Positions 1 through 46,180 of a stretch of 46,180 nt of DNA are shown here, piece by piece (within the stretch, counting starts at the first letter, position 1; every line of letters begins with the position of its first letter). The DNA lies in contig JANWLR010000024.1 in NCBI GenBank assembly GCA_025450755.1, forward strand, positions 1-46,180. Reading direction: 5' to 3'. The notes beneath the pieces are model-generated. The model saw only the letters and a list, made by a program, of their open reading frames with translations, was not told the origin of the DNA and did not search any database. This DNA is from Sphingomicrobium sp. (GTDB taxonomy: Bacteria > Pseudomonadota > Alphaproteobacteria > Sphingomonadales > Sphingomonadaceae). A program made the translations under genes and the position numbers.

Positions 1-176
1 GCGATCGCTTCCGCAAGCTCGTCCTCTCGCGAGGCCACATGCAGGATTACGGTACGATGTTCCGGAATTTCTACGGCAAGGACCCGGACATTGGCCCGAT
101 GCTCGAGGACAAGGGCTTCACGGCGCCTGCCGAGCCCACCGCGGCCCCAACACCGAAGCCCGGCGAAAAAGGCTGA
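1..176 (+). CDS. Peptidyl-dipeptidase Dcp-like M3 metallopeptidase, C-terminal end (partial)
   Basis: Only the last 57 codons are present, read from base 3 to a TGA at 174-176. The visible protein has RFRKLVLSRG followed by YGTMFRNFYGKDPDIGPML, which matches the C-terminal signature of the M3 family peptidyl-dipeptidase Dcp (a VLSRG turn, a short helix, then GxDPxxxPML near the end). The zinc-binding HExxH motif lies upstream of the window and cannot be checked. Family members remove C-terminal dipeptides from oligopeptides in the cytoplasm or periplasm. A Pro/Ala/Lys-rich tail of about 17 residues follows the conserved end and is probably disordered. OligopeptidaseA-type M3 enzymes are an alternative, but they usually lack this exact ending. 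Confidence 0.75.
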   Translation, partial: DRFRKLVLSRGHMQDYGTMFRNFYGKDPDIGPMLEDKGFTAPAEPTAAPTPKPGEKG

Positions 177-206
177 CAGGCGACTCCCTGGAGGAGCCTT
201 TCAGCC
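171..206 (+). terminator. Stem-loop at the end of the M3 peptidase gene
   Basis: GGCTGA (171-176, containing the stop codon) can pair with TCAGCC (201-206), and the interior AGGC/CTCC segments pair imperfectly with GGAG/GCCT. No T-run follows, so this is a possible weak terminator or mRNA-end structure. The 203 bases between this gene and the next hold nothing else I can support. Confidence 0.3.
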
Positions 207-379
207 ATAACGCCCTAACTGTCGGACCAATCGGTTTGACCGACTCGCGAGCGCGGGCGCACTGCTGCTCCGGGCCAGAGTCACCGATCGACTGATGGAA
301 GTCAGCCCGCCAGCGGCCCCAACACGCGACGTCAGCGCCGGTCCTGCCGGCCGGCAAGAACTTGGCGAAAGGACTCGCC

Positions 380-1261
380 ATGACTTACCTCACGTCCAAA
401 GACGGCACCCATATTTTCTACAAGGACTGGGGGCCCAAGACCGCGCAACCGATTGTCTTCCACCACGGCTGGCCGCTCAGTGCTGACGACTGGGACAACC
501 AGATGATGTTCTTCCTTGGGCACGGCTTTCGAGTGATCGCTCACGACCGCCGCGGCCATGGCCGTTCCACCCAGACCGACGGCGGCAACGACATGGACAC
601 CTATGCCGACGACGTAAAGCAGCTGGTGACACAGCTCGACCTCAAGGATGCGATCCACATCGGCCATTCCACGGGAGGCGGCGAAGTCGCGCATTATGTC
701 GCGAGAGCCGAGCCGGACCGGGTCGCCAAGGCTGTGCTGATCGACGCGGTGACACCGCTGGTTGTGAAGACGGAATCGAACCCTGGCGGAACGCCGATGG
801 ACGTGTTCGACGGACTTCGCGAGGCGCTCGCCGCGAACCGCCCGCAATTCTATCTCGATTTCGCAAGCGGCCCCTTCTACGGCTTCAACCGCCCAGGCGC
901 GAAAGTCTCGGAGGGCCTGATCCGCAACTGGTGGCGGCAGGCGATGATGGGCGGAATCCAAGGCCAATATGAGTGCATCAGCGCCTTCTCGGAGACCGAC
1001 TTCACCGAAGACCTGAAACAGATCGATGTTCCGGTGCTGGTGATCCATAGCGAGGACGACCAGATCGTGCCCTATGCGGATTCGGCTCCGCTAGCCGTCA
1101 AGCTGCTTAAGAATGGCAGGCTCAAGACCTACAAGGACCTCCCGCACGGCTGCTTCCAGATCCGGCCCGATCTCATCAACGCGGACATTCTGGCATTCGT
1201 TCGCGGTGAGGAAGAGAAGGCTGCTCCCCAGCCGGCCGTCACTACTCCTGAAATGGCCTGA
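380..1261 (+). CDS. Alpha/beta hydrolase of the non-haem chloroperoxidase (haloperoxidase) type
   Basis: The 293-residue protein has the alpha/beta-hydrolase fold of cofactor-free haloperoxidases/esterases. HHGWP near residue 28 forms the oxyanion region, the nucleophile elbow GHSTGG places Ser at about 97, the acid is in HSEDDQIVP and the His is in LPHGC near the C-terminus, so the catalytic triad is complete. Length is slightly above the usual 275 because of an Ala/Pro-rich tail. ATG at 380 is preferred over a TTG 18 bases upstream because a purine-rich GAAAGGA lies 5-11 bases before it. Family members act as esterases or perhydrolases in the cytoplasm; the natural substrate is unknown. An SDR gene follows 65 bases downstream on the same strand and may be co-transcribed. 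Confidence 0.85.
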   Translation: MTYLTSKDGTHIFYKDWGPKTAQPIVFHHGWPLSADDWDNQMMFFLGHGFRVIAHDRRGHGRSTQTDGGNDMDTYADDVKQLVTQLDLKDAIHIGHSTGGGEVAHYVARAEPDRVAKAVLIDAVTPLVVKTESNPGGTPMDVFDGLREALAANRPQFYLDFASGPFYGFNRPGAKVSEGLIRNWWRQAMMGGIQGQYECISAFSETDFTEDLKQIDVPVLVIHSEDDQIVPYADSAPLAVKLLKNGRLKTYKDLPHGCFQIRPDLINADILAFVRGEEEKAAPQPAVTTPEMA

Positions 1262-1326
1262 ACCGGAGCTGCTGGCCCGGTTGCGGTGCCGGGCCCGCGG
1301 CCCTCAAATGTCCAAGGAGCACCATC

Positions 1327-2115
1327 ATGAAGATCGTTGTCATTGGCGGCACCGGATTGATTGGATCCAAGCTCGTCGAAACGCTCAAGGAACGTGGCCA
1401 TCAACCGCTCGCGGCAGCGCCGAACACCGGCGTCGATACCATTTCGGGCAAAGGTCTCTCCGAGGCCTTGGCCGGGGCCGAAGTCGTTGTCGACGTCTCC
1501 AATTCGCCATCAATGGACGACAAAGCGGCGATGGACTTCTTCCAGACTTCGGGTCGGAACCTAACAGCGGCCGAACAGCGCGCGGGCGCGCGCCATCATG
1601 TCGCGCTGTCGGTGGTCGGGACCGATCGCCTTCAGGCCAGCGGCTACTTTCGTGCGAAGGTTGCGCAGGAGCGGCTTATCGAGACCTCGGACATCCCCTA
1701 TACACTCGTCCACGCCACCCAGTTCTTCGAGTTCATTCGTTCGATCGCCGACACATCGACGGTCGGCGGCGAAGTTCGCGTGCCGCCCGTCAAGTTCCAG
1801 CCGATGGCCGCGCAGGACGTCGCGAGCGCGCTTGCCGATGTCGCCCTTTCAGAGCCGGCGAACGGCATGATCGAGATTGGCGGACCGGAGCAGTTCAGGT
1901 TCGACGAGGCTGTCCACAAGGTCCTGGAACACGATCGCGACCCGCGCCAGGTCATCGCCGATCGGGCCGCGCCTTATTATGGCGTCGAGATCGGCGATTC
2001 GACGCTCATTCCCGGCGTGGACGCAAGATTAGGACGAACCACGCTTGATTGGTGGCTTGCCCACGTTCCTCCTCCGACCCAGCTCAAGACGGCAGTGGCC
2101 GAGGTGGTCCACTAA
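1327..2115 (+). CDS. NmrA-like SDR family NAD(P)-binding oxidoreductase
   Basis: The 262-residue protein opens with KIVVIGGTGLIGSK, a Rossmann GGTGxIG nucleotide-binding motif, and continues with the atypical-SDR layout of NmrA/HSCARG relatives: LSVVGTDR in place of the classical Ser-Tyr-Lys region, then SGYFRAKVAQE with a Tyr-x3-Lys-like arrangement and YTLVHATQFFEF. AAGGAG at 1314-1319 sits 7 bases before the ATG, a good ribosome site. It follows the haloperoxidase-like gene on the same strand, a pairing that suggests a small detoxification or oxidative-stress unit (inference). The substrate cannot be read from sequence; it could be a sensor of the NADP(H) ratio rather than an enzyme. Confidence 0.85.
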   Translation: MKIVVIGGTGLIGSKLVETLKERGHQPLAAAPNTGVDTISGKGLSEALAGAEVVVDVSNSPSMDDKAAMDFFQTSGRNLTAAEQRAGARHHVALSVVGTDRLQASGYFRAKVAQERLIETSDIPYTLVHATQFFEFIRSIADTSTVGGEVRVPPVKFQPMAAQDVASALADVALSEPANGMIEIGGPEQFRFDEAVHKVLEHDRDPRQVIADRAAPYYGVEIGDSTLIPGVDARLGRTTLDWWLAHVPPPTQLKTAVAEVVH

Positions 2116-2137
2116 CCGCGGAAACGCTTTCCGTTCC

Positions 2138-3181
2138 TCAGTTTCGGCCTGACCGCCGGAAACGATAGCGCCCGTGAGATGGCGTCGCCTGGTAGCTCTG
2201 CCCCGAGCTGCAGGTCACTCTGAACGTGCCCGGTGCAGCCGCGTCAACTGCAGCGGCGGAAGCAACCTCTCCGCAGCTATAGCCGATGCGGTTGATCGTG
2301 TGCGCGATGACCGCCTTTGAAAGCGGGAGCTTTGCATCGACTGGCCGTGGCGCCAGCGGATCTGTGGCCGCTGGATCGCTAACGGGCGCGTCAGTCTGAC
2401 CGTCGACTGTGTCACTTTGCGTCGTCGAAGTTCGATCGGTCCGTTGCACATTCGCCGACCTCGATCGGTGCCGCGAAGGGGATCGCCGGACCGGGAACCA
2501 GAAAGCTTTGGTCTGTTCCGCTTGTTCCGGTTGTGGCCGGGCGCTGGTTGGGAAAGCCTGAGGTGACGGCATGGCCGAATGGAGCTTCGCACCCACGCTC
2601 GCTGCCGGCGCCGCCGCTTCCGCCTGGGTCGGTTCCTCATTGTCCCTTGCGGAGAGGCCCAGCACGACGCCAAAGATTCCGGCGCCCAGGACGAGACCGC
2701 CCAGGGCTTGCGCCGGCCGTTTCCAACCGAGCGGCTTGTCTTGAACCTGGCGCAGTCTTTCCTTCTCCGAGCGTCCCAGAGTCAGGAGGTCCTGGATGAC
2801 CGGCTCAAGCGGATCGACCTTGGGCTCGGGCTCGGGCTGTTCGCGCAGTTGCGGCTCTCGAGCGACAGGAGCTTTCTTGGTTTCAGCTTCCTTCGGTTCA
2901 TTTGGGGCGATGAACGGCGTCCATTGCTCTCGCCTTACGGCCATCGTCCACATCGACTGGCGCTTCGGCACGAGGCCGAGCGACCGGTCGTAGTCAGCGC
3001 GTTTGATCCTGTCGCGAAGCGTCTCGTAGGCGATCCACACGTCGGAGGTTGCGCCTGCCGGATGCCAGCGGAATGCCTTCATCTTCCTTGCGAACGCCCG
3101 AGAAATTTCTTCGTCGGCGGCCGCGGGCGTCAGTCCGAGCACATCATAATGGTTAGCCCGTGACTTGACCGCGCCGATCAT
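2138..3181 (-). CDS. J-domain-like membrane protein with degenerate HPD motif
   Basis: The 347-residue protein starts with a DnaJ-like segment (NHYDVLGLTPAAADEEISRAF, helix II basic KMKAF, then RWHPAG, and AYETLRDRIKRADYDRSLG as helix III-IV ending in the usual YDR). The invariant HPD that triggers Hsp70 ATPase reads HPA here. A charged Glu/Pro/Lys linker follows, then one membrane segment (ALGGLVLGAGIFGVVLGLSA, about residue 155), a long Pro/Ser/Thr/Arg-rich region and a compact Cys-containing C-terminal domain (IGYSCGEV...FRVTCSSG). ATG at 3181 has GGGGAGGG about 8 bases upstream; upstream in-frame codons have no such site. The gene converges on the SDR gene; a small CGGAAA/TTTCCG hairpin at 2119-2133 lies between the two stops. 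Real gene, unknown function. Confidence 0.7.
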   Translation of the reverse strand: MIGAVKSRANHYDVLGLTPAAADEEISRAFARKMKAFRWHPAGATSDVWIAYETLRDRIKRADYDRSLGLVPKRQSMWTMAVRREQWTPFIAPNEPKEAETKKAPVAREPQLREQPEPEPKVDPLEPVIQDLLTLGRSEKERLRQVQDKPLGWKRPAQALGGLVLGAGIFGVVLGLSARDNEEPTQAEAAAPAASVGAKLHSAMPSPQAFPTSARPQPEQAEQTKAFWFPVRRSPSRHRSRSANVQRTDRTSTTQSDTVDGQTDAPVSDPAATDPLAPRPVDAKLPLSKAVIAHTINRIGYSCGEVASAAAVDAAAPGTFRVTCSSGQSYQATPSHGRYRFRRSGRN

Positions 3182-3333
3182 GGGTGACCCTCCCCGCAAC
3201 TTCCCGATTCTTAACTGTCGGAGGTTCCCGCTCTTTTCGGAAGAAATCCAGTTCCGCCCGCCGCAAGGCAGCGCCAGTTCACCGGCAATCAGCCGGGCGC
3301 GCGATTCGTGGAACGAAAAGTTAAGCCGCCGAT

Positions 3334-3885
3334 CTAATGCGCGAGCTCGGGCTGCTCCGTGCCCAACAGCTCGTCGAATAAAGAGCGATAGCCAAGCAAG
3401 GCTTTGCGCAGATCCTCGGTCCCGGCGTCGCCATGGGAATGGCGGACAGCGACCTCGTGCGCGGCGCGATAATTGCGCACAAGCGCGGGATGGTCGACCG
3501 AAATATCGGCCGCGCGTTGCTCGAAATCCTGAACCGGATAGCCACGCGCCTTCATGACCTCGGCGACCAGCGCATCGGCGAGCGCGATAGAGCGCTCCGG
3601 ATCGTCCACGAATCGCGCCTGCACCTTCTGCCATTCCTCGGCAAACGCGTCCCGCTCGGCGGGTGGAAGCGGCCTGATATCGAGTTTCTCGACCCGCTTC
3701 TCGCGCTTCAGCAGCTCGGCGTCTGCCTTGGCCTTGCTGCCGCCGGCTGCCTCGACCTGGCGTTCGTACTCGGCTCCGAAATGCTGCTGCAGCCGCTCTC
3801 GCTGGCGGCGGCGAATGATCATGACCGCAATGCCGATGATGACCAGCACGGCGATGATAAGGATGACGATCAGTGTCGGGCTCAT
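3334..3885 (-). CDS. Membrane-anchored hypothetical protein with charged cytoplasmic domain
   Basis: The 183-residue protein has one strong N-terminal membrane helix (TLIVILIIAVLVIIGIAVMI) followed by a basic RRRQRERLQ stop-transfer and a helical, charged soluble region, including EYERQVEAAGG, EWQKVQARFVDDPERSIALADALV and an end near LFDELLGTEQPEL. The layout resembles small membrane proteins next to stress genes in sphingomonads and actinobacteria, but I do not recognise a named family. ATG at 3885 is chosen because GGAGG (minus strand) lies five bases before it; an upstream GTG would overlap that site. It lies 152 bases upstream of the J-domain gene on the same strand, and a possible EcfG-like promoter variant precedes it. 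Confidence 0.7.
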   Translation of the reverse strand: MSPTLIVILIIAVLVIIGIAVMIIRRRQRERLQQHFGAEYERQVEAAGGSKAKADAELLKREKRVEKLDIRPLPPAERDAFAEEWQKVQARFVDDPERSIALADALVAEVMKARGYPVQDFEQRAADISVDHPALVRNYRAAHEVAVRHSHGDAGTEDLRKALLGYRSLFDELLGTEQPELAH

Positions 3886-3923
3886 GCCGGCCTCCACAAG
3901 TCTATCGCCCCCGCCGAGCGCTA

Positions 3924-3948
3924 AACGTTCGGCGGCCGCTGCCGATCC
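3924..3948 (-). promoter_or_regulatory. Possible EcfG-type promoter (one mismatch)
   Basis: Reading the minus strand, GGATC (3948-3944), 16 bases, then CGTT (3927-3924). The alphaproteobacterial general-stress sigma factor EcfG prefers GGAAC-N16/17-CGTT, so this has one mismatch in the -35. A start near 3917 would give a leader of about 30 bases before the ATG at 3885. It parallels the perfect match ahead of the next minus-strand gene upstream, which is the main reason to list it. Confidence 0.3.
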
Positions 3949-3974
3949 GCAGCAGCCTCTGAGATTTGAGGCAT

Positions 3975-4006
3975 AGGCAGCCGATGCATAGCTGCACCGG
4001 CTGCCT
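3975..4006 (-). terminator. Stem-loop after the polyproline lipoprotein gene
   Basis: AGGCAGCC (3975-3982) pairs perfectly with GGCTGCCT (3999-4006), with an inner TGCA/TGCA pairing in the loop. It sits 8 bases beyond the lipoprotein stop codon in the minus direction. There is no clear T-run, so it may be a rho-assisted end or an mRNA-stabilising hairpin. Confidence 0.4.
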
Positions 4007-4013
4007 TAGTCGT

Positions 4014-4286
4014 TTAGCCGCGCTCACCCGCGCGCCGAGGCGGCGGCGGCGGCGGTGGCGGGGGTGGCGGCGGCGGGCAGGTAGTGCCTGCCGGAACGGT
4101 CGTTCCGTCGGGGCAAGTCACCGGCGGAGGCGGCGGTGGCGGAGGCGGCACGGGGCACACCGATCCTGCCGGGACTGTCGTTCCGTCCGGGCATGTGATC
4201 GGAGCCGGTGGCGGCGTCTTTGCGGCGCAGGCAGAAAGCCCGATCGTGACGGCGGCCGTCGTCGCGAGAATGAGCGCTAACCTCAT
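4014..4286 (-). CDS. Small polyproline lipoprotein with duplicated CPDGTTVPAG repeat
   Basis: The 90-residue product starts with a lipoprotein signal peptide (MRLALILATTAAVTIGLSAC, lipobox LSAC, lipidated Cys at residue 20). The mature part is a repeat: CPDGTTVPAGSVCP, a run of nine prolines, CPDGTTVPAGTTCP, then thirteen prolines and a short Arg/Gly tail. The paired cysteines in each repeat unit could form disulphides. ATG at 4286 is preferred to an upstream in-frame start because AAGAGGAGA lies 7-15 bases before it and the signal peptide begins there. An EcfG-type promoter match lies 43-67 bases upstream. The polyproline runs predict strong dependence on elongation factor P. Function unknown; a periplasm-spanning or cell-wall-contacting spacer is a guess. 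Confidence 0.7.
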   Translation of the reverse strand: MRLALILATTAAVTIGLSACAAKTPPPAPITCPDGTTVPAGSVCPVPPPPPPPPPVTCPDGTTVPAGTTCPPPPPPPPPPPPPRRAGERG

Positions 4287-4328
4287 ATATGTCTCTCCTC
4301 TTAGTTTTTCACCCGGTGGCGGCTCGCC

Positions 4329-4353
4329 AACGAAATCGGCGCAGCAACGTTCC
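4329..4353 (-). promoter_or_regulatory. EcfG (general stress sigma factor) promoter
   Basis: On the minus strand GGAAC (4353-4349), exactly 16 bases, then CGTT (4332-4329): a perfect match to the EcfG consensus GGAAC-N16/17-CGTT known from alphaproteobacteria. Transcription would start near 4322, giving a 35-base leader that contains the AAGAGGAGA ribosome site of the lipoprotein gene at 4286. The position relative to a well-supported gene start makes a chance match less likely. Confidence 0.6.
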
Positions 4354-4492
4354 TTGATCAGTAATCCTCTGTTACGCAACCGTTATGACCTTGCCAGCGG
4401 GCGACCTCAAATAAGTCTCCGCAAGCCATTGCGGAGAAGGTCCGGGCTTGGCAGCATCATTCCATGTGGCAGCGCGGTTTCGATAAGGGTCA

Positions 4493-5878
4493 ATGAAGAG
4501 CCTTGTCGATCCGAGCAGAATCTTGTCGCAGGGGTTGGGCGACATCCGAGCCCAATTCGCTGTCCCGACGAGCTTCCCGGCTGAAGTCCTGAGCGAGGCC
4601 GAACGTGCGGCTGTCCGCCCGATCGACGGTCATGCCGATTGGACGGGGCGAGCCTTCGCGACCCTCGATCCGCAAACCTCGACGGATCTCGATCAGGCGT
4701 TCTTAATCGAGCGCTCCGGAGCGGACCTCCTCCTGCATTATGCGATTGCGGAGGTCGCCTGGTTCGTCAGCCCCGATGGCCCATTGGACCACGAGGCATG
4801 GACGCGCGGCGAGACGATCTACATGCCCGACGGCAAGGCGAGCCTTTACCCACCCCGGCTTAGCGAGGATTCTGCAAGCCTGTTGCCGGGTGTCGACCGG
4901 CCTTCGGTCGTGTTCACGGTGAGGATCGACCCGGCTGGGATGCCGTCGCTCGATGGCGCCGTCAGGGCAATCGTCAGGTCGCGGGCCAAGCTCGCCTATG
5001 AAAACGTCACTTCGGCGGACCTGCCGCCCGACTTTGCCGAGCTTTCCGACCGGATCCAGCAGGCCGAGGATGCCCGGGGCGCGGCGCGTGTCGACGCTCC
5101 GCAGCAGGAGTTGGCCGAGGACGCGTCCGGTCGCTTCTCCCTCAGCTTCCGGCCGCAGCTCGAGGCCGAAACGCGCAACGCGGCTATGTCGCTCGCTACC
5201 AATCTCGCCATCGCCGATGTGCTTCTGGAACATCGCACGGGGCTCTTCCGAGTGATGGCCGAACCCGACGAGCGAGCTGTCCATCGCCTGCGCCACACCG
5301 CCAAGGCACTCGGCCTCAATTGGCCGAAGGAAGAGAGCCTCAAGGACTTCGAGCGTCGCCTTGGAAGCGCCAATCCTCGCGAAGCCGCGTTCATGACCGC
5401 AGTTCACCGGGCGGGGCCCCGGGCTTCCTACGCGCCATTCCAGGACGGCGTCCTCCCCTGGCATTCCGCGATGGCCGCCACTTATTGCCACGCAACCGCT
5501 CCGCTTCGGCGCCTGGCCGATCGCTACGTGATCGAAGCCGCACTCCAGATCGCCGGCGGGCAAACCATCTCCGATGAGCTGGGCACCATCTTCCAGCGCT
5601 TGCCGGCGGTCATGGCCAGGACCGACGAAAAGGCGAGCCAGGTCGAACGCGCGACGCTCGATCTTGCCGAAGCCGCGATGCTCCAAGGCCGCGAAGGATC
5701 GCGGTTCGATGCCGTGGTCACCGACGTCGACGAACGCGGAACCCGCATTCAGCTTGTCGATCTCGCGGTCGTTGCCCGGCTCGACGGCAAAGACGCGATG
5801 CCGGGCGACAGGATCGTCGTCGAGTTGGTCAGCGCCGACGTCTCTCACCGGCAAATTGCGTTTCGCCGAATGGCCTAG
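4493..5878 (+). CDS. RNase II/RNB-domain exoribonuclease
   Basis: The 461-residue protein is a short RNase II-family member: the RNB catalytic domain spans roughly residues 40-370 and a C-terminal barrel of about 70 residues (FDAVVTDVDERGTRIQLVD) follows. The metal-binding signature reads TLDPQTSTDLDQAF; the family usually has four Asp in DxxxxxDxDD, and here the fourth is Gln. The second signature TAPLRRLADRYV matches the conserved APLRRYxD loop that holds the 3' end of RNA. N-terminal cold-shock domains of full RNase II/RNase R are missing. Predicted role: 3'-5' degradation of single-stranded RNA in the cytoplasm, if active. A perfect TCTCCGC/GCGGAGA hairpin at 4416-4437 lies in the leader. 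Divergent from the lipoprotein gene; no strong ribosome site is seen. Confidence 0.85.
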   Translation: MKSLVDPSRILSQGLGDIRAQFAVPTSFPAEVLSEAERAAVRPIDGHADWTGRAFATLDPQTSTDLDQAFLIERSGADLLLHYAIAEVAWFVSPDGPLDHEAWTRGETIYMPDGKASLYPPRLSEDSASLLPGVDRPSVVFTVRIDPAGMPSLDGAVRAIVRSRAKLAYENVTSADLPPDFAELSDRIQQAEDARGAARVDAPQQELAEDASGRFSLSFRPQLEAETRNAAMSLATNLAIADVLLEHRTGLFRVMAEPDERAVHRLRHTAKALGLNWPKEESLKDFERRLGSANPREAAFMTAVHRAGPRASYAPFQDGVLPWHSAMAATYCHATAPLRRLADRYVIEAALQIAGGQTISDELGTIFQRLPAVMARTDEKASQVERATLDLAEAAMLQGREGSRFDAVVTDVDERGTRIQLVDLAVVARLDGKDAMPGDRIVVELVSADVSHRQIAFRRMA

Positions 5879-5884
5879 CGAGCT

Positions 5885-6277
5885 TCAACAACGGTTGGGG
5901 AACCGAAACGACCATCGCGCATTTGGGTGACCGGATGCGGTGCGGGGATGTCGCTTTCCCAGGCGCGTAAACGCAGGCCCGTTCAGGACTCCCCTCCGGC
6001 TCTCGGACGGGCCTGCTCGACGACCGGTTGTTCCTAATAAAGAAACCCAGTGCGCGGCGCGGGCCCAGCCCGGCGCAACCATGTGGTCGTGCTCCTCCTC
6101 GAGCGTCCAGCCCTGCTCCAGCTGTTCGCGCCTGGTGTGATCGGTCAGCTTGGCGAGCGCCGGTTCGTTAGCCGTTTCACTTACAAAGAACGTCGCGGGC
6201 AAGCTTGTCAGCAAATAGGCGGATGACATTGCAAGAGAGGTGTTCGAGGCGACGTTCGACACTCCCACAACAAACAC
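5885..6277 (-). pseudogene. Possible remnant of a small phage-type hypothetical gene
   Basis: A minus-strand open frame of 130 codons crosses this stretch. Only its middle part (6053-6133) looks like protein: RREQLEQGWTLEEEHDH followed by WARAA resembles the pattern E-GWTxEHDxxH...ARAA seen in small hypothetical proteins of phages and proteobacteria. The flanks read like random translation of GC-rich DNA and there is no good start or ribosome site. I read it as a possible decayed gene, not a working one. The resemblance is from memory of the pattern and is weak. Confidence 0.22.
5973..6016. repeat. Perfect 10-bp inverted repeat in intergenic DNA
   Basis: GCAGGCCCGT (5973-5982) and ACGGGCCTGC (6007-6016) are perfect complements around a 24-base loop. 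It lies 95 bases past the RNB gene stop and could end transcription from that side, although no T-run follows. The whole stretch 5879-6613 (about 730 bases) has no gene I can support; besides this repeat it holds a possible gene remnant (6053-6133), the rpoA terminator (6422-6451) and a short CTCGACCG/CGGTCGAG hairpin (6529-6549). Confidence 0.45.
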
Positions 6278-6421
6278 TCATCGCGGATAGAAGAAGTCTC
6301 AAGACCTGATCCGCTAGGGGGTTCTTCGACGGAACATACCGTTTCCGCGAGCCAGATCCTGCTCAATTCGTCACGTACCGATCTGAACGGTACAAAAACT
6401 TCGCGAGAAAAAGTGCTTATG

Positions 6422-6451
6422 AAAAAAGGGCCGCCCCAACCGGAGCGGCCC
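6422..6451 (-). terminator. Rho-independent terminator of the rpsM-rpsK-rpoA unit
   Basis: On the minus strand GGGCCGC (6451-6445) pairs with GCGGCCC (6434-6428) around a 10-base loop and is followed directly by six T (6427-6422). This is a strong intrinsic terminator 163 bases beyond the rpoA stop codon, with no gene between. Confidence 0.85.
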
Positions 6452-6613
6452 TTCCTTGTTCCTGAAGTCATCCGTTACGGGCGCGAATTCCGTGACGGCG
6501 GTCCTGTCGTTCTTCGCGGCTTAGGGCGCTCGACCGCAGGCCGGTCGAGGCTTCATCGTCTCTTCGCACTGGCCCCCCGATTGCTCCGCAATCGCTGACC
6601 TGCGCTCGGCACT

Positions 6614-7681
6614 TCAGCCCAGCATCTCCTGCTCCAGCTTCTTCGCCATTTCCTCAATGTTTTCGGGAGGCCATCCGGGGATATCCATCCCGAGACGAAG
6701 GCCCATGCTCGCGAGCACTTCCTTGATCTCGTTGAGGCTCTTCCTGCCGAAGTTCGGCGTTCGGAGCATCTCGGCCTCGGTCTTCTGGACCAGGTCGCCG
6801 ATGTAGATGATGTTGTCGTTCTTCAGGCAGTTCGCCGAACGGACCGACAGCTCGAGCTCGTCGACCTTCTTGAGGAGGTAGCGGTTGAGCTGGTTGGTGT
6901 CGGTCGGCGCTTCGGCCGCCATCGGAATCGCCTGACCGATCATCGGCGACGGCGCCATGCGGACCTGGCTCTCATCGAAGTGGACGAACAGCTGCAGCTG
7001 ATCCTGAAGGATCCGCGCGGCGTAAGCGAGCGCGTCCTCTGGGGTCACCGTGCCGTCGGTTTCGATCGTCAAGTTGAGCTTGTCATAGTCGAGCTCCTGC
7101 CCGACGCGGGTGTTCTCGACCTTGTAGGCGACCTGGCGGACCGGGCTGTAGAGCGCATCGACCGGGATGAGGCCGATCGGCGCGTCGGCCGGGCGGTTGG
7201 CGGCGGCCGGCTGATAGCCTTTGCCGATGTCGACGGTCAGCTCCATGTTGAGCGTCGCGCCCTCGTCGAGGTGACAGATCACGAGGTCGGGGTTGGTGAC
7301 CTCGATGTCGCCGGTCGTGGCGATCATGCCCGCGGTGACTTCCGCCGGGCCCGTCGCGGAAAGGTGAAGCCTGCGCGGCCCCTCGCCTTCCATCTTCAGG
7401 GCGACCTGCTTGATGTTGAGCACCATGTCGGTGACGTCCTCGCGGACTCCCGCGAGGCTCGAAAAGTCATGAAGCACGCCGTCGATCTTGATCGACGTGA
7501 CGGCGGCGCCCTGGAGCGAGCTCAGCAGCACCCGGCGGAGCGAGTTGCCAAGAGTCATTCCGAAGCCACGCTCCAGCGGCTCGGCGACGAAGACGGCGCG
7601 GCGGCTGTCGCCCCCGGACTGCTTCTTCTCGAGCGCGTTGGGCTTCTTGAGTTCCTGCCAGTTCTTTGCGTTGACGGCCAT
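6614..7681 (-). CDS. rpoA: DNA-directed RNA polymerase subunit alpha
   Basis: The 355-residue protein is a full-length alpha subunit. The N-terminal domain (about 1-235) carries [23 protein letters not shown], the dimerisation and beta-contact region, and the C-terminal domain (about 260-345) has [15 protein letters not shown] and [12 protein letters not shown], the helix-hairpin-helix that contacts UP-element DNA and activators. It scaffolds core RNA polymerase assembly. The gene is third in the order rpsM-rpsK-rpoA, 86 bases after rpsK; a GC-rich spacer with two small hairpins precedes it, and AGGAAG lies upstream of the ATG. Normally rplQ follows rpoA; here a terminator follows instead. 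Confidence 0.98.
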
Positions 7682-7767
7682 TTGTCTTCCTGCCCTTTGG
7701 CGAGGAGTCCCTCGCCCAAACTAAACTCATGTTCACCGCGGTTGCCCGCGGCAGCGGCCCTTTTTCG

Positions 7768-8157
7768 TCAGACCCTGCGGCGCTTCGACGGCCGCACGCC
7801 ATTGTGCGGGATCGGGGTCACATCGCGGATGCTGGTGATCGTAAAGCCGACCGCCTGGAGCGCGCGAAGAGCGCTCTCACGGCCCGAGCCGGGTCCCTTG
7901 ACCTCGACCTCGAGCGTTCGGACGCCGTGGTCGGCCGCCTTGCGGCCCGCGTCCTCGGCGGCGACCTGGGCGGCATAGGGAGTCGACTTGCGGCTGCCCT
8001 TGAAGCCCATCATCCCGGCGCTCGACCAGGCAATCGCATTGCCCTGGGCATCGGTGATGGTGATCATCGTATTGTTGAAGCTGGCGTTCACGTGGGCGAC
8101 GCCGGCGGTGATGTTCTTGCGCTCTCGTCTGCGAAGGCGCTGCGGTGCCTGAGCCAT
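7768..8157 (-). CDS. rpsK: 30S ribosomal protein S11
   Basis: The 129-residue product has the S11 hallmarks: [18 protein letters not shown] at residues 19-36, the [20 protein letters not shown] loop, and the Arg/Lys-rich end [15 protein letters not shown]11 binds 16S rRNA on the platform of the small subunit and helps shape the mRNA exit and the Shine-Dalgarno helix site. It starts 69 bases after the rpsM stop, on the same minus-strand transcript, and precedes rpoA, the classical alpha-operon order. Confidence 0.98.
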
Positions 8158-8226
8158 CTAAAATCTCGTCCCTAAATCCTGTTTGAGCAGCATCTGGCGT
8201 CCGTTCCCCGGACGGCCACTCGCTTG

Positions 8227-8595
8227 CTACTTCTTCTTGCCGGCGATCGGCTTGGCCTTGCCCTTGCGGGTGCGCGCGTTGGTGTGCGTGCGCTGGCCGC
8301 GGACCGGCAGGCCCTTGCGGTGGCGAAGCCCGCGGTAGCAGGCGAGGTCCATCAGCCGCTTGATGTTCATCGCAGTTTCGCGGCGAAGGTCGCCCTCGAC
8401 CGTGAAGTCTTTGTCGATCGCCTCGCGGATGTGCAGCACCTCCTGGTCGGTGAGGTCCTGGACGCGCTTGTCCGGCGTAATGCCGAGCTTGGCGATGATG
8501 TCCTTGGCCGTGGTGCGGCCGATTCCGTGGATATAGGTCAGCGCGACTTCCACGCGCTTGTTGGTGGGGATGTTCACCCCGGCAATACGAGCCAT
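8227..8595 (-). CDS. rpsM: 30S ribosomal protein S13
   Basis: The 122-residue product starts with [19 protein letters not shown], the universally conserved S13 opening, has the helix-two-turn-helix [12 protein letters not shown], and ends in a basic tail ([19 protein letters not shown]) that reaches the P-site tRNA. S13 forms bridges to the large subunit. GAAGAAGGG lies a few bases before the ATG. It is first gene of the rpsM-rpsK-rpoA unit; a sigma70-type promoter is 132-160 bases upstream, so the unit does not depend on readthrough from secY or adk, which are not adjacent. Confidence 0.98.
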
Positions 8596-8726
8596 TCGTT
8601 ACCCTTCTTCAGCTCCACGGGGCGCCAACCGCCCCATCTCATCGCTAGAAAGTCCCGAGTTCCTAAGCGAAAAACCGACGCGCGCACGGGTGCGCCGCCG
8701 GGTAACCGGTGGATCGGGATAAGCGG

Positions 8727-8755
8727 CAGATAGGATTCGCATCTTGGAGTGTCAA
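8727..8755 (-). promoter_or_regulatory. Sigma70-type promoter for rpsM-rpsK-rpoA
   Basis: On the minus strand TTGACA (8755-8750), 17 bases, then TATCTG (8732-8727): a consensus -35, ideal spacing and a four-of-six -10. A start near 8720 gives a leader of about 125 bases before rpsM. The divergent intergenic region 8596-8913 contains no other feature I can support; a promoter for the plus-strand DUF2127 gene is not evident. Confidence 0.65.
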
Positions 8756-8913
8756 GGCCGCGAAACGCAGCGACCGCGGCAGGCGTGTGCGCAAGAGGCC
8801 CAACCTTTCGAAGGAGGGCGCGAACAGTCCGGAGCAGCGATCTCGCTGCATGTCGGACGCCAAGACTCCGGAATTCCTGCTTTTCCCGCGCTGTGTCGTT
8901 ATGGGTGCCGCCA

Positions 8914-9390
8914 ATGCAGGAAAAACGCATTCATCAGATCTTCGCGGTCAGCGTGTCGCTGAAAGGCGTGCACGCCTTGATCGAGGCGATCGGCGGCCTT
9001 GCGCTCTATCTCACTTCGACCCAGACGATCATCGGCTGGATCAACCGCTTCAGCCAGGGCGAGCTGACCGAGGATCCGCACGACTGGATCGCCGCTCATG
9101 TCGCGAAGTTCGGCGAGACCTTCTCGGTCCAGCAGCACCATTTCTATGCCTTCTACTTGCTCAGCCACGGGCTCATCAAAGGCGTCTTGGTCATCGGCCT
9201 CCTCAAGGAGAAGCTTTGGTCCTATCCGGCGAGCTTCTTCGTCTTCGGGCTGTTCATCGCCTATCAGCTGTACCGCTACAGCTTCACGCACGATTTCAGT
9301 CTGATCCTCTTGAGCATCTTCGATCTGTTCGTGATCGCGCTGGCGGTCCACGAATACCGCCTGTTGCGCAGGCACCTCCCCACCCACTAA
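8914..9390 (+). CDS. DUF2127 family integral membrane protein
   Basis: The 158-residue protein has the DUF2127 signature SVSLKGVHALIEAIGG in the first membrane helix and three more hydrophobic segments (about residues 15-35, 80-100, 107-125 and 130-147: YLLSHGLIKGVLVIGLL, YPASFFVFGLFIAYQLY, LILLSIFDLFVIAL). A soluble loop of about 45 residues (INRFSQGELTEDPHDW...) lies between helices one and two. ATG at 8914 fits the family start; the frame is open further upstream but that part reads as non-protein. The family has no established biochemical role that I can state. The next gene, ribF, begins 11 bases downstream, so they may share a transcript. Confidence 0.85.
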   Translation: MQEKRIHQIFAVSVSLKGVHALIEAIGGLALYLTSTQTIIGWINRFSQGELTEDPHDWIAAHVAKFGETFSVQQHHFYAFYLLSHGLIKGVLVIGLLKEKLWSYPASFFVFGLFIAYQLYRYSFTHDFSLILLSIFDLFVIALAVHEYRLLRRHLPTH

Positions 9391-9401
9391 GGCCGCCTGC
9401 A

Positions 9402-10331
9402 ATGCAGCGCCTGACCCTCGCCGGCGGCATCCCCGACAGTCTCAAGGGGAGCATCGTCGCGCTCGGAAATTTCGACGGATTCCATCTCGGCCACCAGGCG
9501 GTGGTGAGACGCGCGGTCGCGCGTGCCTTCCACGAGCGCCGGCCGGTGATCGTCGCGACCTTCGACCCCCACCCGGTCCGTTTCTTCAAGCCCGAGCTGC
9601 CTCCGTTCCGGCTGACGACCCTCGCCCAGCGCCAGGCCTTGTTCGGCCATGCCGCAGCCGACGCCATGCTGGTGTTCGAGTTCGGCCCCGCGCTCGCCTC
9701 CATGGATGCAGAAGCGTTCGTCGCGAAGGTGCTGGGCGAGCAGATCGGCGCGGCGGGCGTGATCACGGGAGACGATTTCAGCTTCGGCAAGGGCCGCACG
9801 GGCGATGCCGCCATGCTCGCGAGCCTCGGTTCTGACTATGGCATTGGAGCCGAGGCCGTCCCGCAGGTTACGCTCGACGGCGAACGCATTTCATCCGGCA
9901 GGATCCGCGAGGCGCTGGCGGAGGGCGACACGGGCACGGCAACGCGCATGTTGCGCCGCGACTATGCGATCGAGGGCGTGGTCCAGCGCGGCGACGCGCG
10001 CGGCCGCGAGCTCGGCTATCCGACCGCGAACCTCGAACTCGGCGATTACCAGCGACCGAAATATGGCATCTATGCGGTGCGGGTGACGCTGGAGGACGGG
10101 AGCGAGCATCCGGGCGTTGCGAGCCTCGGCGTCCGCCCGACCTTCGACCCGCCGCAGGAGCTGCTCGAGGCGCATCTGTTCGACCTCCAGCGCGACCTTT
10201 ACGGGCAGAAGATCGAGGTCGCGCTGCACGCTTTCATCCGCGAGGAATGGAAGTTCGAAAGCGTCACCCAGCTCGTCGACCAGATGCGCGACGACGAGGC
10301 GGACGCGCGAAATCTTCTCGCCATCGACTAA
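9402..10331 (+). CDS. ribF: Bifunctional riboflavin kinase / FAD synthetase
   Basis: The 309-residue enzyme makes FMN from riboflavin and then FAD. The N-terminal nucleotidyltransferase domain (about 1-185) has ALGNFDGFHLGHQAVV, the HxGH adenylylation motif, TFDPHPVRFF, and the ISSGRIREALAEG motif. The C-terminal kinase domain (about 186-305) has GRELGYPTANLELGD with the PTAN nucleotide-binding motif, YGIYAVRV, and VASLGVRPTFD. Length and domain order are normal. It precedes ileS and lspA, a very common proteobacterial order; a dispersed palindromic repeat fills part of the 122-base gap to ileS. Confidence 0.97.
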   Translation: MQRLTLAGGIPDSLKGSIVALGNFDGFHLGHQAVVRRAVARAFHERRPVIVATFDPHPVRFFKPELPPFRLTTLAQRQALFGHAAADAMLVFEFGPALASMDAEAFVAKVLGEQIGAAGVITGDDFSFGKGRTGDAAMLASLGSDYGIGAEAVPQVTLDGERISSGRIREALAEGDTGTATRMLRRDYAIEGVVQRGDARGRELGYPTANLELGDYQRPKYGIYAVRVTLEDGSEHPGVASLGVRPTFDPPQELLEAHLFDLQRDLYGQKIEVALHAFIREEWKFESVTQLVDQMRDDEADARNLLAID

Positions 10332-10407
10332 CGTCATTGCGAACTGGCAGAGCAATCGGGCGTTGCACTGTGGATTGGCCGCGGACCTGGGGTGCCTCGC
10401 AATGACG
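10332..10407. repeat. REP-like interspersed palindromic repeat, copy 1
   Basis: The element begins CGTCATTGCGA (10332-10342) and ends TCGCAATGACG (10397-10407), an 11-base perfect inverted repeat, with AGCAATCGG and GGATTGGCC as inner partly complementary blocks. The first base overlaps the last codon of ribF. A second copy with the same ends lies at 34698-34774, so this is a dispersed family. Confidence 0.7.
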
Positions 10408-10453
10408 AGACGTTTGCAATTCCCTTCCCCGCCCCGCTAAGGCCCCCCGCGTA

Positions 10454-13345
10454 ATGGCCGACGCCCCTGAGACTGGGAAAACCGATTACCGTTCGACGGT
10501 CTTCCTTCCGCGCACCGATTTTCCGATGAAGGCCGGGCTGCCGCAGAAGGAACCGGCGATCCTTGCGCGCTGGGAATCGGAGGGGCTGTACCAACGCATC
10601 CGCGAGGCGCGCGCGGGGCGCGAGAAATTCATCTTCCACGACGGTCCGCCCTACGCCAACGGCGACATCCATATCGGGCACGCGCTCAATCACACGATCA
10701 AGGACATGGTCGTGAGGACCCAATCGCTGCTCGGCAAGGACGCGCCCTACGTGCCGGGCTGGGACTGCCACGGGCTTCCGATCGAGTGGAAGGTCGAGGA
10801 GCAGTATCGCAAGAAGAAGCTCAACAAGGACGAGGTGCCGGTCCGCGAATTCCGCGCTGAGTGCCGCGCCTATGCCCAGCATTGGGTCGACGTGCAGCGC
10901 GAGCAGCTGAAGCGGCTCGGGGTCAGCGCGAACTGGGACAAGCCTTATCTGACGATGAACTTCCATGCGGAGGCGACGATCGTCTCCGAGCTGTTCAAGT
11001 TCGCCGAGACCGGCCAGCTCTACCGAGGCGCCAAGCCGGTGATGTGGTCGCCGGTCGAGAAGACCGCGCTCGCCGAGGCCGAGATAGAATATGAGGACAT
11101 CGTCTCGACGCAGATCGATGTGGCGTTCGAGATTGTCGAAAGCCCGATCCCAGAACTGGTCGGTGCTTATGCCGGGGTGTGGACGACCACGCCGTGGACG
11201 ATTCCGGTCAACCAGGGGATCGCCTACGGCTCGGAGATCGAATACGCGCTCTATTCTCTCGAAAGTTCTGACGGGCAGTTCTTCGGAAAGTTCTTAGTCG
11301 CAGCTGATCTCGTCGACGCGTTCCAAAAACGTGCCGAATCGACTTTTCGAGAAAAGCTGCCGACTGGCTCCGTTCTCCTTTGGAAGCGTGAACTCTGCCA
11401 ATTCGGACCCGGGCTGGAAGGAACGATCGCCCGCCACCCGATGCACAAGCTCGGCGGCTTCTTCGCCAAGACGCGGCCGTTCCTCCCTGGCGACTTCGTC
11501 ACCACCGACCAGGGCACAGGCCTCGTCCACATGGCGCCCGACCATGGCGAGGACGATTTCGAGCTGTGCCGCGCCAAGGGGATCGATCCGGTGTTCGCGG
11601 TCGATGCAGGCGGCTTCTACCGGCCCGACTGGCTGTGGCTCGGTGGACAGGGCAGCGTCATCAACGCCAAGTTCAACGCGCCCGACGGGCCGATCTGCTC
11701 GGACCTGCGCGAGGCCGGCGCTTTGCTCGCAGCATCCGCCGACTTCCAGCACAGCTACCCGCATTCTTGGCGGTCAAAGGCCAAGGTCATTTACCGCTGC
11801 ACGCCGCAGTGGTTCATCGCGATGGACAAGCCGCTGCCGCACTTGCTGCCGGTCACCCGCGCGGAGCAGCGCTGGGAGAATGAAGGCGGCGAACCCAACG
11901 CCTTGCTCGACGATCGCAAGCCGACCCTGCGCGAGCTGGCGATAAACGCGATCAACGCCACACGCTTCGTGCCGGAGAAGGGCCGCAACCGCTTGGGCTC
12001 GATGGTCGAAGGCCGCCCGGACTGGGTGATCAGCCGCCAGCGCGCGTGGGGCGTGCCGATCGCTCTGTTCGTCGACAAGAAGAGCGGCGAGCTGCTCGTC
12101 GACCGCGACGTCAACGGGCGGATCGTGAAAGCCATCCACGAGCATGGTGTCGATGCCTGGGGCGCGGAGAATAGCGCCGCCTTCCTCGGCAACCGCAATC
12201 CCGACGATTACGAGATGGTCACCGACATCCTCGACGTCTGGTTCGACAGCGGGTGCACGCACGTTTTCACACTCGAGAGCGGGCACTGGCCCGACGAGCG
12301 CTGGCCCGCCGACATCTATGTCGAAGGGAGTGACCAGCACCGCGGCTGGTTCCAGTCGTCATTGCTCGAAAGCTGCGGAACGCGAGGCCGGGCGCCCTAC
12401 AATGCGGTGCTGACCCACGGCTTCACGATGGATGCCAAGGGCATGAAGATGTCCAAGTCCCTCGGGAACACGGTCAGCCCGCTCGACCTGATGAAGGAAT
12501 ATGGCGCGGACATCCTGCGCCTCTGGGCCTTGAGCGTCGACTTCACCGAAGACCACCGGATCGGGAAGGAGATATTGGCCGGGGTCGCCGACCAGTATCG
12601 CAAGCTCAGGAACACGTTCCGCTACCTGCTCGGCGCGCTCGACGGCTTTAGCGATGAGGAGCGGCTGGACGACATCTCGGCCTGTCCCGAGCTCGAGCGC
12701 TACATGCTGCATCTGACTGCGGCGCTCGACCAGAAGCTGCGGAATGCAGTCGATGATTTCGACTTCAACAATTACGTCCGTGCTCTGACCGATTTCTGCA
12801 ACGAGGATCTGTCGGCATTCTTCTTCGATATCCGCAAGGACGTGCTCTACTGTGAGGTGGACGCGGAAACGGGTGTTCAGAGCGACCGGCGGCGAGCGTA
12901 CCGAACGGTGCTCGACACCCTGTTCCACGCACTCGTCCGCTGGCTGTCGCCGGTGCTGGTGTTCACGAGCGAGGAAGTGTGGGGCACGCGTTTTCCGGAC
13001 GCGGGATCGGTCCACTTGCTCGAATGGCCGGTCGTGCTGCAGGTCGATGCCGTTGAGGAGCGCTGGAATGCTCTTCGCGCGCTTCGCGCCGAAGTTACCG
13101 AACGGATTGAGCCCCTTCGCCGGGACAAGGTCGTCGGGTCGAGCCTCGAGGCCGAGATCTGGGTGCCGAGCGATGAGAACCCTGCCTTCCTCGCCGAGCT
13201 GTTCATCACATCGACAGTCCATCATGGCGATTGGAACGTGATCAAGACGACAAACCACAAATGCGGACGCTGCTGGCGCCATCTGCCGGAGGTCAAGGCC
13301 GACGGCGCGCTTTGCACGCGCTGCGACGAGGTGGTGAATGGCTGA
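10454..13345 (+). CDS. ileS: Isoleucyl-tRNA synthetase
   Basis: The 963-residue class I synthetase charges tRNA-Ile in the cytoplasm. Visible motifs: PPYANGDIHIGHALNH (HIGH signature, about residue 75), WDCHGLPIE, the CP1 editing domain with TTPWTIPVNQG and the GTGLVHMAPDHGEDD active site, and MKMSKSLGN (KMSKS, about residue 660). The C-terminus carries a zinc finger CGRCWRH...CTRCD. Within the editing domain, about 11265-11405, base composition drops and codons such as TTA appear, unlike the rest of the gene. The end overlaps lspA by 8 bases, showing translational coupling. Confidence 0.98.
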   Translation: MADAPETGKTDYRSTVFLPRTDFPMKAGLPQKEPAILARWESEGLYQRIREARAGREKFIFHDGPPYANGDIHIGHALNHTIKDMVVRTQSLLGKDAPYVPGWDCHGLPIEWKVEEQYRKKKLNKDEVPVREFRAECRAYAQHWVDVQREQLKRLGVSANWDKPYLTMNFHAEATIVSELFKFAETGQLYRGAKPVMWSPVEKTALAEAEIEYEDIVSTQIDVAFEIVESPIPELVGAYAGVWTTTPWTIPVNQGIAYGSEIEYALYSLESSDGQFFGKFLVAADLVDAFQKRAESTFREKLPTGSVLLWKRELCQFGPGLEGTIARHPMHKLGGFFAKTRPFLPGDFVTTDQGTGLVHMAPDHGEDDFELCRAKGIDPVFAVDAGGFYRPDWLWLGGQGSVINAKFNAPDGPICSDLREAGALLAASADFQHSYPHSWRSKAKVIYRCTPQWFIAMDKPLPHLLPVTRAEQRWENEGGEPNALLDDRKPTLRELAINAINATRFVPEKGRNRLGSMVEGRPDWVISRQRAWGVPIALFVDKKSGELLVDRDVNGRIVKAIHEHGVDAWGAENSAAFLGNRNPDDYEMVTDILDVWFDSGCTHVFTLESGHWPDERWPADIYVEGSDQHRGWFQSSLLESCGTRGRAPYNAVLTHGFTMDAKGMKMSKSLGNTVSPLDLMKEYGADILRLWALSVDFTEDHRIGKEILAGVADQYRKLRNTFRYLLGALDGFSDEERLDDISACPELERYMLHLTAALDQKLRNAVDDFDFNNYVRALTDFCNEDLSAFFFDIRKDVLYCEVDAETGVQSDRRRAYRTVLDTLFHALVRWLSPVLVFTSEEVWGTRFPDAGSVHLLEWPVVLQVDAVEERWNALRALRAEVTERIEPLRRDKVVGSSLEAEIWVPSDENPAFLAELFITSTVHHGDWNVIKTTNHKCGRCWRHLPEVKADGALCTRCDEVVNG

Positions 13346-13853
13346 GCGCCGCCTCGGCATCATCGTCGCGCTTGCAGTGTTTGCGCTCGACCAGCTGGCG
13401 AAGTGGATCGTCACCGGTCCGCTGCACATCCAGGACATGGAGCACTTCTACCTCCTGCCCTTCTTCCAGTTCACCTACACGCAGAACAACGGCATCTCGC
13501 TCGGCCTTCTGAACGCGACCAACCCGCTCGGCCGCTGGATGCTGGTTGTCTTAACCAGCGCGATCGCCGTCGGCGTCGCCTTCTGGATGGGGCGCGAGGA
13601 GAACCGCCTCGACCGGTTTGCGCTGGGGATGGTGCTCGGCGGAGCGCTCGGCAACATCCTCGACCGCACGCTGCATGGCTATGTCGTCGATTTCCTCGAC
13701 CTCCACTTTGGCGAGTGGCGGCCGTTTCTGATATTCAATGTCGGCGACGCTGCAATTAGCATTGCCGTCGTGATCTTGTTGCTGCACGCGTTCCTGAGCC
13801 GTAAGGATGAGGCGAACGGCAGCAGCCCCAAGGAGACTATCGAAGATGCGTAA
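13338..13853 (+). CDS. lspA: Lipoprotein signal peptidase II
   Basis: The 171-residue inner-membrane aspartic protease cleaves prolipoproteins before the lipidated cysteine. Four hydrophobic segments are visible. The two catalytic Asp lie in GGALGNILDR and FNVGDAAIS, and the conserved NNGISLGLL loop is present. The ATG at 13338 overlaps the ileS end by 8 bases. Its substrates include the lipoprotein encoded immediately downstream, whose start overlaps the lspA stop by 8 bases. Confidence 0.97.
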   Translation: MAERRLGIIVALAVFALDQLAKWIVTGPLHIQDMEHFYLLPFFQFTYTQNNGISLGLLNATNPLGRWMLVVLTSAIAVGVAFWMGREENRLDRFALGMVLGGALGNILDRTLHGYVVDFLDLHFGEWRPFLIFNVGDAAISIAVVILLLHAFLSRKDEANGSSPKETIEDA

Positions 13854-14256
13854 AGCCTTGACCGTCCTGGTGCTGGCAGTGGCGGTGACCACCAGCGGAT
13901 GTGGAACATTGGGAAGCCGCGCCAGGACTCCCGATGAATTCGCGGTTGCGCGCAATGCGCCCTTGATCATCCCGCCCGACTTCAACTTGACGCCACCGGT
14001 TGCCGGCACATCGGGCCTCTCCGCCGCCGAAGCACAGCAACAAGCGATCGATACACTGTTCGGGGGTCCGGCTCCGCGGAGCCCCGGCGAAATGAGCCTG
14101 CTCGACGCGGCGGGACGCGGCGACGCGCAGGTCGGAATCCGCAGCCAGGTCTGGGACCCGGACACGCGGGTGGTCGACAAGGGGCAAGAGACGCTGCAAA
14201 TCCTGTCCGCGGGCAACAGCAGCAGCAACATCGCATCGGCTCAGCCGGGCCAGTAA
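13846..14256 (+). CDS. BamF-like lipoprotein (DUF3035)
   Basis: The 136-residue protein has a lipoprotein signal (VAVTTSGC, Cys at about 19) and the DUF3035 motif RTPDEFAVARNAPLIIPPDFNL, which in alphaproteobacteria marks the BamF lipoprotein associated with the outer-membrane beta-barrel assembly machine. The rest is low-complexity and probably extended; SSSNIASAQPGQ ends the chain. The start codon overlaps the end of lspA, so the whole ileS-lspA-bamF block is translationally chained. The link to the BAM complex is family knowledge, not visible in the sequence. Confidence 0.88.
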   Translation: MRKALTVLVLAVAVTTSGCGTLGSRARTPDEFAVARNAPLIIPPDFNLTPPVAGTSGLSAAEAQQQAIDTLFGGPAPRSPGEMSLLDAAGRGDAQVGIRSQVWDPDTRVVDKGQETLQILSAGNSSSNIASAQPGQ

Positions 14257-14285
14257 GAGCGAGCAAGGGAGCGGACTAAAAACCC

Positions 14286-14837
14286 ATGGCCGAAACCAAC
14301 CTTCCCGCCCGCCTGGTCGAGATCGAATCGATGCTCGACCGTTCGCGCCGCCGCTTCGAGGAGGGAACGCGCCTCGTCGAGGACGCGCACAAGATTCTTG
14401 GCGAAATCCAGCAGGCAATCATCGGCAGCCCACGGACCGTATCGCCAGAGGACAGCGAGGAAGCGGCATCGCGGCTGCTCGCGAGCCTCAAGGCCACCGG
14501 CAGCGAGATGCCCGAGAGCCTGTGCGGCGGCCGGCTCAGCGTCGACCAAGTGCAAAGGCTAATCCGAATCGACGGGCACCCGATCGGGATCACCGAGATG
14601 GAATATCGAGTGCTCGAGCTGCTGGCCTTCGCGCGCAACAATGTCGTCACCCGCGCGATGCTGCTGAAGCATCTTTATCGGCGCGCCGACGACCAGCCGC
14701 AGCCCAAGATCATCGACGTGTTCATCTCCAAGCTTCGCAAGAAGCTCATGAATGCGAGCGGCGGAGCGGAGTTCATCGAGACCATTCCGCAGCGCGGCTG
14801 GATCCTCCGCGACGTCGACGAAAAGAGCGGGGCTTAA
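14286..14837 (+). CDS. Receiver-less winged-helix regulator with CtrA-type DNA-binding domain
   Basis: The 183-residue protein has a charged helical N-terminal part (about 1-65, IESMLDRSRRRFEEGTRLVE, coiled-coil-like) and an OmpR/PhoB winged helix (about 78-180). The recognition region TRAMLLKHLYRR...PQPKIIDVFISKLRKKLMNA and the wing ETIPQRGWILRD closely follow the CtrA C-terminal domain (KIIDVFICKLRKKL in CtrA as I recall it). There is no phospho-acceptor Asp domain. It could bind CtrA-like sites without phosphorylation control. Lies 29 bases after the bamF-like gene on the same strand; AAAACC before the ATG is not a clear ribosome site. A chromosomal maturation or cell-cycle role is inference. 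Confidence 0.8.
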   Translation: MAETNLPARLVEIESMLDRSRRRFEEGTRLVEDAHKILGEIQQAIIGSPRTVSPEDSEEAASRLLASLKATGSEMPESLCGGRLSVDQVQRLIRIDGHPIGITEMEYRVLELLAFARNNVVTRAMLLKHLYRRADDQPQPKIIDVFISKLRKKLMNASGGAEFIETIPQRGWILRDVDEKSGA

Positions 14838-14853
14838 AACTTTCTTAGCCGTG

Positions 14854-14872
14854 CCGGGCTTAGCCCGGAGGA
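14854..14872 (+). promoter_or_regulatory. Hairpin adjoining the ribosome site of the following gene
   Basis: CCGGGC (14854-14859) and GCCCGG (14863-14868) form a perfect stem with a TTA loop. The right arm runs into GGAGGA directly before ATG 14873, so the ribosome site would be partly hidden in the folded mRNA. It may also act as a weak terminator for the preceding regulator gene. Confidence 0.35.
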
Positions 14873-15229
14873 ATGCTCAACCTGGTTCCTCAGCACGAGC
14901 CGGAAGCGCGGAGTGGCGAATGCCCCGAGCCGGTCATGCGGCTGGCGAGCATTCGCCAGGCGCTTCGGCTGGTCAGCGGCGGCTTCAATGCCGGTCCGGA
15001 GGACGATCTCGACGAGGCGGTAGGCGACCGCTGGCATGAAGCCGGGGAAGCCAGGCAGCGCTGGTTCGATCGGCGCTCCGGAAGGCTGGTCGGAATCGCG
15101 GCCGCCGGGATCGAGGCGCTGCTGGGGCAGCAAAATGCGGGCCATCAACCGAACCGCGCTGCCAATGAGACGCTGGTGAATGAAATCCGGCGCGAGCTTC
15201 GCGACATCGCCGGCATTATTCTCGGCTAG
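14873..15229 (+). CDS. Hypothetical protein, helical
   Basis: The 118-residue protein is not recognised. It is soluble and mostly helical: RLASIRQALRLVSGGFNAGPEDDLDEAVGDRW, then RLVGIAAAGIEALL and NEIRRELRDIAGIIL. The start is uncertain: GGAGGA abuts the ATG at 14873 with almost no spacing, so a start at ATG 14936 (MRLASIRQ) is also possible. Third codon positions are GC-rich as expected for a coding frame. It ends convergently with the sulfurtransferase gene, the stops overlapping by 4 bases. Confidence 0.55.
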   Translation: MLNLVPQHEPEARSGECPEPVMRLASIRQALRLVSGGFNAGPEDDLDEAVGDRWHEAGEARQRWFDRRSGRLVGIAAAGIEALLGQQNAGHQPNRAANETLVNEIRRELRDIAGIILG

Positions 15230-16059
15230 GCCGGTCCCACCACTTTCGGGGTCGCGGGGTCGGCGCCCCACTCGCTCCAGCTTCCGTCGTACAATTGCGT
15301 GTCGTCGTTGCCGAGGAGGTGCGCCGCAAAGAGCAGGCTGACTGCGGTCACGCCGGAACCGCAGCTGGCGATGAACGGACGCATCGGGTCGATCCCTGCC
15401 TCCTCGAAAATGCGGCGAAGCTCGTCGACGCTCTTGAAACGGCCGTCCTCGCGGTAGACCGCGGAGAAGGGCAAGTTCCGGCAGCCCGGCGCATGGCCCG
15501 CGGCAACGCCGGGTCGTGGGTCGGGCTCGGTTCCCTCAAAGCGTCCTTTGCCGCGCGCGTCGACCCAGGGAGATCCGGCACCGCCGAGAAGCTGCTGCTT
15601 GGTGACGGTCTCGTTGCGACGCTCCTGCGGATCGAAACGAGCCTCACGAGGCTCGGGCTCGCCGCTTTCCGTCGGCCGGCCTTCGGCAATCCATTTCTGG
15701 AAGCCGCCGTCGAGGATCGAGACTTTGTCGGCGCCGAAATGACGAAGCATGAACCAGCCGCGCCCGGCGTTCCGCGTGGGACTGTTGTCGTACACGACGA
15801 TGCGGTCGTCGCGACCGACTCCGAGCCGCTCCATGGCCTCGCCAAATTCCTGAGCGCCAGGCAGCATGTGCGGCGCTGGATTCGAATGATCGCTAACCTC
15901 GTCGATGTCGAGGAAGCGGGCGCCGGGGATGTGGCGCTCCAAGAATTCGTCGTGGCCGCTGCGGCCGCTTGCGGGCATGAACCAGGTTGAATCGACGATG
16001 GTAAGGCGAGGCTCGCCCAAATGCTGCGCGAGCCAATCGGTCGAGACCAGTGAGTCCAT
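15226..16059 (-). CDS. sseA: 3-mercaptopyruvate sulfurtransferase (tandem rhodanese)
   Basis: The 277-residue enzyme has two rhodanese domains: an inactive N-terminal one (about 1-130, IPGARFLDIDEVSD, VVYDNSPTRNAGRGWFMLRHFG) and a catalytic C-terminal one (about 145-275) with the active-site loop CGSGVTA, the form typical of mercaptopyruvate sulfurtransferases rather than thiosulfate enzymes (CRKGxT). It transfers sulfur from 3-mercaptopyruvate to thiols or cyanide in the cytoplasm. ATG at 16059 (MDSLVSTDW) fits family starts; 27 further in-frame codons upstream read as non-conserved. The gene is divergent from ung, with 51 bases between starts. Confidence 0.92.
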   Translation of the reverse strand: MDSLVSTDWLAQHLGEPRLTIVDSTWFMPASGRSGHDEFLERHIPGARFLDIDEVSDHSNPAPHMLPGAQEFGEAMERLGVGRDDRIVVYDNSPTRNAGRGWFMLRHFGADKVSILDGGFQKWIAEGRPTESGEPEPREARFDPQERRNETVTKQQLLGGAGSPWVDARGKGRFEGTEPDPRPGVAAGHAPGCRNLPFSAVYREDGRFKSVDELRRIFEEAGIDPMRPFIASCGSGVTAVSLLFAAHLLGNDDTQLYDGSWSEWGADPATPKVVGPA

Positions 16060-16110
16060 GCGGAAAGCTGATAGAACTCCACAGACGCTGCCGCTAGAGT
16101 TCGGCCCGAA

Positions 16111-16815
16111 ATGGAGGCACAGGCAGGCATCAAGCTTCACCCGAGCTGGCTCGACCGGCTTAAGGATGAGTTCGAAGAACCGTATATGGCGGATCTGAAA
16201 CGCTTCCTCATCGCCGAGAGGCGGTCGGGCAAGCGCATCTTTCCGAGAGGCTCGGACTGGTTCCGAGCTCTTGATCTAACCCCACTTGAGGATGTTCGCG
16301 TCGTGATCCTGGGCCAGGACCCCTATCACGGCGCCGGGCAGGCGCACGGCCTTTGCTTTTCGGTCCGGGACGGGGTCCAGCCGCCGCCGAGCCTCGCCAA
16401 CATCTACAAGGAACTCGAAAGCGACCTCGGGATCAAGCCGCGCCGCCATGGCTTTCTCGAGCATTGGGCAAAACAGGGGGTGCTTCTGCTCAACAGCGTG
16501 CTGACGGTGGAGATGGGCAAGGCCGCCTCGCACCGCGACCGGGGCTGGGAACGGTTCACCGACCGCATCATCGCGAAAATCAATGCCAAGGACGAACCGG
16601 TCGTATTCATGCTTTGGGGCAGCTATGCGCAAAAGAAGGCTGCGTTCGTGGACACGTCCAGGCACCTCGCGCTGAAAGCGCCGCATCCGTCGCCCTTGTC
16701 GGCGCACAGCGGCTTTTTCGGCTGCCGCCATTTCTCGAAGGCGAACGCATTCCTCGAGAGCGGGGGCGCAAGGCCAATCGACTGGGCGTTGCCGGAGACC
16801 GCAACAGCCGCGTAA
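16111..16815 (+). CDS. ung: Uracil-DNA glycosylase, family 1
   Basis: The 234-residue enzyme removes uracil from DNA, starting base excision repair. The water-activating motif GQDPYHG is at about residue 68 (catalytic Asp 70), followed by GLCFSV, the [12 protein letters not shown] loop, [10 protein letters not shown] and the minor-groove Leu loop [11 protein letters not shown] with catalytic His. Length is normal for the family. queF begins 10 bases after its stop, so they are probably co-transcribed. Confidence 0.97.
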
Positions 16816-16825
16816 GACGCGAACA

Positions 16826-17272
16826 ATGGAGACGACGCACCTCGGCAAGACGAGCGCGCTTCCCTCGTCACCCGACGAGGCGGTGCTCGACTATGTGCCC
16901 AACCCGAGGCTCGAGGCGCTTTACCTTGTGCGCTTCACTTCGCCGGAGTTCACGTCGCTCTGCCCCGTGACAGGCCAACCCGATTTTGCCCATCTCGTCA
17001 TCGACTATGCGCCGGGCGAGACGATCGTCGAATCCAAGAGCCTCAAGCTGTTCCTCGGCTCGTTCCGCAATCACTGCGGCTTTCACGAAGATGTGACGGT
17101 CGGGATCGGCCAGCGGCTTTGCCAGGAAATGGAACCCAGGTGGCTAAGGATCGGCGGCTACTGGTACCCTCGCGGAGGAATGCCGATCGACGTCTTCTGG
17201 CAATCAGGTGCGCCGCCGGAAGACCTGTGGCTTCCGGATCAAGGGGTGCAGCCGTACCGCGGAAGGGGATGA
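16826..17272 (+). CDS. queF: NADPH-dependent 7-cyano-7-deazaguanine reductase
   Basis: The 148-residue type I QueF reduces preQ0 to preQ1 on the queuosine pathway for tRNA wobble modification. Key features are [14 protein letters not shown] with the catalytic Cys and Asp, and the QueF motif ESKSLKLFL that binds NADPH, then [11 protein letters not shown] with the Glu that holds the substrate. Length fits the unimodular class (about 150). It lies between ung (10 bases upstream) and a PanE-like gene (3 bases downstream), all on the plus strand. Confidence 0.97.
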
Positions 17273-17275
17273 GCC

Positions 17276-18292
17276 ATGGCGGGGGGGCCGAATGTCACGA
17301 TCCTGGGCGCAGGCTCAGTCGGCTGCTTTATCGGTGGCGCGTGGGCGGCGGCGGGGGTGCCGGTCACCTTCATCGGTCGCCCGAAGCTGTCGAACGACGT
17401 CGATCAGTTCGGGCTGACGCTCAGCGACTATAGCGGCTGGCAGGCAAGGCTCGCGCCCGGCGACGTTGATTATCGCTGCGGTCCGGAAGGCCTTGATGAA
17501 GCCGAGATCATCGTGCTCACGGTCAAGAGCGGAGACACGGCTGCAGCCGCGGACGACATTGCCAGGAATGCAACGCCCGGAGCGACCGTGATCAGCTTTC
17601 AGAACGGAGTCAGCAACGTCGAAATACTCGAGCATGGACTGGGCGGCCGCTTCGAAATCGCACGCGGCGTGGTTCCGTACAACGTCGCCTATCTCGGGAA
17701 CGGCCGCTTTCATAAAGGGGTCGCGGGCGACCTTTACGCCGAGCGGCGCGCGCACGTGCAGGATCTCGTCGAGGCGGTGGCAGGTGGTCCCGCGGCGATA
17801 AGGATTTCGAACGACATGCTCGGAGTTGCGTGGGGAAAGCTCCTCATCAACCTCAACAACGCGGTGAATGCGCTATCGGGCAAGACCCTTCAGGACGAGT
17901 TACGGCATCGTGATTATCGTCGCGTCTTCGCATCTTCGATGCGCGAGGGCCTCGATCTTTTGAAGCGTGCTGACATCGAGCCGAAAACGGTCGGTCCCAT
18001 TTCCCCGCAGTCATTGCCACGGATGATCGACGCCCCCGACTGGTTGTTCAACAACGTCTTCCTCAAACGCTGGAAGATAGACGCCAAGGCGCGCTCGTCG
18101 ATGGCTGACGACCTCGCGGCAGGGCGCAAGACCGAGATCGATTACCTCAACGGTGAGCTCGTGCTACTGGCCGAGAGGCTGCAGCGGGCGGCCCCCGTCA
18201 ATCGCGCCATCGTCGATCTCGTGCGCAAGGCCGAAGCAGGCGCCGAGCCATTGTCGGCGAAAGCGCTCCGAAGGGCTGTGCTCGGCCCCTAG
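17276..18292 (+). CDS. 2-dehydropantoate 2-reductase (PanE/ApbA family)
   Basis: The 338-residue protein opens with the Rossmann motif VTILGAGSVGCFIGG, has TVKSGDT and ISFQNGVSNVEIL in the NADP domain, and a helical C-terminal domain (PANE-C) with WGKLLINLNNAVNAL, where the family's catalytic Lys lies, and SSMADDLAAGRKTEIDYLNGEL, the conserved substrate-binding stretch. Family role: reduction of ketopantoate to pantoate in pantothenate synthesis. Several paralogues of this family have other substrates, so I do not assign panE. It starts 3 bases after queF and its end overlaps the OPT transporter stop by 4 bases (convergent). Confidence 0.88.
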   Translation: MAGGPNVTILGAGSVGCFIGGAWAAAGVPVTFIGRPKLSNDVDQFGLTLSDYSGWQARLAPGDVDYRCGPEGLDEAEIIVLTVKSGDTAAAADDIARNATPGATVISFQNGVSNVEILEHGLGGRFEIARGVVPYNVAYLGNGRFHKGVAGDLYAERRAHVQDLVEAVAGGPAAIRISNDMLGVAWGKLLINLNNAVNALSGKTLQDELRHRDYRRVFASSMREGLDLLKRADIEPKTVGPISPQSLPRMIDAPDWLFNNVFLKRWKIDAKARSSMADDLAAGRKTEIDYLNGELVLLAERLQRAAPVNRAIVDLVRKAEAGAEPLSAKALRRAVLGP

Positions 18293-20343
18293 CGGTAGGT
18301 TGCCTCGGGAGCGATCGCGTCATCCCCGGGAACCGGCGCAACCGAGGCGCGACCCTTGGTCCACAAATACAGCCCGCCGATCGCGAGCGAGAAGACGACA
18401 AGGCTGACCAGGACCACCGATGAATAGGGCTGCACGAGCGCAAGCACGTTCGCTGGATCGGTCGATCCAGCTTTCTGAGCCGCGCCGACGGCAAAGGCGT
18501 AAACGACGCCCATAAGGCTCTCGCCGACGATCAGGCCCGTAGCCATCAGCACGCCCATCCGTTCGGCAAATGCCGGACTGCGTGCGGTCAACGCCCAGCG
18601 GTTGTAGAACCAACCGAGAACCGCGCCGAAGGGGATGAGAAGGTCGGCTTCGAGAGGCAAATAGATGCCCATGCCGATCGCAAGCGGCGGCAAGTGCATC
18701 CTGCCTGCGGAGCCGCGCTTCAGCACTTCGTCGACAGCGATTGCGACGACACCGATGATCGCACCAAGTTCGATCATCGGCCAGTCCAGGCTGCCGCCGA
18801 GCACGCCCTGGGCGATGGTCGAAATAATCGCGGCTTGCGGCGCATTGAGGGCGTTTGGCCCGGCACCCGGCGTTCCCTGAAATCCGAGGCTTGAATTCAG
18901 GAGATTGAGTATCGGCGGAATGACCAGCGCCCCGAATACGACGCCGAGCACTAGCGCCACCTGCTGACGCCACGGGGTTGCTTCGACGAGCTGGCCGGTC
19001 TTCAGGTCCTGGAGGTTGTTGTTCGAGATGGTCGCGACGCCGAAGATAATCGCGGTCACGAACAGGGCAAAGGCGACCAGTGCTTTGGTTTCGTTGACCC
19101 CTGCATGCGGGAAGAGTGCGGCGAGGATCAATGCAATGCCAAGCACCGAAAGGATGCCGACACCCGAAATGGGGCTGTTCGACGCGCCAATCAGCCCGGC
19201 CATGTAGCCGCACACCGCGGCGATGACGACGCCAGCAATCAGGGTATAGATGATGCTCAGCACAATTGTCGCGCCAGGGGTGGCGGCGATCGGGGCAGTG
19301 TTGCCGAACCCGTACAGCAGCAGTCCGATGGGTACCATCGATACGAGGATGACGCCGGTGACGATCCCAATCGGAATGTCGCGTTCGGTGATCGGGAGCT
19401 CGCCGCCGCGACCGGCCTTGCGTTCGCGGTTCGCAGCGAGGGCAGATCGGATTCCGGAGATGATCGGACCGATAATTCGAAGCAACGTCCAGATCGCGGC
19501 AACGCCGATCGTTCCCGCGCCGACCATACGCGCCTTGAGCTTGAATGCGGTGCCGACGAGCTTGTCGAGGTCGCCGCCGGCTTGCGCGATGATTCCGGGA
19601 TCCTGGGTCCAGTGCGGCACGATGAACACCCAACTGATCACCATGCCGACGACCATCGCCAGGCCGACGGCGAGGCCGACCAGATGCCCGACGCCGATCA
19701 GCGCCATCGAATAGCTTGTTGAAATGCCGGATGCGCCGCCGCCGACCCTGAAATTCTTTGCGGCAGTATCAGTCAGAAGCCGCGTCTTCGCGACGAGGAA
19801 GTAAAGGGCCGAGATGATCGTGGAGCCACCAATCAGGATGAGGCCGCGGCGATTCTCCTCGTCACCGCCGACTCCTGCGCCGACCTTGAGCACTTCGGCA
19901 GCGGCGACGCCCTCGGGATAAGGCAGGTCGGTGCCGGTCACGAGCGCGCGTCGCAAGGGCACCGAGTACATGACGCCGAGGATGCCGCCGATGCCGATCA
20001 CTGCGACAGACAGCCAGTAGGGGAAGCCCGTCCACCAACCGACCATCACCAGGCCAGGAAGAACGAAGATGATCGCCGACAGCGTTCCCGCCGCCGAAGC
20101 GATCGTCTGGACGATGTTGTTTTCCTGGATGGTGGAATCGCGAAACGCCTTGAGGACGGCCATTGAAATGACCGCTGCTGGAATCGATGTCGCGAAGGTG
20201 ATCCCGATTTTGAGGCCGAGATAGACGTTCGCCGCGGTAAAGATGACGGTGATCAGGGCGCCGAGGATGATTCCCCGGATCGTCAGCTCCTTGATGTTCG
20301 CGCCGGCGCGTAAAACCTCGCCCCGGCCGTCGCCTCGTGCCAT
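18289..20343 (-). CDS. OPT family oligopeptide transporter
   Basis: The 684-residue inner-membrane protein has about 14-16 hydrophobic segments. It begins with a soluble stretch (VLRAGANIKELTIRGIILG) followed by TAANVYLGLKIGITFATSIPAAV, the OPT family signature, and has GTDLPYPEGVAAAEVLKVG, typical of the bacterial OPT branch. Family transporters import oligopeptides or metal chelates with protons; the substrate here is unknown. It starts 1 base after the NTF2-like gene stop in a minus-strand run after degP. Confidence 0.92.
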   Translation of the reverse strand: MARGDGRGEVLRAGANIKELTIRGIILGALITVIFTAANVYLGLKIGITFATSIPAAVISMAVLKAFRDSTIQENNIVQTIASAAGTLSAIIFVLPGLVMVGWWTGFPYWLSVAVIGIGGILGVMYSVPLRRALVTGTDLPYPEGVAAAEVLKVGAGVGGDEENRRGLILIGGSTIISALYFLVAKTRLLTDTAAKNFRVGGGASGISTSYSMALIGVGHLVGLAVGLAMVVGMVISWVFIVPHWTQDPGIIAQAGGDLDKLVGTAFKLKARMVGAGTIGVAAIWTLLRIIGPIISGIRSALAANRERKAGRGGELPITERDIPIGIVTGVILVSMVPIGLLLYGFGNTAPIAATPGATIVLSIIYTLIAGVVIAAVCGYMAGLIGASNSPISGVGILSVLGIALILAALFPHAGVNETKALVAFALFVTAIIFGVATISNNNLQDLKTGQLVEATPWRQQVALVLGVVFGALVIPPILNLLNSSLGFQGTPGAGPNALNAPQAAIISTIAQGVLGGSLDWPMIELGAIIGVVAIAVDEVLKRGSAGRMHLPPLAIGMGIYLPLEADLLIPFGAVLGWFYNRWALTARSPAFAERMGVLMATGLIVGESLMGVVYAFAVGAAQKAGSTDPANVLALVQPYSSVVLVSLVVFSLAIGGLYLWTKGRASVAPVPGDDAIAPEATYR

Positions 20344-20344
20344 T

Positions 20345-20749
20345 CTATTCTCCCAGATTGATGCAGGCGCCCGGCGGCGCGGGTGTCGAATGGCGGCGAA
20401 TTGCCTGCCAACGCTCCTCGTCCTTCACCCAAACGTCAGTGAGCATGACGCAATCCTCGATGATCCGGCCGAGGTATTTGAGCCGCCAGCGCGCCTGGAC
20501 CGTGCCGATCATCAGATTGTCGAGGACCGTCGCGTCCTGGACCTCGAGCTCGATCGCCTCGACGTCCCGGCGCTGGATGGCGTCGAGCCATTGGTCGCGG
20601 TTCATCATAAACGGACCCGTCGAGCGCGTGCCGATGAGGATGAAATCCTTGTGAACGAGCGACTGCAGCCGCTTCATATCCTTGCTGCAAAGGGCATCGC
20701 GCCAATCGCGCTCAAGCCCGTCAATCAAATCACAATTAGGATCGGCCAC
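20345..20749 (-). CDS. NTF2/SnoaL-like (DUF4440-type) protein
   Basis: The 134-residue protein has the cone-shaped NTF2 fold pattern: N-terminal helices (LIDGLERDWRDALCSKDMKRLQSLVHKDFILIG), then strands with TVLDNLMIGTVQARWRLKYLG and MLTDVWVKDEERWQAIRRHSTP at the end. This is the DUF4440/SnoaL-like_3 layout. No catalytic residue can be assigned. It is 29 bases after the secreted protein gene and 1 base before the OPT transporter, so it is probably part of one transcript. Confidence 0.85.
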   Translation of the reverse strand: MADPNCDLIDGLERDWRDALCSKDMKRLQSLVHKDFILIGTRSTGPFMMNRDQWLDAIQRRDVEAIELEVQDATVLDNLMIGTVQARWRLKYLGRIIEDCVMLTDVWVKDEERWQAIRRHSTPAPPGACINLGE

Positions 20750-20778
20750 AGTCTTCTCTCGTCTCCCCGCGGCTCTTC

Positions 20779-21390
20779 TTAAGGCCGCACACGGATAAAG
20801 CGAATCTCCGTATCGTAACGATTCAGGACGAGGCCGTGCGCCGTCAAGGCGAGAGGTTCTCGCTCGAACGCGGCGCGCCCGAGATCGTTGGCGTGGAAGC
20901 GCAGGAGCAAGTGATGGCCGCGATCGCTAGCCAACGGGAAATGGCCGCCGATCATGCCATAGACTGGGACCAGCGGATCGATTGCGCAAAGCCTGTGGCC
21001 GCCGGCTTCAACGCGGCCCTGCTCGTCGCTTGTAACCAGGCCTTTCTCACCCGAAACGGCGTCGGTGCCGACGGCGTCGAGACGATAGCCCTCCTCGCCA
21101 AACCCCGGCGGCTCGACGGCGAGCACAAGCTCACCCGGAGGCGCCGGATCGTCGCGCACCAGCTCGAAGCTCGGGAGCTTCGGCGCCGGGCGAGTAGTCA
21201 GGCGAACGGCCTTGCCGTCAAAGGTCCAGTCGCCCTCGGCGCTTTCCGATACCGCGCCATAGTCGAGCTGGTAACGGAAATGGCCGCTCTTCTGGAGCTC
21301 AAGCGCCGCCCCGACTTCCATCTGCTGCGACTGATACGTACCAGCAACGACCGGCGCATGGCCTAGAGCCAGAGCGAGCGCCGCGATCAT
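20779..21390 (-). CDS. Secreted hypothetical protein
   Basis: The 203-residue protein starts with a short signal-like hydrophobic stretch (MIAALALALGHAPVVAG) with a likely cleavage at VAG-TY. The rest is beta-rich: GTYQSQQMEVGAALELQKSGHFRYQLDYGAVSESAEGDWTF reads as a lipocalin-like or DUF-type strand pattern, then a second half with HLLLRFHANDLGRAAF. I do not recognise a named family; the opening is typical of small secreted proteins of sphingomonads. Located between degP and the NTF2-like gene. The signal peptide n-region has almost no positive charge, so a longer start is possible, but an in-frame stop lies just upstream of 21390. Confidence 0.65.
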   Translation of the reverse strand: MIAALALALGHAPVVAGTYQSQQMEVGAALELQKSGHFRYQLDYGAVSESAEGDWTFDGKAVRLTTRPAPKLPSFELVRDDPAPPGELVLAVEPPGFGEEGYRLDAVGTDAVSGEKGLVTSDEQGRVEAGGHRLCAIDPLVPVYGMIGGHFPLASDRGHHLLLRFHANDLGRAAFEREPLALTAHGLVLNRYDTEIRFIRVRP

Positions 21391-21502
21391 CAGTCGCGCA
21401 TCAAGCCACTAAGAATGCCGCGGTCGTCGCTCACAGCTTCACCACTCTTCGTCCGGGAAGCGCTGCACTAGCGGCGGCGCGAGGACGAGGAAAGGCTGCT
21501 CG

Positions 21503-23080
21503 CTACTTGCCGATCTCGACTCCGACGAATGCCGGTGTTGAGGAGCCGCGCTGGATCAGCAGGAGCACGCTCGTGCGGCCTGCCTTCCGAGCGGCCTCGA
21601 CCATTGTGATCACCTGCGCCGGCGCAGTTACCGGCTGATTGTTCACCGAGATGATGAGGTCATTGCGCTGGAGACCCTGCTCGGCCGCATTGGCGTTCGG
21701 ATCGATCCCGGTGATCAGCACCCCATGTGCAGTCGCTGGAAGGCTGGCCGCGCGGGCCGATTCTGGCGTCAGCGGCGCGAGCGACAATCCAAGAGTCTTC
21801 TGCGCAACCGCCGGGGCATTGGGCGTGGTGCCCTGCGTGCCGGTGTCCGCTCCGGTAATCTTCGCCAGCTGCTCCTCGGTCGGGCGCTCGCCGACGGTCA
21901 CGTAGACCGTTGCATGCTTGCCACCGCGCACGATCTCGAGCGGGACTCGGGATCCAGCCTGGGTATTCGCGACCAGGAACGATACGGTCTGGTCGGGCGT
22001 GACCGGCTGGCCGTTAACCTTCACGATCACGTCGCCCTGCGCGAGGCCGCCTTTCGAACCAGGCCCGCCGGGCACGACCGAGCGGACAATTTCGCCGCTG
22101 TTCTTGGGCAGACCAAGCGCCGCAGCCATCGATTCGTCATCGAGCGGCTGGAGTCCGACTCCGAGATAACCGCGCGAGGGCCGCTGGCCCTTCATCAGGG
22201 AATCGATGACCGGCTTGGCGAGCTCCGCGGGAATGGCAAGACCGATGCCGACCGACGCACCCGTCGGCGAGATCAGGGCCGAGTTGATGCCGATGACATT
22301 GCCTTCGAGATCGAACATCGGGCCGCCGCTATTGCCCATGTTGATCGCCGCATCGGTCTGGATGTAGCGATCGTAGGCACCGCCCCCGCCGAGGCCGCGG
22401 TGAAGCGCGGAGACGATGCCCGCGGTGACCGTGCTGCCGACGCCGTAGGGGTCGCCGATCGCAATGACCCAGTCGCCGACGCGCGCCTTGGTGCTGTCGC
22501 CCCAGCGAACGAACGGCAGGCTGCGACCGTCGATCTTGAGAAGCGCGAGGTCCGACGTGTCGTCGCGACCGACGATGCGCGCGGGATATTCCTTGCCGTC
22601 GGTCAGAGTTACGGTGACGCTGTCGACCGTCCCGGTGCCGGTCAGGCCCGCGATCAGATGGTTGTTGGTAACGATGTAGCCGTCGGGCGAAATGATGAAG
22701 CCGGAGCCGAGCGAGCCGGCTTCTCGGGTGCGCGGCTGCTGGCCACTGCTCGCGCTTCCTCCGCTATTTTGGTCAGGCTGCGACTGTTGCTGCGAGTTAG
22801 GATCGAACTGGCGGAAGAACTGCTCGAACGGGTCCTGCTGGGCTTTGACCGGGACTCTCTGCTTGGTCGAAATATTGACCACAGCCGGCTGAAGCTTTGC
22901 GACGAGGTCGGCGAAGGACATCGGAGCGCCGGCCCGCGGCGCCGACATGCTCGCGCGGTCGTTCTGCGCGACCTGTGCCCCGGCCTGGCCAGTAGCCAAG
23001 GAAAAGGTGGTTCCCCCTAAAAGCAGGGCCATTGCGACCCCGTAGGCATAGCGCACTTTGCCGGACTCCTTCGATCTCAT
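21503..23080 (-). CDS. degP: DegP/HtrA-type periplasmic serine endoprotease
   Basis: The 525-residue protein has a signal peptide (about 1-35), a trypsin-like domain (about 80-290) with the triad His in NNHLIAG, Asp in DDTSDLALLKI and Ser in GNSGGPMFD, then PDZ1 (GYLGVGLQPLDDE...) and PDZ2 (LGLSLAPLTPESAR...). It degrades or refolds misfolded envelope proteins. ATG at 23080 is chosen because GGAG lies 5-8 bases before it; an upstream TTG would bypass that site. A Gln/Ser-rich linker (NSQQQSQPDQNSGGSASSG) lies near the LA loop. It follows hflC by 87 bases, in the common proteobacterial hflK-hflC-degP order. Confidence 0.96.
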   Translation of the reverse strand: MRSKESGKVRYAYGVAMALLLGGTTFSLATGQAGAQVAQNDRASMSAPRAGAPMSFADLVAKLQPAVVNISTKQRVPVKAQQDPFEQFFRQFDPNSQQQSQPDQNSGGSASSGQQPRTREAGSLGSGFIISPDGYIVTNNHLIAGLTGTGTVDSVTVTLTDGKEYPARIVGRDDTSDLALLKIDGRSLPFVRWGDSTKARVGDWVIAIGDPYGVGSTVTAGIVSALHRGLGGGGAYDRYIQTDAAINMGNSGGPMFDLEGNVIGINSALISPTGASVGIGLAIPAELAKPVIDSLMKGQRPSRGYLGVGLQPLDDESMAAALGLPKNSGEIVRSVVPGGPGSKGGLAQGDVIVKVNGQPVTPDQTVSFLVANTQAGSRVPLEIVRGGKHATVYVTVGERPTEEQLAKITGADTGTQGTTPNAPAVAQKTLGLSLAPLTPESARAASLPATAHGVLITGIDPNANAAEQGLQRNDLIISVNNQPVTAPAQVITMVEAARKAGRTSVLLLIQRGSSTPAFVGVEIGK

Positions 23081-23167
23081 CGATACTCCATCAATCTGGG
23101 TGGGACGCAAGGCGGTAATGTCGCCATGGCCTTAACGCCATTTGAACGCCTTAGGGTTCCGAAGACT

Positions 23168-24037
23168 TTACTTCTCCGCGCGTCCCGTAAATTCTTTCAC
23201 ATAGTCATTCTGTGGCGACAGAATGATTGTCGTCGTACCCGAGGGCTTGCAGCCCTCTTCGCCGATGAACGTGCACCGATAGCTATGCATGGCCCGGTAG
23301 AAGTCATAGAATTGCGGATCCTTGCCGAAGCTCGCTGCATAGGTCTGGGCGGCCTCGGCATCGGCCTCCGCCTGGATGATCTGGGCCTGTTTGGCCCCCT
23401 GCGCGAGGATCGACTGCGCCTCCTGTTCTCGGGCCGAACGCATCCGGTCGAACGCCGCCAGCAGCGGTGCTCCATCCGGAAGGTCGGTGCGCTTGATACG
23501 AACGTCTAGCACCTGCACGCCATACTGGCTCGCGATCCTGTTCAGGGAAGCGCGCACGCTGTCCATGATACCTTGCCGTTCCGGCGTCAGAAGCGACGCG
23601 AACTCGACCCGGCCAAGCTCATTGCGCACCTCGGAACCGAGGATCGGGCGAAGCTGTTCGGCCAGTTGCTCCTCGGTCCCGGCGCTGATCAACATCCGCA
23701 GCGGATCAACGATCCGGTAGCGAGCGAAAGCGTCGACCTGGAGGCGGCGCTGATCGGTCGAAATGACCTGCTGCCGCTGCATGTCGACGTCCTGCACTCG
23801 CTTGTCGATCCAGACGAATTGATCGACGAAGGGGATCCGATAGGCGAGCCCGGCGCCGGCTGCGCCGATTGGTCGGCCAGCTTCGTATCGGTTGAGAATC
23901 CGAACCGGTTTACCGAACCGGACGACAACGACCTCTTTCGTCTCCGGCACGATCGGGAAGCTGTAGAAGAGCAGCACCACAATAATCCCGCCCAGAATTG
24001 CGGTGAGAATCGTATGGCGGCGAATGAAGCTGCTCAT
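23168..24037 (-). CDS. hflC: HflC, protease modulator, SPFH domain
   Basis: The 289-residue protein has one N-terminal membrane helix (ILTAILGGIIVVLLFYSFPIV) and an SPFH/band 7 domain (VVRFGKPVRI...VQDVDMQRQQVISTDQRRLQVDAFARYRIVDP). The helical tail ends in EEGCKPSGTTTIILSPQNDY. HflC with HflK forms the periplasmic cage that regulates the FtsH protease in the inner membrane. Its ATG overlaps the hflK stop by 4 bases (ATGA), indicating coupling. Confidence 0.96.
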   Translation of the reverse strand: MSSFIRRHTILTAILGGIIVVLLFYSFPIVPETKEVVVVRFGKPVRILNRYEAGRPIGAAGAGLAYRIPFVDQFVWIDKRVQDVDMQRQQVISTDQRRLQVDAFARYRIVDPLRMLISAGTEEQLAEQLRPILGSEVRNELGRVEFASLLTPERQGIMDSVRASLNRIASQYGVQVLDVRIKRTDLPDGAPLLAAFDRMRSAREQEAQSILAQGAKQAQIIQAEADAEAAQTYAASFGKDPQFYDFYRAMHSYRCTFIGEEGCKPSGTTTIILSPQNDYVKEFTGRAEK

Positions 24038-25140
24038 TGCTGCCGCTCCTGCTCGCTTTGCCCTTTCTGGACCTGCGGCAAGGGCAAATAAGGCGTTACT
24101 CCCGGCGTCTCGACGATTGTCTTGTCGACCTTCGAAAGCACGTCCTCCATCGTTTCGTAATACATGCGGCGCCGGGTGACTTCGGGCGCAAGCTTGTATT
24201 GCTCGTAGACCTTGTCGAACGCAGTCGCCTCGCCCTGCGCTTTTTGGTGCAGCTGCAGCGCGTAGGAATTGGCGTTGTTCACATATTGTTGCGCCTGTTG
24301 CTGAGCCGCAGTGACCTTCTTGAAGGCGTCGTTGACTGCGTCGGGAGGGTCCGCCTGCTTGATCGCGATGCCCTGGACCTGAATTCCGCTGTGATAGGAA
24401 TCGAGAATTCGCTGCATGTTCTCAGCGACCTGAGTTTCGATCTCCGCGCGCTTGTCGCCCATCGCATCGTTCAGGCTCACCTGGCTGATCACCGCGCGCA
24501 TTGCGCTATTGGCTACTTCACGGATCGTCTCGTCCGGCTGTGCCATCTGAAACAGGTAAAGCTCCGGGCTGCGGATGTTCCAGCGGACGGAGTAGGCGAG
24601 ATCGAGCAGGTTCTGGTCGCCGGTGAGCATAAGGTCGTCGGAACTTTCGGAGCCCAGATCAAAGGTCTGGATTTTTTGCACATCGACCTTCGTCACCCGC
24701 TCGATCGGCGATGGAAGCGTGAAGCTGACACCGGGGCCAAGTGTACGGCTGTAGCGCCCGAACGTCGTCACAACACCGCTCTGCCCCGGATCAATCGAGT
24801 GGGTGCTGGTTACGACCAGCCACAACAGGACGAGAGCGGCGACGGCCCACAAGACTAGCGAACCAGCGGCCGGGCCGGGAAGACCACCTCCTCCGCCACT
24901 GCCGCCACCGAAACGTGCGCGGCTTCTGCGCACCAGCTCGTCGAGTGCGGAGATGCTCGCCCCGCCCCCAAGCGCCGACCGCCGGCCGCGACGAGGTGGT
25001 TCGCCCCACGGGCCATTGCCGGGACCATCGTCGCTGGAAGCCGGCTCGCTGGCGCCTTCGCCACCGCCCGAACCCCAGGGTCCCTTGCTGTCGGCAAACA
25101 AGCCGCGGACGCGGCCGCCCCACCCAAGATTTATGCTCAT
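24034..25140 (-). CDS. hflK: HflK, protease modulator, SPFH domain
   Basis: The 368-residue protein starts with a Gly/Pro-rich cytoplasmic region (GPWGSGGGEG...), one membrane helix (LVLWAVAALVLLWLVV at about residue 98) and the SPFH domain (DPGQSGVVTTFGRYSRTLGPGVSFTLPSPIERVTKVDV). The C-terminal coiled coil carries FKKVTAAQQQAQQYVNNA. It pairs with HflC to hold FtsH. ATG at 25140 (MSINLGWGG) fits HflK starts. A TATACT hexamer (minus strand, 25154-25149) lies 9 bases before the ATG and could be a -10 element of a nearly leaderless transcript, but no -35 at proper spacing is clear. The gene is divergent from mrp. Confidence 0.95.
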   Translation of the reverse strand: MSINLGWGGRVRGLFADSKGPWGSGGGEGASEPASSDDGPGNGPWGEPPRRGRRSALGGGASISALDELVRRSRARFGGGSGGGGGLPGPAAGSLVLWAVAALVLLWLVVTSTHSIDPGQSGVVTTFGRYSRTLGPGVSFTLPSPIERVTKVDVQKIQTFDLGSESSDDLMLTGDQNLLDLAYSVRWNIRSPELYLFQMAQPDETIREVANSAMRAVISQVSLNDAMGDKRAEIETQVAENMQRILDSYHSGIQVQGIAIKQADPPDAVNDAFKKVTAAQQQAQQYVNNANSYALQLHQKAQGEATAFDKVYEQYKLAPEVTRRRMYYETMEDVLSKVDKTIVETPGVTPYLPLPQVQKGQSEQERQQ

Positions 25141-25203
25141 TGCACGAGAGTATAGGGAGCAGCGCACGCGAAAAACAGTGGCAAGCCGCTTGAGGCTTCC
25201 TAT

Positions 25204-26169
25204 GTGCCGGACATGGCCGACATAGCCGACCCACTCAGCGAGCTGCCGCACGAGCAGCGGATCCGATCGCGCAAAGTGGCAAACGGCGTGGCGACGATCA
25301 TCGTCGACGCGACGGGCCTCAGCGCTTCCGATGCGTCGAAAGTGGAGGAGGAGGTGCGCGCCGCAGCGCTTCGCACGGCCGGCGTCACCGAAGCTCGGAT
25401 CGCAATGACAGCAGCGCAGCCTCACCGGATTTTGGTCGCCATTGGCAGCGGAAAAGGCGGCGTGGGCAAGTCCACCGTGTCAGCGAACCTTGCAATCGCG
25501 CTTGCGAGGGCCGGCAAGAAGGTCGGCCTCATCGACGCCGACGTCTATGGGCCGTCGCAGCCGACGCTTCTCGGAACCAGCAAGAAGCCAAGCGCCGAGG
25601 GCGAGACCCTAATTCCGGTCGAAGCCCACGCAATCCGCTTCCTCTCACTGGGCCAGCTGGTGTCGCCGGGGCATGCTCTCGCCTGGCGCGGACCAATGGC
25701 GACCGGCGCGCTCGCCAAGCTGGTCGACGCGGACTGGGGCGATTCCGAACTCCTCCTGGTCGACCTTCCGCCCGGCACTGGCGACGTCCAATTATCGTTG
25801 ATTCAGCGGTCGCGGCCGGCGGGAGCAATCATCGTGTCCACCCCGCAGGATCTTTCGCTGATCGACGCGCGACGCGCGGTAGACCTGTTCAACAAGATGA
25901 GTGTGCCGGTGCTCGGAATCATCGAAAATATGGCGACTTACGTCTGCCCGAATTGCGGTGAAGAGTCGCACCCATTCGGGAGCGGGGGCGCGGAGAAGGC
26001 CGCTGCCGAGATGGGGGTGCCGTTCCTCGGCAGGTTGCCATTGTCGCTGGTCATCCGCGAAGCATCCGATGCCGGAGTTCCCCCGGCTGCATCGAGCGGC
26101 CCCGATTCCGATGCTTTTGCGGCAATCGCTACCAAATTGCTCGAGGCGCTGGAAACACCTGTCCACTAA
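25204..26169 (+). CDS. mrp: Mrp/ApbC-family Fe-S cluster carrier ATPase
   Basis: The roughly 320-residue P-loop ATPase carries the Mrp deviant Walker A GSGKGGVGKST (about residue 85), DADVYGPSQP, and DLPPGTGDVQL (Walker B region); the CxxC for cluster binding is in YVCPNCGEE. An N-terminal DUF59-like segment is shortened. It delivers 4Fe-4S clusters to target enzymes in the cytoplasm. Start codon is uncertain: GTG 25204 has GAGG about 9 bases upstream, while ATG 25213 is nine bases further in and gives MADIADPLSE. It is followed 15 bases on by a CoA-binding protein gene. Confidence 0.95.
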   Translation: MPDMADIADPLSELPHEQRIRSRKVANGVATIIVDATGLSASDASKVEEEVRAAALRTAGVTEARIAMTAAQPHRILVAIGSGKGGVGKSTVSANLAIALARAGKKVGLIDADVYGPSQPTLLGTSKKPSAEGETLIPVEAHAIRFLSLGQLVSPGHALAWRGPMATGALAKLVDADWGDSELLLVDLPPGTGDVQLSLIQRSRPAGAIIVSTPQDLSLIDARRAVDLFNKMSVPVLGIIENMATYVCPNCGEESHPFGSGGAEKAAAEMGVPFLGRLPLSLVIREASDAGVPPAASSGPDSDAFAAIATKLLEALETPVH

Positions 26170-26184
26170 AGCCGTTAACGACGC

Positions 26185-26622
26185 ATGCCGCTTAGCAATG
26201 ACGAGGACATCGCCAAATTGCTGCGCAATGCGCGCACAATCGCAATGATCGGAGCTTCCGATCGGCCAAGTCGCCCATCTTATGGCGTGATGAAGTTCCT
26301 GCAGGACTGGGGCTATCGCGTGCTTCCGGTGAATCCGCAGATCACCGGCGAGCATGTTCATGGCGAGTTCGTCTGGCGAGAGCTGGCGCAGATTGGCGTG
26401 CCAATCGACATCGTCGACATCTTTCGGCGACCGGAAGCCGCGGCGGAAGCGGTCGAACAGGCGATCTTCGTCGGCGCGAAAGCCGTGTGGATGCAGATTG
26501 GCGTGATCAATGAGGAGGCTGCCGCCAAGGCGGAAGCGTCGGGGCTGAAAGTTGTCATGGACCGCTGCCCAAAGATCGAAATCCCGCGGCTCGGTGTGCC
26601 GCGGATCGCGGCCGACGCCTAA
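26185..26622 (+). CDS. CoA-binding domain protein (YccU-like)
   Basis: The 145-residue single-domain Rossmann protein shows IAMIGASDRPSRPSYGVMKFLQDWGYRVLPVNP, the glycine-rich CoA-binding start, then VDIFRRPEAAAEAVEQA and AVWMQIGVINEEAAAKAEASGLKVVMDRCPKIE. These are typical for small CoA-binding proteins related to the N-terminal domain of succinyl-CoA synthetase alpha. Substrate and partner are unknown. Begins 15 bases after mrp and its end overlaps pmbA (convergent) by 4 bases. Confidence 0.92.
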   Translation: MPLSNDEDIAKLLRNARTIAMIGASDRPSRPSYGVMKFLQDWGYRVLPVNPQITGEHVHGEFVWRELAQIGVPIDIVDIFRRPEAAAEAVEQAIFVGAKAVWMQIGVINEEAAAKAEASGLKVVMDRCPKIEIPRLGVPRIAADA

Positions 26623-27965
26623 GCGGCGCCGATCGTCATTTCAGGAATGAGCAAAGTCGGAGCGTCGATTCCGCGGCGGAACTCGAGATCGCTTGCCGGT
26701 TCCAGAGTCGCGAACATGTCGATAAGATTTGAAGCGATGGTGATCTCCGAGACGGCTTCGGCAATTTCTCCGCCGCGAACCATGAAGCCGACTGCGCCGC
26801 GGCTGTAATCGCCGGTCACTGGATTTACGCCCTGCCCTATCAGTTCGACGACCAGCACGGCCTCCGGAAACGCGGCGAGCAATTCTTCCCGACTGCGCAA
26901 GCCTGGGGCGAGGTATAAGTTGCTCGGTGCGGCACTCGGACTGCCCCCCACTCCGCGCGCAGCATGGCCGGTGGGCTCGATTCCGAGCTGGCGAGCCGAG
27001 GCGCTCTCCGCAATCCACTGGTTTAAGATGCCCTTCGAGACCAAGTCCTGACTTAAGACGCGGACACCTTCGCCATCGAATGGGCGCGAACGGAGTCCCC
27101 GCCGGCGGAGCGGATCGTCGACGATGCTAACGCCGGGCGCAAAGACCGCCTCACCCAGCTTGCCCTCAAGAAAGCTGGTCTTGCGCGCGATCGACGAGCC
27201 GCTGATCGCCCCCGAGAAATGGCCCAGCAGGCTCGAGGATACACGGGGATCGAACAGCACCGGATATTTGCCGGGCTTCGGCCGCGACGGGTTAAGGCGC
27301 GCGACGGCGCGCATGCCGGCGCGACGCCCGATCTCCACGGCCGCTTCGAGATCCTCCAGATGATGGGCGCTTCGGGATGCAAAATCGCGCTGCATTGTCG
27401 CGCCCTCGCCTGCGATGACCACCGCCGAGCAACTGTGGCCGGATGTCCGGTAAGCACCCGAAAAGCCACCCGAAGTCGCAAGCGCAATGGTCGAAGCCGA
27501 AGCGCTCGCGCTCGCGCCGCTCGAATTGGTGACGCCTTCGACGCCAAGCGCGGCATTCTCGGCGTCGAGCGCTCGGGAGCGAAGCTCGGACGGGTCGGGC
27601 TCGAGGCGATCGTCAGCGTCGAGGAAGGGAAGCTCGCCGCGCTCGAGTAGTTCGGCGGGCGCGAGGCCCGCGAATGGATCTTCGGGCGCCTCGCGCGCCA
27701 TTGCAAGACAGCGATTGACGAGCAAACCGAGCGCCTCGTCGGAAAGGTCGGATGAAGCCACCGTCGCCGATCGCTGGCCAACGAGCAGTCGCAGGCCGAT
27801 CTGTTCTCCTTCGGAGCGGCTAACGTCTTCGAGTTCGCCGAGCCTCACCTGCACGCTCGACGAACGATTTCCGGCATAAAGTGCGTCGCTGGCGCTAGCC
27901 CCGGCGGCAATTCCGCGTTCGACGAGCGTCTCGGCAATCGTTCGGGCTTGGTCTGGTGAAAGCAT
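26619..27965 (-). CDS. pmbA: PmbA/TldE, metalloprotease-associated subunit
   Basis: The 448-residue protein belongs to the TldD/PmbA family. It lacks the HExxxH zinc motif of TldD, and has the PmbA pattern RPKPGKYPVLFDPRVSSSLLGHFSGAISG and GVNPVTGDYSRGAVGFMVRGG near the end. With TldD it forms the TldD/E protease that processes modified peptides and antitoxins; the tldD gene is not in this window. The stop overlaps the CoA-binding gene by 4 bases; ubiA lies 12 bases upstream on the same strand. Confidence 0.93.
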   Translation of the reverse strand: MLSPDQARTIAETLVERGIAAGASASDALYAGNRSSSVQVRLGELEDVSRSEGEQIGLRLLVGQRSATVASSDLSDEALGLLVNRCLAMAREAPEDPFAGLAPAELLERGELPFLDADDRLEPDPSELRSRALDAENAALGVEGVTNSSGASASASASTIALATSGGFSGAYRTSGHSCSAVVIAGEGATMQRDFASRSAHHLEDLEAAVEIGRRAGMRAVARLNPSRPKPGKYPVLFDPRVSSSLLGHFSGAISGSSIARKTSFLEGKLGEAVFAPGVSIVDDPLRRRGLRSRPFDGEGVRVLSQDLVSKGILNQWIAESASARQLGIEPTGHAARGVGGSPSAAPSNLYLAPGLRSREELLAAFPEAVLVVELIGQGVNPVTGDYSRGAVGFMVRGGEIAEAVSEITIASNLIDMFATLEPASDLEFRRGIDAPTLLIPEMTIGAA

Positions 27966-27977
27966 GAATCGGCGCGC

Positions 27978-28892
27978 CTAGCGCGCGGAAAGGCCGACGA
28001 CCAGCATCGCCACGAAAATGAGCAGCCCGCACGTGCGATTCGAGCGGAACAGGAGCAGCGCCAGATCACCATCATGCGGATCGGTGCGCGCAACCTGCCA
28101 GCCGAGGTGGACCGTCGCGGGCACGAGCGTCAGTAACGCGACCCAGTCGGGCCTGACGGTCCAAATCGCGCCGGCCCAAAAAAGCACGGCGATGAGATAG
28201 AAGATGCCTATTCCAAAGCGGGCTCGCTCGCCGAGCTTTCGCGCCGAAGATTTGACCCCAACCAGCGCATCGTCCTCCTTGTCCTGGATCGCGTAGAGCG
28301 TGTCGTAGCCGACTACCCAGGCGATGCTCCCGAACCACAGAAGGAAGCTTTCCCGTGCGAGCGTTCCAGTGACCGCCGGCCAGCCGACCAATGCTCCCCA
28401 GGAGAAGACGATCCCTAACCAGGCCTGCGGCCACCAGGTGATGCGCTTCATGAATGGATAGGCCGCAACAGGTGCAATGCTGACAAGCGCGACGATTGCC
28501 GCGACCCATTTGAGCTGCAGCAGGACGGCCAGGCCGACGAGGCACAAAAGACCGATCAGAAGCCACGCCGAGCGCTGCGTCGCCCGGCCGCTCGCGAGCG
28601 GGCGGAGCCGAGTTCTTTCAACGCTCTTGTCGAGGTCTCTGTCGACGATGTCGTTGTAGACGCAGCCGGCGCTGCGCATCGCGAAGGCACCAAGCGCCAA
28701 CAACAGGAATAGCTCCCAATGGCCAGAGACCCCTGCCAGCGCGAGGCTCCATGCGCATGGCCAGTAGAGCAGCCACGTGCCGATCGGCCGATCGAGGCGC
28801 ATCAGCGATGCGTAAGGCCTCAGCGGCGCCGGCAACGCGCCAATGAACCCGCGCCGCTCGCTGTCCGGGACTATGTCGCTGCTCGCGGTCAC
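27978..28892 (-). CDS. ubiA: 4-hydroxybenzoate polyprenyltransferase
   Basis: The 304-residue membrane enzyme prenylates 4-hydroxybenzoate in ubiquinone synthesis. It starts with LRPYASLMRLDRPIGTWLLYWPC, the UbiA opening, and has the first Asp-rich motif NDIVDRDLD (about residue 80-88) and the second YAIQDKEDD (about 200-208), which bind the prenyl diphosphate through magnesium. Eight or nine hydrophobic segments are present. ATG at 28892 fits the family start. pmbA follows 12 bases after the stop. Confidence 0.96.
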   Translation of the reverse strand: MTASSDIVPDSERRGFIGALPAPLRPYASLMRLDRPIGTWLLYWPCAWSLALAGVSGHWELFLLLALGAFAMRSAGCVYNDIVDRDLDKSVERTRLRPLASGRATQRSAWLLIGLLCLVGLAVLLQLKWVAAIVALVSIAPVAAYPFMKRITWWPQAWLGIVFSWGALVGWPAVTGTLARESFLLWFGSIAWVVGYDTLYAIQDKEDDALVGVKSSARKLGERARFGIGIFYLIAVLFWAGAIWTVRPDWVALLTLVPATVHLGWQVARTDPHDGDLALLLFRSNRTCGLLIFVAMLVVGLSAR

Positions 28893-29314
28893 GAATGACG
28901 GTTAGCGTCATCGCTCTGCATTGTCTGCCGTGGCAGTGAACCGGCTTTTCCAAGAGTAGCACTAATCTTCGCGCGACGGCCGTTTGTCGGACCCCTCATC
29001 GACCTTTCCGGCCGCCGCGGCGGGCGCCTCGCCGGCCGGCATGCCAATTGCCCGTTGGCATTCCACTTGGAGGGGCGCCCGCGCCTTTGTCCTTTTGGCC
29101 GCCTGCAGCCCGCAGGATGCGGGGTTTGAATCAAAACATCAGGCGGCCCACCCAGCAAATCTTCGACATCAACCCTCAGACGTACAACCCCGGCGACCCG
29201 GGCGGCCACAATGCCCACACCAGCCCCTTGCCGCGATGCCGGCAATCCCAACGTCGCATAGAGGAAGCTAACCTCGGGATTTCAGGATTCGCTGGAATCC
29301 CGTAGGCGGGCAGC
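28893..29314. other. Intergenic region between ubiA and rsmE, no supported gene
   Basis: The 422 bases are divergent promoter space. Several short open frames cross it on both strands, none with a ribosome site and conserved-looking content. A small hairpin CCCGCA/TGCGGG (29109-29123) followed by GTTTG is visible. A plus-strand frame reads IFDINPQTYNPGDPGG at about 29160-29207, which looks slightly protein-like and could be debris of a small secreted protein. Confidence 0.4.
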
Positions 29315-30061
29315 ATGCCCGCGACCCCCGCCTGGCCGCAAAGGAGCCTGCCGCGACTGTTCATTCGCTCCCCGCTGAGCGAAGGAGCGCGCATCGAGCT
29401 CGACGGCGGCCAGGCGAATTATCTTAGAAATGTGATTCGGTTACGCGAAGGCGCCGAGCTGCTGGTGTTCGACGGGAAGAGCGGCGAATGGCTCGCGAGG
29501 GTCGCCGAAATCGCCAAAAAGCGCATGACGCTCATTATCGAGGAGCATATGCGCGAGCCCGAGACGATTCCGGACGTGTGGCTGGCCTTCGCACCATTGA
29601 AGCGGGCGCAGACGGACTGGCTTGTCGAAAAAGCGACCGAGCTCGGTGCGGAGCGACTGCTTCCTGTCATTACGCAGCGGACTGTTTCGGAACGCGTCAA
29701 GCTCGAACGCCTCGAAGCAATCGCCATCGAAGCCGCCGAGCAATGCGGGAGAACGCGCCTGCCCGAAATTTCCGAGCCGATGCGGCTCAATCAGCTACTC
29801 CGGCATCGGGAGGCTTCCCGCGCGCTCTATTTCGCCGACGAAGGGGGCGGCGAATGGGCGCCCGATGCATTCACGCCCGGTCCCTCCGTGATCCTGGTCG
29901 GACCGGAGGGTGGATTCACGCACGAGGAGCGCGCAGCCATCCGCTCGGCGCCGAATTCAGTTCCCATTTCGCTCGGCCCCCGCATCCTCCGGGCAGAGAC
30001 CGCCGCCTTGGCGGCGCTCGCCGCCTATATGGCGGTAGCTGGGGACTGGCGGACTTATTGA
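29315..30061 (+). CDS. rsmE: 16S rRNA (uracil-1498-N3)-methyltransferase
   Basis: The 248-residue SPOUT methyltransferase has the N-terminal PUA-like RNA-binding part (PRLFIRSPLSEGARIELDGGQANYLRNVIRL) and the knotted SAM-binding domain with LAFAPLKRAQTDWLVEKATELGA, ILVGPEGGFTHEE and SLGPRILRAETAALAAL, all diagnostic of RsmE. It modifies U1498 of 16S rRNA. The first dozen residues (MPATPAWPQRS) form an extension relative to typical starts. gshA begins 56 bases downstream. Confidence 0.96.
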   Translation: MPATPAWPQRSLPRLFIRSPLSEGARIELDGGQANYLRNVIRLREGAELLVFDGKSGEWLARVAEIAKKRMTLIIEEHMREPETIPDVWLAFAPLKRAQTDWLVEKATELGAERLLPVITQRTVSERVKLERLEAIAIEAAEQCGRTRLPEISEPMRLNQLLRHREASRALYFADEGGGEWAPDAFTPGPSVILVGPEGGFTHEERAAIRSAPNSVPISLGPRILRAETAALAALAAYMAVAGDWRTY

Positions 30062-30117
30062 CACATAAGTCAGATTCGCTGGCGCCGCCTCACTCGCGCG
30101 GCTAAGCGCCGCCAGCC

Positions 30118-31491
30118 ATGACGACAAGGACTGACGACAGCGCAAGCCCGCTCATCGAGAGCCGCGACGATTTGCTCGCGGAATTCTCCGGCGGCGAGAA
30201 GCCGCGCAAGGCCTGGCGCATCGGCACCGAGCACGAAAAGTTCGTCTATCGCATCGACGACCATCGCGCGCCTACTTGGGAGGAGCCTTGCGGCATCCGC
30301 GACCTATTGATGGGCCTGACTGAATATGGCTGGGCGCCGGTCGAGGAAAGCGGGAAGGTCATTGCACTGACCGGTCCTTACAAGGGCACGATCAGCCTCG
30401 AACCTGCTGGACAATTCGAGCTGTCCGGAGCGCCACTCGAAAACCTCCACCAGACCTGCGCCGAAGCGAGCCGGCACCTCGACCAGTGCAAGGCAGTTGG
30501 CGAGCGGCTTGGCCTGGGCTTCCTCGGCCTTGGGATGTGGCCCGACAAGACACGCGACGAACTGCCCCGAATGCCCAAGGGCCGCTATGGCATCATGCTC
30601 GAATACATGCCCAAGGTCGGCGGCTTGGGGCTCGACATGATGTTGCGCACTTGTACCATCCAGGTAAATCTGGACTACAGTTCTGAAGCCGATATGGTGA
30701 AGAAGTTTCGCGTTGGCCTCGCTCTTCAGCCGGTCGCGACGGCGCTCTTCGCCAATTCCCCGTTCACCGAAGGAAAGCCCAACGGCTACAAGAGTTTCCG
30801 GAGCCACATCTGGGAAGACACCGACTCCGATCGCACCGGAATGCTGCCGTTCGTGTTCGACGACGGTTTCGGCTACGAGCGTTACTGCGACTATGCGCTC
30901 GATGTGCCGATGTACTTCGTCTACCGCGACGGCAAGTATATCGACGTCGCCGGCGAGAGCTTCCGCGATTTCCTCGAAGGCAAGCTTCCGCACCTGCCCG
31001 GCGAGAAGCCGACGGTCACGGACTGGACCGACCATCTGTCGACAGCCTTCCCCGAAGTGCGCCTGAAGAGCTTCCTCGAGATGCGTGGCGCGGACGGCGG
31101 CCGCTGGAGCCGAATCTGCGCCCTCCCCGCCTTATGGGTCGGGCTACTCTACGATGATCAAGCGCTCGACGAATCATGGGAGCTGGTGAAGCACTGGTCG
31201 ATCGAGGGTCGGGAGAAGCTTCGTCGCGACGTTCCGAAGCTGGCGCTCGATGCCGTCACTCCGGACGGACAGAGGATGCGGGAGTTCGCAGACAAGGTGC
31301 TCGATATTTCCGCGGGCGGCCTCACCCGCCGCGCCAGGCTCAACAGCGCTGGCGACAACGAAGGCGGTTTCCTCGATCCATTGCGTGACGTCGTTGCAAC
31401 GGGCATGACCCCGGCCGACCGCCTGCTCCAGAAATATGAGCAGGATTGGGACCGCGATGTCTCCAAGATCTACGAGGATTACAGCTTCTGA
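30118..31491 (+). CDS. gshA: Glutamate-cysteine ligase, plant/alphaproteobacterial class
   Basis: The 457-residue enzyme makes gamma-glutamylcysteine, the first step of glutathione synthesis. It matches the class shared by plants and alphaproteobacteria: [13 protein letters not shown] near residue 34, [16 protein letters not shown] for glutamate binding, [18 protein letters not shown], and [21 protein letters not shown]. Length is usual for the class. It follows rsmE by 56 bases, an order common in alphaproteobacteria. The stop TGA overlaps the next ATG by one base. Confidence 0.97.
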
Positions 31492-32462
31492 TGGACGCCA
31501 TGAGCCCCAAGCGCCGAACGCTTTATCCCGCTATAGAACCTTACGAGACCGGGATGCTCGAAGTCGGCGACGGGCACAGCCTCTATTGGGAGCTCAGCGG
31601 CAATCCCAGCGGCAAGCCCGTGGTCTTCCTGCACGGCGGCCCGGGGGGCGGGTCGAGCCCCGATCATCGCCGCCAGTTCAACCCCCAGAAGTACAAGATC
31701 CTGGTTTTCGACCAGCGCGGCTGCGGTCGTTCGATCCCCTATGCGGGCCTCAATCACAATAGCACCTGGGACTTGGTCGAAGATATCGAGAAGCTTCGCA
31801 CCAAGGTCTCTAAAGTCGACAAGTGGCAAGTGTTCGGCGGCAGCTGGGGCTCGACGCTGTCACTCGTTTATGCCGAAAAATACCCCGAGCGTGTAACCGA
31901 GCTAGTGCTTCGCGGGATCTTCCTGTTCGACCAGTATGAGATCGACTGGCTGTACGCCCCCGGCGGCGCATCCCAGGTCTATCCGGACAAGTTCGAGGAA
32001 TTCCTCGCCGCCGTTCCCGGAAGCGGGCGCGGTGACCTCGTCGAGGCCTATCGCCGGCTCCTGACCGGCGGCGACAGGGAGACGCAGCTTCGCGCGGCAA
32101 AGGCGTGGAGCAAGTGGGAGGGCGAAGTCGTCACCCTGCTCCCGAGCCCCGAGACCATCGATCATTTCACGAGCCCGGAAATCGCCGTTGCGGTTGCGCG
32201 GATCGAGAACCATTACATGGCGAACCACGGCTGGCTCGAGGAAGGGCAGCTGCTCAAGGGCGCGACGAAGCTCAAGGGCATCCCCGGCGTGATCGTCCAG
32301 GGTCGGCACGACATGTGCACGCCGCCGGTTGCCGCGTGGAAGCTCAAGCAGGCGTGGCCCGAGGTCGAGCTCAACATCATCCCGGACGCCGGGCATTTGT
32401 TCAACGAGCCGGGCAACCTCGACGCGCTGGTGCGCGCAACGGACAGGTTTGCGGGCGTTTAA
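31491..32462 (+). CDS. pip: Prolyl aminopeptidase (proline iminopeptidase), family S33
   Basis: The 323-residue alpha/beta hydrolase removes N-terminal proline from peptides. Visible are the oxyanion motif FLHGGPGGGSSPDHRRQFNP, DQRGCGRS, the nucleophile elbow GGSWGS (Ser about residue 114), the acid in GRHDMCTPP and the His in DAGHLFNEPG. ATG 31491 overlaps the gshA stop; MSPKRR nine bases further in is an alternative. The close link to gshA suggests peptide or glutathione turnover (inference). The end overlaps the convergent acylase gene by 4 bases. Confidence 0.94.
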   Translation: MDAMSPKRRTLYPAIEPYETGMLEVGDGHSLYWELSGNPSGKPVVFLHGGPGGGSSPDHRRQFNPQKYKILVFDQRGCGRSIPYAGLNHNSTWDLVEDIEKLRTKVSKVDKWQVFGGSWGSTLSLVYAEKYPERVTELVLRGIFLFDQYEIDWLYAPGGASQVYPDKFEEFLAAVPGSGRGDLVEAYRRLLTGGDRETQLRAAKAWSKWEGEVVTLLPSPETIDHFTSPEIAVAVARIENHYMANHGWLEEGQLLKGATKLKGIPGVIVQGRHDMCTPPVAAWKLKQAWPEVELNIIPDAGHLFNEPGNLDALVRATDRFAGV

Positions 32463-34654
32463 GGCCGGTACACCCGTTCCGTATGGCCCTTGAGCTGGTC
32501 GGGCCGGAAATAGACTTCGCGCAAATTGCCTGACGCATAGCGCTGCGCTTCATCGTCGAAGTGCGGCGAATCCGGATGGCCGCTCTCGCCGCCGGCGGTA
32601 ACTGCGCGCGCATGTGGACCGTTCCGAGTGAACTCAACCACAGCCACGAAGCTGTTGCCGTTGGTGCCGTACCATCGTTTCGTGCCGGGCTTTTGCGACG
32701 CCCCGAACGAGGCAATCGAGCCCCAGCGGTTGGACGTGAAGCCGACCGAGATGCTCGGCGCGGAATCGCTGAACGGAGAATCGATCGCAGACGAGATGCG
32801 CTGGAAGCGGTTCACGTCGCCCCACGCCACGCGCCAGCTTCCGAAATCATGCTCTAGCCTGTCGAGGCCGTGCACGAACGTTTCGACCTTCTCCTCCGGG
32901 CTCAGCGCTTCCATGTGGCGGAAGAGGTTTTGGTGGTCGTTCCACTTCCGGGCCGCAACCGCCTTGACCAGTTCGTCGCCCCAGAATTGCGCGAGCGTGT
33001 TCGGGACGGACGCGACCCCCCAGCGCTTGTCCCAGCTCGCGAGCATCCCGATCGGCTCGGCGAGGCGCGCTCGGAGCGGGTCGCTTGGGGGTAGCGCCTG
33101 CCAAGCGGAAACCAGCATCGGCACCAGTATTTCGAACGACGGCTGGGCGCTGTCGAAGGCAGCGGTCTGCAGTCGGTCGAGGGTCCAACGGCCCGGCTGC
33201 GTCAGGAGCCGCGTCGCGTGGATCGTGCGATAGCTCTGTCCCGCCATGTCCAGATAGGCGGGGAAGTCCTGCGGCTTCGGCGAATTTGGCCCCGCCGCAG
33301 AATAGAGCCAGTCGTTGCTGTTGAACGCCCAGCCGTTCGGCGGATTGATGGTGTTCGGAAGCTCCGAAACGGAATGGAGCCCGTGCCAGTCGGTCGCCGG
33401 GTCGCTGCCGTCGACCGGCTTTGTATAATCGAAGCGATTGTCGCGGCGCGGCATGAACTGCGGTGCAAGCACCGCGATCTCGCCCTTGTCATCGGCGAAG
33501 ACCGTGTTGTTCGAGCTGTTCGCCTTGAGGTCGGAAATTCGCATGAACGAGGCGAGATCGATTGCCTTGGTCCTGAGATAGCTCTGCTGGAGCGCCTCGA
33601 CGGGTCTGTTCATCATCGCGAACGCAATCCAACGACCATCCTGCTCGGCGACGATCGGGCCGCGTTGGGTCATCAAGGCGGCGAAGCTTCGCGACGCCAT
33701 GCGCCCGTCAGCTTTGCGGTAACGGATGGTGATCGGCCTCAGGCGCAGTGGCCGGCAGGTTGTGCCATACCAGTAGCAATAGCCATTTCCGCGCCGTTCG
33801 ACCTTCTCCGCAAACTCGTCGACATTGTCGACGCCGCTCGACGTATGCATCCAGCCGATGTGCGGGTTGAAGCCCTGGTAGATGAAGAATTGGCCCCAGG
33901 TCGCGGCGCCGTAGGCATCGAGCCCCTCATCGCTCGACATTTGCAGCTCGGATCGGAAGTAGAAGCTGGTGTGCGGGTTGATCAGCAGAAGCGAGCCGCC
34001 GTCGGCGGTGAGCTTGGGCGCGATGGCGAAGCCGTTGGAGCCACGCGAATCCACTTCGGCGCTCCCGTCGATGCGGACGACGTCTGAGGTCCATACCGGA
34101 CCGCGCGCATCGGCCAGCGCGAGCTTCGCGCGGGGCTGCGAATAGAAATCGCGCAGCTTGTCGAGATCGATCCGCTCGATGTCGCCGCCGATGCTGCCCT
34201 CGGTGAAGCTCATCACCATCCACGGCTCGAAACGGGTGATCACGCGCGGGTGGACGCTGGTATGCGTCGCGAGGAAATAATTGAGGCCGTCCGCCCAGGC
34301 GTCCATCAGCTTGCGCATTGCAAGCGGACTGCGTGCATAATCGACCTTGAGCTCGGACGGGCTGACGTAGAGCCGTGCGCGCAGATCCTGCCAGATCGCC
34401 TTCTCGCCGTCGGCCTCGGCTGTGAGCCCGAGGTTCGTCAGATAATTGGCCTCGACGCGCGGGAAGTCATCCTCGGCCTGGGCGTAAATCATGCCGAAAA
34501 CGGCGTCCGCGTCCGAGTGGCCGTGGACGTGGGCGATGCCCCAATCGTCGCGCGTGATCGTGACGTGGCTGGCCTCGGTTCGCCATCGCGCGAGATCGGG
34601 CGGGGAAGCTGCGGTAAGGAGGAATAGCAGAGCAGGAAGGACGAGCTTGCGCAT
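32459..34654 (-). CDS. Penicillin acylase family (S45 Ntn-hydrolase) protein
   Basis: The 731-residue precursor has a signal peptide (MRKLVLPALLFLLTAA, cleavage near residue 16), an alpha chain with VTITRDDWGIAHVHG and YAQAEDDFPRVE, and an autocatalytic junction at about residue 207, where GSNGFAI supplies the Ser that becomes the N-terminal nucleophile of the beta chain. NPHTSFYFRSELQM and QFFIYQGFNPHIGWMHTSS follow as in other members. The group contains penicillin, cephalosporin and acyl-homoserine-lactone acylases; substrate cannot be told. It is periplasmic by prediction. Confidence 0.92.
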   Translation of the reverse strand: MRKLVLPALLFLLTAASPPDLARWRTEASHVTITRDDWGIAHVHGHSDADAVFGMIYAQAEDDFPRVEANYLTNLGLTAEADGEKAIWQDLRARLYVSPSELKVDYARSPLAMRKLMDAWADGLNYFLATHTSVHPRVITRFEPWMVMSFTEGSIGGDIERIDLDKLRDFYSQPRAKLALADARGPVWTSDVVRIDGSAEVDSRGSNGFAIAPKLTADGGSLLLINPHTSFYFRSELQMSSDEGLDAYGAATWGQFFIYQGFNPHIGWMHTSSGVDNVDEFAEKVERRGNGYCYWYGTTCRPLRLRPITIRYRKADGRMASRSFAALMTQRGPIVAEQDGRWIAFAMMNRPVEALQQSYLRTKAIDLASFMRISDLKANSSNNTVFADDKGEIAVLAPQFMPRRDNRFDYTKPVDGSDPATDWHGLHSVSELPNTINPPNGWAFNSNDWLYSAAGPNSPKPQDFPAYLDMAGQSYRTIHATRLLTQPGRWTLDRLQTAAFDSAQPSFEILVPMLVSAWQALPPSDPLRARLAEPIGMLASWDKRWGVASVPNTLAQFWGDELVKAVAARKWNDHQNLFRHMEALSPEEKVETFVHGLDRLEHDFGSWRVAWGDVNRFQRISSAIDSPFSDSAPSISVGFTSNRWGSIASFGASQKPGTKRWYGTNGNSFVAVVEFTRNGPHARAVTAGGESGHPDSPHFDDEAQRYASGNLREVYFRPDQLKGHTERVYRP

Positions 34655-34697
34655 GGCGCAGGGCTAAGACGCGGCAGAGCTTGGAGCAAGCGCCACC

Positions 34698-34774
34698 CGT
34701 CATTGCGAGGACGCATTCGACGAAGCAATCGAGCGGTGCATTGACCGGATTGCTTCGCTACGCTCGCAATGACG
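34698..34774. repeat. REP-like interspersed palindromic repeat, copy 2
   Basis: CGTCATTGCGAG (34698-34709) and CTCGCAATGACG (34763-34774) are perfect complements, and inner GAAGCAATC/GGATTGCTTC pair too, so the single strand could fold into a long hairpin of about 77 bases. Copy 1 (10332-10407) shares the outer ends and the AGCAATC/GGATTG inner blocks. Located between the acylase and MFS genes, directly upstream of the latter's GGAGGG ribosome site. Confidence 0.75.
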
Positions 34775-34790
34775 CGAATGGAGGGAGTTT

Positions 34791-36083
34791 ATGGTGGAAG
34801 TACAGCGCAGCAGCCTCACTCGCGTGATCCTGTCGAGCCTGATCGGCACGACGATCGAATGGTACGATTTCTTCCTCTACGGCTCGGCCGCGGCGCTGGT
34901 CTTCAACAAATTGTTTTTCCCGAAATTCGATCCATTGGTCGGCACGCTGCTCGCCTTTGCAACTTACGCAATAGGGTTCGTCGCGCGGCCGCTCGGCGGG
35001 ATCGTGTTCGGCCATTTCGGCGACCGCGTCGGCCGCAAGCGCCTCCTCATGTGGAGCCTCGTCACCATGGGCCTCGCGACCGTGCTGATCGGATTGCTGC
35101 CGGGTTACGCTTCGATTGGCGTGTGGGCGCCGATCGGACTTATCGTCTTGCGCGTGCTGCAGGGCTTCGCGGTCGGCGGGCAATGGGGCGGCGCGGTGCT
35201 GATGGCCGCCGAGCACGGCGATGCTCGCCGCCGCGGCTATTGGGCGAGCTGGCCGCAGGCGGGTGTCCCGATGGGAAGCCTGCTCTCGGCCGGAATCCTC
35301 GCGCTCATGGCCGGTGTTCAGAGCGAGGCCGATTTCATCGCCTGGGGCTGGCGCGTGCCCTTCCTGCTCTCGGCCGTCCTGGTCTTAACCGGCTGGTACA
35401 TCCGCAATCGCGTCGCCGAGAGTCCGATGTTCGAGGTCGAGATCGAAATGGCCGAGGCGCCGCCGAGCGCTCCGATCATCGAGGTGTTTCGCGAGCGCCG
35501 GCGCGGCGTGCTGATCGGCGCGGGCCTCAGAGTCGGCGAGAATATCGTTTATTACGTGCTGACGGTCTTCTCACTGACCTTCCTGGTCGACGTCGCCGCA
35601 CAGAGCCGCAGCCTCGCGCTCGACGCCTTGCTGATCGGGGCCGCGGTCCAGTTCGTCTCCATCCCGCTGCTGGCGATACTTTCAGATCGGATCGGCCGTC
35701 GGCCAGTCTATGCGTTCGGCGGTTTCGCGTCCGCGATCTTCATTTTCCTCTTCTTCCCGATGCTCGGCAGCGGCAACAACAACCTGATCATCCTCGCGAT
35801 CGTGATCGGCCTCGTCCTGCACGCGTCGATGTACGCGCCGCAAGCGGCGTTCATCACCGAGCTGTTCCCGACACGCATCCGCTATTCGGGCGTGTCGATC
35901 GCCTACCAGCTGACGGCGATCTTCGCCGGCTCATTGGCGCCGATCATCGCGCTGTGGCTGTACAAGGACCTGCACTCGTCGGTGCCGGTGTCGATCTATG
36001 TCGCCATCGCCTGCGCGATCAGCGGCGTCAGCGCGCTGCTGGCGCGCGAAACCCGCGGCGTGGAGCTGTCAGAAATTCGGTAG
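34791..36083 (+). CDS. MFS transporter, metabolite:H+ symporter (MHS) type
   Basis: The 430-residue protein has 12 predicted membrane helices and the MHS-family features: GTTIEWYDFFLYGSAAAL in helix 1, FGHFGDRVGRKR as the conserved loop 2-3 motif, VLRVLQGFAVGGQWGGAVLMAAEH in helix 4 and PTRIRYSGVSIAYQL near helix 11. The class carries organic acids, betaines or sugars acids with protons; the exact substrate is unknown. GGAGGGAG lies 5-13 bases before the ATG. A dispersed palindrome lies just upstream. Confidence 0.93.
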   Translation: MVEVQRSSLTRVILSSLIGTTIEWYDFFLYGSAAALVFNKLFFPKFDPLVGTLLAFATYAIGFVARPLGGIVFGHFGDRVGRKRLLMWSLVTMGLATVLIGLLPGYASIGVWAPIGLIVLRVLQGFAVGGQWGGAVLMAAEHGDARRRGYWASWPQAGVPMGSLLSAGILALMAGVQSEADFIAWGWRVPFLLSAVLVLTGWYIRNRVAESPMFEVEIEMAEAPPSAPIIEVFRERRRGVLIGAGLRVGENIVYYVLTVFSLTFLVDVAAQSRSLALDALLIGAAVQFVSIPLLAILSDRIGRRPVYAFGGFASAIFIFLFFPMLGSGNNNLIILAIVIGLVLHASMYAPQAAFITELFPTRIRYSGVSIAYQLTAIFAGSLAPIIALWLYKDLHSSVPVSIYVAIACAISGVSALLARETRGVELSEIR

Positions 36084-36119
36084 GGTCAAACCTAAGAGCG
36101 ATCCAGCTCTGGAGCGCAT

Positions 36120-36426
36120 GTGGCAAACGGTGGTTGGCACGGCACTGAGGAGGAATGGCAGCGACGAGAAGCTCCGCTGCTAAGCATCGATCCAATCCTC
36201 GAACAGTTCGCCCTTGAGCATGGTTTCGCCGTGTCAAACAAACGCACGGACAGCAACGGAACGGTCCATCAGTTGGGGACCAAGCTCAAGCTTGTGACTT
36301 TGCTGCTCGGAAGAGCGAGGCGGCAGCAGATATTGGCGTAAGGATAGGCCGGCTTCACGATTGTCGCAGTGGAGGGCGGAGCTTGATCAGCTTGAGTTCG
36401 CGACCAAACGGTCGCCGATGCACTAG
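36120..36426 (+). pseudogene. Decayed gene for a small conserved hypothetical protein
   Basis: The first 40 codons read MANGGWHGTEEEWQRREAPL and then IDPILEQFALEHG, a recognisable start of a small hypothetical family (NGGWxGTxEEWxRxExPLxxIDPxxxxFA). Around 36238 the homology moves to the +1 frame, NARTATERSISWG (36241-36279), then meets TGA at 36295, and resumes in that same frame with LCCSEERGGSRYWRK (36298-36342), ending at TAG 36424. Relative to the family pattern as I recall it (NAKDWPERSLRWG... LWxCxSEDRGGxRYWK) about 15-20 codons are also missing between SWG and LCC. So it has a frameshift, a stop and a deletion. It lies between the MFS gene and ligD; its stop overlaps the ligD stop. 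Confidence 0.6.
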
Positions 36427-38936
36427 GCCTCCGGCAGCGCCTGCTTCGCTTGTCCCCAGTCCGCGAGCGCCTTCGATTTCGCGCGCTTCAGCAGCTCGTC
36501 GGAGTCGCGGATGGTGAAGTGGTTGCCGCCATCGTACTTGTCGAGCTCGGCCCAGGTGACCGGCGCGGCGACGGGGGCGCCTTCGCGGGCGCGGGCGGAA
36601 TAGGGCATCACCGCCGTTGCGCCGCGCTGATTGCGGAGCCAGTCGAGGAAGATGCGGCCCTTTCGCTGAACCTTTCGGATATTGGCGGTGAAGGTCTGCG
36701 GTTCGGCTTCGGAGATGGCGCGGCTGAAGCGGTCGGCAAAGCTCTTCACCGTCGGCCAGTCCTTCGATGCGTCGAGCGGCACGACGACGTGGATGCCCTT
36801 GCCACCTGACAAGAGCGGAAAGCTCTTCAGACCGAGATCTTCGAGCAGCCCCTTCAGGCGCACCGCGGCCGCCTTCACCTTATTGAAGTCGAGGCCGACG
36901 TCCGGATCGAGATCGAACACCAGCCGGTCGGGATATTCGACCTTGTCGACCTTGCTGCCCCAGCCATGGAATTCGATCGTTCCCATCTGCACGCAGGCGA
37001 GCAGGCCCTGGATATTATCGAGGTAGAGATAATCTTCGAAGTGGCCGTCCTTCTCCTCGATCGGGATCCGCTTCACGTGCGGCCCGAAAGTGCCCTTGTC
37101 GTGCTTCTGGAAGAAGCATTCGCCGGAGCGGCCACCGGGGCAGCGGATCAGGGTCATCGGGCGATCGGCGGCATCGATCATGATGAGCGGCTCGACCGCC
37201 GCATAATAATCGGCGAGGTCTTTCTTGGTCAGTCCAAGCTCGGGGAAGATCACGCGCTCGGGGCTGCTGATCTCGATTCCGAAATCCTCCGCGGTCGGCT
37301 GTTTCGCCTTCCTGGATTTCGATGCTTTGGGCTTCGGCTGTTTCGTGACGGTCTCCGTGTGCTTGGGCGTCTCCAACACGATCTGTGACGCCGGCTTGTC
37401 CTCGCGGAGCGCGATAAAGCTCGGGTGCCTCAAAATCCCGTCATCGGTAAACTCGCTGAACGCGATTTCGGCCACGAGCCTGGGCTTGATCCAGTGCGCG
37501 CCCTTCCGGTCGGGGCGCGGCACCTCGACCGGCGCCTTGTCGACGGCGAGCGGTTTCATCAGGTCCATCAGCTGGTCGATCAGCTTGGCGTTGAAGCCGG
37601 TTCCCACCTTGCCGACGTAAGTCGGCTTCCCCTTCTCCCTCGCAGCGAGGAGCAGCGAGCGGAAGCCGACGCGCTTGTCGCTTTCCGACCAGCCGACGAT
37701 GACAAATTCCTGGCGTTGGATGCACTTGATCTTGAGCCAATTGCGTGTGCGCGCGCCGACATAGGTGGCGCTCGCCTTCTTCGAGACAATCCCCTCGCCG
37801 CCGAGTTTGCATACTTCCTTGAACATCTCCTCGCCGCGGCCGACGATGTGATCGCCATAGAGGATCGGTCCCTTGACGCCCGCAAGCAGTGACGCGAGCC
37901 GGTCCTTGCGGACGATGTTGGGCAGCTTCTTGATGTCCTCGCCGCGATCGACGAGCAGGTCGAAGGCGTAGAAGACGAGGTTCGCGCCTTTCTGGTCCTT
38001 CAGGGTTGATTGGAGGAGCTGGAAGCTCGGCTTGCCGTTCTTGTCGATCGCGACTGCTTCACCATCGATGAGGCAGCGAGCGGGGAGCTTCGTCGCCGCC
38101 TTCACCAGTGCCTTGAACTTGTCGCTCCAGTCCTTGCCGTTGCGGGTCCAAGCGGTCGCGACGCCATCGCCGATCGCGAGCAGCAGGCGGTAGCCGTCAT
38201 ATTTATATTCGTGGATCCAGGAATCGCCCGGCGGAACCTGGTCGACGAGCGTCGCCAGCTGCGGCTCCTGGAAAGGCGGCGGCGCCTTGCTCTTTTTCTT
38301 CTTCCCGCGCCCGCCCTTCTGGCCGCCACGGTTCGATCGCCATTCGTCCTCCCCGGCCGCGATCTCGGCCATCGTGCGTCCGGTGGTGACGCTGGTCACG
38401 CAATCGTCAATGAGCTCGTCGCCATTCTCCGGGTCGGCATATTCGTCGGTGACCTTCTTCAGCATCCAGGGTTCGGCCTTCTCTCCGGGCTTCGGTTTCA
38501 GCCGGAACATCACCCATTCGCCCTTCATCCTCTCGCCTTCGAGCGTGAAGTGGAGATGTCCTTCCTCGATCGTCTTGCTCGGGTCCTTGCGCGGGTCGGG
38601 GATCCATCGCCCCTGGTCCCACAACATCACCGTTCCGCCGCCATATTCGCCGGCGGGTATCGTCCCTTCGAAATCACCGTAATCGAGCGGATGATCCTCG
38701 GTGCGCATTGCGAGGCGGTTCTCGCCGGGATCGAGGCTGGGGCCCTTGGGGATTGCCCAGCTCTTCAGGACACCGTCGAGCTCGAGGCGGAAGTCCCAGT
38801 GAAGCCGCGAGGCAGCATGCTTCTGAACGACGAAGCTGTCGCCCTTGCCCTTGAGCCTGCGGCCCTTGGGCTCCTTCGTCTTGGTGAAGTCGCGCTTGCG
38901 GTTATAAGTCCCGATGTCGAGCTTGCTGGACGGCAC
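36423..38936 (-). CDS. ligD: Multidomain ATP-dependent DNA ligase D
   Basis: The 837-residue protein joins three NHEJ activities in the order phosphoesterase-ligase-polymerase. The 3'-phosphoesterase domain (about 20-190) has VQKHAASRLHWDFRLELDG and DYGDFEGTIPAGEYGGG. The ligase domain (about 235-520) has the adenylation Lys in HEYKYDGYRLL and EFVIVGWSESDKR. The primase-like polymerase domain (about 550-830) has RCPGGRSGECFFQKH, metal-binding LVFDLDPD and SGGKGIHVVVPL. Lys-rich linkers separate domains. It starts with GTG at 38936, 3 bases after the ku stop; no other start fits the conserved opening. It seals broken DNA ends together with Ku. Confidence 0.95.
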   Translation of the reverse strand: MPSSKLDIGTYNRKRDFTKTKEPKGRRLKGKGDSFVVQKHAASRLHWDFRLELDGVLKSWAIPKGPSLDPGENRLAMRTEDHPLDYGDFEGTIPAGEYGGGTVMLWDQGRWIPDPRKDPSKTIEEGHLHFTLEGERMKGEWVMFRLKPKPGEKAEPWMLKKVTDEYADPENGDELIDDCVTSVTTGRTMAEIAAGEDEWRSNRGGQKGGRGKKKKSKAPPPFQEPQLATLVDQVPPGDSWIHEYKYDGYRLLLAIGDGVATAWTRNGKDWSDKFKALVKAATKLPARCLIDGEAVAIDKNGKPSFQLLQSTLKDQKGANLVFYAFDLLVDRGEDIKKLPNIVRKDRLASLLAGVKGPILYGDHIVGRGEEMFKEVCKLGGEGIVSKKASATYVGARTRNWLKIKCIQRQEFVIVGWSESDKRVGFRSLLLAAREKGKPTYVGKVGTGFNAKLIDQLMDLMKPLAVDKAPVEVPRPDRKGAHWIKPRLVAEIAFSEFTDDGILRHPSFIALREDKPASQIVLETPKHTETVTKQPKPKASKSRKAKQPTAEDFGIEISSPERVIFPELGLTKKDLADYYAAVEPLIMIDAADRPMTLIRCPGGRSGECFFQKHDKGTFGPHVKRIPIEEKDGHFEDYLYLDNIQGLLACVQMGTIEFHGWGSKVDKVEYPDRLVFDLDPDVGLDFNKVKAAAVRLKGLLEDLGLKSFPLLSGGKGIHVVVPLDASKDWPTVKSFADRFSRAISEAEPQTFTANIRKVQRKGRIFLDWLRNQRGATAVMPYSARAREGAPVAAPVTWAELDKYDGGNHFTIRDSDELLKRAKSKALADWGQAKQALPEA

Positions 38937-38939
38937 GGC

Positions 38940-39821
38940 TCACGCCCGTTTTCGAGCTGGCGCCTTCTTTGCCGGCTCTTTTTTCGCCGTGCCCTTTTTC
39001 GTTCCGGCCTTCTTGGCCTTCCCGCCCTCGCCCTTCTGATCACCCAGACTCTTCTTCAGCGCCGCCATGAGGTCGATCACGTTCGATCCCTTGGGCGCCG
39101 CCTCCTCGGGCTCCTCGATGATCTTTTCGCCCTTCGCCTTCTGCTTCTTCTCGATCAAACGATGGAGCGCGTCGACATAGCGGTTGTGGAACTCCTTGGG
39201 GTCGAACTCGCCGGCCTTTTTCTCGATCAGCATCGATGCCATGTCGAGAAGGTCGGGATCGGGTTTGTGGTCGCCGATGTCGCGAAAGAATCCCGATGAC
39301 TTGTTGACCTCGTCCGCATAGCGGAGCGTCTCAAGAAGTAACCCGCGGCCGCAAGGCTTGAGCGCCACCACATATTCCTGGCCGCGCATGGCGAGCTGGC
39401 CGACTCCGATCTTGTTCGCGGCCTTCAGTGCATCACGAAGCACGACATAAGCCTCTTCGGCAAGGTCGTCCGCGGGGACAACGTAATAAGGCTTGTCGAA
39501 ATACATGGCGTCGATGCCGTCCTCGTCGACGAACTCAACGAGGTCGAGCGTCTTGCGGCTCTCGAGTTTGACGCTGTCGATCTCATCCTGGTCAAGGAGG
39601 ACATAGTGGCCCTTCGACACTTCGTAGCCCTTGACGATTTGGTCGCGGTCCACTGGTCCGATTCCGGGCACGACCTTCTCATATTTGATGCGCTGGCCGG
39701 TCGGCTCATAGACCTGGTGGAACTGAATCTGCGCACCGCTCTTGGTCGCCGGAAACAGCTCGATTGGAATTGACACCAGCGCCAGCCGGATTTGCCCTCG
39801 CCAAATCGCACGCGCAGCCAT
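38940..39821 (-). CDS. ku: Bacterial Ku protein
   Basis: The 293-residue protein carries the Ku bridge/core domain: AIWRGQIRLALVSIPIELFPA, FHQVYEPTGQRIKYEKV, KGYEVSKGHYVLLDQDEID and YYVVP. The tail is Lys/Ala-rich (KKAGTKKGTAKKEPAKKAPARKR split by short linkers), as in longer Ku versions that contact DNA non-specifically. Ku forms a ring on broken ends and recruits LigD, encoded next. AAGGAGG precedes the ATG by about 8 bases. It lies only 31 bases after trpA with no hairpin between. Confidence 0.97.
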   Translation of the reverse strand: MAARAIWRGQIRLALVSIPIELFPATKSGAQIQFHQVYEPTGQRIKYEKVVPGIGPVDRDQIVKGYEVSKGHYVLLDQDEIDSVKLESRKTLDLVEFVDEDGIDAMYFDKPYYVVPADDLAEEAYVVLRDALKAANKIGVGQLAMRGQEYVVALKPCGRGLLLETLRYADEVNKSSGFFRDIGDHKPDPDLLDMASMLIEKKAGEFDPKEFHNRYVDALHRLIEKKQKAKGEKIIEEPEEAAPKGSNVIDLMAALKKSLGDQKGEGGKAKKAGTKKGTAKKEPAKKAPARKRA

Positions 39822-39852
39822 TCGGAGTCCTCCTTAGTCGGCAGGATTCAAT

Positions 39853-40635
39853 TCACTCCGCCATCGAGTCGTTCCGTGTAACTGCTTTCAATGACTGGAC
39901 AAAGCTTGCGACATCTTGGCGTCTCGAAACGAGATTGACGATCGCGGAGCCGCAAATGACACCTTTCGCGCCCGAATCGAGCGCCGCCCGGACGTGCTCG
40001 GGCTTGGAGATTCCGAACCCGAAAATCGGCGGCGGAGCACCGGCCTGCTTAACTCGGTCGATCAGCTCCGCGTCGAACTGGCCGGCCGCGTGAGTCCCTG
40101 TGATTCCGGCTCGGCTAACGCAATAAGTGTAGGCTTTTGAAAGATTTGCGATCCGCTTGAGAGTTTCGTCGGGCGTGTTCGCGGCGGCGATCAGCACCGG
40201 TTCGATCCCCGCCTGCTCCATTTCACGAACGAACGGCTGAGCCTCGAGCGCAGGGACATCGGCGATCAGCAGGCTGTCCGCGCCGGCTTCGGCCGAATCG
40301 CGGATGAATCCGGGCCGCGCGAGAACGATATTGGCGTAAGTCAGGATGCCGATCGGCACCTGACTGTTGCGTCTGCGCAACGACGCAATCAGCTCTAGGC
40401 AGTCGGCGACTCGGACTCCGGCAGAGAGCGCGCGTTGCGCCGCCGCCTGGATCACCGACCCGTCCGCGACCGGGTCCGAGAAGGGGATGCCGACCTCGAT
40501 CATGTCTGCGCCACCTTCGATCACCGCGTCGAGGAGTGCCGCGCTGGATTCTAAATCGGGATCGCCGAGCATCAGGAATGCGCCGAATGCGCCCTCGCCG
40601 CTCAGGCGCTCGAACATGGCGGAATAGCGACTCAT
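39853..40635 (-). CDS. trpA: Tryptophan synthase alpha subunit
   Basis: The 260-residue TIM-barrel lyase cleaves indole-3-glycerol phosphate and passes indole to TrpB. It shows [30 protein letters not shown] (containing the two catalytic-region acids), and [12 protein letters not shown] in loop 6, and [11 protein letters not shown]. Its ATG overlaps the trpB stop by 4 bases (ATGA). It is the last biosynthetic gene of the minus-strand trp array; ku follows. Confidence 0.97.
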
Positions 40636-41825
40636 GCAAGGAGCGCCTTCGCCTGTATCTCGTCGACAAGCCCCGCCCCCAGTAGTGCTTGCGCTTGAGC
40701 GACGTCCTTGTCTCCGCGGCCTGACAGGCCGACCAGGATCGCGATCTCTGGCTCTTCCGCGGCGAGTTTCAGCGCATGCGCGAGAGCATGCGCGGATTCG
40801 AAAGCGCAGATGATGCCTTCTTTTTCCGCCAGCGCCTTGAATGCGAAGAGCGCTTCGGCATCGGTCGCGCCGACATATTGGGCACGGCCGCTGTCCTTGA
40901 GATGCGCATGCTCGGGTCCGACTGCCGGATAGTCGAGCCCTGCCGAGACGGACCAGGTGTCCGTAACCTGCCCATCCGAATCCTGAAGGACGTACGTCTC
41001 GGCACCATGCAAAATGCCCGGCGTCCCGCGCAGGAGCGTTGCGCCATGGTCATCGCTGTCGAGGCCCTTGCCGGCGGCCTCGACTCCGATAAGCCTAACG
41101 GGATCATCAATGAAGTCGGCGAACAGGCCGATCGCGTTCGACCCGCCGCCGACGCAGGCAATGACGGCGTCCGGAAGACGCGCGAGCTGCTCGATGATTT
41201 GCGTGCGCGCTTCACGTCCAATCACCCGCTGGAACTCCCGGACCATCGTCGGGAACGGATGTGGGCCCGCCGCGGTGCCGAGCAAATAATGGGTGGTCGG
41301 GAAACTCGCAGACCAGTCGCGCAGTGCCTCGTTGATCGCGTCTTTCAGCGTCTGGCCGCCGCTCGTCACCGGCACGACCTCGGCCCCCATCAGCTGCATC
41401 CGGAAAACATTGAGCTTTTGTCGCTCGACGTCCTCTGCCCCCATGTAGATCACGGTCTCGAACCCAAGCAGAGCGCCGACGATGGCGGTCGCGACGCCAT
41501 GCTGTCCTGCGCCGGTTTCCGCGATGAGCCGCGTCTTTTCCATGCGTTTTGCGAGCAGGCCCTGGCCCAGCACCTGATTCGTCTTGTGCGCCCCGCCGTG
41601 AAGCAGGTCCTCACGCTTCAGGTAGATGTTCCCGGCGAGGTTCCGGCAGCGCGTAAGCGGCGTCGGGCGACCCGCGTAGTTGGCAAGCAGGCGATTGAGC
41701 TCGGCAATGAACTCCGGGTCATCTTGCGCGTCGAGGAATGCGGCCTCGAGCTGCTCAAGTGCCGGGACGAGAATCTCCGGCACGTAGCATCCCCCGAAGC
41801 GACCGAAGCGGCCGTTCAGGCGCAT
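40632..41825 (-). CDS. trpB: Tryptophan synthase beta subunit
   Basis: The 397-residue PLP enzyme joins indole and serine into tryptophan. The Schiff-base Lys lies in [15 protein letters not shown], the phosphate-binding loop is [10 protein letters not shown], and [10 protein letters not shown] is the characteristic N-terminus. Start ATG 41825 overlaps the trpCF end by 10 bases, so the two are translationally coupled. Length is normal. Confidence 0.98.
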
Positions 41826-43207
41826 TCGCGCAGCCGCTGCCGAGACTTCGGCCGTAGCGCTCCGAACAGCGCGTCGATCTTCTCAGGCGACTTCTGGCCA
41901 GGCTTGAGATCGACCGCCGAGCCGACATCGATGGCATACGCGCCAAGGCGCTGGGCCGCGCGCGCATTATGCGGACCGATGCCGCCTGCGACAATTGCGC
42001 GGGAAAGCTCGCCATGGTGCTCGACCAGCTTCCAGTCGAAGCTGCGCCCGCTTCCTCCGTCATCATTATCGAAGACGATCCGGTCACCGCCGCGGCCGGT
42101 CAACGGCTCGCGCCCGACGCTGAGCGCCGTCCAAATCTCGCAAGTCTCGGGAAGCTCGCGCCGGAGGTCCCGGACATATCCGAGGTCCTCGTGCCCGTGC
42201 AGCTGCACGGCATGAAGATTCATCAGCGTAGCGATATCGACCAGCGTCGATGGCGGAGCGTCGCGAAAGACGCCGACGGGCAACATGCCAGACTGGCGGG
42301 CGGTTCCGGCCAGCGGCCCGGCTTCATGCGCCGTGACGTGGCGGGGGCTGCCAGGCACGAACACGAAACCGGCAAATGCCGCTGGCCGGGCGGCGCGGAT
42401 GTCAGCGCCGCAGTTCAATCCGCACAATTTGACGCGCCCGACTATTAGTTCGCGAGCGGCTTGCGCCGGTTCAGCGGCGCTCATCAGCGACGATCCGATC
42501 AGGAAACCATCGACTTCCCCTGACAGGCGTTCGATGTCCGCGCGGGTCGCAATGCCGGATTCGGAGACCAGTATGCGCTCAGGCGCCAAGCGCGCGAGGC
42601 GCTCCGTCGTGGCGAGATCGACGCTCAGATCGCGAAGATCGCGGTTGTTGATGCCGATCAGAGGCGCGCCAAGCGCGAGGGCGCGGCGCATCTCCGCTTC
42701 GTCGTGCACCTCGACCAGTGAATCCATGCCGAAGCGACGTGCCTCGGCAATCATCTCGCGCGCCTCTGCGTCACTGAGCAGCGAGAGCATCACCAGCACT
42801 GCGTCGGCTCCGGCAATGCGCGCTTCGGCGACCTGGCGCAGGTCGATGAAGAAGTCTTTGGCCAGGATCGGCCCGTCGAACTGGCGCCGTGCTGCAGCAA
42901 GATCGTCGAGCGATCCTCCGAAATAAGGCTGATCGCAAAGCACACTGAGCGCATTGGCGACGCCGGCATAGCCGCGCGCAAGCGCTGCAGGATCGGCCGT
43001 ACGCCGAATCATGCCCGCCGACGGCGATGCGCGCTTGATCTCGAGAATGAAGCGCGCCCCATTCTCGACGAGCACCGCTGTGAGGCTATGCTTGGTCGGT
43101 GATGCGTGGGAACGCAGCGAATCCAGTGTGACCCGCTCGAAGCGCTGCTTGAGTTCTTCGCGCTTGGCGGCCGCGATCTTGCCGAGGATTCCTGTTGGTT
43201 CAGCCAC
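41816..43207 (-). CDS. trpCF: Fused indole-3-glycerol-phosphate synthase / phosphoribosylanthranilate isomerase
   Basis: The 463-residue protein is two TIM barrels in one chain. TrpC (about 1-255) has [13 protein letters not shown] with the catalytic Lys, [16 protein letters not shown] and LVSESGI. TrpF (about 258-463) has [12 protein letters not shown] with the catalytic Cys, [21 protein letters not shown] and [10 protein letters not shown] with the Asp replaced by flanking residues. The order C-then-F and wording of the TrpF half resemble the E. coli fused enzyme. Start is GTG at 43207 ([10 protein letters not shown]) within the last codons of trpD, an 8-base overlap; upstream in-frame codons read antisense-like protein from trpD and are not conserved. 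Confidence 0.93.
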
Positions 43208-44276
43208 GGCTCGCCTCGATGTAGCGGTCGAGCACCCCGGCGGCAGCGCCCGAAAGCAGGACGTCTCGCGCATCGTCCGCTGCCTCCTTCAAGCTCGCAG
43301 CTTTGCCCGCGGTGTGAAGCAGCACCGCCGTGTTGAGAATGGTGATGTCGCTTTCCGCGCTCGAGCCGGTGCCCGACAACAGCGAGCGCAGGCGCTCTGC
43401 ATTCTCGGCCGGGTCGCCACCGGTCACGACATTCAGCGGAGCACGCTCGAGCCCGGCATCCTCGGGACTGAGCACGAGTTGCGTGATTTCGCCGTCGGAG
43501 AGACGGACGGCGAGGGTCTCGCCGTGCAACGCAACTTCGTCGAGACCCGAACCGTGGACCACGACCGCCTCGGCAACGCCCATCGCCTTCAGAGTCTCGG
43601 CAATGCGCCGCAACATTCTTGGATCCGCGACTCCGAGGAGCTGGACGGGCGGACGGGCCGGATTGATGCACGGACCAAGCAAATTCATGATCGTCCGAAC
43701 CGCGAGCTGGCGCCGAACCAGCGCTGCGTGCTTCATTCCCGGATGGTACGCGGGAGCGAAGAGGAAGCAGAAGCCGGTCTCATCGAGTAAGGCGCGTGCC
43801 TCACCCGGTGCGACGTCAATCTTCGCCCCAAGCGCTTCGAGTACGTCAGCCGAGCCGCACCGCGAGCTCACGCTGCGGTTGCCATGCTTGGCAATTGGCA
43901 AGCCGGCCGCGGCCGCGACGAAGGCCGTCGCGGTCGAAACGTTGATCAGCCCCGATCCGTCGCCTCCGGTGCCGCAGCAGTCCGCGAACAGATAGTCGGG
44001 CCGATCGAACGGCTGGGCAGCGGCCGAAAGAGCCCGCGCCGCTCCGATCATCTCGTCAACGGTCTCCCCCTTCATCCTTAGGGCAATCAGCATCCCGGCG
44101 ATTTCCGCCGGCTCGAGGCGCCCGAGGACGAGCCGCTCAAAGAGATGATCGGATTCATCGCTCGAAAGATCATCGCCGGCGAGCAGCTTGGGGAGCGGAT
44201 TGGGAACCGGCACGTCCGCCGGCAGATGGGCATGGTCCGCTTTGGCGGGTTCAGCGAGAAGAATGGCATTGGTCAT
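43200..44276 (-). CDS. trpD: Anthranilate phosphoribosyltransferase
   Basis: The 358-residue enzyme transfers phosphoribose to anthranilate. Motifs: DCCGTGGDGSGLINVSTATAFV for PRPP binding, KHGNRSVSSRCGSADVLEALG, and NLLGPCINPARPP, all in the family's standard order. It has about 25 extra residues at the N-terminus (AEPAKADHAHLPADVPVPNP) where enteric enzymes carry the TrpG domain; no glutaminase is present. ATG 44276 follows the attenuator stem by 15 bases. trpE and trpG are not in the window. It heads trpD-trpCF-trpB-trpA. Confidence 0.96.
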   Translation of the reverse strand: MTNAILLAEPAKADHAHLPADVPVPNPLPKLLAGDDLSSDESDHLFERLVLGRLEPAEIAGMLIALRMKGETVDEMIGAARALSAAAQPFDRPDYLFADCCGTGGDGSGLINVSTATAFVAAAAGLPIAKHGNRSVSSRCGSADVLEALGAKIDVAPGEARALLDETGFCFLFAPAYHPGMKHAALVRRQLAVRTIMNLLGPCINPARPPVQLLGVADPRMLRRIAETLKAMGVAEAVVVHGSGLDEVALHGETLAVRLSDGEITQLVLSPEDAGLERAPLNVVTGGDPAENAERLRSLLSGTGSSAESDITILNTAVLLHTAGKAASLKEAADDARDVLLSGAAAGVLDRYIEASRG

Positions 44277-44290
44277 GATCACGTTCCTGG

Positions 44291-44318
44291 AAATAAAAAA
44301 GCCCGCCGGTTGGCGGGC
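44291..44318 (-). terminator. trp attenuator: intrinsic terminator before trpD
   Basis: On the minus strand GCCCGCC (44318-44312) pairs with GGCGGGC (44307-44301) around a 4-base loop and is followed by TTTTTTATTT (44300-44291). It lies between the leader peptide stop (44348) and trpD (44276). A competing upstream pairing, TGATCG at the leader stop codon with CGATCA about 10 bases on, is visible. The placement with a Trp-rich leader is the classical attenuator arrangement. Confidence 0.85.
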
Positions 44319-44347
44319 GGGCATTCGATGATCGGTTTGCTATTCGA

Positions 44348-44437
44348 TCAGTCGCGCCATCGCGCCGCAAGCGTCGGGACGCGCCACCACCAGCGGTGAG
44401 CGGTCGAGGTTGCAGCGATGGCGACCAGGTTCGTCAT
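44348..44437 (-). CDS. trpL: trp operon leader peptide (29 aa, Trp-Trp-Trp)
   Basis: The minus strand codes for a 29-residue peptide: MTNLVAIAATSTAHR, then three consecutive TGG (Trp) codons at positions 16-18, RVPTLAAR, a fourth Trp at 27, and RD before TGA. It ends 30 bases before the terminator stem. Ribosome stalling at the Trp run when charged tRNA-Trp is scarce would favour antitermination and expression of trpD-trpCF-trpB-trpA. The WWWR end resembles the rhizobial trp leader peptide (WWWAR). AGGA lies 8-11 bases before the ATG; if the promoter guessed just upstream is right, the transcript would be nearly leaderless. Too short for routine gene calling. Confidence 0.85.
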   Translation of the reverse strand: MTNLVAIAATSTAHRWWWRVPTLAARWRD

Positions 44438-44447
44438 GCGAATCGCG

Positions 44448-44476
44448 TCCTAATGCAGCAACTTGGCCCGGGTCAA
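44448..44476 (-). promoter_or_regulatory. Candidate promoter for trpL-trpD operon
   Basis: TTGACC (minus strand, 44476-44471) is a good -35; the -10 is poor, with CATTAG or TTAGGA at 15-17 bases spacing (44455-44448). Transcription would begin within about 10 bases of the leader ATG at 44437. Confidence 0.35.
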
Positions 44477-44509
44477 TGTCTGGCGGTTGACGGCTTCAAT
44501 CTAGAGATG

Positions 44510-44523
44510 GCATTGGCCAATGC
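44510..44523. promoter_or_regulatory. 14-bp perfect palindrome between trpL and tRNA-Gly
   Basis: GCATTGGCCAATGC reads the same on both strands. It lies 4 bases before the mature tRNA-Gly end and about 34 bases upstream of the candidate trp -35, in the divergent control region. It could be an operator or the tRNA 5' leader structure. Confidence 0.35.
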
Positions 44524-44527
44524 GTGA

Positions 44528-44601
44528 GCGGGTGTAGCTCAATGGTAGAGCAGAAGCCTTCCAAGCTTACGACGAGGGTTCGATTCCCTTCACCCGCTCC
44601 A
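44528..44601 (+). tRNA. tRNA-Gly (anticodon TCC)
   Basis: Cloverleaf is complete: acceptor GCGGGTG (44528-44534) pairs with CACCCGC (44591-44597), D-arm TAGCTCAATGGTAGAGC, anticodon loop CTTCCAA with TCC in a GAAGC-type stem, T-loop GGTTCGATTCC, discriminator T at 44598 and encoded CCA at 44599-44601. With CCA the gene is 74 bases, usual for tRNA-Gly. It is on the plus strand, divergent from the trp leader. Confidence 0.95.
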
Positions 44602-44637
44602 ATCCCAGCATGCCGGGGCATGCTTCCGGGATTGGAG
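44597..44637. repeat. Long inverted repeat beginning in the tRNA-Gly 3' end
   Basis: CTCCAATCCC (44597-44606) plus AGCATGCC (44607-44614) pair with GGCATGCT (44617-44624) and, after a 3-base bulge TCC, GGGATTGGAG (44628-44637): 18 base pairs in all. The left arm starts in the acceptor end and CCA of the tRNA. No T-run follows, so it may be a rho-type stop, a processing signal for the 3' end, or a leftover of integration at the tRNA. Confidence 0.7.
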
Positions 44638-44742
44638 CGCGGGAGCGCAGTGAGCGGCGACAATGCGACCTGGCGCGGGCAGGTTCGAACTTGGCGCGCA
44701 GGCGAGCGTTAGCTCGCGGGGCGACTAACCGAAGCGTCTCGA

Positions 44743-44763
44743 AAGGGTGGAAAGCTGCCATTC
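44743..44763. repeat. Dispersed GGGTGGAAAG repeat, copy A
   Basis: The core is GGGTGGAAAGCTGCCATTC (44745-44763). The same core recurs as copy B at 45523-45546 and copy C at 46044-46062. The stretch 44638-44783 between the tRNA and the membrane protein gene has no other feature. Confidence 0.55.
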
Positions 44764-44783
44764 GGCGACGTTCGGAAATCCGC

Positions 44784-45491
44784 CTAAACCTCACGCGCCA
44801 GCAGCCGCCGCGCCTCGCCGCGACGCTTGGCGCGACGGCCGTAGAGCAACGACCAGAGGCTCAGCGCGCCCATCGTGCCATAACCAAGGATCGGGTTAAC
44901 GATCAGATACTCGCGGATGCTGAGCTCGAACACCAGCATCACGGATATCGCGACATCCGCGAGCAGCCCGAACCCCCACACCAGGGTCATGATTGTCATG
45001 GTGCGGCGGAAGCCCGCATGGACTTGGAGCCCCTCGAACTCCTTGGCCTCCTCATCCGATTTCCGCCGCATCGTCGCCCGCGCGAGTTCAAAAACCAGCG
45101 GTTTTCCCATCGCGGCCGAGCCAACGAACACGAGCCCGATCACTGCGGTGACGAGTTTCTCGCGGAGCTGAAGGAACCGCACCCCGCCCCCGCCGAGCAT
45201 TGCCAGCAGCGACAGCGCAATGCCGCAGACTACAAGCAATGAGAGCGCGTCGAGGCGGCGATGCCGGACAAACTCGACGAAGCTCCAAAGGATCGGCGGG
45301 ACCGAAGAAAGCAGTAGCGCCCTCACGTCGCCCAGCGGCGCCGCTGCATAGCCGTAGATTGCAAACGGCAGAATGAAGTTGACCAGCAGTTCGAGGAAGA
45401 TGCGACTGCCCTCCTTGCGGAGGTAGGCGGCAGCGCGCGCGAGCATGCCTCCGGATGGGAGGCGATTATCATTCTCGCGGACGTCGGTCAT
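44784..45491 (-). CDS. VC0807-type integral membrane protein
   Basis: The 235-residue protein has about six hydrophobic segments. The family-like features are FLELLVNFILPFAIYGYA, VPPILWSFVEFVRHRRLDALSLLVVCGIALSLLAML, LREKLVTAVIGLVFVGSAAMGKPLVFELAR, and WGFGLLADVAISVMLV with LGYGTMGALSLWSL, matching the VC0807 family as I recall it. That family is widespread and of unknown function. ATG 45491 is the first codon of the conserved-looking frame. The gene is convergent with tRNA-Gly and flanked by two copies of the GGGTGGAAAG repeat. Confidence 0.8.
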   Translation of the reverse strand: MTDVRENDNRLPSGGMLARAAAYLRKEGSRIFLELLVNFILPFAIYGYAAAPLGDVRALLLSSVPPILWSFVEFVRHRRLDALSLLVVCGIALSLLAMLGGGGVRFLQLREKLVTAVIGLVFVGSAAMGKPLVFELARATMRRKSDEEAKEFEGLQVHAGFRRTMTIMTLVWGFGLLADVAISVMLVFELSIREYLIVNPILGYGTMGALSLWSLLYGRRAKRRGEARRLLAREV

Positions 45492-45522
45492 CGACGAGCC
45501 TTAGGATCAGTCGGCGAGTGTC

Positions 45523-45546
45523 AGCAATGGGTGGAAAGTTGCCATT
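45523..45546. repeat. Dispersed GGGTGGAAAG repeat, copy B
   Basis: AGCAATGGGTGGAAAGTTGCCATT (45523-45546) extends the core by AGCAAT on the left and differs from copy A by one base inside (GTTG for GCTG). It fills the gap between the two minus-strand membrane protein genes and overlaps the last two bases of the second. Confidence 0.6.
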
Positions 45547-45979
45547 AGCCGCCCAAGAGGAAAACGAACTTCTGAAGGTCGATTTGCCTGCCCTCTATGC
45601 GAATTGTTTCGCCGTTCCGCGCAACTCTGATGTTATCGGAATCCCAGCGCTTCAAGCGCCCCTTGGTGCTGTTCCACTGCCCGTCGCCTCTACTCTCGAA
45701 AAACGGGGAGCGGTCAAGCATTGCGGCAATGCGAGGCTCGTCGATAGCTGGTAGCAACAGGCTAGATGGAGTCGACCGCCGCATACTGCCCACGAATCCA
45801 GCGTAAGCACCAACGCCAGTGAATAGCGCCAGCTTCGGGTTCACCCACCCAAGGCAGACGAACGGCAATACCACGACTGCGACAAAAACTAGCTGGTCTA
45901 CGCCATAGATGGGAAGCAGTGCGCGGCGTAGCGTTCCATAGCGCGGCACCACAATGCCAATTGGTCCAGCTTGGTTCAT
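45545..45979 (-). CDS. Hypothetical membrane protein
   Basis: The 144-residue protein has two hydrophobic segments after a short N-terminal tail (YGVDQLVFVAVVVLPFVCLGWV and LALFTGVGAYAGFVGSM, about residues 25-67), then a soluble part (PRIAAMLDRSPFF...RLKRWDSDNIRVARNGETIRIEGRQIDLQKFVFLLGG). The soluble end looks like a real folded domain of a family found in sphingomonads, but I do not know a name for it. It is less GC-rich than its neighbours. Confidence 0.6.
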   Translation of the reverse strand: MNQAGPIGIVVPRYGTLRRALLPIYGVDQLVFVAVVVLPFVCLGWVNPKLALFTGVGAYAGFVGSMRRSTPSSLLLPAIDEPRIAAMLDRSPFFESRGDGQWNSTKGRLKRWDSDNIRVARNGETIRIEGRQIDLQKFVFLLGG

Positions 45980-46043
45980 CTCGTCAGCATAGCGGCGCTG
46001 CTAACGCCCGCAATGGGTGCAGACCTGACCCGGCTAAGGGTCT

Positions 46044-46062
46044 CAATGGGGTGGAAAGCTGT
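46044..46062. repeat. Dispersed GGGTGGAAAG repeat, copy C, at the IS110 left end
   Basis: CAATGGGGTGGAAAGCTGT (46044-46062) shares the core of copies A and B but its right side (CTGCCATT there) is replaced by CTGTTGGGGTGGACGG, so the repeat appears cut at its 3' part where the IS element begins. Confidence 0.5.
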
Positions 46063-46180
46063 TGGGGTGGACGGCTCCCAGCGGCATCGCAATGTGCCAA
46101 GGTGAGGTCGTTGTAGGACTCACAAAAGGAAGCCGTCCGTGACAGACATTATCCGCGTTGGCCTCGATACGTCAAAGAGC
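46061..46180 (+). mobile_element. IS110-family insertion sequence, left end (truncated by window)
   Basis: The non-coding left part holds GGACGGCT (46069-46076) and its perfect complement AGCCGTCC (46131-46138), the second directly before the transposase start. Sequence of this kind (TGGACGGCTCCC... AATGTGCCAAGGTGAG) is typical of IS110/IS1111 left ends. The exact boundary is uncertain, estimated between 46058 and 46068. The element continues beyond the window. Confidence 0.65.
46139..46180 (+). CDS. IS110-family transposase, N-terminal 14 codons (partial)
   Basis: GTG at 46139 begins a frame with TDIIRVGLDTSKS to the window edge. VGLDTSKS is the first RuvC-like strand of the DEDD transposase domain, whose first catalytic Asp is in GLDTSK. 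AAGGA lies 8 bases upstream. Only the beginning is visible; the DEDD remainder and the C-terminal Ser-containing domain (Tnp20) lie outside. Confidence 0.75.
   Translation, partial: MTDIIRVGLDTSKS

Follow-up and report, generated by a model that had tools for sequence, protein, structure and literature searches.

The window analysed here, the whole 46,180-nt stretch from Sphingomicrobium sp., carries on its minus strand a tryptophan operon that consists of trpD, encoding anthranilate phosphoribosyltransferase (43200..44276; TIGR01245, 392 bits against a cut-off of 199), a trpCF fusion (41816..43207; NF006945, 462 bits against a cut-off of 380, with PF00218 and PF00697), trpB (40632..41825; TIGR00263) and trpA (39853..40635; TIGR00262). 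The ATG of trpD lies at 44276 with AGGA 8 nt ahead of it, and trpCF begins with a GTG at 43207, overlapping trpD. On this strand trpA is followed immediately by the genes for Ku and LigD (NHEJ; 36423-39821). The window comes from a 2.19-Mb assembly of 101 contigs that is 84% complete (genome G000, contig C24).

Upstream of trpD, we found a leader peptide ORF of 29 codons (44348..44437, minus strand), whose frame from 44437 to 44348 translates to MTNLVAIAATSTAHRWWWRVPTLAARWRD*, with three consecutive TGG codons (WWW, codons 16-18) and a fourth TGG at codon 27. The ORF contains a conserved core, GCGGCGCGATGGCGCG (44353..44368, minus strand), which is the predicted 5' side of an antiterminator. 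It is followed by an intrinsic terminator hairpin (44301..44318, minus strand), an all-GC stem of seven pairs with a 4-nt loop (GCCCGCC-AACC-GGCGGGC, read from 44318 to 44301), and then by T6 at 44300-44295; the repeat GCCCGCCCGCC permits a second terminator register at 44322-44316. The first-pass annotation had described both the 29-codon minus-strand frame with its WWW run and fourth TGG and the seven-pair GC stem with six T ahead of trpD, and we confirm each at these positions. The locus has two marks of the trpL class, a short leader ORF with consecutive or close Trp codons ahead of trp genes and a terminator between leader and structural gene.

A -35 element, TTGACC (44471..44476, minus strand), lies 39 nt upstream of the leader start, and, given a spacer of 17 nt, a weakly matching -10 region (TTAGGA) would occupy 44453-44448, with transcription predicted to start at approximately 44441-44437. 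A scan for sigma-70 consensus promoters returned no promoter. Of the 88 leaders collected below, 86 have TTGA[CT] 34-41 nt 5' of a start codon in frame, against approximately 2% expected per start, with several starts tried per ORF. The predicted transcription start lies about 0-5 nt from the leader ATG, which would make the transcript nearly leaderless.

Upon folding, the 156-nt leader was more stable than all 200 dinucleotide shuffles (z -3.23). When both strands of the window were scanned for short ORFs with close Trp codons and a terminator, the Trp leader and one opposite-strand ORF were recovered, the latter with a TTG start and WAW in place of adjacent Trp codons and taken as spurious, while the same scan of 12 Markov windows gave two ORFs, neither with WWW. 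The terminator scan of the window alone was not above chance (1 found, 0.6 expected); it is conservation in relatives that establishes the leader as real.

Conservation of the leader

Among genus genomes in which the region ahead of trpD could be read, 49 of 64 have a Trp leader with a terminator there. These 64 are drawn from 67 genomes with a trpD match, the other three being cut by contig ends (G423, G451 and G452); G423, outside the count, shows a trpD leader. Among the other 15 genomes, 13 have trpG directly upstream of trpD, which places trpD inside an aroF-led operon (aroF-trpE-trpG-trpD...). Degenerate trpD leaders with a single Trp before the core were seen in G417 and G425. In two further genomes, G432 (L119) and G444 (L109), trpG lies upstream of the leader-trpD unit and the attenuator sits between trpG and trpD.

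A second type of leader precedes aroF, the DAHP synthase gene that stands first in aroF-trpE-trpG. Of 36 such units 34 were surveyed, G450 and G452 lying at contig edges, and a Trp leader with a terminator was present in 34 of 34 readable aroF(-trpE-trpG) units. These leaders (e.g. MKIAPITDSAAAFAGWWWRSSISWRAND; L131 in G426, L133 in G419, and 32 other genomes) mostly lack the AARWR core. When the whole ORF was read, adjacent Trp codons were found in 44/50 trpD leaders, the other 6/50 having WxxW, and in 34/34 aroF leaders. Control upstream regions were positive in 2 of 264 cases, both of them permease leaders described below, leaving 0/262.

In named records, the closest trpD loci are labelled Sphingomonas, Sphingomonadales or Pseudomonadota. 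Fifteen of the 80 loci returned were examined (L002-L016), and a Trp leader like that of the window was found at eight (L002, L004 and L006-L011, with L009 from S. daechungensis and L010 from S. sediminicola). At L003 and L005 trpG lies directly upstream of trpD with aroF further up, L012 shows a partial match near a contig end, and the four distant loci L013-L016 had no such leader. Comparative surveys of proteobacterial attenuators exist; among the open-access matches listed we found no report of Trp leaders in sphingomonads, and an earlier notice is possible.

Additionally, a covariance model (R1) built from nine leaders was run twice, both times with Infernal's stricter filters. At E<=0.1 it matched 42 of 71 genus genomes, weak matches included; in a family-wide sample it matched 5 of 397 genomes, three of them in the window's genus, in a run that recovered only 3 of the 11 sampled genus members. 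Two other genera gave matches (L085, L086; 29-31 bits) that had no such ORF and were taken as chance, and five weak matches without a Trp leader (L121, L125, L128, L129 and L132) were dropped by eye. This distribution shows that the core-type leader is centred on the genus; Trp leaders may also occur in other genera.

Seven loci (L089, L090, L095 and L097-L100) carry a divergent second type of TrpD, 56-61% identical to that of the window, behind the same kind of leader, which suggests gene replacement under a conserved attenuator. A single genus match with the core has no Trp pair, L114 (G409:C1:2420717-2420868), where the ORF reads CCWRC instead and a terminator follows; the gene downstream looks by eye like one for a FadL-type outer-membrane protein.

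Codon constraint and predicted RNA folds

Next, we examined the core at the codon level. In 45 leaders the AARWR codons are GCG (44/45), GCG (44/45), CGA (45/45), TGG (45/45) and CGC (42/45), and such nearly fixed wobble bases indicate constraint at the RNA level. The last upstream Trp lies 5 codons before the core in 39 and 6 codons before it in 9 of 50 core leaders (48/50 in total), a spacing consistent with a stalled ribosome that does not cover the core. The exact core 16-mer occurs once in the window's assembly. We considered whether it might be a general attenuator core serving other amino acids and rejected this, because the exact 16-mer is unique and none of the 27 other core-like sites in the assembly, with 1-2 mismatches, lies beside a Trp-pair ORF or a terminator.

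In nascent folds, which begin with the core, end at the terminator loop and exclude the 3' arm, the core pairs with the terminator 5' arm through at least 3 pairs in 46 of 46 leaders; in 44 of these 46 the interior also folds more stably than its dinucleotide shuffles (mean z -1.99). This set of 46 omits two leaders of G425, that of its permease, whose terminator escaped the search pattern, and that of trpD, whose Trp codons do not form an adjacent or close pair. The RNAalifold consensus of nine leaders is the antiterminator, in which the GCGG:CCGC pairs are invariant and so provide no covariation evidence. On 27 of the 46 cores, RNAalifold chose the terminator and an inner hairpin and not the antiterminator; 7 of 18 pairs in this alignment are changed on both sides, counted as sequences and not as events, and when leader classes are compared, both partners of inner-hairpin pairs differ.

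When full-length leaders were folded with the Trp codons masked as if by a stalled ribosome, the minimum-energy structure still contained the terminator, so that antitermination would have to be kinetic, with the antiterminator forming first as the RNA emerges. Masking the stop codon gives a fold with the terminator, in which the masked core cannot pair by construction. The 5' part of the ORF pairs with the core in the window and in several, not all, of the nine folded leaders, and in two of the nine (L004 and L010) the full-length free fold gives neither a plain terminator nor a plain antiterminator picture.

Apparent TrpE loss and kynureninase

TrpE, the enzyme for the first step of the pathway, escaped detection in 35 of the 71 genomes of the genus, and many relatives carry the leader although they seem to have lost this enzyme. 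There is no PF00425 match in 22 of the 71, 12 of which have a completeness of 90% or more and a contamination of 5% or less, and accordingly no PabB was found in these 22 either. S. sediminicola (G421) is among them, and a frameshift or stop interrupts its trpD in the assembly, so the sequence may be error-prone. Thirteen further genomes have a single PF00425 protein, 54-62% identical to a PabB and 32-37% identical to a TrpE; as a hidden TrpE these proteins were rejected, being PabB-like. In the remaining 36 of 71 genomes a PF00425 protein lies beside aroF. Four genomes (G145, G353, G413 and G456) have no AroF match of the aroF-trpE-trpG kind and carry trpD behind an aroF-type leader, which suggests a separate deletion of aroF-trpE-trpG.

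In the 84%-complete window genome, no Chorismate_bind protein (TrpE/PabB) and no TrpG above the cut-off were found, the weak TrpG matches being frames of 254-527 aa that we took as other amidotransferases. As far as this assembly shows, there is thus no trpE to attenuate. The first-pass annotation had placed attenuation on trpD rather than on trpE; the attenuator on trpD stands, but the opposition to trpE does not carry over to relatives, where aroF-trpE-trpG has its own leader in every readable case.

Kynureninase (TIGR01814, at least 199 bits) occurs in 29/35 TrpE-less genomes versus 4/36 TrpE-bearing genomes, a contrast inflated by kinship, and six TrpE-less genomes have no match at this level. 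Four matches that score 199-229 bits, under the cut-off of 246, are counted (G403, G415, G421 and G427); weaker matches in G238, G392, G439 and G440 are omitted, as is a 67-residue fragment of G444 that lies at the end of a contig and with which the second figure becomes 5/36. No kynurenine operon was recognised by eye around kynU in the ORF lists of five kynU neighbourhoods. Furthermore, Trp dioxygenase, encoded away from kynU, is found in 67 of 71 genomes, which weakens a salvage reading, as kynurenine could arise internally or a futile cycle run. The window genome itself has Trp dioxygenase, then a frame with a weak sub-cut-off match to the kynureninase C-terminus, and then an MFS transporter. 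Kynureninase may serve catabolism, and salvage of anthranilate or kynurenine is plausible.

A TauE/SafE-family permease sometimes preceded by Trp leaders

A permease of the TauE/SafE family, covered in part by a PF01925 match of 36-42 bits (against a cut-off of 32.6), is present in 19/35 TrpE-less versus 2/36 TrpE-bearing genomes, again a contrast inflated by kinship; 16 TrpE-less genomes lack it, and the counts omit four matches of 18-21 bits (G415, G424, G427 and G447). A Trp leader of the same family as that of the window precedes 5 of its 28 copies in 21 genomes, namely in G274 (G274:C1:1918204-1918368; L087/L218), G197 (L083/L219), G421 (L116), G425 (L117) and G435 (L118). Four of these were found by the detector, all with adjacent Trp codons (4/4), and that of G274 by the R1 model only. 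The leader peptides end in AERWRD in three cases, in AARWRD in G425 and in AARWRGC in G274, where the permease leader is divergent from kynureninase. At the window genome's own copy (G000:C88:56896-57783) the detector found no leader. That the permease imports anthranilate, kynurenine or Trp is a guess drawn from its regulation.

Discussion

We are confident that a ribosome-mediated transcription attenuator controls the trpD-trpCF-trpB-trpA operon, and this leader switch very probably turns the operon on when tryptophan is short. The first-pass proposal of a Trp leader and attenuator upstream of trpD finds strong support in the conservation of the element, the constraint on its codons, its geometry and the antiterminator predicted for it. 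From the parts of the leader, its conservation, its geometry and its predicted pairings, we infer how attenuation proceeds, where transcription starts and how the operon responds to Trp. Transcription would begin at the leader ATG or a few nucleotides upstream. With charged tRNA-Trp plentiful, the ribosome would reach the stop codon and cover the GCGGCGCGATGGCGCG core, and the terminator would form. With charged tRNA-Trp scarce, it would stall on the WWW run, which ends 15 nt (5 codons) upstream of the core. Left free, the core would pair first with the terminator 5' arm as the antiterminator, and the operon would be transcribed. If the leader is not translated, the region around the AIAA codons in the 5' part of the ORF could pair with the core, which would make termination the default.

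Other roles for the leader fit the data less well. It could chiefly yield a trans-acting sRNA or peptide, as with rhizobial rnTrpL/peTrpL, with attenuation in cis secondary, and both the predicted nearly leaderless transcript, which resembles S. meliloti rnTrpL as described in PMC7298713, and the expected terminated RNA of ~140 nt would suit such a role; however, the peptide's N-terminus is variable, its conserved C-terminal part is explained by RNA pairing, and the strong matches precede trpD or the permease, so we regard this as unlikely. Less likely still, and by a clear step, is a terminator that merely insulates trpD from upstream transcription, the Trp-rich ORF being a by-product of a GC-rich, TGG-rich core. 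The core does contain one TGG, but the tRNA gene upstream of the leader sits on the opposite strand, so that no same-strand transcript needs a stop; moreover, the Trp codons keep their fixed distance of 5-6 codons from the core in 48/50 leaders, aroF leaders have adjacent Trp codons mostly without the core, and none of the 262 other upstream regions was positive. T-box and protein-dependent (TRAP-like) elements also regulate trp operons through termination, but at Rfam 15 gathering scores the tRNA was the sole match in the window and eight leader loci gave zero matches, a Trp-codon run being present instead, and we give an element of either kind in place of a ribosome-stall attenuator next to no credence.

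The E. coli trp operon is controlled by trpL, in which a Trp-codon leader, mutually exclusive antiterminator and terminator structures and ribosome stalling operate together. The sphingomonad leader has the Trp-codon leader in common with it and, by prediction, the exclusive structures and the stalling. In contrast to E. coli, it sits on trpD-CF-B-A without trpE, its peptide is longer (29 aa, and ~20-35 in relatives) with C-terminal codons that would themselves form the antiterminator core, and it is predicted to be nearly leaderless and has no Rfam match. The trpL attenuator class is described generally in PMC7298713, where S. meliloti is reported to have three trp operons of which only trpE(G) is attenuated, with a leader peptide of 14 aa. 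Like the rhizobial trpL/rnTrpL of that account, the sphingomonad element is an alphaproteobacterial Trp-run leader from which a terminated sRNA is expected, and a transcript start at or near the ATG, reported there for rnTrpL, is predicted here. Unlike S. meliloti, the sphingomonad genus has leaders on aroF-trpEG, on trpDCFBA and sometimes on the permease. The uORFC-13-1 motif upstream of aroF in Acholeplasma, as described in PMC8632094, is similar in placing a uORF and a terminator before aroF, but it has Phe codon(s) and is a different RNA.

The attenuator itself is the less surprising part of these findings, the more surprising one being its metabolic setting. According to PMC10242142, Chlamydia caviae, felis and pecorum carry trpDCFBA together with kynU and prsA, and the likeness lies in trpDCFBA without trpE and kynureninase in the genome. 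Chlamydia relies on the TrpR repressor and lives in kynurenine-producing hosts, whereas the sphingomonads have an attenuator and also Trp dioxygenase, and at the loci seen their kynU does not adjoin the trp operon, the kynU of G437 lying ~0.3 kb from the trpD unit. It is possible, though we hold it only tentatively and think it rather doubtful, that this is a Trp-attenuated anthranilate-salvage regulon outside Chlamydia, in which aroF-trpE-trpG was lost at least twice, once leaving trpD behind an aroF-type leader, trpDCFBA was kept under attenuation, anthranilate is obtained through kynureninase and/or import, and the leader-controlled TauE/SafE-family protein imports anthranilate, kynurenine or tryptophan.

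Overall, the leader represents a well-conserved and testable alphaproteobacterial attenuator family without an Rfam match, whose predicted antiterminator is encoded in the last codons of the leader peptide. A possible reason for attenuation on trpD is that the controlled unit is the anthranilate-to-tryptophan part of the pathway. TrpE is near-exclusive with kynureninase and with a permease that is sometimes leader-controlled, so that a regulatory RNA offers a clue to the function of an uncharacterised transporter. This near-exclusion also leads to a nutritional prediction, namely that TrpE-less members would grow with anthranilate or kynurenine and would not grow without.
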